This document shows, piece by piece, positions 1-35,548 of a stretch of 35,548 nt of DNA. Numbering within the stretch: position 1 is the first letter of the stretch; each line of letters opens with the position of its first letter. The translations under genes and the position numbers were made by a program. Below the pieces are notes generated by a model that saw only the letters and a program-made list of their open reading frames with translations, did not search any database and was not told the DNA's origin. The stretch comes from a virus. The DNA lies in the IMG/VR virus record IMGVR_UViG_3300042445_001660, positions 1 through 35,548 of that record; one strand, given 5' to 3'.

Positions 1-207
1 TTTGCATGGTATGTAAGTACTGATTCATTTACATCTCTAACTAATCATGAACTTAAGGATTTGTTATATGCCGAAAAGATTCGTGAAATGGAAGAAGACC
101 TCCCACCGTTTGGATTCATATCGCGCGCTTCTAATTCTGATAAGCCAGATAGTGCAGTTCACTATGAACAACAAATAAGTGATTTACGTGAGTGGAATAC
201 TTTATAA
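1..207 (+). CDS. 17: C-terminal end of terminase large subunit (gp17-like), 5' truncated
   Basis: An open frame enters from the left edge and stops at TAA 205-207, giving 68 residues that begin FAWYVSTDSF and include EEDLPPFGFI. An acidic stretch followed by PFGF near the C-terminus resembles the end of T4-type gp17, the packaging motor ATPase/nuclease. Its place directly upstream of the sheath gene is the T4 position of gene 17. The ATPase and nuclease motifs lie outside the window, so the call rests on this tail and on synteny. The stop codon lies inside the late promoter box of the next gene. Confidence 0.7.
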   Translation, partial: FAWYVSTDSFTSLTNHELKDLLYAEKIREMEEDLPPFGFISRASNSDKPDSAVHYEQQISDLREWNTL

Positions 208-210
208 ATA
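203..210 (+). promoter_or_regulatory. T4-type late promoter box upstream of the tail sheath gene
   Basis: TATAAATA is an exact match to the T4 late -10 element recognised by the gp55/gp33-modified polymerase. It overlaps the stop codon of the terminase gene and lies 79 bp before the sheath ATG. A second weaker box, AATAAATA, is at 219-226. Confidence 0.75.
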
Positions 211-289
211 TGCCTTTGAATAAATACAATTATTGATGTACTCCTTATAATGATTCACTTAAAATTAAACTACTGACGAAAGGAAAAAC

Positions 290-2059
290 ATGGGATTCTT
301 AGTATCACCTGGTGTCGAGGTCAACGAAATCGACATGACAAATATCATCCCAGCTGTATCCACCTCTATTGGTGCATATGCTGGCGAATTCAACTGGGGT
401 CCATCTGGCCGCATTGTTACCGTCTCATCTGAGGCTGAACTTGCAAGTACATTTGGCGCACCATCCGTAAGTGGGACTGACGCAGACAGAAAAGCTCGTT
501 CATTCTTCACAGCCGCAAGCTTTTTAAAGTATGGAAATACCCTGCGCGTTTCTCGTGCTGTTCCAAACGATGCAGTTAATGCATACTCTGGTTTGACTGA
601 CATTGATATTATTACTGACATCGATGATTTTGAAAATACTGCAAATAAGCCAGCAGGAGCGTATGCTCGATATGCAGGCAGCCTCGGCAATGGCTTGAAA
701 GTTGTTGTTATCACTGAAAACAATGATGGAGATTCTTACTATGGAACTGGATCTGGATCAACAGTAAGCGAATATGTTTCGCAACTATCATATCTTCCAG
801 GTACAACTGAATGGGCTGAAAATTTAACTGGAGATGCAGATGTATTTGATGAATGTGCAGTTCTTGTTATCGACACCGAAGCAAAGTTTAGCTCAACACG
901 CGATGCCGTTCTTGAACGCTTTGAAGGTCTTAGCCTTGCAAAGAATGCAAAGACTGTTGACGGCGCAAATAACTATTTCATCGATGTAATTAATACACAA
1001 TCACAGTACGTATATGCTTATGACTTAGAAACAAAATTCCTTACGGCGACTACTCCGGTGGAACTAAGTACAACTTCAGATTCGACGGCATTCACATATA
1101 AGACATCCGGTGCAGAGTTTGCATTTACGCTTGATAACGGTAGTGACGGTACACTCATAGCAGGTACAGTTACGGCTGCGCTTGACTTATTTGATGAAGG
1201 TGACGCAGTTGACATTAACTTTATTTTTGCTCAGACTATATCTGAAACTGAAAATGTTCAAAAACCAATTGACGATGAATTAATCGAAATTGCCATGGAT
1301 CGTAGAGATGTAATTGCGTTTATCTCAGCGCCACTTATCATTGCAACAACTGGACTTAGCGGAACAGCTGACACAAAGAAAAACACTGTTACTGAATACT
1401 TCGATAGTCTCTCTAGCACAAGTTACGCTGTGTTTGGAAGCACTCCAGTTCAGATGTACAATAAGTACACTGACCGTTTCATTTGGGTTCCTGATAGCGG
1501 TCACGTTGCAGGCCTATGTGCATACACCGATGATGTTACTGAGCCATGGTTCAGCCCCGCTGGATTAAACCGCGGACAACTTCGTGGTGTATCTAAGCTT
1601 GCACTAAATCCAAATAAGACTCAACGTGATGACCTTTACAAGGCACGTGTTAATCCAATTGTTAGCTTCCCAGGTGAAGGCATCGTTCTTTACGGTGATA
1701 AGACTGCGCTATCTCGCCCAAGTGCGTTTGATCGTATCAATGTACGTCGCTTATTCATTACTCTTGAAAAGGCGATTGCTACATTTGCTAAGTACCAGCT
1801 GTTTGAACTTAATGATGAGTTTACTCGCAGTGCATTCCGTGCAGCGGTTGAGCCTTATCTTCGTATCGTTCAGGCTCGTCGTGGTATCACTGACTTCCGC
1901 GTTATCTGCGACACTACCAATAACACTGGTGCTGTAATTGATAGTAACGGATTCGTCGCTGATATCTACATTAAGCCTGCTCGCTCTATCAACTTCATTA
2001 CTCTTAACTTCATTGCTACCCGCACCGGTGTTGAGTTCAAGGAAATTGTTGGAGGCTAA
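290..2059 (+). CDS. 18: Contractile tail sheath protein (gp18-like)
   Basis: This 589-residue protein forms the contractile outer tail of the myovirus. The N-terminus (MGFLVSPGVEVNEID, then PAVSTSIGAYAGEFNWGP near residues 21-38) is the hallmark of T4-type sheath proteins. The conserved C-terminal domain follows the family pattern, with RLFITLEKAIATFAKYQ, then FRAAVEPYLR and a closing TRTGVEF. It is shorter than T4 gp18 (659 aa), with the difference probably in the variable protruding domains of the middle third. The ATG is preceded by an AAAGGA ribosome-binding site. A late box lies upstream and the tail tube gene follows, so the two tail polymers are adjacent as in T4. Confidence 0.96.
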   Translation: MGFLVSPGVEVNEIDMTNIIPAVSTSIGAYAGEFNWGPSGRIVTVSSEAELASTFGAPSVSGTDADRKARSFFTAASFLKYGNTLRVSRAVPNDAVNAYSGLTDIDIITDIDDFENTANKPAGAYARYAGSLGNGLKVVVITENNDGDSYYGTGSGSTVSEYVSQLSYLPGTTEWAENLTGDADVFDECAVLVIDTEAKFSSTRDAVLERFEGLSLAKNAKTVDGANNYFIDVINTQSQYVYAYDLETKFLTATTPVELSTTSDSTAFTYKTSGAEFAFTLDNGSDGTLIAGTVTAALDLFDEGDAVDINFIFAQTISETENVQKPIDDELIEIAMDRRDVIAFISAPLIIATTGLSGTADTKKNTVTEYFDSLSSTSYAVFGSTPVQMYNKYTDRFIWVPDSGHVAGLCAYTDDVTEPWFSPAGLNRGQLRGVSKLALNPNKTQRDDLYKARVNPIVSFPGEGIVLYGDKTALSRPSAFDRINVRRLFITLEKAIATFAKYQLFELNDEFTRSAFRAAVEPYLRIVQARRGITDFRVICDTTNNTGAVIDSNGFVADIYIKPARSINFITLNFIATRTGVEFKEIVGG

Positions 2060-2075
2060 TATCTATAGTAAAGCT

Positions 2076-2083
2076 AATAAATA
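2076..2083 (+). promoter_or_regulatory. Probable late promoter box upstream of the tail tube gene
   Basis: AATAAATA differs from the T4 late consensus TATAAATA by one base. It lies in the 50-bp gap between sheath and tube genes, 26 bp before the tube ATG, where T4 also has gene-specific late transcription. Confidence 0.5.
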
Positions 2084-2109
2084 CTCATAACAGAAAGGCA
2101 TAAAAGAAT

Positions 2110-2649
2110 ATGGCAGGAATAGATAATTTCAAAGGTAAGTTAGTTGGAGGCGGTGCTCGCCCTAACCTTTTCAAAGCATTGGTTAACTTCCCTATTGGTG
2201 TCGGTGGCAGTACCGAATTGGCAAGCTTTATGATTAAGGGTGCACAGCTTCCAGCAAGTGTTATCGCTCCGATCGAAGTTCCATTTCGTGGTCGCAAGTT
2301 GAAGATTGCGGGTGACCGTACATTTGAACCTTGGACCATTACCGTTATCAATGATACTGGTATGGAAATTCGCCGCGCGTTTGAACGATGGATGCACCTT
2401 ATCAATGCTAACCAAGAAAACGTATCCAATTACCAGTCTGGTGTCGGTTCACTTGGTTACATGACTGATATGGACGTCATTCAGCTTGATCGCAGTGGAG
2501 ATGAAAATGGAACACATAGTTACAGAATAATCGATGCGTTCCCAACTAACATTAGCGCAATTGACCTTAATTACGAAACTAACGATACGATTGAAGAGTT
2601 CACGGTTGAACTCAACTATCAGTATTGGATTTCCGCGGATACGGTCTAA
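2110..2649 (+). CDS. 19: Tail tube protein (gp19-like)
   Basis: A 179-residue protein that polymerises into the inner tail tube. Family features are the basic N-terminus rich in G and K (FKGKLVGGGARPNLF), the segment ASFMIKGAQLPAS, the R-G-R-K-L-K-I-A-GDRTFEPW block near residues 61-76, and the region around FERWMHLINAN. It is slightly longer than T4 gp19 (163 aa). A GAAAGG ribosome-binding site lies about 12 bp before the ATG. It sits between the sheath gene and a strong terminator, so sheath and tube form the end of a late unit. Confidence 0.95.
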   Translation: MAGIDNFKGKLVGGGARPNLFKALVNFPIGVGGSTELASFMIKGAQLPASVIAPIEVPFRGRKLKIAGDRTFEPWTITVINDTGMEIRRAFERWMHLINANQENVSNYQSGVGSLGYMTDMDVIQLDRSGDENGTHSYRIIDAFPTNISAIDLNYETNDTIEEFTVELNYQYWISADTV

Positions 2650-2658
2650 GCAATGATT

Positions 2659-2703
2659 GAGGCGGCACATGAAAGTTTGTAGTAATGTGCCGCCTCTTTC
2701 TTT
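2659..2703 (+). terminator. Rho-independent terminator after the tail tube gene
   Basis: A perfect 12-bp stem (GAGGCGGCACAT at 2659-2670 pairing with 2685-2696) with a 14-nt loop is followed by TTTCTTT. It separates the tail genes from the head genes that start 13 bp further on. Confidence 0.88.
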
Positions 2704-2715
2704 AATATATAGAGT

Positions 2716-4308
2716 ATGAGGTTATTCGGATTTGAGATTGGGCGAAAGATTGATGGAGCTAAGCCTAGCTCTGATGAGCGCGAAGGGACAGTGAAGTCAT
2801 TCGCGTCGCCTTATGGTGCAGATGATGCAGCTGTTATCTCAAGTTCATCTACATCTGGTTATTATGGCCAGGTGTTAAACATTGATGGAGTCAGTTTCAA
2901 TAATGAAAAGGACCTCATCTTAAAGTATCGTGGTGCAAGTACACAACCTGAATGCGACAACGCGATTACCGAAATCGTAAACGCATCTATCGTCAATGAC
3001 AGTGACGGTATGCCAATTCGACTAATCCTGGATAACGTTGAGTTATCGGAGTCGATCAAAACAAAGATTCATGCTGAATTCCAAAATCTGTTAACACTGC
3101 TTGATTTCAATTTCAATGGATCTGATATTTTCCGCCGTTGGTACATTGACGGCCGTCTATACTATCATAAGGTAATTGATCCTAAAAAGACAAAGGACGG
3201 GATCAAAGAAATTCGCATGATTGATCCGCTGCGAATTAAGAAGGTTAAAGAAGTAACTACGAAGCTTGATAAAGTTACAGGTGTAAAGACCGTTGAAGTT
3301 TCAAATGAGTATTACCTTTACACTGATGATATTGGATCGTTGACCACGTCACAGTCCCCACCAATGATGAGTGCAGGTATCAAGATTGATCCTGAGGTTG
3401 TAACATATGTTCCTTCAGGATTAACTGACGAAACTGGACGTGTAACCGTTTCTTATCTACACAAGAGCATTAAGCTGGTTAATCAGCTACGCATGATGGA
3501 AGACAGTCTTGTCATCTATCGTATTTCACGCGCGCCTGAGCGTCGTATCTTCTACATTGATATTGGTAACCTTCCAAAAGGAAAAGCCGAAGAATATGTT
3601 CAGGGGATCATGGCTAAGTATCGCAACAAGTTGGTTTATGATGTCAACACTGGCGAAATTAGCGATGACCGTAAGAGCATGAGTATACTTGAAGACTTTT
3701 GGTTACCGCGCCGTGAAGGTGGTAAAGGTACCGAAATTACAACTCTACCGGGCGGTGAAAACCTCAGCCAAATTGAGGACGTCCTATTCTTCCAAAAGAA
3801 ACTACATCGCAGTCTTAACGTTCCTCAAAATCGACTTGATAGCGAATCTATGTTTAACATGGGTCGTGTTAGCGAAATTTCTCGAGAAGAAGTTAAGTTC
3901 CAAAAGTTTGTCAATCGCTTACGTAAGAAGTTTGCGATCCTGTTTATTGACATGCTACGCACTCAGATTATTCTTAAAGGCATAATTACTCCACAAGATT
4001 GGCAAGGTATTAAAGAAAACCTTAACGTCGACTACATTGAGGATAACTACTTTAGTGAACTAAAAGACTTTGAAATTCTTAAAGAACGCATTGCAACCGT
4101 CGATCAACTCGGTGATAAGATAGGTAAATACTATAGCGAAAAGTGGGTTCGTTCAAATGTACTTAATCAAAGTGATGAAGAAATTCATCAAATGGATGAA
4201 GAAATTGCTGAAGAAAAAGCTAAAGCTGATGCTGCGTCTGCACCAGATGAATCTGAAATGGATGCAGACCAACCCGACGAAGAACAACAACAACCAGACG
4301 AAGAATAA
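2716..4308 (+). CDS. 20: Portal vertex protein (gp20-like)
   Basis: A 530-residue portal, the dodecameric ring through which DNA enters and leaves the head and to which the tail binds; T4 gp20 is 524 aa. Recognisable blocks are the N-terminal-third segment on the identification of random ends (NAITEIVNASIV), FRRWYIDGRLYYHKVIDP near residues 137-156, RIIDPLRIKKVKE-like text (MIDPLRIKKV), and the C-terminal third with YRISRAPERRIFYIDIGNLP and RLDSESMFNMGR. The last ~40 residues are a very acidic E/D/Q tail. No clear ribosome-binding site precedes the ATG at 2716, which follows a terminator by only 13 bp. It begins the head gene cluster. Confidence 0.95.
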   Translation: MRLFGFEIGRKIDGAKPSSDEREGTVKSFASPYGADDAAVISSSSTSGYYGQVLNIDGVSFNNEKDLILKYRGASTQPECDNAITEIVNASIVNDSDGMPIRLILDNVELSESIKTKIHAEFQNLLTLLDFNFNGSDIFRRWYIDGRLYYHKVIDPKKTKDGIKEIRMIDPLRIKKVKEVTTKLDKVTGVKTVEVSNEYYLYTDDIGSLTTSQSPPMMSAGIKIDPEVVTYVPSGLTDETGRVTVSYLHKSIKLVNQLRMMEDSLVIYRISRAPERRIFYIDIGNLPKGKAEEYVQGIMAKYRNKLVYDVNTGEISDDRKSMSILEDFWLPRREGGKGTEITTLPGGENLSQIEDVLFFQKKLHRSLNVPQNRLDSESMFNMGRVSEISREEVKFQKFVNRLRKKFAILFIDMLRTQIILKGIITPQDWQGIKENLNVDYIEDNYFSELKDFEILKERIATVDQLGDKIGKYYSEKWVRSNVLNQSDEEIHQMDEEIAEEKAKADAASAPDESEMDADQPDEEQQQPDEE

Positions 4309-4311
4309 TAT

Positions 4312-4488
4312 ATGAGTGATGTAAATATCCAATCAATGATTGACAGTGTTCAATCAAATAATACCGAATCGGCTGACACTGCATTCAAAAATGCAATTAT
4401 GTCAAAGATTACAACTGCGCTTGATGTTAAGCGTGTTGAGCTAGCGTCGACTGTGTATAATCAAGCTATTCAAAATGATGCAAAATAA
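4312..4488 (+). CDS. Small prohead core-like protein (position of gp67/68)
   Basis: A 58-residue ORF starts 3 bp after the portal stop and lies between 20 and 21, where T4 has the core proteins gp67 and gp68. The central part (FKNAIMSKITTALDVKR) has the look of a short helical motif found in proteins at this locus in other T4-like phages. No catalytic or metal-binding residues are visible. The role as a minor scaffold component is inferred from position, size and helix-rich composition. Close spacing supports translation coupled to the portal gene. Confidence 0.6.
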   Translation: MSDVNIQSMIDSVQSNNTESADTAFKNAIMSKITTALDVKRVELASTVYNQAIQNDAK

Positions 4489-4510
4489 TGCATCTTAAGA
4501 AGAGCATTTG

Positions 4511-4518
4511 TATAAATA
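4511..4518 (+). promoter_or_regulatory. Late promoter box just upstream of the prohead protease gene
   Basis: TATAAATA, an exact late consensus, ends 9 bp before the protease ATG. With the usual T4 spacing the transcript would start about 4 nt upstream of the start codon, leaving no room for a ribosome-binding site. Confidence 0.75.
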
Positions 4519-4527
4519 AATTCCATA

Positions 4528-5175
4528 ATGAAATTAATCACCGAGCATATTGAAGACCTTAGCTACTCTATTGTTGAGAGCGCACAGGGTGGTGAAAAGA
4601 AATATATCATTGATGGAGTCTTTATGCAGGCTGAGCAGGTAAACCGTAATCGTCGAGTTTACCCAAAGAAAGTTTTAGAAAACGCCGTAAGTAAATACCT
4701 TACGGAATATGTTAATAAAGGACGCGCCGTTGGTGAGTTAAATCATCCAGATGGTCCTACTATTAACCTTGATAAAGTTTCACATCGCATTACCGAACTA
4801 TCATGGAACGGTAATGATGTTGTTGGAAAGGCGCTTATACTCAACACACCGATGGGCAACATCGTGAAAGGACTACTTGAAGGTGGTTGTCAGTTGGGCG
4901 TCTCTAGTCGTGGTATGGGAACCGTTGCATCTAAGAACGGCCGCAGTGAAGTTAATGATGACTTCACGCTATCTACAATTGATATTGTACAAGATCCAAG
5001 TGCTCCATCGGCGTTCGTCAATGGGATACTTGAGGGAGTAGAATACTTCTGGGATAACGGTCTACTAAAGCCGCAACAAATTGAGAAATATGAGACTGAA
5101 ATTAGAAAAACATCTTCACCAAATTTGGCTGAAGCCCAGGTGCGTATCTGGAATGATTTCCTCTCCAACCTGTAA
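4528..5175 (+). CDS. 21: Prohead core protease (gp21-like)
   Basis: A 215-residue serine protease of the T4 gp21 family (T4: 212 aa), which matures the prohead by cutting scaffold and capsid proteins after the sequence L/I-x-E. Family signatures are the NRNRRVYP segment (residues 39-46), the catalytic His in GELNHPDGP (His73) and the catalytic Ser in GVSSRGMG (Ser126/127). The order portal-core-protease-scaffold-capsid is that of T4. The start is taken at the ATG 9 bp after an exact late box. Candidate cleavage sites can be found in the neighbouring gp22 and gp23. Confidence 0.95.
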   Translation: MKLITEHIEDLSYSIVESAQGGEKKYIIDGVFMQAEQVNRNRRVYPKKVLENAVSKYLTEYVNKGRAVGELNHPDGPTINLDKVSHRITELSWNGNDVVGKALILNTPMGNIVKGLLEGGCQLGVSSRGMGTVASKNGRSEVNDDFTLSTIDIVQDPSAPSAFVNGILEGVEYFWDNGLLKPQQIEKYETEIRKTSSPNLAEAQVRIWNDFLSNL

Positions 5176-5189
5176 TTAAGAAAAACACA

Positions 5190-6647
5190 ATGGAAAATAA
5201 CCTAGATAACCTACATGAAGACGAAGTCATTATTGAAGACATCGACGTTGACGCCTTGGAAACTCTTGATGAAACTTTGGAACAGGACATCACTGAAGCC
5301 AAAGTTAATCCAAAAGAGATTGACGGTGAAGACGACGACGACAAAGAAGACGATGGCGAAGGTTTAGACGACCTCGGCGACGAAGATTCTGACGTTGACA
5401 ATGATGGAGACAGCGACGAAGCTGATGAATATCTTACTAAGCGTCGTAAGACGGTTGCTAAGAAGATTGCAAAGGAAGACACTGACATGAACGAATCTGA
5501 AGATGATATTGATTTAACTGAAGCGTCTCCGTTTATTACCCATGGAACAAACAGATGGCGAGCGTATTATCCTGGCGCTTACAGCGGCACAGGTTATACC
5601 AAATATTTCAAAGATGAAGCATCTGCTAAAGCATGGGCTGCAAAGAAAGGTCATGGAACTAAAGTTACTAAAGTTAGTGATGTCAGCAAAAAAGACCATG
5701 ATGCAATCATTAAAAAGGGCAAGGAAGAAATGCAAAAATCTGGAAAGAATACTGTATTCATTCGGCATGGTAGTAATACACATACGGTAGCTAAGATCAA
5801 TAAGAAGGGTGAAGCTGGAAGACACCAAGAAGGTGGTACTTATGTGCGTGAAAGCCTTACCGTCGATGAATCATTTGAATCTGAAGATATCACTCGTCTA
5901 ATTGAAAGCGAAGAAGGACTAACCGAAGAATTTAAGGATAAGGCCGCTATCATTTTTGAAGCTGCAGTATCTTCTAAGGTTAACGAAATCGAAGCAACGT
6001 TGGTAGAGCAGTATGAGTCCCGTCTTGCCGAAGAAGTCGAAAGCGCTAAGAGCGTTCTTGAAGAACAAGTTGACAGCTATCTCACCTATGCAGTTGAATC
6101 CTGGATGGAAGAGAACAAGGTTGCAGTTGAATCTTCACTACGCACCCAACTTGCCGAAAACTTCATCTCAGCATTGAAGACCGTATTCGTCGAAAACTAT
6201 GTCGACGTACCTGACAGCAAGGTTGACCTATTTGCACAGCTCGAAGCTGAAAATGGTAACCTTAAGGAAGAATCCGCGAAGTTTAGCCGCATCGCAGAAT
6301 CTCTCGCAGACCGTGTTGATACACTTGTTCGCGAACAGATTGTAACAGAAGCTTCCACTGGTCTTGCAGATACACAAGTCGACAGACTAAAGAAGCTCGT
6401 TGAAGACATTGAATTTGTTGATGCAGCTACCTATCGCAAGAAGGTACAAACCATCAAGGAATTCTACCTTAACGTCTCGCAAGAAACTGAAGATACAACA
6501 TTAACCGAAGGCGCCGATGATTCTTTCATCAGCACTGAAACAATCGTTGAAGGAGAGTCAATGAATGACAACCTATCTCCTGAAATGAAATCCTATTTGA
6601 CCGCTCTATCAAGAATGAACAAGGCAGTAACTGCCGACCTTCTATAA
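5190..6647 (+). CDS. 22: Major prohead scaffold protein (gp22-like) with a large N-terminal extension
   Basis: A 485-residue protein in the gene 22 position; T4 gp22 is about 270 aa. The conserved scaffold part covers about residues 225-485: a long alpha-helical, glutamate-rich coiled-coil region and a C-terminus with SPEMKSYLTALSRMNK. Ahead of it are an extremely acidic segment (residues ~10-80, D/E-rich) and then an unusual basic, glycine- and aromatic-containing module (about 112-220, with THGTNRWRAYYPGAY and VFIRHGSNTHT). Candidate gp21 cleavage sites (ITE at 34-36, LTE at 109-111, LIE at 237-239) flank these parts. The scaffold assembles inside the prohead and is then degraded; the added module may be released as a peptide. 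Confidence 0.88.
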   Translation: MENNLDNLHEDEVIIEDIDVDALETLDETLEQDITEAKVNPKEIDGEDDDDKEDDGEGLDDLGDEDSDVDNDGDSDEADEYLTKRRKTVAKKIAKEDTDMNESEDDIDLTEASPFITHGTNRWRAYYPGAYSGTGYTKYFKDEASAKAWAAKKGHGTKVTKVSDVSKKDHDAIIKKGKEEMQKSGKNTVFIRHGSNTHTVAKINKKGEAGRHQEGGTYVRESLTVDESFESEDITRLIESEEGLTEEFKDKAAIIFEAAVSSKVNEIEATLVEQYESRLAEEVESAKSVLEEQVDSYLTYAVESWMEENKVAVESSLRTQLAENFISALKTVFVENYVDVPDSKVDLFAQLEAENGNLKEESAKFSRIAESLADRVDTLVREQIVTEASTGLADTQVDRLKKLVEDIEFVDAATYRKKVQTIKEFYLNVSQETEDTTLTEGADDSFISTETIVEGESMNDNLSPEMKSYLTALSRMNKAVTADLL

Positions 6648-6696
6648 GATAACGGTTTCCCAAACCCCAAAACAACAACAAAAGAAATAGACTATT

Positions 6697-8016
6697 ATGT
6701 TTAACTCCGATAACGCACAAAAAAATTGGGCACCGGTACTTGACGCGCCAGACGCACCTAAGTTCAAGGATAACTACCGTCGTGCAATCACCGCCGTTCT
6801 TCTTGAAAACCAAAAGAAGGCTCTTGCTGAAGAACGCGCTCACTCATCCTTCCTTACCGAAGGTAACGCAATTGGTGGCTCCAACACCGGTGGAACACAA
6901 ACTGGTGGTACTGGTATCCAAACTTGGGACCCAGTTCTCATCAGCCTTGTTCGTCGTGCAATGCCTAACATCGTTGCTTATGACATCGCTGGCGTTCAGC
7001 CAATGACCATGCCAACTGGTTTGATCTTCGCAATGCGTAGTCAATATCAGAATGCTTCCGGTGCAAATAGCGCTGAAGCTCTCTTCAACAAGCCAGATAC
7101 TTTATTCTCTGGTAAGGTGACAACAGCTCAAGGTGAAGCTCTAACAGGCAATTCAGCTGATACCGTTGGTACTGCAGCTGGTTCCGGTGCGCGCACCGTT
7201 GCTGGTGGTGGTTTCGGCCAAATGGGTTTCACAGTCGACAAGACCACGGTTACTGCAAAGACCCGTGCGCTTAAGGCTGAGTACACCATGGAACTTGCAC
7301 AGGACCTCAAGGCTGTTCACGGTCTTGATGCTGAAGCAGAACTTGCTAACATCCTCTCTGTTGAAATCCTTGCGGAAATCAACCGTGAAGTTATTGAAAC
7401 AATTAACCTTAAGGCTATTGCTGGTGGTTATAATGGTTCCGGTAACTACGACATCGACCAAGACTCCGATGGTCGTTGGGCTGTTGAAAAGTTCAAGACT
7501 CTTGGCTTCCAACTTGATGTTGAAGCCAACGCGGTTGCTAAGGCAACACGTCGTGGTAAGGGTAACTTCATTGTTTGCTCCAGCAACGTTGCTTCCGCAC
7601 TTGCTGCATCAGGTGTACTTAACTACGCTCCAGCACTTAGCACCAACCTAAACGTTGATGACACTGGTAACGTATTCGCAGGTGTTCTTAACGGTCGCCT
7701 TAAGGTCTTCATCGACCCATTCAGCACCGAAGACTACATCACTGTAGGTTACAAGGGTGCAAATGCATACGATGCTGGTATGTTCTACTGCCCATACGTT
7801 CCACTTACTATGGTTCGTGCAGTTGACACTGACACATTCCAACCAAAGATTGGTTTCAAGACTCGCTACGGCTTGGTTGCGAACCCATTCGCAGGTGGTG
7901 CAGATTCAAGCGACACCGGAACCAACAGCGCAAACCCATACTACCGTACATTCACTGTCACTGGTCTTTCTGGTGCAAACGGATTCGGTTACAATGGTGA
8001 AGCTAACCTTGCATAA
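6697..8016 (+). CDS. 23: Major capsid protein precursor (gp23-like)
   Basis: A 439-residue HK97-fold capsid protein, shorter than T4 gp23 (521 aa). Family blocks include DPVLISLVRRAMPNIVAYDI (residues 77-96), the LIFAMRSQY segment, and the C-terminal region KIGFKTRYGLVANPF. The gp21 consensus L-T-E occurs at residues 53-55 before GNAIGG, so the mature protein should start at Gly56, comparable to the 65-residue delta-piece of T4. Codon use is strongly biased, with many C-ending codons as expected for the most abundant virion protein. A perfect terminator follows directly. No ribosome-binding site is obvious; the leader is A/C-rich. Confidence 0.97.
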   Translation: MFNSDNAQKNWAPVLDAPDAPKFKDNYRRAITAVLLENQKKALAEERAHSSFLTEGNAIGGSNTGGTQTGGTGIQTWDPVLISLVRRAMPNIVAYDIAGVQPMTMPTGLIFAMRSQYQNASGANSAEALFNKPDTLFSGKVTTAQGEALTGNSADTVGTAAGSGARTVAGGGFGQMGFTVDKTTVTAKTRALKAEYTMELAQDLKAVHGLDAEAELANILSVEILAEINREVIETINLKAIAGGYNGSGNYDIDQDSDGRWAVEKFKTLGFQLDVEANAVAKATRRGKGNFIVCSSNVASALAASGVLNYAPALSTNLNVDDTGNVFAGVLNGRLKVFIDPFSTEDYITVGYKGANAYDAGMFYCPYVPLTMVRAVDTDTFQPKIGFKTRYGLVANPFAGGADSSDTGTNSANPYYRTFTVTGLSGANGFGYNGEANLA

Positions 8017-8042
8017 TCCTTAACGGATAACGTATATTCATG

Positions 8043-8073
8043 GGGAGCTACTCGAAAGGGTAGCTCCCTTTTT
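8043..8073 (+). terminator. Rho-independent terminator after the major capsid gene
   Basis: GGGAGCTAC (8043-8051) pairs with GTAGCTCCC (8060-8068) around an 8-nt loop and is followed by five T. It ends the head transcript and abuts the late box of the next gene. Confidence 0.9.
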
Positions 8074-8076
8074 GTC

Positions 8077-8084
8077 TATAAATA
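8077..8084 (+). promoter_or_regulatory. Late promoter box with leaderless spacing, gene 3-like
   Basis: An exact TATAAATA ends 5 bp before the ATG at 8090. In T4 the late box covers about -13 to -6, so the transcript should begin at the start codon. It lies only 3 bp after the T-run of the capsid terminator. Confidence 0.8.
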
Positions 8085-8089
8085 CAACT

Positions 8090-8548
8090 ATGGTAACATC
8101 CAATAAAAACCTATTATCGCTTACTGGATTTAAGTTGCAAATTTCCGGAAATGATTATAGAAATACCGAATACTTTGCGGTATCAGCAACACTACCAAGT
8201 ATTAACCTTCCAGAAATTGAATTACACTATCGTAACCAACATGGATTCCTACCTGGTGAAAAGATTCAATATGATCCAATAAGCATTCGTATTGCAGTTG
8301 ACGAAGAACTTAAAGTATATGATGAGCTTTATCAATGGATATTAACTAATGCAAAATCTAAAACTTTAGACGTTCGTGAAATGTCTTTAGTCTTTTTGAC
8401 TAGCCATAACAATGTGTCGCGAGTAATGCGATTCACAAATGCATTTCCAACTAGCGTAGGTTCCGTTGAGTTTAATACCCAGATGTCCGACGTCGAATAT
8501 GCATACGTTGATGTTTCTTTTCGTTATGATCGTTTTGAGTTTGTATAA
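8090..8548 (+). CDS. 3: Tail completion / tube terminator protein (gp3-like)
   Basis: A 152-residue protein. The central block QYDPISIRIAVDEELKVYDE (residues ~54-73) closely follows the pattern of T4 gp3 (YDPL-VRF-VDEELK), and the C-terminus EYAYVDVSFRYDRFEF matches the final beta-strands of that tail-tube-like fold. gp3 caps the head-proximal end of the tail tube and stabilises the sheath; T4 gp3 is 176 aa. An upstream in-frame TTG at 8072 was not used because it would overlap the late promoter box. The order 23-3-uvsY-uvsW matches my recollection of aquatic T4-like phages. A paralogous tube-like structural protein is the alternative. Confidence 0.7.
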   Translation: MVTSNKNLLSLTGFKLQISGNDYRNTEYFAVSATLPSINLPEIELHYRNQHGFLPGEKIQYDPISIRIAVDEELKVYDELYQWILTNAKSKTLDVREMSLVFLTSHNNVSRVMRFTNAFPTSVGSVEFNTQMSDVEYAYVDVSFRYDRFEFV

Positions 8549-8555
8549 TTAAATT

Positions 8556-9002
8556 ATGACATTAGATGATATCTTAGTGATGTGGGGTGCTGACTCCAAA
8601 ATTGATGAAGTGAATCTTGATGAGACAAGTATTAAGAGCGCGAGTTTACATGCTAAATACCTTGAACTCTACAGCCACGCTAAGCTTCGCCTAAAGAAGC
8701 GCGATCATGAACTTGCAGTCTTAAAGAAGGACAAGTGGCTGTATTACAACGGCAAAATGAGTAAAGAAGAAATGGACGCGAAAGGTTGGCCATATGATCC
8801 ATTCAACGGCCTGACAAAACCGCTCAAAAGCGACATGGATATATACTACGACACTGACTCCGACGTAGTAAAATTGAAAATGGTTGTTGAGTATCAGCAA
8901 AACATAGTTGAAACACTAAAAGAAATTCTTGACACTTTACGTTGGAGACACACTGTAATTAAAAACATTTTAGACTTTAAACGATTCACTGCTGGAGTAT
9001 GA
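8556..9002 (+). CDS. uvsY: Recombination mediator UvsY
   Basis: A 148-residue protein (T4 UvsY 137 aa), the mediator that loads the UvsX recombinase onto gp32-covered single-stranded DNA. The N-terminal helix pattern, KWLYYNGKMSKEEMD in the middle, and above all the C-terminal WRHTVIKNILDFKRFTAGV mirror T4 UvsY (…IKHIQDMRAFEAG). It starts 7 bp after the gp3-like gene and overlaps uvsW by 4 bp (ATGA), which suggests coupled translation. uvsX is not in the window. Confidence 0.88.
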   Translation: MTLDDILVMWGADSKIDEVNLDETSIKSASLHAKYLELYSHAKLRLKKRDHELAVLKKDKWLYYNGKMSKEEMDAKGWPYDPFNGLTKPLKSDMDIYYDTDSDVVKLKMVVEYQQNIVETLKEILDTLRWRHTVIKNILDFKRFTAGV

Positions 9003-10498
9003 GCAACGTAACCTTCTACAAAGTGGACGAAACGAAAGTCCACGTGAAGTCAACTGATAGTGGTGCACTGATGGAACTTAGTGAACACTTCAGCTTTTTC
9101 GTTGATGGTTATAAGTTCATGCCAGCATATCGTAATAAGCTTTGGAATGGAAAAATATATCTGTACGATTCCCGCACCCACACGTTACCGTATGGATTAG
9201 TACCTGATGCAATGGGATTCTTACAAAAGCGCGGATATAAGGTTGCGGCCGACAACTCAATGCGCGATACTTTTCCGGTTGATAAGAAAGAATTGGTCAC
9301 ATGTGCAACCGAACGCGATATTCGTTTCCGCGGTCAACGCATCACTCCTTATGATTATCAGCTCGATGCATACAGTCATGCATTATCCGAAAAACGTAGT
9401 TTAGTTATTAGCCCAACGGGTTCAGGTAAGTCGTTGATCATTTATTTGATGATGCGTTGGTATCTTGAAGAACATGAAGATAAGGTGTTAATCGTTGTTC
9501 CAACAACTTCTTTGGTCGAACAGATGACTAAAGATTTTGCTGAATATAGTTCACACGACTCTACTTTTAATGTTTCAGAAGAAGTTCATGGAATCTATAG
9601 TGGCAAAGAAAAGATTGGATTAGAGCAACGTGTAATTATTACTACGTGGCAGAGCGCTATTAAATTACCTAAGAATTGGTTTAATGTCTATGGGATGACT
9701 ATCGGGGACGAAAGCCATTTATTCAAAGCAAAATCGCTAAACACGATTATGAATAATCTGACCCGCTCAGGCTATCGTATTGGAACAACTGGAACACTTG
9801 ACGGAAGTCTCACCAATGAAAAAGTTTTAGTTGGTAATTTTGGACCAGTTCATAAAGTCATTACAACTAAAGAACTTATTGATAACGAAACATTAGCTGA
9901 CCTTAAGATTAAGTGTCTTGTATTGAAATATCCAGACGAGTTACGTAAGATTGTTTCGAAGCTTGAATATCAAGCAGAGATTGATGCTATTGTTTCGCAT
10001 GAAGGTCGTAACCGTTTTATCGTGAACCTTGCAAAAAGCTTAAGCGGAAATACACTGGTACTGTTTAACCTTGTTCAAAAGCATGGTAAGCCGCTATACG
10101 AAAAAATTAAAGCAGCCGTTGGTGATGAGCGAAAAACCTTTTATGTCAGTGGCGAAGTTGATGCAACCGATCGTGAATCTATCCGTGAGATTGTTGAAAA
10201 AGAAAAGGACTCAATCATTGTTGCAAGTAGTGGGACGTTCTCAACAGGTATTAACATTAAAAATCTACATTCAATCATATTCGCGGCGCCAAATAAAAGC
10301 CAAATTCGAGTACTACAGAGTATTGGTCGGGGCCTTCGTAAATCAGATGACGGTCGTGCAACAACCGTTTATGACATATCCGACAATTTCGGATGGAAAA
10401 GCAAAAAGAATTACACGATGAAACATGCGATTGAACGAATCAAAATTTATTCCCGTGAAGAATTTGATCATAAAGTATATGAAATTGAATTACCATGA
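8999..10498 (+). CDS. uvsW: UvsW-type SF2 recombination and replication-fork helicase
   Basis: A 499-residue SF2 helicase (T4 UvsW 503 aa) that remodels R-loops, branched DNA and stalled forks and drives the switch from origin- to recombination-dependent replication. Visible motifs are the N-terminal DNA-binding domain (residues 1-~110), Q-like ITPYDYQLDA, Walker A SPTGSGKS (138-145), motif II DESH (237-240), motif III region GTTGTLDG, and motif VI QSIGRGLRKSDDG. The ATG overlaps the uvsY stop as ATGA, and the gene itself overlaps the next ORF in the same way, making a three-gene coupled block. Confidence 0.95.
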   Translation: MSNVTFYKVDETKVHVKSTDSGALMELSEHFSFFVDGYKFMPAYRNKLWNGKIYLYDSRTHTLPYGLVPDAMGFLQKRGYKVAADNSMRDTFPVDKKELVTCATERDIRFRGQRITPYDYQLDAYSHALSEKRSLVISPTGSGKSLIIYLMMRWYLEEHEDKVLIVVPTTSLVEQMTKDFAEYSSHDSTFNVSEEVHGIYSGKEKIGLEQRVIITTWQSAIKLPKNWFNVYGMTIGDESHLFKAKSLNTIMNNLTRSGYRIGTTGTLDGSLTNEKVLVGNFGPVHKVITTKELIDNETLADLKIKCLVLKYPDELRKIVSKLEYQAEIDAIVSHEGRNRFIVNLAKSLSGNTLVLFNLVQKHGKPLYEKIKAAVGDERKTFYVSGEVDATDRESIREIVEKEKDSIIVASSGTFSTGINIKNLHSIIFAAPNKSQIRVLQSIGRGLRKSDDGRATTVYDISDNFGWKSKKNYTMKHAIERIKIYSREEFDHKVYEIELP

Positions 10499-10908
10499 AG
10501 ACTCTATCTGCTGAACTGATATCTAAGATTAATGATCTAAACATTCGAGTCTATGGACTATCCAGCGGAAAGGTGATCATCGGCGAAGTACTTGACATCT
10601 ACGAAAATGGTGTAGAACTTAACTATGCTTCAATCATATCTGAATCGGGCGATGACATATTGTTCGCGCCTGCGGCGCTTGGGGAAACTGTGGCAACTCC
10701 GGCTATCATATATTCCAATCATGTAGAGTTTGAATCAATCGCTACAATCCGCCTTAAAAAGTACTATTGTGATTACCTCACTGCCTCAAAGGTTTCGGCA
10801 TATACTGATGAGGATATCGGAGAACCTATGAATATACATCAGCCACTTGATCCTAAAGGTTATACGGAAGATTATTGGAAGAAAATAGCAGAACTGTTAG
10901 TACAGTAG
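10495..10908 (+). CDS. Sm-like (LSm-type) small protein of unknown role
   Basis: A 137-residue ORF overlapping the uvsW stop by 4 bp. Residues 15-80 have the strand pattern of an Sm/LSm fold (NIRVYGLSSGKVIIGEVLDIYENGV split over two strands and a turn, followed by long beta segments). Proteins of this kind often sit beside uvsW in aquatic T4-like phages, to my knowledge without assigned function. The C-terminus ends in an amphipathic helix (YTEDYWKKIAELLVQ). RNA binding is possible but not shown by any residue here. Confidence 0.65.
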   Translation: MKTLSAELISKINDLNIRVYGLSSGKVIIGEVLDIYENGVELNYASIISESGDDILFAPAALGETVATPAIIYSNHVEFESIATIRLKKYYCDYLTASKVSAYTDEDIGEPMNIHQPLDPKGYTEDYWKKIAELLVQ

Positions 10909-10980
10909 CGAACTTGATATTATTATAACGGTAGTCCTTTAGGATGTAAATAATAAAATTCATCAAAGAGAAAAAAGTTA

Positions 10981-11009
10981 TTTACATGCGCGTGATATTA
11001 TAATAATAT
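10981..11009 (+). promoter_or_regulatory. Early promoter of gene 55, leaderless geometry
   Basis: TTTACA (10981-10986), 17 bp, TAATAT (11004-11009), then 6 bp to the ATG at 11016. The expected start site falls on the A of the start codon. The same -35 hexamer and spacing recur at seven other genes in the window. An A-rich stretch lies just upstream. Confidence 0.75.
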
Positions 11010-11015
11010 ACTAAT

Positions 11016-11648
11016 ATGAACGAAGATACGAGCGTACTCGCTAAACCAACAAAAACTGCTACGAAGAGACGATCGCGTGGCGATGACTATGTCAACAATA
11101 AAGATTTGAGCGCTGCAGTTATTGAGCATGCAATAAAAGTTTCTGAAGCAAAGAAAGCCGAATGTGATCCGCCTCAGCCAAACGATTACATTGCTACTTC
11201 AATTATGAAAATTTCAAATGGGCTATCACGTAGCCCGAGTTACGTAAGCTATCCATACCGCGAAGACATGGTCATGGACGGCGTAATTGACTGTATTAAA
11301 GCTCTTAAGAATTTTGACGCAAATGCGGAAACACGCGGCGGCTCTCCAAATGCTTTTGGCTACTTTACTCAAATTTGCTACTTTGCTTTCCTCCGCCGAA
11401 TTGCAAAAGAAAAGCGACAGTTGGATATCAAAATGAAAATGATTGACAACGGATCAATTGGCGCTTTCATTGATATGGATGACGATGAAGCACATATCGG
11501 CGAAAATCTTGTTGAAAAGGTTCGCAGACGAAACGCTGCATTTTATGACATTCGAAAAGAAACAGCCAGCGAACCTGCACCTAAGAAACAAGCGAAGCGA
11601 GCTGTAAAGTCTGCACGTGTTGGTCCACTTTCAGATTTTATTCAATAA
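11016..11648 (+). CDS. 55: Late-transcription sigma factor (gp55-like)
   Basis: A 210-residue sigma-like protein (T4 gp55 185 aa) that directs host RNA polymerase to TATAAATA late promoters. The region YREDMVMDGVIDCIKALKNFD (residues ~84-104) followed by NAFGYFTQICYFAFLRRIAKEKRQ (split here over residues ~110-135) corresponds to sigma region 2. The protein ends in GPLSDFIQ, resembling the short acidic/hydrophobic tail with which T4 gp55 contacts the gp45 clamp. The polymerase in this window ends similarly. The N-terminus is a basic extension. Presence of gp55 agrees with the exact late boxes found upstream of the structural genes. Confidence 0.93.
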   Translation: MNEDTSVLAKPTKTATKRRSRGDDYVNNKDLSAAVIEHAIKVSEAKKAECDPPQPNDYIATSIMKISNGLSRSPSYVSYPYREDMVMDGVIDCIKALKNFDANAETRGGSPNAFGYFTQICYFAFLRRIAKEKRQLDIKMKMIDNGSIGAFIDMDDDEAHIGENLVEKVRRRNAAFYDIRKETASEPAPKKQAKRAVKSARVGPLSDFIQ

Positions 11649-11649
11649 G

Positions 11650-12729
11650 ATGCAAATTGCAATCATTACTGACACTCACGCTGGAGTCAAAAACGGCAGC
11701 GACATCTTTCTTGATTATGCAGAACGATTTTACGAGGAAGTATTTTTCCCATACATTCGTGATCGAGGAATAACCAAGATCATCCACCTTGGAGATTACT
11801 ATGATAATCGTAGAGTAATCAATTACAAAGTACTGCGACGTAATCGCGAAATGTTCCTTGAAAAATTGAGGCAGTACGAATTGACGATGGATATTATTTG
11901 TGGAAATCATGATGTCGCATACAAAAACACAAATGATCTTTGCAGCTTGGTTGAAATCCTAACGCATTATTCTGATGTTGTTAATCTATACATGCAGCCA
12001 ACTGTTAATGAATATGACGGCTTGCGGATTGCCTTGTTACCTTGGATCAATGCTGAAAATTATGCAGAGAGCGTAAAGTTTATTGAGACTGCTGATGCTC
12101 CAATTCTTGGCGGCCACCTTGAGCTCTGTGGATTTGAGATGATGAAAGGCGCGCCAGCGATTAGCCACGGCATGGATTCTGATCTTTTCAAGCGTTATGA
12201 AATGGTCTTGTCAGGACACTATCATACAAAGAGCGCGCGTGGAAACATTACATATCTTGGAGTTCCATTTGAGCAAACGTGGGCTGACTGCAATGATCCA
12301 AAGTATTTCCATATTCTTGACACTAGCACTCGAGAGCTGCTTCCGGTTCGCAATGACATGACAATCTTTAAGCGATTAGTTTATGATGATTCATTGTTTA
12401 TTAATCCAGTCTCCGATGTTGCAGAGATGGACCTATCACATGTCCGCGGATCTTTTGTTAAGATCATCGTGGCAAGTAAGAAAGATCCTTATGCTTTCGA
12501 CAAGTACCTTGACAAGATTGTAGCAAATGAACCGTTTGAGTACAAGATTGTTGAAAACCTAAATGAGTACAATGCTGATAATGTTGCGGACGATGATGTC
12601 AATATCAGCGATACCGTTACTCTTCTTAATACATACGTCGATGCGGTAGACACAACTCTTGATAAAGAACGAATTAAACGTCGTCTTCAGGAGCTATACG
12701 TTGAAGCACAAACCCTTGATTCTATTTGA
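11650..12729 (+). CDS. 47: Recombination nuclease subunit gp47 (Mre11/SbcD-like)
   Basis: A 359-residue metallophosphoesterase (T4 gp47 339 aa), the nuclease partner of gp46 that resects double-strand ends for recombination-dependent replication. The phosphoesterase motifs are DTH (8-10), HLGDYYD (46-52), GNHD (85-88), GGHLE and GHYHTKS. The ATG at 11650 lies 1 bp after the gene 55 stop; a longer frame starting at 11617 inside gene 55 would add residues unlike the family. Gene 46 begins 1 bp after its stop, so 55-47-46 are probably translated as one chain. Confidence 0.95.
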   Translation: MQIAIITDTHAGVKNGSDIFLDYAERFYEEVFFPYIRDRGITKIIHLGDYYDNRRVINYKVLRRNREMFLEKLRQYELTMDIICGNHDVAYKNTNDLCSLVEILTHYSDVVNLYMQPTVNEYDGLRIALLPWINAENYAESVKFIETADAPILGGHLELCGFEMMKGAPAISHGMDSDLFKRYEMVLSGHYHTKSARGNITYLGVPFEQTWADCNDPKYFHILDTSTRELLPVRNDMTIFKRLVYDDSLFINPVSDVAEMDLSHVRGSFVKIIVASKKDPYAFDKYLDKIVANEPFEYKIVENLNEYNADNVADDDVNISDTVTLLNTYVDAVDTTLDKERIKRRLQELYVEAQTLDSI

Positions 12730-12730
12730 T

Positions 12731-14452
12731 ATGCTAGTCTTTAAGAAACTAAGATACAAGAACTTCCTAAGCGTTGGTGACAACGAAATTGAAATTGACC
12801 TTGACAATGTCCGCAGTACGTTGATCGTCGGGCACAATGGCAGCGGCAAAAGTCTAATGCTTGATGCATTGTCCTTTGTGTTGTTTGGTAAACCGCATCG
12901 TGCAATTAACAAGCCACAGCTGATTAACAGCATCAATGGCAAAGGTACACGTGTCGAGATTGAATTTCAAAATGGACCGTCTGAATACAAAATCATACGA
13001 GGGCTTAAACCCAACATCTTTGAGATTTGGGTAAATGGTGTAATGATCAATCAAGAAAGTCATTCACGTGACTATCAGAAATTGCTTGAGACAAACATTC
13101 TGAAATTAAATCATAAGAGCTTTCACCAGGTGGTGGTACTAGGTAGCAGCAACTTCGTTCCATTTATGCAACTTAGTGCCTACCACCGACGTGAAGTTAT
13201 TGAGGACCTGCTTGACATCATTATCTTCTCAAGAATGAATGGTGTGCTAAAGGAAAGCACCGCAAAGATAAAGGACTCGATCAAAGACACTGAATATCAG
13301 CATAGCCTAATCAATGAGAAGATTGTCATGCAGCGTAAATACATCGATAGCTTAAAGTCTATTGGTGAAACAAATGCAGCAAAGTATGATGACGAGATAC
13401 TCCACCTACGTGAACAGATAGACGAGCTTCTTAAGAAGAATGAAGATATGCTTGTTGAATACAACGGTGCATACGAATCGACACGCGCAACATTAAAGTC
13501 GACTGAACAGACACGCACAAAGCTAAAAGGATACGAACATCAGATTAAGGACAACATCAAAAAGATTGTTACGGAATCTAAGTTCTACGAGCATAACACC
13601 GAATGCCCAACTTGTAGTCAAAAGATTGAAGAAAGCGTCCGTGACTCAAAACTTGAAGATTGCCGCTGCCGCGCAAAAGAATTGGCAGAAGGTCGTGAAC
13701 AGTTGCTGCGCAGTATAATTGATGCAGATGCAAAGTTTGTTGAATATGAATCTAAGCTATCTGCTCTACTAAAGCTAAACAACCAAGTAAGCAGTAACAA
13801 TACCGTTGTTGGCAACTATGAACGTCGTATTCGCGATCTTGAAGGACTGAAGAAAAAGGAATGTAACCATGATGATCTACGTAAAGCCGAAAACGAGCTA
13901 CAAATTATTGACGACGATCGCGACTTGCTAAGCAACCTTAAGAGTTCGCAACTTGAGGAACGTACATATAATGAAGTCATTGCAGAACTCCTAAAGGACA
14001 CTGGCATCAAGACTAAAATCATTCGGCAGTATCTTCCGGTTATGAATAAGATGATTAATCACTATCTTCAAATTCTTGACTTCTTTGTTTCATTTGAGCT
14101 TGACGAAAACTTCTCGGAAACTATCCGCAGCCGCTATCGTGACGATTTTAGTTATGCAAGTTTTAGCGAAGGGGAAAAGCAAAGAATAAATTTAAGCATA
14201 TTGTTTGCATGGCGCCAAATTGCTAAGATGAAGAATAGCGCAAATACAAATCTTCTTATTCTTGATGAAGTTTTTGACGCAAGCCTTGACACCGACGGTA
14301 TTGACAACCTGCTAAAAATCATGAACACGCTTGATCCTGAAACTCGAGTATTTGTGATTAGTCATAAGCAGGATTTGTTGGAAGGTAAGTTTGATCAGAA
14401 GATCGAGTTCGAAAGACGTCAAAATTTTACACGCATTAAAAGCATCACGTAA
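12731..14452 (+). CDS. 46: Recombination ATPase subunit gp46 (Rad50/SbcC-like)
   Basis: A 573-residue SMC-type ATPase (T4 gp46 560 aa) forming the MR complex with gp47. Walker A GHNGSGKS is at residues 34-41; two coiled-coil arms flank a zinc-hook CPTC (Cys292, Cys295); the ABC signature FSEGEKQRINLS starts at 478; Walker B LLILDEVFD contains Asp512 and Glu513; the D-loop and an SHK switch follow. The start at 12731 is 1 bp after the gene 47 stop. It is the last gene before a strong terminator. Confidence 0.96.
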   Translation: MLVFKKLRYKNFLSVGDNEIEIDLDNVRSTLIVGHNGSGKSLMLDALSFVLFGKPHRAINKPQLINSINGKGTRVEIEFQNGPSEYKIIRGLKPNIFEIWVNGVMINQESHSRDYQKLLETNILKLNHKSFHQVVVLGSSNFVPFMQLSAYHRREVIEDLLDIIIFSRMNGVLKESTAKIKDSIKDTEYQHSLINEKIVMQRKYIDSLKSIGETNAAKYDDEILHLREQIDELLKKNEDMLVEYNGAYESTRATLKSTEQTRTKLKGYEHQIKDNIKKIVTESKFYEHNTECPTCSQKIEESVRDSKLEDCRCRAKELAEGREQLLRSIIDADAKFVEYESKLSALLKLNNQVSSNNTVVGNYERRIRDLEGLKKKECNHDDLRKAENELQIIDDDRDLLSNLKSSQLEERTYNEVIAELLKDTGIKTKIIRQYLPVMNKMINHYLQILDFFVSFELDENFSETIRSRYRDDFSYASFSEGEKQRINLSILFAWRQIAKMKNSANTNLLILDEVFDASLDTDGIDNLLKIMNTLDPETRVFVISHKQDLLEGKFDQKIEFERRQNFTRIKSIT

Positions 14453-14478
14453 CTTATTCAAATCCAATAGGTTAGTAA

Positions 14479-14516
14479 GCCCATTTCTGTGATTTTATGC
14501 GGAAATGGGCTTTTTT
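14479..14516 (+). terminator. Rho-independent terminator after gene 46
   Basis: GCCCATTTC (14479-14487) pairs with GAAATGGGC (14502-14510), with a 14-nt loop and six T. It isolates the recombination operon from the early genes downstream. Confidence 0.88.
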
Positions 14517-14582
14517 GTGCTTTTCTACATTTGACGGTAGTTTACCCATTCGGGATCATTAAAATGCCCAAATTTCACGCTT

Positions 14583-14805
14583 TTCATAAAATGTTCATTT
14601 CCAACAGGTTACGATGGTTTTTAGCAGAAATACTGTCGGATTCCCGTTTAGTCGAATGAGCGGATAAATTTCACAAGACGTTCATTTCCAACAAGTTACG
14701 GCTTTCTATGAAAAGCTCTGCCCGAATGTGAATTTTCCGTCAGCCGCCCAATTTTAAGAAACCGTTAATTTTCAATAAGTTGCGGGTTTTTACGAAAATA
14801 CTATG
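14583..14805 (+). repeat. Three degenerate direct repeats of about 85 bp in a gene-free spacer
   Basis: The spacer 14453-14860 holds no convincing gene. A conserved core GTTCATTTCCAACAGGTTAC-like sequence begins at 14593, 14680 and 14764 (third copy GTTAATTTTCAATAAGTTGC), each followed by a T-rich run and GAAAAxACT. Flanks also recur (AAATTTCA before the core; CCCGAAT/CCCATTC-type blocks further up). A weaker fourth core is at 14456, overlapping the region just after the gene 46 stop. The third copy runs straight into the early promoter of the next gene. Iterons of a replication origin, regulator sites or decayed promoter duplications are all possible. Confidence 0.65.
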
Positions 14806-14825
14806 AAAATTTGTGAAAAAATATA

Positions 14826-14854
14826 TTTACATCGGTCCGGTTTCCGTTTATAAT
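14826..14854 (+). promoter_or_regulatory. Early promoter of the zincin-VWA gene, leaderless geometry
   Basis: TTTACA (14826-14831), 17 bp, TATAAT (14849-14854), 6 bp, then ATG 14861. The spacer is nearly identical to that of the promoter at 28287. An upstream A/T block (TATGAAAATTTGTGAAAAAA) is shared with the promoters at 17312 and 28287 and may act as an UP element. Confidence 0.85.
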
Positions 14855-14860
14855 TCTGTC

Positions 14861-17275
14861 ATGCCGATTGGAACTACTGTTCAGAAACCACGCGAAGCGC
14901 ACCAAAGCATGCTCGCGAAACTCCTTGCTAGGGAGAACATTACCGTCCGTTTCGGTAATTATCAAACCGCGTTCTTTGAGCCAAAAACTCGCGTGTTGGG
15001 CATGCCGATGTGGAACGCTGAAAGCAAGCAAGTTTCGGACCTGCTTGTTGGCCACGAAGTTGGCCATGCGCTTTACACGCCGCAAGACGGAATCGAAAAG
15101 TTTCAGAAGCGCTTTCCTGACATTCCGTTTGATATTTGCAATGTGATCGAAGACGTCCGCATTGAGCGAATGATTCAGAGTACTTACCCTGGGCTTATCC
15201 ATTCCTTCCGTGAAGGATACCGCTCCTTCGTTGCAAAGGACCTTTTCAAAATCAACGGTGTCGATCTCGCCAAGCTGTCGGTCGCGGACCGCATTAACCT
15301 GCATGCTAAGGTTGGTCACCTTGTGGATGTTCCGCTTTCTGCTGAGGAACGCGTGATTTACGAATCTGCTTATGCAGCCGAAAGCTTCGATGATGTTTTG
15401 GAAATTTGTCAGCGGCTTTACAATCTTGTCGAAAAATCTCAGCAGTCTCAAAGCGAGGATGATTCCCCGCAGCCCAACAAGAGTGGAGACAAGCAAGAAC
15501 AGATCGGTCAATCCGGTGCATCTAGGCAGAAGCAACCTAGTGAACGTGCCGAAAAAACTGAATCGGAAAAATCTGGCGCTGATTCTAAATCTGATGCCGC
15601 CGACTCTGACTCTTCGGAATCCGATTCCAATAAGTCCGCCCTAAAGTCAAATACTAAAGGTGATAAGTCGGAATCCAAGTCGGGCCAAGCCGAAGAATCT
15701 AAGTCGGGCCAAGCCGAAGACACTGATGATTCTGGCGATGGTGAAGATGGCGATGATAATCATGTACCAAGCCCCGATGACAAGAATTCATCGGACGATC
15801 AATCCTCTAATGCAGAGAGTCAATATTCTCCGAAAATGTCTGACAACTTTTCGGCTACTCATCAGCGCGAATTTGACAAAGGTACTGCACAAATGCAAGA
15901 GCGCATTAATACTAATCAGGTTAATGTTCCAACGAGCGCACAAATGCTCCGTGCTGTTGCGCCTCTTAAGAAGGTGTTGGATTCTCGTCGTGCAGACTCA
16001 AAGTACGACGAAATTATGTCCAATCCTCAACTCACCGAGGCATATGGAAAGTTCAAAGATTCAACCAAAAAGCATGTGCAGGTCCTCATCAAGGAATTTG
16101 AACGTCGCAAGGCTGCATATCAATACAGTCGCGCGCGGCGCTCAACAAACGGCACGCTTGACGTAAACCGCTTGCATTCATACAAGTACGAAGATCAAAT
16201 TTTCCGTAGCGTGACTACTTTAGCCGAAGCTAAAAATCATGGCATGGCATTTTTCATCGACTATAGCGGGTCTATGGTTCGCACTCTCGGATCGGTCATT
16301 GAGCAGACTATTCAGCTTGTGACCTTCTGTAAGGCAGTGAACATCCCGTTCGTTGTGTATGGCTTCACTAGCCGCTGTGAAGATACCGGTTCTTGTGAGC
16401 CGGTATCGTATGCTCCGGGTATGACGATGGACTTTGACAACGTGAACATCTTTGAGATTCTCAATTCTTCACTGAAGAAGATTGAATTTGACAAGTGCAT
16501 CAAGGAAATGTACGCAATGTCCTGGTATCGCCGCTCGCATGGTACTTACTCATACCACCGCAGCACAACGTATGTTCTCTTTGCGTCAAACTACGAAGTC
16601 TTCGGTGGAACTCCTCTTGTCGAGACGGTTGTTATTGCAAGCGAATTGGTTAAGCGATTCCGCTCGGCGCACAACATCCAGAAGATGAGCACGACGTTCC
16701 TTACTGACGGTGACCCTTGCTTTATCCGCATGCATGATAATAATATCGACAGGCTTTTTCGTAAGAATACTGAGGGTTGGGGTAACGGTTATGAAATGCG
16801 GTTCGGTAACGAAATCATTAATTGGACTCATCAATATCCTAAGAACGCGATGGCGGCGGCCATCCGCGCCTTCCGCACGATTACTCAGAGCACTGTGATT
16901 GGCTACTTCATTGCTGACAATCAGAAATCGTTTAAGTCTCACTGTATTGATTCTATCCGCAATGTTGATCGTAAGATGATCAGCTGGACTGATGGTGCCG
17001 AAAAGTTCAAGGGTTGCTTTCGTGAAATTCGTGCAAACGACGGTGTTCTTACCGTTAAGAACGGCGGAGGATATGATATGTTCTTTGCATTTGATGGCCG
17101 CGACGGTCTTACAATTAAGGACGACGAAGACTCTGACTTTACAACCAAGATGGACATGGACAACCTTGACACTGTAGCTGCTCATAATAAGCTTGCTAAG
17201 GAATTTACGAAATTCTCCTCTTCTAAGAAGTCCTCGCGGGTATTCGTTCACAAATTTGCCGAAATGATCAGCTAA
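14861..17275 (+). CDS. Large early protein with HExxH zincin motif, acidic linker and VWA domain (CobT-like)
   Basis: An 804-residue protein. The N-terminal domain contains HEVGH (residues 65-69) followed by NVIEDVRIE (94-102), the layout of zinc-dependent peptidases in which a downstream Glu is the third ligand. Residues ~190-330 are a Ser/Asp/Glu/Lys-rich low-complexity linker with an internal 24-bp duplication. The C-terminal part has a von Willebrand A domain with the MIDAS motif DYSGS (Asp467, Ser469, Ser471). The closest general plan is the CobT/VWA partner of MoxR/CobS AAA+ ATPases, and exactly such an ATPase follows. A longer frame from 14813 would overlap the promoter, so ATG 14861 is chosen. 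It could be a protease, a metal-dependent chaperone or a host-complex remodeller; activity is inferred only. Confidence 0.8.
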   Translation: MPIGTTVQKPREAHQSMLAKLLARENITVRFGNYQTAFFEPKTRVLGMPMWNAESKQVSDLLVGHEVGHALYTPQDGIEKFQKRFPDIPFDICNVIEDVRIERMIQSTYPGLIHSFREGYRSFVAKDLFKINGVDLAKLSVADRINLHAKVGHLVDVPLSAEERVIYESAYAAESFDDVLEICQRLYNLVEKSQQSQSEDDSPQPNKSGDKQEQIGQSGASRQKQPSERAEKTESEKSGADSKSDAADSDSSESDSNKSALKSNTKGDKSESKSGQAEESKSGQAEDTDDSGDGEDGDDNHVPSPDDKNSSDDQSSNAESQYSPKMSDNFSATHQREFDKGTAQMQERINTNQVNVPTSAQMLRAVAPLKKVLDSRRADSKYDEIMSNPQLTEAYGKFKDSTKKHVQVLIKEFERRKAAYQYSRARRSTNGTLDVNRLHSYKYEDQIFRSVTTLAEAKNHGMAFFIDYSGSMVRTLGSVIEQTIQLVTFCKAVNIPFVVYGFTSRCEDTGSCEPVSYAPGMTMDFDNVNIFEILNSSLKKIEFDKCIKEMYAMSWYRRSHGTYSYHRSTTYVLFASNYEVFGGTPLVETVVIASELVKRFRSAHNIQKMSTTFLTDGDPCFIRMHDNNIDRLFRKNTEGWGNGYEMRFGNEIINWTHQYPKNAMAAAIRAFRTITQSTVIGYFIADNQKSFKSHCIDSIRNVDRKMISWTDGAEKFKGCFREIRANDGVLTVKNGGGYDMFFAFDGRDGLTIKDDEDSDFTTKMDMDNLDTVAAHNKLAKEFTKFSSSKKSSRVFVHKFAEMIS
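15674..15721 (+). repeat. 24-bp tandem duplication in the acidic linker
   Basis: Two adjacent 24-bp copies (15674-15697 and 15698-15721) differ at two positions and encode SKSGQAEE and SKSGQAED. They lie in frame inside the low-complexity linker, so copy number could change without breaking the gene. Confidence 0.85.
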
Positions 17276-17311
17276 CCGTGAAAATACTATGAAAATTTAT
17301 GAAAAAAGTTA

Positions 17312-17340
17312 TTTACATTCCATGAAATTTGGTTTATAAT
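17312..17340 (+). promoter_or_regulatory. Early promoter of the AAA+ ATPase gene
   Basis: TTTACA (17312-17317), 17 bp, TATAAT (17335-17340). The ATG is 29 bp further on, giving a leader of about 23 nt without a clear ribosome-binding site. The upstream TATGAAAATTTATGAAAAAA block matches that of the promoter at 14826. Confidence 0.82.
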
Positions 17341-17369
17341 AAATCCGTACCAATTGAATAACCCACTAT

Positions 17370-18578
17370 ATGACTGACCGAACCAAAGCAATCAATACGC
17401 TTAACGCAATTTATGCCAACGGCATGCACGCTTCCGTGACCACAAAAGAACTCTATGAAGTTGGGCGTGCGCATGGGCTCACTTATAGCAGCGTGAAAAC
17501 GCAGCTTATGCATGACCGCTATAAGGCAGGGCGAGGTAAATTTGACCTCCGCAAGCTCCATGCACAACTTACATCTGACGGTGAATCATCGCCTGCCGTC
17601 GAGACTCAGGTCACAATTCCTAAGCCCGTCCCTGCACATGCTATTCGTCAAAGCATGCCGACCATCACCGCGGTTGTCAATGACGACATCTACATTCCCG
17701 ACGCCGATCCTACTTTCGTTCCGTGGGGCGACTACAAGACCGTCCGTCGTGTCATTGAGTCGCGACTCTTCTTTCCTCTTTACATCAGCGGTCTGTCCGG
17801 AAACGGCAAGACCATGATGGTTGAGCAGGCATGTGCCAAGCTCAAGCGTGAATATGTCCGCGTTCAAATCAGCCCTGAGACTGACGAAGACGACCTTATT
17901 GGTGGATTCCGTCTTATCAATGGCGAAACCGTTTTCCACAAAGGTCCTGTCATCAAGGCCATGGAGCGCGGCTGCATTCTTCTGATCGACGAGCTCGACC
18001 GTGGCTCAAACAAGATCATGTGCCTTCAGGGCGTTCTTGAAGGTAAGCCTGTCCTCGTGAAAAAGATTGGTCAGGTGGTCTGCCCGGCTCCCGGGTTCAA
18101 CGTAATTGCTACGGCAAATACCAAGGGCCGTGGAAGTGATGACGGCCGATATAGTGCCGCCAATATCATCGACGACGCGTTCATTGAGCGTTTCGTTGCT
18201 ACGATTGATCAGCCGTATCCGAATTTTAAGATCGAGCGTAACATCGTCGGCAAGCACATGGAAATGTATGACGTCGAGGACGATGACTTTGCCAACAAGC
18301 TTGTCAACTGGTCCAGTGTTATCCGCAAGACCTATGAAAGCGAAGGCATTGATGAACTCATCAGTACACGCCGCCTGTGCCACATCGTGAAGGCCTTCAG
18401 TATCTTCCGCGATCGACTGGCGTCCATTACCATGTGCATCTCTCGATTTGAGACCGAAACACGCGAGGCGTTCTTGGATCTTTATACTAAGATCGATGCG
18501 GGTATTCTTAAGGCCGATGATGCAACTTCGGCTGACGACGCTGTTGCTAAAGTCAACGAAGTTGACGCACCATTCTAA
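17370..18578 (+). CDS. MoxR/CobS-type AAA+ ATPase with N-terminal helix-turn-helix-like region
   Basis: A 402-residue ATPase. Residues 1-~60 look like a small winged-helix module (VTTKELYEVGRAHGLTYSSV). The AAA+ core has Walker A GLSGNGKT (141-148), the MoxR/CobS-typical EDDLIGGF (173-180), Walker B CILLIDELD (202-210), sensor 1 IATANTKG and the arginine-containing DDAFIERF. It belongs to the family that includes CobS, the ATPase annotated in many aquatic T4-like phages. MoxR-type ATPases usually act with VWA proteins, and the preceding gene encodes one, each from its own early promoter. Real cobalt chelation is unlikely because no CobN is present here. Codons are richer in C/G at third positions than in the neighbours. 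Confidence 0.88.
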   Translation: MTDRTKAINTLNAIYANGMHASVTTKELYEVGRAHGLTYSSVKTQLMHDRYKAGRGKFDLRKLHAQLTSDGESSPAVETQVTIPKPVPAHAIRQSMPTITAVVNDDIYIPDADPTFVPWGDYKTVRRVIESRLFFPLYISGLSGNGKTMMVEQACAKLKREYVRVQISPETDEDDLIGGFRLINGETVFHKGPVIKAMERGCILLIDELDRGSNKIMCLQGVLEGKPVLVKKIGQVVCPAPGFNVIATANTKGRGSDDGRYSAANIIDDAFIERFVATIDQPYPNFKIERNIVGKHMEMYDVEDDDFANKLVNWSSVIRKTYESEGIDELISTRRLCHIVKAFSIFRDRLASITMCISRFETETREAFLDLYTKIDAGILKADDATSADDAVAKVNEVDAPF

Positions 18579-18642
18579 ACTTTAGCGGATGAGTTCCCGC
18601 TAAAACGTGAACCTGAACTCAATAACAAAACAAAACAACACA

Positions 18643-18900
18643 ATGACAAAGACTGAAATTAAGAAAGTATCCACTATGTTAAAGAACAACTCTCAGAAGC
18701 AGGCCGTGTATGCGGTTCTCGAGAGCGGTTATGAGCCATCCGTTGAAGACCTGAAGGCCGCTGGGATTGCCGACCCACGCCGGGTCGTCAATCAGCTTCG
18801 TAATGATCACGGTTTTGCGATCTATTTAAACGATCGTAAGGATCGTCGTGGCAACGTTACTCGTCGTTTCCGCCTCGGTACTCACCGTCGTAACGGCTAA
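18643..18900 (+). CDS. Small winged-helix-like early protein
   Basis: An 85-residue basic protein. Residues 15-60 read as helix, helix, turn and a recognition helix (QKQAVYAVLESG, then SVEDLKAAGIADPRRVVNQLR) followed by a beta-wing with DRRGNVTRRFRLG, a plan typical of small winged-helix DNA-binding proteins. An in-frame GTG at 18607 would add 12 residues from an A/C-rich leader, so ATG 18643 is preferred. It probably shares the transcript of the AAA+ gene and precedes a strong terminator. Specific function unknown; it may be the DNA-binding member of this early cluster. Confidence 0.75.
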   Translation: MTKTEIKKVSTMLKNNSQKQAVYAVLESGYEPSVEDLKAAGIADPRRVVNQLRNDHGFAIYLNDRKDRRGNVTRRFRLGTHRRNG

Positions 18901-18918
18901 TCATTTTTGGTGGTACAT

Positions 18919-18959
18919 GCGGCAGGAGCGTTCTTTGGTCAGGCGCTCCTGCCGTTTTT
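18919..18959 (+). terminator. Rho-independent terminator closing the zincin-VWA/AAA+ cluster
   Basis: CGGCAGGAGCG (18920-18930) pairs with CGCTCCTGCCG (18944-18954), 11 bp with a 13-nt loop, followed by five T. TTTACA follows at once, but no -10 box lies at the right distance. Confidence 0.9.
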
Positions 18960-18966
18960 ACATTTA

Positions 18967-19287
18967 ATGCATGCATAAAAAACCGAAACACCTACAGTTG
19001 GGATTAAATTTGATTCTGAGAAACCCGACTATAGTCTACTTCCTCCACATGCTCTTGATGAGTTGGTGAAGGTATTGACTATGGGAAAGGTTAAGTATTC
19101 TCGTGAGAATTGACGACTGCTTGAGGACGGAGAGAACCGTTACTTTGCGGCCGCACAGCGCCACCTATGGGCTCTTCGTAAAGGAGAAACGTATGATCCT
19201 GAGAGCGGACTACATCACGCTGCACATGCTGCTGCTTGCGTGTTGTTTTTGATTGAACTGCAAGCAACACAAAACCAAAAAATCTAA
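18967..19287 (+). pseudogene. Broken DUF5664 / dATP-dGTP diphosphohydrolase-like gene
   Basis: Read from ATG 18967 the frame gives MHA, a TAA stop (18976-18978), then a clear family sequence: VGIKFDSEKPDYSLLPPHAL, VLTMGKVKYSREN, a TGA stop (19111-19113), and after it RYFAAAQRHLWALRKGE and PESGLHHAAHAAACVLFLIE up to TAA 19285. The text on both sides of the TGA matches the small phage nucleotide-hydrolase family in which Tyr-x-x-x-Asn-Trp is conserved; here the Trp codon TGG has become TGA. Other genes in the window use TGA as a stop, so recoding is unlikely. Apart from the two stops there is no frameshift, suggesting recent loss. The function was probably dNTP pool control. Confidence 0.82.
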
Positions 19288-19316
19288 TTTACATTTGGAC
19301 ACTGTCCTGTTAATAT
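19288..19316 (+). promoter_or_regulatory. Early promoter of the sliding clamp gene
   Basis: TTTACA (19288-19293), 17 bp, TAATAT (19311-19316); ATG begins 9 bp later, leaving a leader of about 3 nt. The -35 box directly follows the stop codon of the DUF5664 pseudogene. Confidence 0.75.
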
Positions 19317-19325
19317 AACTCTAAT

Positions 19326-19997
19326 ATGAAACTATCTACATCCACACTTGATGTCCTCAAGAACTTCGCCTCAATCAATCCCAACCTGGTTGTTAAGAGC
19401 GGAGAACCTTTGGGCACAATCTCCGAAGCAAAGAACATTATGGCAACTGCCGAAATTCCCGAGTCATTCACTACGGATTTTGGCATTTATGATCTTAATG
19501 AATTCATCAGTATGTTTAACTTGATGGCTGATCCTGATCTTACGTTTGGTGACAGCTCTGTTCAGTTTACATCTGGCCGTTCACGTGCATCATATCGCTT
19601 TGCTGATCCAAGCGTCTTAACTTCTCCGAAGAATAAGATCAATATGCCAAGCACCGATCTCACTGTGACAATCACTGGTGATATTCTTACTCAAATTCGT
19701 AAGGCCGCGGGTGTTCTTGGTCATAGCATTGTTTCCATCCAAGGTAAGAACGGAACGGTTACTCTTTCGGTTGTTGATCCAAAGAACAGCGCTGCAAACA
19801 CTTTCTCGGTTGTCATTGATGAAAGCAACGATCAGACTGGTTCGTTTGATCTGCAGTTCCTTATCTCTAACCTCAAGGTTATCCCAGGTGACTATGAGGT
19901 CAAGATCAGCTCTAAGTTGATCTCGCATTGGAAGCATGTATCTGCGTCTGTAAACTATTACATTGCTCTCGAAAAGAGTTCAACCTTTAACGGTTAA
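19326..19997 (+). CDS. 45: Sliding clamp (gp45-like)
   Basis: A 223-residue processivity clamp (T4 gp45 228 aa) that encircles DNA, tethers the polymerase and activates late transcription through gp55. The start MKLSTSTLDVLKNFASINPN and the segment IYDLNEFISMFNL are typical of the family, as are the two repeated beta-alpha-beta clamp domains (residues ~1-110 and ~111-223). It is the first gene of the 45-44-62-regA replication block, as in T4. Confidence 0.95.
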   Translation: MKLSTSTLDVLKNFASINPNLVVKSGEPLGTISEAKNIMATAEIPESFTTDFGIYDLNEFISMFNLMADPDLTFGDSSVQFTSGRSRASYRFADPSVLTSPKNKINMPSTDLTVTITGDILTQIRKAAGVLGHSIVSIQGKNGTVTLSVVDPKNSAANTFSVVIDESNDQTGSFDLQFLISNLKVIPGDYEVKISSKLISHWKHVSASVNYYIALEKSSTFNG

Positions 19998-20001
19998 TCA
20001 C

Positions 20002-20196
20002 ATGAAAGTACCAATTGACATTGACGACGCCCTTGAAATTGGGGACCTGCTGTATGTCATGGTGCGCATGAAAAAGCTTTCAGAGAATGGCGCGCGCATT
20101 GCAAATGGCATCATGTCGCGTCTCTCTAAGGTAATTCCTATGCAATATCACACTGACCCAAATCAGCTTGAATTTGAATTTGTAAAATCTCTATAA
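20002..20196 (+). CDS. Small helical protein between clamp and DsbA-like genes
   Basis: A 64-residue ORF starting 4 bp after the clamp stop. It is mainly helical (DDALEIGDLLYVMVRM, then GARIANGIMSRLSKVI) with an acidic C-terminal strand (QLEFEFV). No family recognised. Tight packing within the replication block supports it being expressed. Confidence 0.65.
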   Translation: MKVPIDIDDALEIGDLLYVMVRMKKLSENGARIANGIMSRLSKVIPMQYHTDPNQLEFEFVKSL

Positions 20197-20218
20197 GTAA
20201 AACATACGCACACTAGTT

Positions 20219-20479
20219 ATGAGTAACATTGACATTGATGACCCAAAGACCAAACAAGAAATGCTTGACGCTGTTCGTGAGATTTGCGAGCAGTTTCGTA
20301 TCATGGATGATGCGCGCGATCAAGTAAAGGAAATCATTATTGCTGCACATGACGCATTGGACATCCCAAAGCCAATGATTCGTAAGGTTGCTCGACTTTA
20401 TCACAAGAAGAACGCAAGCGCAGTTGAAGCTGAAAATGCAGCAATTAAATCCCTTTACACCGTCATCACTTCCCGATAA
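20219..20479 (+). CDS. dsbA: DsbA-like double-stranded DNA-binding protein
   Basis: An 86-residue protein resembling the phage DsbA family (T4 DsbA 89 aa), a small dsDNA-binding protein that enhances late transcription near late promoters. The support is its size, a long helix with DDARDQVKEIIIAAHDAL, and the conserved-looking IPKPMIRKVARLYHKKN segment (residues ~48-65). It lies between the clamp and clamp-loader genes, apart from its T4 location. A different small helical DNA-binding protein is the alternative. Confidence 0.62.
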   Translation: MSNIDIDDPKTKQEMLDAVREICEQFRIMDDARDQVKEIIIAAHDALDIPKPMIRKVARLYHKKNASAVEAENAAIKSLYTVITSR

Positions 20480-20488
20480 AATAATAGC

Positions 20489-21430
20489 ATGAGTAATACT
20501 GAATGGCTTTGGACCGAAAAATATAGACCTCAGAGTGTAGACGAATGCATTCTTCCAGCAGATCTTAAGAAGACTCTTAATGCATTAGTGAAAGGTGGTC
20601 AGCTACCAAACCTGATGTTCGCTGGGTCCGCGGGTCTTGGTAAAACCACAGTTGCTAAGGCGTTGTGTAATATGCTTGACCTCGATTACATTCTTATCAA
20701 CGGGTCTGAAGAAAGTGGTATTGATGTACTTCGCAACAAGATTAAACAATTTGCGAGTACAGTCTCGTTGCGAGGTGGATACAAGGTTGTCATTCTTGAC
20801 GAGGCCGACTATCTACAGGCAAACAGTACACAGGTAGCTTTGCGCGGCTTTATCGAGGAGTTCAGTAATAACTGCAGATTTATTCTTACATGTAACTTTA
20901 AGAATCGAATCATTGAGCCGCTTCATTCACGATGCAGCGTGATTGAATTTAATACTACTAAGAAGCAACTTGCAAGCTTGGCTGGCGAATTCATGAAGCG
21001 GCTTACTTTTATTCTCAAGACAGAAGGAATTAAGTATGACGATAAGACGGTTGCAGAACTGATCATTCGGTATGCGCCCGATTGGCGTCGTGTTCTTAAT
21101 GAGTGTCAACGTTATAGCGGCACAGGTGAACTCCCTTCGGCTATTCTCGTTGGTGCGAGCGATCAAAGTATAGCCGAACTTGTAAGCTATCTGAAGAGCA
21201 AGGACTTCAAGAATATGCGTTCTTGGATTGTCAATAACAGCACTCTTGATAGTTCGGTAATCTTCCGTAAGATTTATGACGGGCTGTATGACTATGCTGT
21301 TCCTTCGAGCATTCCAGGTATTGTGTTGATCCTTGCGGACTATAGTTACAAAGCTGGTTTTATGAGTGACAAAGAACTAAACATGGTTGCTTGTATGACC
21401 GAACTTATGGGGAACGCTGAGTGGCGCTAA
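20489..21430 (+). CDS. 44: Clamp loader large subunit (gp44-like)
   Basis: A 313-residue AAA+ ATPase (T4 gp44 319 aa) that with gp62 opens and loads the gp45 clamp. Motifs: WTEKYRPQSVDEC (8-20), Walker A GSAGLGKT (46-53), Walker B VVILDEAD (100-107), and the SRC arginine-finger motif (146-148) in EPLHSRCSVIEF. The C-terminal collar domain covers about 225-313. gp62 follows with a 5-bp gap. Confidence 0.95.
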   Translation: MSNTEWLWTEKYRPQSVDECILPADLKKTLNALVKGGQLPNLMFAGSAGLGKTTVAKALCNMLDLDYILINGSEESGIDVLRNKIKQFASTVSLRGGYKVVILDEADYLQANSTQVALRGFIEEFSNNCRFILTCNFKNRIIEPLHSRCSVIEFNTTKKQLASLAGEFMKRLTFILKTEGIKYDDKTVAELIIRYAPDWRRVLNECQRYSGTGELPSAILVGASDQSIAELVSYLKSKDFKNMRSWIVNNSTLDSSVIFRKIYDGLYDYAVPSSIPGIVLILADYSYKAGFMSDKELNMVACMTELMGNAEWR

Positions 21431-21435
21431 AAATT

Positions 21436-21924
21436 ATGGCTGCTACGAAAAAAATAACCGCTCCCAAAGAACCAACGGCGCCGAAAAACGACAAACCTAA
21501 AACATTAGGTCCCTTCGACTTCCTCAACTCTATCAATGCCGGGCAATCGTCTACGAACTTGATGGAAGGCTGCTATGCCGAAAGTGGCGAAGGTGCAACA
21601 CCTGACAGTCCTGATCGTGCTTATGTACCATTCATGGTCAATCGTGGCTTGTCATACTTCAATGATACTGTAATGTTTGCAAACGAAATGAATCGTTATG
21701 CATCATTACCTGCCAAAATGCAGTATGACTTTTACCGACATGGCATTCGTCCTCGTAAACGTTTTAGTAAGTGGAGTAAACGCGCAGATGATACATCCGA
21801 TGTACAACTGTTAATGAAACACTATGGATACAATTCCGATCGAGCGCGTGAAGTTATTGTATTTTACCCTGAAGAAGAACTATCTAAACTCCGAAAACAA
21901 TATGACCGCGGCGGAAAATCTTGA
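21436..21924 (+). CDS. 62: Clamp loader small subunit (gp62-like)
   Basis: A 162-residue partner of gp44 (T4 gp62 187 aa). The family core YVPFMVNRGLSYFNDTVMFANEMNR (positions ~63-87, quoted in part) and the following KMQYDFYRHGIRPRKRFSKW are recognisable. The ATG at 21436 is preferred over a GTG at 21421 that would overlap the gp44 stop; either is possible. Position after 44 and before regA is the T4 order. Confidence 0.9.
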   Translation: MAATKKITAPKEPTAPKNDKPKTLGPFDFLNSINAGQSSTNLMEGCYAESGEGATPDSPDRAYVPFMVNRGLSYFNDTVMFANEMNRYASLPAKMQYDFYRHGIRPRKRFSKWSKRADDTSDVQLLMKHYGYNSDRAREVIVFYPEEELSKLRKQYDRGGKS

Positions 21925-22174
21925 CTATCGTAACGTCTTTTATCGTAGAGGATCAACGATGCCGGAATGGTTTGATCCTTCTGCAACGGACGTTCCTCTA
22001 TTTCTTCAATTCTCGCAATATGATGACATTCCAGTTGCATGGCGTGACTCTCCAAAGAATTCACCAAATCCTCGTAACCGTAGCATGAAGAACCTTTCTC
22101 CAAAGCGTTTTGTTAAAGCTAAAGCGAAGGCTAAGATTGCAAAGGAGTCGCGAAAAAGAAATCGAAAGAAGTAA
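21902..22174 (+). CDS. Small basic protein overlapping the gp62 gene
   Basis: A 90-residue ORF beginning inside the last 23 bp of gene 62 in another frame. The first half is neutral to acidic and aromatic-rich (YRNVFYRRGSTMPEWF), and the C-terminal ~30 residues are almost entirely basic (KRFVKAKAKAKIAKESRKRNRKK split over the end). No family recognised. The basic tail suggests contact with nucleic acid. It occupies the slot between 62 and regA. Confidence 0.6.
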   Translation: MTAAENLDYRNVFYRRGSTMPEWFDPSATDVPLFLQFSQYDDIPVAWRDSPKNSPNPRNRSMKNLSPKRFVKAKAKAKIAKESRKRNRKK

Positions 22175-22191
22175 TAAATAAGAGTATCGCT

Positions 22192-22620
22192 ATGAATATA
22201 GATACTCAAGAAAATATTGAATGGTCGCCAAGTGAAATGTTAGAAGTTCAACTTAACGCACCTGATGACTTTCTAAAGATCAAAGAAACCTTAACGCGAA
22301 TCGGAGTTTCATCTAAGAAGGATTACAATACGCTGTATCAAAGCTGTCACATCTTACATAAGCAAGGGCGATACTTCATTGTGCACTTTAAGGAGTTGTT
22401 TATGTTGGATGGGAAGCCTAGTACGTTTACTGCCGATGATCGTAATCGTCGTAACACAATTGCTATCCTATTATCCGACTGGGGATTGCTTACAATCGTT
22501 AAAAAGATCGAATCTACTGACACGACTAATCTTAAGATGATCAAAATCATCTCACATCGTGACAAGGCAGATTGGACATTGATTTCGAAATATGCTATAG
22601 GAAACGTGAAAAAGAGCTAA
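22192..22620 (+). CDS. regA: Translational repressor RegA
   Basis: A 142-residue RNA-binding repressor (T4 RegA 122 aa) that blocks translation of many early mRNAs at their initiation regions. Diagnostic blocks are DDFLKIKETLTRIGVSSKKD, LYQSCHILHKQGRYFIVHFKE (split around residues 46-67) and ISKYAIGN near the C-terminus, all very close to T4 RegA. An extra N-terminal ~18 residues precede the usual start. Because several early genes here look leaderless, its targets may lie downstream of the AUG. Confidence 0.94.
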   Translation: MNIDTQENIEWSPSEMLEVQLNAPDDFLKIKETLTRIGVSSKKDYNTLYQSCHILHKQGRYFIVHFKELFMLDGKPSTFTADDRNRRNTIAILLSDWGLLTIVKKIESTDTTNLKMIKIISHRDKADWTLISKYAIGNVKKS

Positions 22621-22622
22621 AC

Positions 22623-22630
22623 GATAAATA
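22623..22630 (+). promoter_or_regulatory. Probable late promoter box of the Ntn-hydrolase gene
   Basis: GATAAATA, one mismatch to the late consensus, ends 12 bp before the ATG at 22643. The predicted leader is about 7 nt. Confidence 0.5.
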
Positions 22631-22642
22631 GCAATAACTCCT

Positions 22643-23563
22643 ATGTGTGTTGTCGCAGTTAAATATCTAGATAAGTATGGTTGGGTCGGTGCGAAGAATC
22701 GTGACCGCAATTATATAGTTGGAATCGACGTTGTCCGATCTGATCGTGGCGGTGTACAGCGAATGTACATTGATGATCAGACCACGCGATGGACCGAAGG
22801 CATCAACGAACATGGACTGGGTATTCTTAGTGCATCTCTCACAGTAAAGGATGATGAAAAGGAAGGCGGTAAAGTTGCGTCATCGGGCCTAAAGCCAGGC
22901 GAACGCAATCCAATAGTATCACCTGATGGTCTTGCTATCCGTCGTGCTCTATTGCTGAAAGATCCAAAGAAAGCAGCACAGAGTTTGATTGACGATAAAC
23001 TTGCAGGCGCAACTTACATCTTCAACAAGGACACTTGTTATTTACTTGAAGGTGGCTTTAACATCAGGAAGGATAAGGACTCTAAAGAAACTCCACGTAA
23101 GTATGTCTATGTGCTAAAGGAAATCTCGAAAGATGATGACCATTCAGTGCGTACTAATCACGGTATTGATATTCCACAGCTAGGTTATTCAAAAGATTCA
23201 TCTGATGCGGCAACGCAAAGAAATCGCACAAGTAGTGAATCTCGCTGGTCCGCTGTTGAGACTGCATTTGATAAGACATCTGTTATTGATCCGCATGGTG
23301 TATTGGAATGCATGAGTGTAAAGCCTAACAAGGACTTATTCCTTAATCCAGTTCGTCTCGGCAATCCAAAGAAAGGCGACATGGTTACAACTGGACAGCT
23401 GCTCTTGGTTCCATCGGAATGCACTTTACACTATCGCCCAATTTACTCAAGTGTATCTTTTGACTATCCAAACTTAAACAGTAAAGATGGTACAAAGGTA
23501 TACTTTGAAATCATCTCAAGCCGTAAACTACTTTCCTTTCAAGACTTTACAAAGAAAAAATAA
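22643..23563 (+). CDS. N-terminal-nucleophile (Ntn) hydrolase, penicillin acylase / C45-C59-like
   Basis: A 306-residue protein starting Met-Cys, so removal of Met would leave Cys as N-terminal nucleophile. The family layout of choloylglycine-hydrolase/acyltransferase-type Ntn enzymes is visible: strand MCVVAVKY, then AKNRDRNY (Asn19, Arg20, Asp21), NEHGLG (55-60) and the RTNHG motif (Asn172, His173). Such enzymes cleave amide bonds in bile salts, penicillin V, acyl-homoserine lactones or peptides; the substrate here is unknown. A likely late promoter precedes it, and a small lipoprotein gene follows by 1 bp, pointing to a late function at or near the cell envelope or in the virion. Confidence 0.82.
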   Translation: MCVVAVKYLDKYGWVGAKNRDRNYIVGIDVVRSDRGGVQRMYIDDQTTRWTEGINEHGLGILSASLTVKDDEKEGGKVASSGLKPGERNPIVSPDGLAIRRALLLKDPKKAAQSLIDDKLAGATYIFNKDTCYLLEGGFNIRKDKDSKETPRKYVYVLKEISKDDDHSVRTNHGIDIPQLGYSKDSSDAATQRNRTSSESRWSAVETAFDKTSVIDPHGVLECMSVKPNKDLFLNPVRLGNPKKGDMVTTGQLLLVPSECTLHYRPIYSSVSFDYPNLNSKDGTKVYFEIISSRKLLSFQDFTKKK

Positions 23564-23564
23564 A

Positions 23565-23714
23565 ATGAAGAAATTATTCGTTATGCTAACATTTGCTTTG
23601 CTGCTCTGCAGTTGTGCTGCAGACAGAATCCATAGTACATCATATGATCACTTTGGACATACACAATGTAACACGCATTTTCGATGCGTTGACGGACACA
23701 TCGTGTATAAATAA
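23565..23714 (+). CDS. Small predicted lipoprotein
   Basis: A 49-residue protein. A basic start (MKK), a hydrophobic core and a lipobox-like LLCSC ending at Cys18 predict a signal peptidase II substrate; the mature peptide is about 32 residues with two further Cys that could form a disulfide. It begins 1 bp after the Ntn-hydrolase stop, so both are probably co-expressed. A spanin-type outer membrane lipoprotein or a superinfection-exclusion lipoprotein are possibilities; no inner membrane spanin partner is seen next to it. Its stop codon lies in a late promoter box. Confidence 0.75.
   Translation: MKKLFVMLTFALLLCSCAADRIHSTSYDHFGHTQCNTHFRCVDGHIVYK
23706..23713 (+). promoter_or_regulatory. Late promoter box upstream of the Hsp20 gene
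   Basis: An exact TATAAATA overlaps the end of the lipoprotein gene, whose stop codon (23712-23714) partly lies in it. The predicted start at about 23719 lies inside the palindrome that follows. Confidence 0.65.
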
Positions 23715-23715
23715 T

Positions 23716-23738
23716 TTTGCAGACACGGTGTCTGCAAA
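23716..23738 (+). other. Perfect palindrome at the predicted 5' end of the hsp20 transcript
   Basis: TTTGCAGACAC (23716-23726) and GTGTCTGCAAA (23728-23738) are perfect inverted repeats around a single G. No T-run follows, so it does not look like a terminator in this direction. If transcription starts near 23719 the mRNA would begin with a stable hairpin; alternatively it is a protein-binding operator. Confidence 0.6.
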
Positions 23739-23804
23739 CATCAATGCTCGTTTGAGGTTGATGAAAACAACAAACTAAACTTGCTTAATAAGGAGTTAAT
23801 GACA

Positions 23805-24203
23805 ATGAATAAACTAAACTACTACGCCCCATTGGCGATTGGAATTGATCGCTTCTTTACTGAAGTCGAAAACGCGATCAAAGGTAACACGACATATCCA
23901 CCTCATAACGTCATCAAAGACGGAGAGGATTCATACGGAATCGAATTAGCAGTTGCTGGTTTCTCTCGTGATCAAATCTCGATTGAAACTCAAGACCGTC
24001 TGCTAAAGATCACTGGTGAAGCACAAAAGGATGAACGTGAATATACCTACAAAGGAATTAGTACACGCAGCTTCACTCGCCAATTTACTTTGGCTGAATA
24101 TGTTGAAGTTACGGATGCTACGTTGCAAGACGGTATTCTTAGCGTTTCATTGAAGCGCAATGTGCCTGAAGAAAAGCAACCACGTAAGGTTAAGATTGGC
24201 TAA
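23805..24203 (+). CDS. Small heat shock protein (Hsp20/IbpA-like)
   Basis: A 132-residue alpha-crystallin-type chaperone. The N-terminus YAPLAIGIDRFF matches IbpA-like proteins, the crystallin domain covers about residues 40-120 (IELAVAGFSRDQISIE, then the L-DGILSVSLKR strand), and the C-terminus ends in RKVKIG, an I-x-I-like tail. AAGGAG at 23790-23795 lies 9 bp before ATG 23805 and 3 bp before ATG 23799; the spacing favours 23805. Hsp20 genes are common in T4-like phages of aquatic bacteria, where a role in virion protein folding is suspected. A terminator follows. Confidence 0.92.
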   Translation: MNKLNYYAPLAIGIDRFFTEVENAIKGNTTYPPHNVIKDGEDSYGIELAVAGFSRDQISIETQDRLLKITGEAQKDEREYTYKGISTRSFTRQFTLAEYVEVTDATLQDGILSVSLKRNVPEEKQPRKVKIG

Positions 24204-24228
24204 AAGATAGGTTCTTAGAAAATATGCC

Positions 24229-24264
24229 AATGGGAGGTTTGTTATTTACAAGCCTCCCATTTTT
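24229..24264 (+). terminator. Terminator after hsp20, overlapping the gene 43 promoter
   Basis: AATGGGAGGTTTGT (24229-24242) pairs with ACAAGCCTCCCATT (24248-24261), including one G-U pair, with a 5-nt loop and a following T-run. The -35 box of the polymerase promoter spans loop and right arm. Confidence 0.85.
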
Positions 24265-24273
24265 GATTATAAT
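24245..24273 (+). promoter_or_regulatory. Early promoter of the DNA polymerase gene, leaderless geometry
   Basis: TTTACA (24245-24250), 17 bp, TATAAT (24268-24273), 6 bp, ATG 24280. The -35 and most of the spacer are also terminator sequence for the upstream gene. Confidence 0.85.
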
Positions 24274-24279
24274 AAGTAC

Positions 24280-26829
24280 ATGATTAATGGATTTTACACG
24301 TGTGTTGATAGATTCCAGAATAGCCTAAAGTACCGAGGCTATGACGAAAACGGTTCCAAAGTATATCAGTCTTACAAATTCAGACCAGTCTTTTATCTCG
24401 AAAGCAAGAATCCAAGTAAAGCAACGTGGCGTTCGCTTGACGGGAAGGCACTTGAGCCGATGCGCTTTGATAGCATGAGTGCAGCTCGAGAATTCTCTAA
24501 GACGTATGAAGGCATTCGCGAGTTTAAGATTTACGGCAATGACCGTCATATTCCTGCTTTCATTCAGGCTGAGTTTCCAAACAAGATTGATTATGATCGC
24601 CGCCTGATTGACATTGCATACTTGGATATTGAATGTCCAACTGGTGTTAATGGCGCTCCTGGTGGATTCCCACATCCAGGCGAAGCGAAGCATCCAGTCA
24701 CTACAATTGCGCTTAAGAGTTCTCGACTTGGTCATTACATCATTTGGGGTCTTAAGGAATATGATGTAGGCGCAAGTAGCATTCCTCACATCGCAAAGGA
24801 ATACCGCGAGTTTGAGTCTGAAGCCGAAATGCTACAGGATTTTGTTGATTGGTGGTTTGATCCTGTTAACACTCCAGATGTAATCACTGGATGGAACGTT
24901 CGTCTGTTTGACGTTCCGTATCTTGTGAACCGCATCTCTCGCGTCCATGGGTCTGACTATGCTATGAAGCTGTCTCCGTGGGGCAAGGTTGAGCAAAAGA
25001 ACATTGTGATTAAAGGTAAGGAAAATGCTCTGTATGAAATCATGGGCGTTCAGCAGCTGGATTATCTTGACCTCTTCAAGAAGTTCACTGTGAATACTTA
25101 CGGTGCTCAAGAATCATATAAGCTCGACAACATTGCTGAGGTTGTGCTGAATGAACATAAGTTGGATTACACCGACGTTGGTTCACTGACCAAGCTATAT
25201 GAAACCGATCACCAAAAGTTTACGGACTACTGTATCAAGGACGTTGAACTGATTGAACGCTTCGAGGAAAAGCTCGGACTAATCAATCTTGTCTTTACTC
25301 TTGCTTACTTTGGAGGTGTCAACTACACTGACACTCTTGGAACGGTTGCTATCTGGGATAGTATCATCTTCCGCCATCTTGCTAAGAAAAAGATTGCAGT
25401 TCCGCCAAGCCGCCCAAGCGCCAAGACAAGTTACCCAGGTGGTTATGTTAAGGAAGTAACTCCAGGCGTGTATGATTGGATTATGAGCTTCGACCTTAAC
25501 AGCTTGTATCCTAACCTCATCATTCAATACAACATGTCGCCTGAAACTCTTGTGCGTCATATGCAAGTTCCAGGTATTGATCCTGATCGCATCTTGCGTG
25601 AAAAGGGTTCAATCAGTCCTGAGCCAAATCTTGCGATTGCTGCAAACGGCGCTGCATTCCGTCGTGACAAGCAGGGTTTCCTTCCAGAGATTATTGAAGA
25701 ACTCTATAACCGTCGTGTTGGCATCAAGAAGGAAATGCTTGGTAAGAAACAAGAAAAGGAAAAGCTATCAAAGACTGATCCTAAACTCGAGTCAGTCGAA
25801 AAGGATATTGCCCGTCTTGACACCGAGCAAATGTGTATCAAGATTTTGATGAACTCGTGTTACGGTGCAATCGGAAATTCCTTTTTCCGTTACTTTGATA
25901 TCGCAATTGCCGAAGGTATTACACTTAGCGGTCAGCTGACAGTGCGTTGGGCCGAAGAAGCAATTAACAAGTATCTTGACAAAGTGACAGGCGTCAAAAA
26001 GGATCGTTTGGTTGCTATTGATACCGACGGTGTATATGTTGACGTATCGGACGTCATCAATAAGTTTAAGCCCGCCGATCCAATTACATTCCTGTCTGAA
26101 TTTGGCGGATCACGTGGCATTGAGAACATACTGACAAACGCATATGCTGAACTGCATACCACCGTGAATGGCTACAAAAACACAATGGGTATGAAACGCG
26201 AAGTCATCGCGGACAAAGGTATTTGGATGGCTAAGAAGCGATACATTCTAAATGTTCACAACAGCGAAGGCGTTCAATATGCTGAGCCTAAGATTAAGAT
26301 CATGGGTATTGAAGCTATCAAAAGCAGTACTCCAAAGGTTTGTCGCGAAGCATTCCGAGAAATGTTTAAGGTAATCATCAGCGGCGATGAAGGTAAAACT
26401 CAAAAGGCTATCAAGCAATTCAGAGAAGCATTTTGTAAAATGTCGCCTGAAGCTATCGCGACTCCTCGTGGTGTATCGGACATAATGAAATGGCGTGATA
26501 AGACTAGCATATATTCAAAAGGTACTCCGATGCATGTCCGTGCTTCGCTGATGCATAATCATATGATTAATTCTTTGGGCTTAGAAGACAAGTATCAGCC
26601 TATTCAAAGTGGAGATAAGATAAAATACATTTCGTTGTCTTTGCCAAATCCAACAGGAGAAAACGTAATTGCTTTCACTGATAAGTTACCGTCTGAATTT
26701 GGATTGCATCGCTACATCGACTATGATCATCAGTTTAACAAGGCATTCCTTGAACCTCTTGAATTGATTCTTCATGCAATTCAATGGAGTGCTGAACCAC
26801 GCGCTAGCCTTGAGGACTTTTTCGCTTAA
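24280..26829 (+). CDS. 43: Family B DNA polymerase (gp43-like)
   Basis: An 849-residue replicative polymerase with 3'-5' proofreading (T4 gp43 898 aa). Exo I is YLDIECP (Asp116, Glu118), exo II GWNVRLFDVPYL, exo III YCIKDVELI. Polymerase motif A is FDLNSLYPN (Asp405), motif B KILMNSCYGAIGN, motif C AIDTDGVYVD (Asp581, Asp583); motif C has Gly584 where T4 and most family B enzymes have Ser (DTDS). The C-terminus ASLEDFFA resembles the clamp-binding tail of T4 gp43. The start ATG coincides with the predicted transcription start, so the hairpin operator by which T4 gp43 represses its own mRNA has no place upstream. Confidence 0.97.
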   Translation: MINGFYTCVDRFQNSLKYRGYDENGSKVYQSYKFRPVFYLESKNPSKATWRSLDGKALEPMRFDSMSAAREFSKTYEGIREFKIYGNDRHIPAFIQAEFPNKIDYDRRLIDIAYLDIECPTGVNGAPGGFPHPGEAKHPVTTIALKSSRLGHYIIWGLKEYDVGASSIPHIAKEYREFESEAEMLQDFVDWWFDPVNTPDVITGWNVRLFDVPYLVNRISRVHGSDYAMKLSPWGKVEQKNIVIKGKENALYEIMGVQQLDYLDLFKKFTVNTYGAQESYKLDNIAEVVLNEHKLDYTDVGSLTKLYETDHQKFTDYCIKDVELIERFEEKLGLINLVFTLAYFGGVNYTDTLGTVAIWDSIIFRHLAKKKIAVPPSRPSAKTSYPGGYVKEVTPGVYDWIMSFDLNSLYPNLIIQYNMSPETLVRHMQVPGIDPDRILREKGSISPEPNLAIAANGAAFRRDKQGFLPEIIEELYNRRVGIKKEMLGKKQEKEKLSKTDPKLESVEKDIARLDTEQMCIKILMNSCYGAIGNSFFRYFDIAIAEGITLSGQLTVRWAEEAINKYLDKVTGVKKDRLVAIDTDGVYVDVSDVINKFKPADPITFLSEFGGSRGIENILTNAYAELHTTVNGYKNTMGMKREVIADKGIWMAKKRYILNVHNSEGVQYAEPKIKIMGIEAIKSSTPKVCREAFREMFKVIISGDEGKTQKAIKQFREAFCKMSPEAIATPRGVSDIMKWRDKTSIYSKGTPMHVRASLMHNHMINSLGLEDKYQPIQSGDKIKYISLSLPNPTGENVIAFTDKLPSEFGLHRYIDYDHQFNKAFLEPLELILHAIQWSAEPRASLEDFFA

Positions 26830-26845
26830 TACATAACATAACACT

Positions 26846-27289
26846 ATGGAAATAACATACACAATGGACAAACGGGTGTCGGTTGCAGCTGACATGGCTA
26901 AAATGCACGCTTACTACGAAGCAGACGAAGCAGTGCTTGGATTAGATAACGAGAAGCTAAAGTCATTCCTGGACTTCAGATTCAATTTCCTACAAGAAGA
27001 ACTGAATGAAGGTCGTGATGCAATCGCTGCAGGTAACTCTGAGGAAATCGTTGATAGCCTGATCGACTTGGTTGTTGTCGCGGTTGGCACTCTTGACTTG
27101 TATGGCGTAGATTTTGATCGCGCTTGGAACGAGGTGCTACTCGCAAATATGAACAAGCGAGTTGGCGTTAAGGAAGGCAGAGAAAATCCTTATGGCTTAC
27201 CCGACTTGGTAAAGGGACCAGATTGGATTCCACCGTGTCATGAAGGTAATCACGGTCTAATCGGAAAAATGTTTGAAGAACAATCATGA
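26846..27289 (+). CDS. MazG-like nucleotide pyrophosphohydrolase
   Basis: A 147-residue all-alpha NTP pyrophosphohydrolase. The metal-binding pattern EELNE (residues 51-55) followed by EEIVDSLIDLVVVAVGTL (Asp70, Asp74) is that of the MazG/dUTPase-like superfamily. These enzymes hydrolyse (d)NTPs or alarmones; MazG proteins are widespread in aquatic phages. The C-terminal ~40 residues (ENPYGLPDLVKGPDWIPP) look like the extension seen in phage members of the group. It follows the polymerase by 16 bp and overlaps the next gene by 4 bp (ATGA). The start could also be ATG 26864. Confidence 0.82.
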   Translation: MEITYTMDKRVSVAADMAKMHAYYEADEAVLGLDNEKLKSFLDFRFNFLQEELNEGRDAIAAGNSEEIVDSLIDLVVVAVGTLDLYGVDFDRAWNEVLLANMNKRVGVKEGRENPYGLPDLVKGPDWIPPCHEGNHGLIGKMFEEQS

Positions 27290-28221
27290 CTTATTCGTTC
27301 ACTATCTTTAAAAGTATCTTTGACAACAAGACTCACCGTCGTATGGACTTTGGTTCATGGGAGGAGTTTGAAAAGCTGCTATACAAGCTTAGTGCACAAC
27401 CGGGTTACAAGCCAAAGAAAGATGAGCGGCGACTAGGTTCTCCGCTCATCTCTCCAGCAATCTTTGAGGCTAATACAACTCGTAAGAATGATAATGTAAA
27501 GGCTTGGGGTGGTTGGGCTGCGCTTGATGTTGATGACTATGAAGGTGATTGGCAGGAAGCATGCAATATCTTTATGCCTTATAAGCATGTTCGGTATTCG
27601 TCTGCAAGCAGCACAATTGTAAAGCCGAAGTTCCGTGTCGTCTTACCGTTAACGCGAACAGTAAATGCAGACGAGATTCGCCACCTTTGGTATGCGTTGA
27701 ACAAGGAGTTCAATAGCTTAGGCGATCCTCAGACAAAGGATCTTAGTCGAATGTATTATGTTCCAGCTGATTATCCTGACAGCTTTCATTTCATCGAGAG
27801 TAATCATGGCACATTCATTGATCCGTCTGAACTTATGAGCAAGCATGCCTTTGTTCGTGAGGCGAGATCGACATTTATGGAGTCGCTACCTGAAGCAATG
27901 CGTGAACGTATCATCGAGTATCGCAAGGAAAGTCTAAATAATCGTAACTATAAGTGGAGCGGCTATCGCGATTGCCCATTCGTAAATAAGGACATGGTGT
28001 CAAAATACTTTGCTCTACAAGGAACGGGTTGGTATCGTCAAATGTACTCAATCATGGTCAGTATTGCAGGAAAGGCTGTTCGTTGCGGATATCCGATCAC
28101 TCCATCCGAAATAGCGAACCTATGCCGTGAAATTGACACGGAAAGCGGCGGATGGTACAAAAACCGCAATCTTGAGACCGAAAGTCTCCGAGCCATCGAA
28201 TTTGCGGTCGGAAATATGTAA
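27286..28221 (+). CDS. AEP-superfamily primase/Rep-like protein
   Basis: A 311-residue protein. GGWAALDVDDYEG (Asp81, Asp83) resembles motif I of archaeo-eukaryotic primases (hhhDhD); RYSSASSTIVKPKFRVVLPL and DLSRMYYVPADYPD follow in the order seen in phage and plasmid AEP-like replication proteins. The C-terminal third (YPITPSEIANLCREID) resembles a PriCT-type helical domain. It is translated in a coupled manner from the MazG-like gene and lies just after the polymerase, which supports a replication role, perhaps priming. T4 uses an unrelated DnaG-type primase (gp61), not seen in this window. Activity is inferred from pattern only. Confidence 0.65.
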   Translation: MTYSFTIFKSIFDNKTHRRMDFGSWEEFEKLLYKLSAQPGYKPKKDERRLGSPLISPAIFEANTTRKNDNVKAWGGWAALDVDDYEGDWQEACNIFMPYKHVRYSSASSTIVKPKFRVVLPLTRTVNADEIRHLWYALNKEFNSLGDPQTKDLSRMYYVPADYPDSFHFIESNHGTFIDPSELMSKHAFVREARSTFMESLPEAMRERIIEYRKESLNNRNYKWSGYRDCPFVNKDMVSKYFALQGTGWYRQMYSIMVSIAGKAVRCGYPITPSEIANLCREIDTESGGWYKNRNLETESLRAIEFAVGNM

Positions 28222-28286
28222 CTTATTGAAAATCAGTGTTTTGACGATTTTTGACGAAAAAAAGTGAAAATTTGTGAAAAAAGATA

Positions 28287-28315
28287 TTTACATCGGGTAG
28301 GTTTCCGTTTATAAT
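28287..28315 (+). promoter_or_regulatory. Early promoter of the 28.3-29 kb small-gene cluster
   Basis: TTTACA (28287-28292), 17 bp, TATAAT (28310-28315), with a spacer nearly identical to the promoter at 14826 and the same upstream GTGAAAATTTGTGAAAAAA block. The ATG at 28343 leaves a leader of about 21 nt with AAGGAAA. Confidence 0.87.
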
Positions 28316-28342
28316 GATCTTGTAAGGAAACCACTACAATAT

Positions 28343-28528
28343 ATGACTGAAGCTGCTAAAATCGCCCGCAAGAATCTGATCGCCGAAATCGCCAAACGCC
28401 ACGCCGCTGAGCGCGAGTTCGTAAAATCTGTCTCCGTCAAGGAGTCGACCGGCACCACTGCCGAACATGACACAATCATTGCTGAAGAATTTGAACGCCT
28501 CGAAAAGGCCAGCGTGATCCTCAGCTAA
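28343..28528 (+). CDS. Small charged helical early protein
   Basis: A 61-residue Ala/Glu/Lys-rich, probably fully helical protein (KIARKNLIAEIAKRHAAERE near the start), the first gene behind a strong early promoter. No family recognised. Such small proteins at the head of early units often target host enzymes, but nothing in the sequence shows which. Confidence 0.65.
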   Translation: MTEAAKIARKNLIAEIAKRHAAEREFVKSVSVKESTGTTAEHDTIIAEEFERLEKASVILS

Positions 28529-28560
28529 TCCTCAATCCTCAATCATTCACTCAATACATT

Positions 28561-28716
28561 ATGTCCATTTACATTATTGCTGCTTCCTTTATCGGCTATC
28601 TTTTTCCGGAGTTTCTTAGAATGATTGCTCCTCGGAATTACACCGTCCCTTGGCTAATGAAAGCGCAGTGCGCTTTCATTGGAGCTGCGGTTGCACATTA
28701 TCTTCTTACTCACTAA
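28561..28716 (+). CDS. Small membrane protein, two predicted helices
   Basis: A 51-residue ORF (MSIYIIAASFIGYLFPEF at the start, FIGAAVAHYLLTH at the end) with two hydrophobic segments joined by a short polar loop. It lies 32 bp after the previous gene in the same early unit. A perfect 11-bp inverted repeat is embedded in its coding sequence. No family recognised; being next to the prepilin-like gene suggests an envelope role. Confidence 0.6.
   Translation: MSIYIIAASFIGYLFPEFLRMIAPRNYTVPWLMKAQCAFIGAAVAHYLLTH
28656..28680 (+). other. Perfect inverted repeat inside the small membrane gene
   Basis: AATGAAAGCGC (28656-28666) and GCGCTTTCATT (28670-28680) form an 11-bp stem with a 3-nt loop AGT. 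It is followed by GG rather than T residues, so a terminator is unlikely. It may protect or process the mRNA, or be a protein-binding site. Confidence 0.7.
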
Positions 28717-28788
28717 TCAATACGAGCGGCAATCATCAGCGAGCTGCGTGCTGAACTTCATGCCGCGGTCGACAACATCGAAATCTAA
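28717..28788 (+). pseudogene. Possible gene remnant lacking a start codon
   Basis: Directly after the membrane protein stop, the same frame stays open for 23 codons reading SIRAAIISELRAELHAAVDN and ending IEI-stop. The composition (helical, Ala/Glu-rich) looks coding, yet there is no ATG, GTG or TTG at its head. It may be the 3' end of a deleted gene or a readthrough extension; a chance open frame is also possible. Confidence 0.35.
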
Positions 28789-28803
28789 AATACACACTAC
28801 ATT

Positions 28804-28992
28804 ATGAAAACCAAAGGATTCACCTTCATCGAACTTCTTATCACGCTTGTGATTGCCGCCATCGAACTTCTTATCACTCTTGTGATTGCCGCCATCGAAC
28901 TTCTTATCACTCTTGTGATTGCCGCCATCACCCTCATTATAAAGTTCTTCCGTCCAAAAACAATCGTTCCTAACATTGAGGTTCAAAATTGA
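28804..28992 (+). CDS. Prepilin-like small protein with tandemly repeated hydrophobic segment
   Basis: A 62-residue protein. The N-terminus MKTKG-FTFIELL has every feature of a class III (type IV prepilin) signal: short basic leader, Gly5 before the cleavage site, Phe as +1 and Glu as +5, then a hydrophobic helix. The segment IELLITLVIAA is present three times in direct succession, from an in-frame 33-bp repeat, followed by TLIIKFFRP and a short polar tail. No globular pilin head is present. It could be cleaved by the host prepilin peptidase and enter or poison type IV pilus or type II secretion assembly; this is inference. It lies in the early unit started at 28287. Confidence 0.78.
   Translation: MKTKGFTFIELLITLVIAAIELLITLVIAAIELLITLVIAAITLIIKFFRPKTIVPNIEVQN
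28828..28926 (+). repeat. Three in-frame 33-bp tandem repeats in the prepilin-like gene
   Basis: Units 28828-28860, 28861-28893 and 28894-28926 differ by a single base (ACG versus ACT in the first). Near-identity at DNA level, including synonymous positions, indicates recent expansion by slippage or recombination. Confidence 0.95.
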
Positions 28993-28993
28993 T

Positions 28994-29140
28994 ATGAAAC
29001 GCCTTGCACAAAATTCCCTTGAGATGCGAAACCTTACCCGTCATCGCATGCCATCTCCTACGTTTTCTTTCAAAGACCGTAAGAAGGAAATGAAGCGCAA
29101 GGCTTGCCGTAAGAAAGACTATAATTATGTATCCAAGTAA
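28994..29140 (+). CDS. Small very basic protein
   Basis: A 48-residue ORF starting 1 bp after the prepilin-like gene, rich in Lys and Arg (MKRLAQNSLEMRNLTRHRM, then FKDRKKEMKRKACRKKDY). No family recognised. Its charge suggests nucleic acid binding. The next ORF starts inside its last 14 bp. Confidence 0.55.
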   Translation: MKRLAQNSLEMRNLTRHRMPSPTFSFKDRKKEMKRKACRKKDYNYVSK

Positions 29141-29327
29141 CCAACGACGAATGTGCAACACTCCACGTGAGGAGCTACATGAAAGCGACTACACTACGCG
29201 TATCGAACGCTCACCTTCAACTGGATCAAAAGAACGCATTACACGCTTCAAAGATGGGTCTTCAATTTGGCATGGTGGCATGGGAGGTCCTGATATGCAC
29301 TTTGACGAGTATGGCGAGGAATGTTAA
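29127..29327 (+). CDS. Small hypothetical protein
   Basis: A 66-residue polar ORF overlapping the previous gene by 14 bp. The C-terminal part (ERITRFKDGSSIWHGGMGGPD) has the look of a compact conserved segment, with two Cys in the whole protein. No family recognised. Confidence 0.55.
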   Translation: MYPSNQRRMCNTPREELHESDYTTRIERSPSTGSKERITRFKDGSSIWHGGMGGPDMHFDEYGEEC

Positions 29328-29339
29328 ATAATTAAAACC

Positions 29340-30029
29340 GTGGGAATGTTCGATTACTTTCAGATTGAGGTGTCTCTCCTACCGACGGTTCCAAGCGAAC
29401 TGAAAGTAGGAGAAGATGACCGCTTTACTTTTCAGACAAAAGACACATCAATGCAAGCGATGTGTGTATACATCCAAGAGCGCGGCCAGGCGCTGAAGCT
29501 CAAACGAACTTCAGGTGAATGGGTTCCAGGTGAACCTGCCGATGAAAACGCTGACTTCTTTAGCAGTCTTTCATCTCTTGGATCATATGTCGTAAAGGAA
29601 ACGTGGTATGAGGACCAGGATATCAATAACGTCATCACATTTTACACCGATTTGGCACACTGTGACAGTGATGGAACTGATAGGTACGTCTCTGGGTGGA
29701 TTGAATATAATGCGGTGTATCGCAACGGTATTCCTGTTTGGATAACGGTTTCCGATTATACCAAACCAACAATTCTTAGTGATGATCAGCTACATGAACG
29801 TGAAGAATTGTTTCAAGCCTCGAAACGTGATGCACTGGAAAGGATGATTGATCGTAGGATGAATGCGCCTACGGCTCAAGAGCATATTATTGATTTAATT
29901 GATCAGCTTGCAAGCAACAAACTTTCATTATATGATGAAACGGATTTAGCTAAAGCGCTAAATGATATAACAGCAATAATTAAAGAATATAGGAACAAAC
30001 ATGATCCACACTACAAACAACAAAGATGA
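29340..30029 (+). CDS. Hypothetical protein of the phage MGMFD-type family
   Basis: A 229-residue protein. The N-terminal MGMFDYFQIE followed by FQTKDTSMQAMCVYIQERG resembles a family of small phage proteins that begin MGMFD and carry an FQTKD motif, to my knowledge of unknown function. That pattern favours the GTG at 29340 as start, although ATG 29346 is equally in frame. The C-terminal ~70 residues form a charged helical region absent from shorter relatives. Confidence 0.65.
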   Translation: MGMFDYFQIEVSLLPTVPSELKVGEDDRFTFQTKDTSMQAMCVYIQERGQALKLKRTSGEWVPGEPADENADFFSSLSSLGSYVVKETWYEDQDINNVITFYTDLAHCDSDGTDRYVSGWIEYNAVYRNGIPVWITVSDYTKPTILSDDQLHEREELFQASKRDALERMIDRRMNAPTAQEHIIDLIDQLASNKLSLYDETDLAKALNDITAIIKEYRNKHDPHYKQQR

Positions 30030-30177
30030 AGGTCTCTATGAATTTAGAGGCAAACAATTTACATGTGACGCCGATACAATTCGACGTTTGAACTATGCAT
30101 TAGCATTAAATGATAGCGATGAAAGATATGTCACTGTTGGCAATTTAATCAAAGAAAACGATGGCGGCGACAAATGA
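30001..30177 (+). CDS. Small hypothetical acidic protein
   Basis: A 58-residue ORF that overlaps the previous gene by 29 bp and the next by 17 bp. It contains DEGLYEFRGKQFTCDAD and a helix DTIRRLNYALALND. No family recognised; the packing supports it as a gene. Confidence 0.5.
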   Translation: MIHTTNNKDEGLYEFRGKQFTCDADTIRRLNYALALNDSDERYVTVGNLIKENDGGDK

Positions 30178-30442
30178 CATTACCGGTGACGTGATCAAAA
30201 GCGGAATTTATACAACCAATGGACGATTCAATTATGATTTGATCTTTGCTAAAAAAACAGCACAGGAATGGATTGATTTTCATCCCGATTACCGCGGAGC
30301 ACAAATCATAGATGCAGACGGTTGGCGCAACGGCGATGGGATTACTCTTGAGTCGAAAATTTCTTTCAATGATTTTAAGATTCGCTTTAATCATGCTACC
30401 GTTTGCACTAACCTAATCAAAAAGAATGACTCCAAAGTATAA
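30161..30442 (+). CDS. Hypothetical protein
   Basis: A 93-residue soluble ORF overlapping both neighbours (17 bp each side), including DLIFAKKTAQEWIDFHPDYRG and DADGWRNGDG. No family recognised. The chain of overlapping starts from 30001 to 30710 suggests coupled translation. Confidence 0.55.
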   Translation: MAATNDITGDVIKSGIYTTNGRFNYDLIFAKKTAQEWIDFHPDYRGAQIIDADGWRNGDGITLESKISFNDFKIRFNHATVCTNLIKKNDSKV

Positions 30443-30710
30443 CATCATCATCAGCGAAGGCTGTACTGCTTTCTACACTGACGTGAATGGAAAGACTGTT
30501 GGCGGGAGCTATGAACCAACACGATTGACGGACGAAGAAGAAAACGAATTGGTTGACTATCTTCTAATTAAAGTTAAGGAAGGTATCACAGACGGCGAGA
30601 TTGATCTTAACGCATTGATTGGTCTTTTTCAATATGATGACTATGAGACAGACGACACGTCATGTGAAACATGTGGAGATTCCGTAAGCCGAACAATTTA
30701 CAACATATGA
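30426..30710 (+). CDS. Hypothetical acidic protein with a CxxC pair
   Basis: A 94-residue acidic ORF with one CETC motif near the C-terminus (residues ~79-82), which might bind metal. It overlaps the previous gene by 17 bp and the next by an ATGA junction. No family recognised. Confidence 0.55.
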   Translation: MTPKYNIIISEGCTAFYTDVNGKTVGGSYEPTRLTDEEENELVDYLLIKVKEGITDGEIDLNALIGLFQYDDYETDDTSCETCGDSVSRTIYNI

Positions 30711-31102
30711 GTTACAATTTATTTCTCGATGATGTCCGCATGCCTAAAGATGGATACCTATATGATCAAAAGGTAGATCTATGTCAAGCAAGCAACATTC
30801 ACAACTGGGTAATTGTCCGCGACTATGATGAATTTACATCTATGATTCGTAATGGTGGTATTCCAACAGTTGTCTCGTTTGACCATGATCTTCATTTTGA
30901 ACATATGCGACATTACTATGATGTAACGTCAGTTTGCGGAGTTGTTGAATACGGCAACTTGAAGTATAAGACTGGACTGGCATGCGCGCAATACTTGATT
31001 GATGCATGCCGTGAAAAAGATGTCCCACTTCCACGCTGCTATGTTCATAGCGCAAATGAATGGGGTCGAGAAAACATTAAGAAACTACTTGGGATAGTTT
31101 GA
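30707..31102 (+). CDS. Cyclic-phosphate processing receiver-like protein
   Basis: A 131-residue protein. LFLDDVRMP at the N-terminus, VIVRDYDEFTSMI, and PTVVSFDHDL (residues ~58-67) are the motif set of the cPPR receiver-like family, which comparative genomics has linked to RNA 2',3'-cyclic phosphate processing. The C-terminal TGLACAQYLIDAC helix and YVHSAN strand complete the fold. It begins by ATGA overlap with the previous gene and is the last gene before an early promoter. Phages often carry members beside RNA repair genes; an HAD phosphatase lies 2.7 kb downstream. Confidence 0.72.
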   Translation: MSYNLFLDDVRMPKDGYLYDQKVDLCQASNIHNWVIVRDYDEFTSMIRNGGIPTVVSFDHDLHFEHMRHYYDVTSVCGVVEYGNLKYKTGLACAQYLIDACREKDVPLPRCYVHSANEWGRENIKKLLGIV

Positions 31103-31112
31103 TGCTTTCTTG

Positions 31113-31140
31113 TTTACATTTGTGTATAAGTATTTATAAT
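31113..31140 (+). promoter_or_regulatory. Early promoter of the zinc-knuckle protein gene
   Basis: TTTACA (31113-31118), 16 bp, TATAAT (31135-31140), ATG 8 bp later at 31149; the predicted leader is about 2 nt. Confidence 0.75.
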
Positions 31141-31148
31141 ATACTCGA

Positions 31149-31547
31149 ATGACTGACATTTACTACACCTATGCTTCTAAGCAAGAACTCCTTGACATTG
31201 GAGTAAAAGAGGATACAATCTTTGAAGACATCAGCGAATTGTCTGAAATGTGTGATCATAAAGATGCTCCAAAATTGAATCAAGCTGAACTCACTGTAGA
31301 ACAGTGTATGAAATTGATTCCCGAAGGAGAATACTGCTATGCTGTGAACATTTTGGAAGATGGGTTTGTAGCAAGACCACATTGTCCCTTTTGGGATAAA
31401 ATGCTTGAGTTCCCAAAACAAAACAATGGATACTGTCACTACCGAAAACAAGGAGACTGGCAAATGGGTAGTGTTGGACTACTATGGGATCAGTGTAAGT
31501 GCTGTGGTATTAATGAAACCCGTGAAGAAGATTTGATTCTTGAATAA
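31149..31547 (+). CDS. Hypothetical protein with C-terminal zinc-knuckle-like module
   Basis: A 132-residue protein. The last ~40 residues (NGYCHYRKQGDW, then LLWDQCKCCGIN) hold Cys, His and a CxxC pair that could bind zinc. The same module stands alone in the small ORF at 31803, making the two paralogues. The N-terminal part is acidic with further Cys. No family recognised. It is the first gene behind an early promoter. Confidence 0.65.
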   Translation: MTDIYYTYASKQELLDIGVKEDTIFEDISELSEMCDHKDAPKLNQAELTVEQCMKLIPEGEYCYAVNILEDGFVARPHCPFWDKMLEFPKQNNGYCHYRKQGDWQMGSVGLLWDQCKCCGINETREEDLILE

Positions 31548-31585
31548 TATGAATATATTTTTAATTTTATGGCAGATATGGGCTG

Positions 31586-31660
31586 ATGTTTAAATTGTGG
31601 ATTGCTATTATACTAAACGCTATTGCTTTTCTTGCTCAACTATATGTTAACCTTTTTTAA
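31586..31660 (+). CDS. Possible 24-residue membrane micro-protein
   Basis: MFKLWIAIILNAIAFLAQLY continuing VNLF forms a single hydrophobic helix. It starts inside a 14-codon ORF (31549-31593, MNIFLILWQIWADV) that itself begins 1 bp after the previous gene. Regular spacing of starts and stops supports it, but the size makes a chance ORF possible. Confidence 0.3.
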   Translation: MFKLWIAIILNAIAFLAQLYVNLF

Positions 31661-31662
31661 TT

Positions 31663-31803
31663 ATGTACGGTGGTCCTAATTTTTCAGAAAAGACAGAAAA
31701 TAGATTAACCATTCTTGCTGCTGTTTTATTTGTTCTTGTATTCGGAGGGGGGATAATGAGCATAATAGGCTGGACAGTTTATCACATAATCACACACATT
31801 TAA
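31663..31803 (+). CDS. Small single-pass membrane protein
   Basis: A 46-residue ORF with a polar N-terminus (MYGGPNFSEKTENR) and one hydrophobic helix (LTILAAVLFVLVFGGGIMSI). It ends by a TAATG overlap with the next ORF, which supports expression. No family recognised. Confidence 0.5.
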   Translation: MYGGPNFSEKTENRLTILAAVLFVLVFGGGIMSIIGWTVYHIITHI

Positions 31804-31940
31804 TGTCTAACCTGCCAACTCAAAGCAATGGCTTTTGTCATTACCTTAAGTGCGGTGACTTCACATCCCCTGGAACCGATCTGCTTTGGGATAGTTGTAA
31901 ACACTGTGGAGTAAACGATAACGACGAAGATTATGAATAA
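31803..31940 (+). CDS. Mini zinc-knuckle protein, paralogue of the 31149 gene
   Basis: A 45-residue protein, SNGFCHYLKCGDF then LLWDSCKHCGVNDND, that aligns along its whole length with the C-terminus of the protein at 31149. The CH…CxxC ligands are conserved and a further Cys is present. It overlaps the stop of the preceding membrane ORF (TAATG) and the start of the next gene. Confidence 0.65.
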   Translation: MSNLPTQSNGFCHYLKCGDFTSPGTDLLWDSCKHCGVNDNDEDYE

Positions 31941-32097
31941 TAACCTAACACCATTTTCTATCCGCGGCCAGGTCATCTATGACAACATGAAGAAGTTTGC
32001 GTCTCAACTACCTCCAGGTCGTTCACGTCGAATTGCATTCAGTGAATTTTGTAAAGGTATTCGGCAAGGAACCTCAGAACGTAGTTGTGGTATGTAA
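31933..32097 (+). CDS. Small basic hypothetical protein
   Basis: A 54-residue ORF (IRGQVIYDNMKKFASQLPPG, then RSRRIAFSEFCKGIRQG) overlapping the previous gene by 8 bp. The second half is basic. No family recognised. An AC-dinucleotide tract (32100-32110) follows it. Confidence 0.5.
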   Translation: MNNNLTPFSIRGQVIYDNMKKFASQLPPGRSRRIAFSEFCKGIRQGTSERSCGM

Positions 32098-32164
32098 AAC
32101 ACACACACACATGTTGATTAAAAATTATTGAAGAGTTGACAAAGCAAACAATTAAGGTAAACTG

Positions 32165-32554
32165 ATGAGAAATCCAAAATTTAGAGTGTGGGACAAATTA
32201 GACCAACGTATGATTTGTCCAGATGTAGGATATCAAGGTCATTATGCTTTAAGTCTCGATGGTCATTTTCATAATCTCCAAAATGGTAGTGGAGGTAAAG
32301 AATATATCATTCAACAATTCACTGGTCTGAAAGATAAGAACGGTAAGAAAATCTGTGAAGGTGATATTATCCAACTAGAAGGATCACCTATCTCCTATTC
32401 TATTGAGTGGGACAAGTATCAATGGGCTATCAATGCTCATGGAGCATTGGGATACGATCCTGACTGGAATATTCAGCCGTTTAATCATTGTGTTTATGAA
32501 CGAGCGATTGTTGTTGGAAATATCTTTGAGAACCCTGAACTCCTACGCACATGA
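32165..32554 (+). CDS. YopX-like protein
   Basis: A 129-residue protein with the YopX family outline: FRVWDKLDQRMI at the start, QQFTGLKDKNGKKICEGDI (residues ~50-68) and VVGNIFENPELL at the end. The family is frequent in phages of many hosts and has no established function. An AAGG ribosome-binding site lies 8 bp before the ATG. A divergent second copy is found two genes downstream. Confidence 0.85.
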   Translation: MRNPKFRVWDKLDQRMICPDVGYQGHYALSLDGHFHNLQNGSGGKEYIIQQFTGLKDKNGKKICEGDIIQLEGSPISYSIEWDKYQWAINAHGALGYDPDWNIQPFNHCVYERAIVVGNIFENPELLRT

Positions 32555-32919
32555 AAGACATCGTTCCTATCCTAACTTTCCCATCTCGCTTCGCTGAAAC
32601 ACCAGAATCTTTTATTCGTAGAGAATGGAGCGCTGACCAATCATGCCCTACGTTTTGGGAAAGTTTCTTAAAGGATAATGAAGTTGCAGCTGACTTCGAA
32701 TTCTTTACAGATGAGCTTGTGGTTAAGCATTGGTTTTATTGCGGTTCATCATGCCCAGATACAAACATATATTCGGACAAAGCAGACTTTATGAAGGAAA
32801 TCCAATCTGGTTATGCTGGTGACATTTTTGAAATTTGGATCTTATCTGACAATCCAAAGTACTATACGTTCAAGTGTCCAGACGCGGATGGTAACTCACC
32901 CGGACGAGGATCATACTAA
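32551..32919 (+). CDS. Hypothetical protein
   Basis: A 122-residue acidic, aromatic-rich protein (REWSADQSCPTFWESFLKDN; HWFYCGSSCPDTN), with four Cys in two positions that could pair or bind metal. It overlaps the YopX-like gene by 4 bp (ATGA). No family recognised. Confidence 0.6.
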   Translation: MKDIVPILTFPSRFAETPESFIRREWSADQSCPTFWESFLKDNEVAADFEFFTDELVVKHWFYCGSSCPDTNIYSDKADFMKEIQSGYAGDIFEIWILSDNPKYYTFKCPDADGNSPGRGSY

Positions 32920-32920
32920 G

Positions 32921-33367
32921 ATGACAACACCCTCTGCTTCGCTATTTAAGATTTGGAACAAAGCTCTGCGTCGTTATGATGATCCATCTGACTATGCATT
33001 GCGATGTGAAGGATATGCACTATCTTACGATTGGCATAATGACCACGGAAAATCATATGGACCAGCCTTTCATGAATATGCTGTTCAGCTCTTTAGTGGA
33101 CTATTTGACATTGATCGTAATCCAATTTATGACGGCGATTACCTAGCTGACCCAGCTGAACAATTTCATAAAGTACATGACATGTATTTCATTTATGAGG
33201 TTGGTCTATATTGCGGTAGTTACCGTAAGCCATACATATACAAAGCATTCTCTAAGTCCGACGAAGTTCATGTTGTTGGGCGCGTGAACCACGAAGATGC
33301 ACTTGATTTCTCTAAGCTTCGTATCATTGGAAGCATCCATAAAACACCGTTAAACATATACCGATGA
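32921..33367 (+). CDS. Divergent YopX-like protein
   Basis: A 148-residue protein. FKIWNKALRRYDD at the start and QLFSGLFDIDRNPIYDGDYL in the middle correspond to the YopX marks FRVWDK and TGLKDKNGKxIxEGDI, but with the TGLKDKNG core altered to SGLFDIDRNP. The start ATG is 1 bp after the previous stop; a longer frame into that gene was not used. It overlaps the next gene by 4 bp. Probably a diverged duplicate of the gene at 32165. Confidence 0.7.
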   Translation: MTTPSASLFKIWNKALRRYDDPSDYALRCEGYALSYDWHNDHGKSYGPAFHEYAVQLFSGLFDIDRNPIYDGDYLADPAEQFHKVHDMYFIYEVGLYCGSYRKPYIYKAFSKSDEVHVVGRVNHEDALDFSKLRIIGSIHKTPLNIYR

Positions 33368-33549
33368 CATTACTAACTGAGTATCCTGTTATTCTAGGAG
33401 CTGAATACGTTTACAATGAAGATGAAACTGTAGCTACGTTAGAAAGCTGCGACCTAAAGAAAGATTGGATTCGCTTAAAATGTAAAGACTCTCCGTGGAT
33501 TTTTGAGTCCAACCACTTTACTTTTTCGTGCTATTGGAAATTAAAGTAA
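33364..33549 (+). CDS. Small hypothetical protein
   Basis: A 61-residue ORF with alternating strands (AEYVYNEDETVATLESCDL; DWIRLKCKDSPWIFE), suggesting a small beta fold. It starts by ATGA overlap with the divergent YopX-like gene. No family recognised. Confidence 0.55.
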   Translation: MTLLTEYPVILGAEYVYNEDETVATLESCDLKKDWIRLKCKDSPWIFESNHFTFSCYWKLK

Positions 33550-33550
33550 T

Positions 33551-33811
33551 ATGACAATATACCCTGAAGACTCTGAAGCACTTTATTACATCGAGCTTAA
33601 CGCTGAAGAAAACGAAGTGACTCTTTATCGTCGTCATTTCTTTATGCCTCATGAGGAATTCAAGAAGCTACAAGATGAATTTGGCTTCCGGTTCCTTAGT
33701 AATGAAGGCCATCCTTACCAAATATTTCGTCTACCCGTTCCTCCGCTAGGATGTGTACCTGACGTTTCTTGGTACAAGTGGATGGTAAACAGATTAAATC
33801 TATGCGCGTGA
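33551..33811 (+). CDS. Small hypothetical protein
   Basis: An 86-residue acidic ORF (ALYYIELNAEENEVTLYRRH; FGFRFLSNEGHPYQIFRLPV) that starts 1 bp after the previous gene and ends before an early promoter. No family recognised. Confidence 0.55.
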   Translation: MTIYPEDSEALYYIELNAEENEVTLYRRHFFMPHEEFKKLQDEFGFRFLSNEGHPYQIFRLPVPPLGCVPDVSWYKWMVNRLNLCA

Positions 33812-33820
33812 ATTTTCTTG

Positions 33821-33849
33821 TTTACATTTAAACATTTTTTGATTATAAT
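33821..33849 (+). promoter_or_regulatory. Early promoter of the HAD phosphatase gene, leaderless geometry
   Basis: TTTACA (33821-33826), 17 bp, TATAAT (33844-33849), 6 bp, ATG 33856; the predicted start site is the A of the ATG. Confidence 0.85.
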
Positions 33850-33855
33850 AACTAC

Positions 33856-34383
33856 ATGATTGATCGAGTATTCTGGGACATTGACGAAACGCTAATTCAC
33901 ACTGAGATGCGGCCTTTTGGCGAAGGTTATGGGGAAGTTGAGTTTAAGCTTGACGGTGTTAGCTATTACACTAAGATTCGCCCATGCAGCTCTGATCTTG
34001 TTGCTTTTAGTCGTGACCTTGTTGGTGCCGATAATGTCTACATCTTGACAACTGCCACACGCGACTATGCACGTGAAATCAATCGGATTGCCGGTTGGAA
34101 TTTTGAGCATGATCATATCTTCTCTCGGGAGGATTTGCATGAACATCGTTGCAGCACTGCATATGGTGGTTCTACAACTGCACAAAATCAACAAGTTTCT
34201 TCAGCTAGAAACGTTATCATTGACAACCTGCCGCCTCGTGACAATTGGAACAAGATGAGTTTCACTGGAATCGACAGTGAGCGTTACTTGAAGATTAACG
34301 ACTACTATGGAGTTCAATTTGCAAGTTGTACTTTCGTTGAAGACGTCAAAGAATTCTTAACCAAGCTACACGCCGATGCATAA
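33856..34383 (+). CDS. HAD-superfamily phosphatase, FCP1/NIF-like
   Basis: A 175-residue phosphatase. Motif I is FWDIDETLIHT (Asp8, Asp10), the DxDET form typical of FCP1/SCP-type enzymes; motif II is the ILTTATR segment; motif IV is NVIIDNLPPRDN. KIRPCSSDLVAFSRDL fits the usual RPGL-like element after motif I. Substrates of such phage enzymes could be phosphoproteins, nucleotides or RNA ends. It opens a new early unit and overlaps the next gene by 8 bp. Confidence 0.8.
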   Translation: MIDRVFWDIDETLIHTEMRPFGEGYGEVEFKLDGVSYYTKIRPCSSDLVAFSRDLVGADNVYILTTATRDYAREINRIAGWNFEHDHIFSREDLHEHRCSTAYGGSTTAQNQQVSSARNVIIDNLPPRDNWNKMSFTGIDSERYLKINDYYGVQFASCTFVEDVKEFLTKLHADA

Positions 34384-34738
34384 TGTACCTGAAACCGTAA
34401 TGAATGCTGCGTTACGAAATGCAGAGATCGTCGCTGAAACTTTGTCGATTCTACCAGTTGGTTACCTACCAGCTCATACTCCTGAGTCTATTCCTGGCCG
34501 TGTCAAAGATCTTGTGACAGAGCATGTAAAGTATTTTAACGCTCTTGAAAGAATTGCTGCAGGAACAAAACACTCAAAAGAAATTGCAAACAGCGTACTT
34601 GGTTATACTGACAACCACGAACAACAAATCGAGCTACTACGTGAAGAGAACCTGCGCCTCAAACTGAAGCTTGAGGAACTTGAAAACAAAGCTGCACAAA
34701 CAATCCTATCACACACATACGCTAATGAACAACACTGA
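34376..34738 (+). CDS. Hypothetical protein with C-terminal coiled coil
   Basis: A 120-residue ORF overlapping the phosphatase gene by 8 bp. The first half is helical (NAALRNAEIVAETLS), and residues ~80-108 (QQIELLREENLRLKLKLEEL) form a classic leucine-rich coiled coil, suggesting oligomerisation. No family recognised. Confidence 0.6.
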   Translation: MHNVPETVMNAALRNAEIVAETLSILPVGYLPAHTPESIPGRVKDLVTEHVKYFNALERIAAGTKHSKEIANSVLGYTDNHEQQIELLREENLRLKLKLEELENKAAQTILSHTYANEQH

Positions 34739-35548
34739 AGACATCCGAAAGAAGGAAAAGAAACTGAATCGCGAGCATTGGATGTGTCGCGTCCAAATGT
34801 ATACGTTTGGAATTGACGCACCTAACTATTACATGGGATACTGTCCATTCTTTTGGATGACATGGGTCTCATTGCTTGTCCTACCAATTGTGTTTCTTGG
34901 CAAGACGTTTGTCAAACTAACGAGTATTCTGATTAGACCAGTGACACGATACATAGACACTCGTGCCAAAGCCCGTGAAGCGGAATTGATAAAGACTCCG
35001 CTTGAGCCAACCTACAATACAATTCTTGATGTGTATGGAGTGTTTGGCAAAGATGATTTTGTGTTGGGTTTAGATGGACAAAAGATTACTTTAGAAGATT
35101 ATTCTAGACTTATATTCTGTTACGATTATGTTCGTGATGAAAGATTCCGTCTATGGTTCCTACAAAATCCAAATTGGAGAGACACACATCTCGAGAAAGC
35201 GCGCGCCGAAAGACAACGTGTAGAAGGTGAAGAACGTGAACGTCGTAAAAAACGAGAAGCGCGTAATCGCAAATTGTCAAACGTCGCAGGCCTATGTGGA
35301 CGTGGATTGTTTAAGCTGCTTATTCCAACAGTGATCATTGCATTAGGAGCGTTGGCCTATTATGGTATCATCAAGCTATGCAGCGTTGTTGAGCTTGCAG
35401 ACGTTGTGTTAGTATTCTCTATCATTGGGTTTATCGTTGCTGGGTTCCTTGCATGTCGAATCTTAGGTGACTTCTTGTCTACGTTCGTATTCACTGAACC
35501 TGTCAAAGATAAGATCTCTCGTGTATTGGGACGTATCTTTGATGATGG
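34725..35548 (+). CDS. Multi-pass membrane protein, 3' truncated by the window edge
   Basis: At least 274 residues from ATG 34725 (overlapping the previous gene by 14 bp) to the right edge without a stop. The N-terminus YTFGIDAPNYYMGYCPFFWM leads into a hydrophobic helix (residues ~40-60). A cytoplasmic-type region follows with a highly charged helix (EKARAERQRVEGEERERRKK), then two more hydrophobic helices near residues 200-245. The general layout, YCPFFWMTW before the first helix, is reminiscent of conserved hypothetical membrane proteins of large myoviruses; function unknown. Confidence 0.65.
   Translation, partial: MNNTEDIRKKEKKLNREHWMCRVQMYTFGIDAPNYYMGYCPFFWMTWVSLLVLPIVFLGKTFVKLTSILIRPVTRYIDTRAKAREAELIKTPLEPTYNTILDVYGVFGKDDFVLGLDGQKITLEDYSRLIFCYDYVRDERFRLWFLQNPNWRDTHLEKARAERQRVEGEERERRKKREARNRKLSNVAGLCGRGLFKLLIPTVIIALGALAYYGIIKLCSVVELADVVLVFSIIGFIVAGFLACRILGDFLSTFVFTEPVKDKISRVLGRIFDD

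Follow-up and report, generated by a model that had tools for sequence, protein, structure and literature searches.

Assembly of type IV pili depends on a contact at the N-terminus of the pilins, in which the N-terminal amine of one subunit meets Glu5 of the next. Changes at Glu5 reduce or abolish assembly (PMC5207764). A globular head is not needed for a pilin to enter this pathway. In Geobacter, the headless pilin PilA-N, which has F1 and E5, is processed and assembled (PMC6201914). Phage proteins that act on the assembly machinery have also been described. One is PfsE, a small membrane protein that blocks pili at the level of PilC; Tip and Aqs1 have PilB as their target (PMC8764522, PMC11436027). 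In the literature searched, no functional study of phage mini-prepilins was found. Here, we describe such a gene in a virus contig of 35,548 nucleotides (IMG/VR record IMGVR_UViG_3300042445_001660), the whole of which is referred to below as the window.

A headless prepilin-like protein with a tandem helix repeat

The gene and its parts are as follows.

28804..28992, + strand: prepilin-like protein of 62 aa (PF07963 and TIGR02532 above cut-off; syntenic homologues at loci L084 and L005)
28804..28863, + strand: class III signal and helix start, MKTKG/FTFIELL... (PF07963, TIGR02532, codon comparison)
28827..28929, + strand: 33-bp tandem array of 3.1 copies, encoding IELLITLVIAA three times (Tandem Repeats Finder; copy comparison)

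The reading frame runs from the ATG at 28804 to the TGA at 28992 and translates as MKTKGFTFIELLITLVIAAIELLITLVIAAIELLITLVIAAITLIIKFFRPKTIVPNIEVQN, with the layout MKTKG/FTFIELLITLVIAA-IELLITLVIAA-IELLITLVIAA-ITLIIKFFRPKTIVPNIEVQN. The MKTKG-FTFIELL signal described in an earlier note on this DNA, with Gly-1, Phe+1 and Glu+5, is present in the product. It scores above the curated cut-offs of both PF07963 (N_methyl; E 1.3e-6, 28.1 bits, cut-off 21.2) and TIGR02532 (NCBIfam IV_pilin_GFxxxE; 4e-6, 26.4 bits, cut-off 16.3). A basic n-region and a hydrophobic helix complete the features of a class III signal of the prepilin type. By sequence, the product is thus a prepilin-type substrate for which cleavage is predicted, as the earlier note had proposed. 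A chance likeness to the prepilin signal is ruled out by the curated cut-offs together with the conservation described below. The full-length pilin and pseudopilin equivalogs of NCBIfam all scored far under their cut-offs. The AlphaFold2 model (single-sequence, mean pLDDT 84) consists of one helix, residues 8-49, followed by a short unstructured tail. The C-terminal globular head that characterizes type IV pilins and type II pseudopilins is therefore absent from this single-helix model of the 62-aa protein, in keeping with the earlier reading. The tail ITLIIKFFRPKTIVPNIEVQN had no match in 11 related phage records other than a 100%-identical contig. Antisense coding of the array was also considered, since the reverse frames of the window hold open reading frames. 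It was rejected because every reverse frame of L084 and L005 carries 2 to 7 stops, which identifies the plus frame as the coding frame.

The three in-frame copies of IELLITLVIAA were confirmed by translation and by Tandem Repeats Finder, which places a 33-bp array at 28827-28929 (3.1 copies, 98% matches). Its score of 199 is the highest of any tandem repeat in the window, the runner-up scoring 93. Copies 1 and 2 differ by one base, which is silent, and the triplication is recent because the copies are nearly identical. The same array is present in a second IMG/VR contig, 3300042997_000708. Since its sequence matches the window with 100% identity across 16.3 kb, it could be the same population assembled again, and its confirmation of the array is weak. 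In the mature protein, glutamates are found at +5, +16 and +27. Eleven residues make three helical turns, and the rotation between successive glutamates is only ~20 degrees. The additional +5-like glutamates predicted earlier thus lie on nearly one face of the helix. Elsewhere in the window, a 24-bp tandem repeat (15671-15720) lies in the Ser/Glu-rich part of the 820-aa ORF 14813-17275.

Relatives, selection and the gene neighborhood

Relatives were gathered by a search with the neighboring primase-like gene, which yielded 80 loci. The two lineages nearest the window hold a short prepilin-like gene in the same slot, L084:564-824 (86 aa) and L005:9287-9538 (83 aa). Each of these has a single copy of the segment and encodes a second, C-terminal helix, DVDY...ETARSQRRMA..RQNDL.QRRL. 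In the next tier of relatives (L006, L007, L008 and L014), the flanking small genes are kept and the prepilin-like gene is missing. Most simply, the gene therefore entered the lineage inside a pre-existing cluster. At the promoter, the 3' end of L004 and the 5' end of L084, both from a single sample, share an exact overlap of 55 bases. The primase, promoter and cluster are therefore probably contiguous in L084, and L004 and L084 are probably one phage of ~190 kb. By eye, a short N_methyl protein of L120 (3300048912_000049, 813-1100) has a middle part, GAVKG..D...Y...N..VETR, that resembles L005 (GAVKGVSDADVDYSFINPQVETAR), and it may be a distant homologue.

Loss of the signal motif in relatives had been set beforehand as an outcome that would count against the proposal. 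Both syntenic relatives retain KGFTL[IV]ELL, an outcome in favor of the proposal. Between the window and L084, codons T7, I9, L11, L12 and I13 differ only silently, and there is one replacement, F8L. Between L084 and L005, dN is 0.31 and dS is 1.62 over 81 codons, giving a dN/dS of ~0.2, a rough value for a short gene with dS above 1. The signal thus persists while its codons change, which shows the ancestral gene to be genuine and selected, and codon comparison indicates that the signal is maintained at the protein level. From about residue 20 onward, no alignment of the window protein to L084 is possible, though the flanking DNA is 86-89% identical. There, the coiled tail of the relatives has been lost or replaced and the helix segment tripled. 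The search for homologues with one or more repeat copies that the earlier note had suggested gave single-copy forms (L084, L005); a two-copy form was found in a separate phage lineage (L126), and three copies were found only in the window lineage. The idea that the triplication is the functional essence of the protein was not supported. With single copies in the syntenic relatives, the repeat was added late and is optional, and it may be neutral in character. The triplication is recent and private to the window phage, with one independent parallel.

This parallel is found in L126, which surfaced in a general survey, ahead of any repeat search. Its protein starts with MNKGFTLIELLICCAIGG-IELLICCAIGG, with the same 11-residue segment duplicated in frame and exactly, at 33/33 nt. 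In L139, a close relative with 91% identity across the neighboring SPFH region, the segment occurs once. L126 belongs to a family (with L103, L127, L139, L141 and L142) that resembles the window protein in its prepilin signal and its length of 63-74 aa. L126 differs in having two copies instead of three, a different, Cys-containing tail, and a separate phage lineage. Scans of the viral collection for duplications of 11 residues and of 7-16 residues, the latter with AAA fixed as the Lys codon, returned only L126 and the window lineage, both with 11 residues, and no third case. Among the matches listed, duplications number 2 in short and 0 in long prepilin-like genes, which is not significant (Fisher p 0.19, from rounded counts). 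In both duplications, the junction carries a 4-bp repeat that stems from Ile codons spaced 11 residues apart. That the same length was duplicated twice independently at the same place may reflect selection, as 11 residues make three turns and rotate the Glu by ~20 degrees. It may equally reflect mutation bias through the 4-bp junction repeats, and two cases cannot decide between these.

The gene lies in a cluster of small genes with the following features.

28287..28315, + strand: sigma-70 type promoter TTTACA-17-TATAAT of the small-gene cluster (11/12 consensus bases; same position in L084, L005 and L008)
28343..28528, + strand: conserved 61-aa gene, the first of the cluster, function not assigned (also in L084, L005, L006, L007, L008 and L014)
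28561..28716, + strand: 51-aa hydrophobic protein (80% identical copy in L084 only)
28717..28788, + strand: apparent 3'-end remnant of another coding sequence, SIRAAIISELRAELHAAVDNIEI-stop (not at that place in L084 and L005)
28994..29140, + strand: next conserved small gene, MKRLAQNSLEMRNL...KACRKKDYNYVSK (relatives directly or shortly downstream in L084, L005, L006, L008 and L014)

The earlier note had called the product an early protein, and the strong early-type promoter upstream, at 28287-28315, agrees with this. It fits early transcription by the host polymerase. Near-identical members of the TTTACA-17-TATAAT family are found in the window at 14826, 17312, 24245, 28287 and 33821, and these are likely the early promoters of the phage. 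Those at 14826, 17312 and 28287 lie behind similar AT-rich GTGAAAATTTGTGAAAAAA-like leaders. The annotated start of the 14813 ORF is probably wrong because it overlaps one of these promoters. The segment 28717-28788, between two genes, looks like the end of a deleted gene; it had no match among the 11 related phage records other than the 100%-identical contig. The conserved small genes 28343-28528 (ARKNLIAEIA...) and 28994-29140 (KDRKK..KACR) flank the prepilin slot in all near relatives, and the small membrane genes that occupy this slot vary from phage to phage.

The window comes from a T4-like phage, with structural and replication genes of the T4 type. Its major capsid protein shares 58% identity, across 97% of the length, with the capsid protein of Pelagibacter phage HTVC008M, and the closest match of the primase-like neighbor is Phage C48C1 of the Kyanoviridae (43%). 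The only relative of this primase in the genome collection is in a Sphingobacteriales MAG (47% identity). This MAG was dropped as a candidate host, as it has no N_methyl match and the KGFTLIELL pattern occurs in 0/395 genomes of its phylum. Nor, for the same reasons, was it usable as a cellular control for how often such duplications occur. No peptidase A24 (PF01478) was detected in 14 phage records, several of which are fragments, so maturation would depend on the host.

Short prepilin-like genes in other phages

A KGFTLIELL scan of viral contigs found at least 83 reading frames. Among the matches listed, about two dozen are complete and shorter than 110 residues, too short for a classical pilin, and one family among them comes from contigs that are relatives of Synechococcus T4-like phages (L103, L127, L139, L141, L142 and L126). 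Comparable short proteins are encoded by cultured phages of Vibrio, Aeromonas, Delftia and Acinetobacter: VH7D AGB07037.1 and ValKK3 (67 aa each), Aes508_086 (75 aa), PhiW-14 gp119 (44 aa), AhP_Mru1 CDS0313 (37 aa) and Acibel004_97 (107 aa, annotated as PilE-like). In PHROGs, such proteins are spread over several small families, nearly all without a function. phrog_13280 matches L084 with an E of 4.3e-7 over residues 1-41 only and L005 with 1e-5, covering ~40 residues, and the window protein, at E 0.29, falls outside this family. The L084 and L091 proteins had no tblastn matches in cultured phages, and PADLOC gave no match. In their tails, the short phage proteins have nothing in common. An SPFH/Band_7 gene lies beside or near the short N_methyl gene in Aes508 (L237), AhP_Mru1 (L239), L091/L092, L126, L139 and L103, and a functional partnership in these unrelated phages is possible. 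Phage mini-prepilins are thus a recurrent kind of protein, carried in cultured phages as hypothetical or pilin-like. Scattered across many phages, they probably tamper with host pili or secretion.

Possible functions and known systems

The reading we favor, with a probability of about 0.5, is that the protein is a host-processed decoy prepilin that, soon after infection begins, would jam the assembly of type IV pili or of the type II secretion system. Host sigma-70 RNA polymerase would transcribe the gene early from the 28287 promoter, and the product would insert into the inner membrane. There, the host prepilin peptidase would cut after Gly-1 and expose Phe+1 and Glu+5, the features by which pilins dock at the base of a growing filament. 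The headless product could then compete with true pilins or pseudopilins at the assembly platform. Assembly of the type IV pilus or the type II secretion pseudopilus would stall during infection, leading to receptor loss or host takeover. In the window phage, the tandem duplication would give an over-long helix of 42 residues with Glu +5, +16 and +27 on nearly one face. This could strengthen docking or jam the groove, or may equally be neutral. That the protein blocks pili and that it acts in superinfection exclusion, both proposed in the earlier note, is conjectural. The decoy reading is suggested by the signal above curated cut-offs, which both syntenic relatives retain while codons change silently (dN/dS 0.31/1.62 between L084 and L005), by the promoter conserved in place, by the lack of PF01478 in the 14 phage records and by the comparable short proteins of other phages. 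The need for Glu5 in efficient docking (PMC5207764) and the precedents of PfsE, Tip and Aqs1 speak for it as well. Against it stand the unrelated tails of the short phage proteins, the absence of the gene from the next-closest relatives, where it is therefore dispensable, and a tripled hydrophobic stretch that exceeds one ordinary membrane span. The SPFH neighbor in several phages may also point to membrane stress or lysis instead. The wider proposal, that lytic phages of several hosts repeatedly evolved headless prepilin decoys, matured by the host peptidase into assembly poisons, and that lengthening the helix by 11 residues is a repeatable strengthening reached independently at least twice, is speculative and rather improbable.

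A doubtful but possible alternative is that only the ancestral mini-prepilin is functional, and that the window carries a decaying or drifting allele which lost its coiled tail and in which slippage or microhomology produced a neutral triplication, in frame by luck. Such decay would account for the failure to align with L084 past about residue 20 within 86-89% identical flanks, for the near-identical and hence recent copies, for the 4-bp junction matches read from the sequences of both known duplications, and for the coding remnant upstream as a sign of local rearrangement. However, frame, start and signal are intact, most signal codons have changed only silently, and the same 11-residue duplication occurs in a second phage. 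The genes near SPFH/Band_7 genes in Aes508, AhP_Mru1, L091/L092 and cyanophage-like contigs, with the antiholin-type gene rI two genes further along in Aes508, raise another explanation. The protein might control lysis or membrane stress, borrow the prepilin signal as a membrane anchor and have nothing to do with filaments. An anchor has no need of the exact G-F-T-x-x-E cleavage and docking motif that is under selection, and SPFH is not adjacent in VH7D or the window lineage, which makes this quite improbable. It is very unlikely that the protein is a true minor pilin, built into host pili to alter their surface or dynamics instead of blocking them. F1 and E5 are retained, as in the headless Geobacter PilA-N that is processed and assembled (PMC6201914), and among PDB sequences L084 comes closest to geopilin domain 1 proteins, though not significantly (E 0.039 and 0.096). 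An over-long helix with three Glu would misfit a standard filament core, and the short tails have no likeness to a surface-exposed head.

If mini-prepilins are indeed host-matured decoys, they would represent a new route by which lytic phages shut down pili or type II secretion, unlike the binding of PilB or PilC described to date, and they would lend themselves naturally to probing how pilins dock. For examining the roles of the membrane helix and Glu+5, ready-made one-, two- and three-copy variants exist in the tandem helix repeats.

Among phage proteins, the closest in kind are the short N_methyl proteins of phrog_13280, phrog_11263, phrog_10597 and phrog_3433. Like the window protein, they have 37-107 aa, a prepilin signal, one hydrophobic helix and no classical head. 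Those of cultured phages differ in their unrelated tails and in having no tandem helix repeat, and the window protein matches the cultured-phage families only weakly (E 0.075-0.29). PfsE of Pf4, which binds PilC, and the PilB binders Tip and Aqs1 are likewise small phage proteins, and theirs is an action on type IV pilus assembly (PMC8764522, PMC11436027). Unlike the window protein, PfsE has ~30 aa with a YAWGW motif and is not presented as a prepilin, and Tip and Aqs1 act on the ATPase. The likeness would at most be one of function, and no homology is claimed. Geobacter PilA-N (geopilin domain 1) shares the headless prepilin form that keeps F1 and E5 (PMC6201914), whereas it is cellular, has PilA-C as a partner and contains no repeat, and its sequence match to L084 is not significant.
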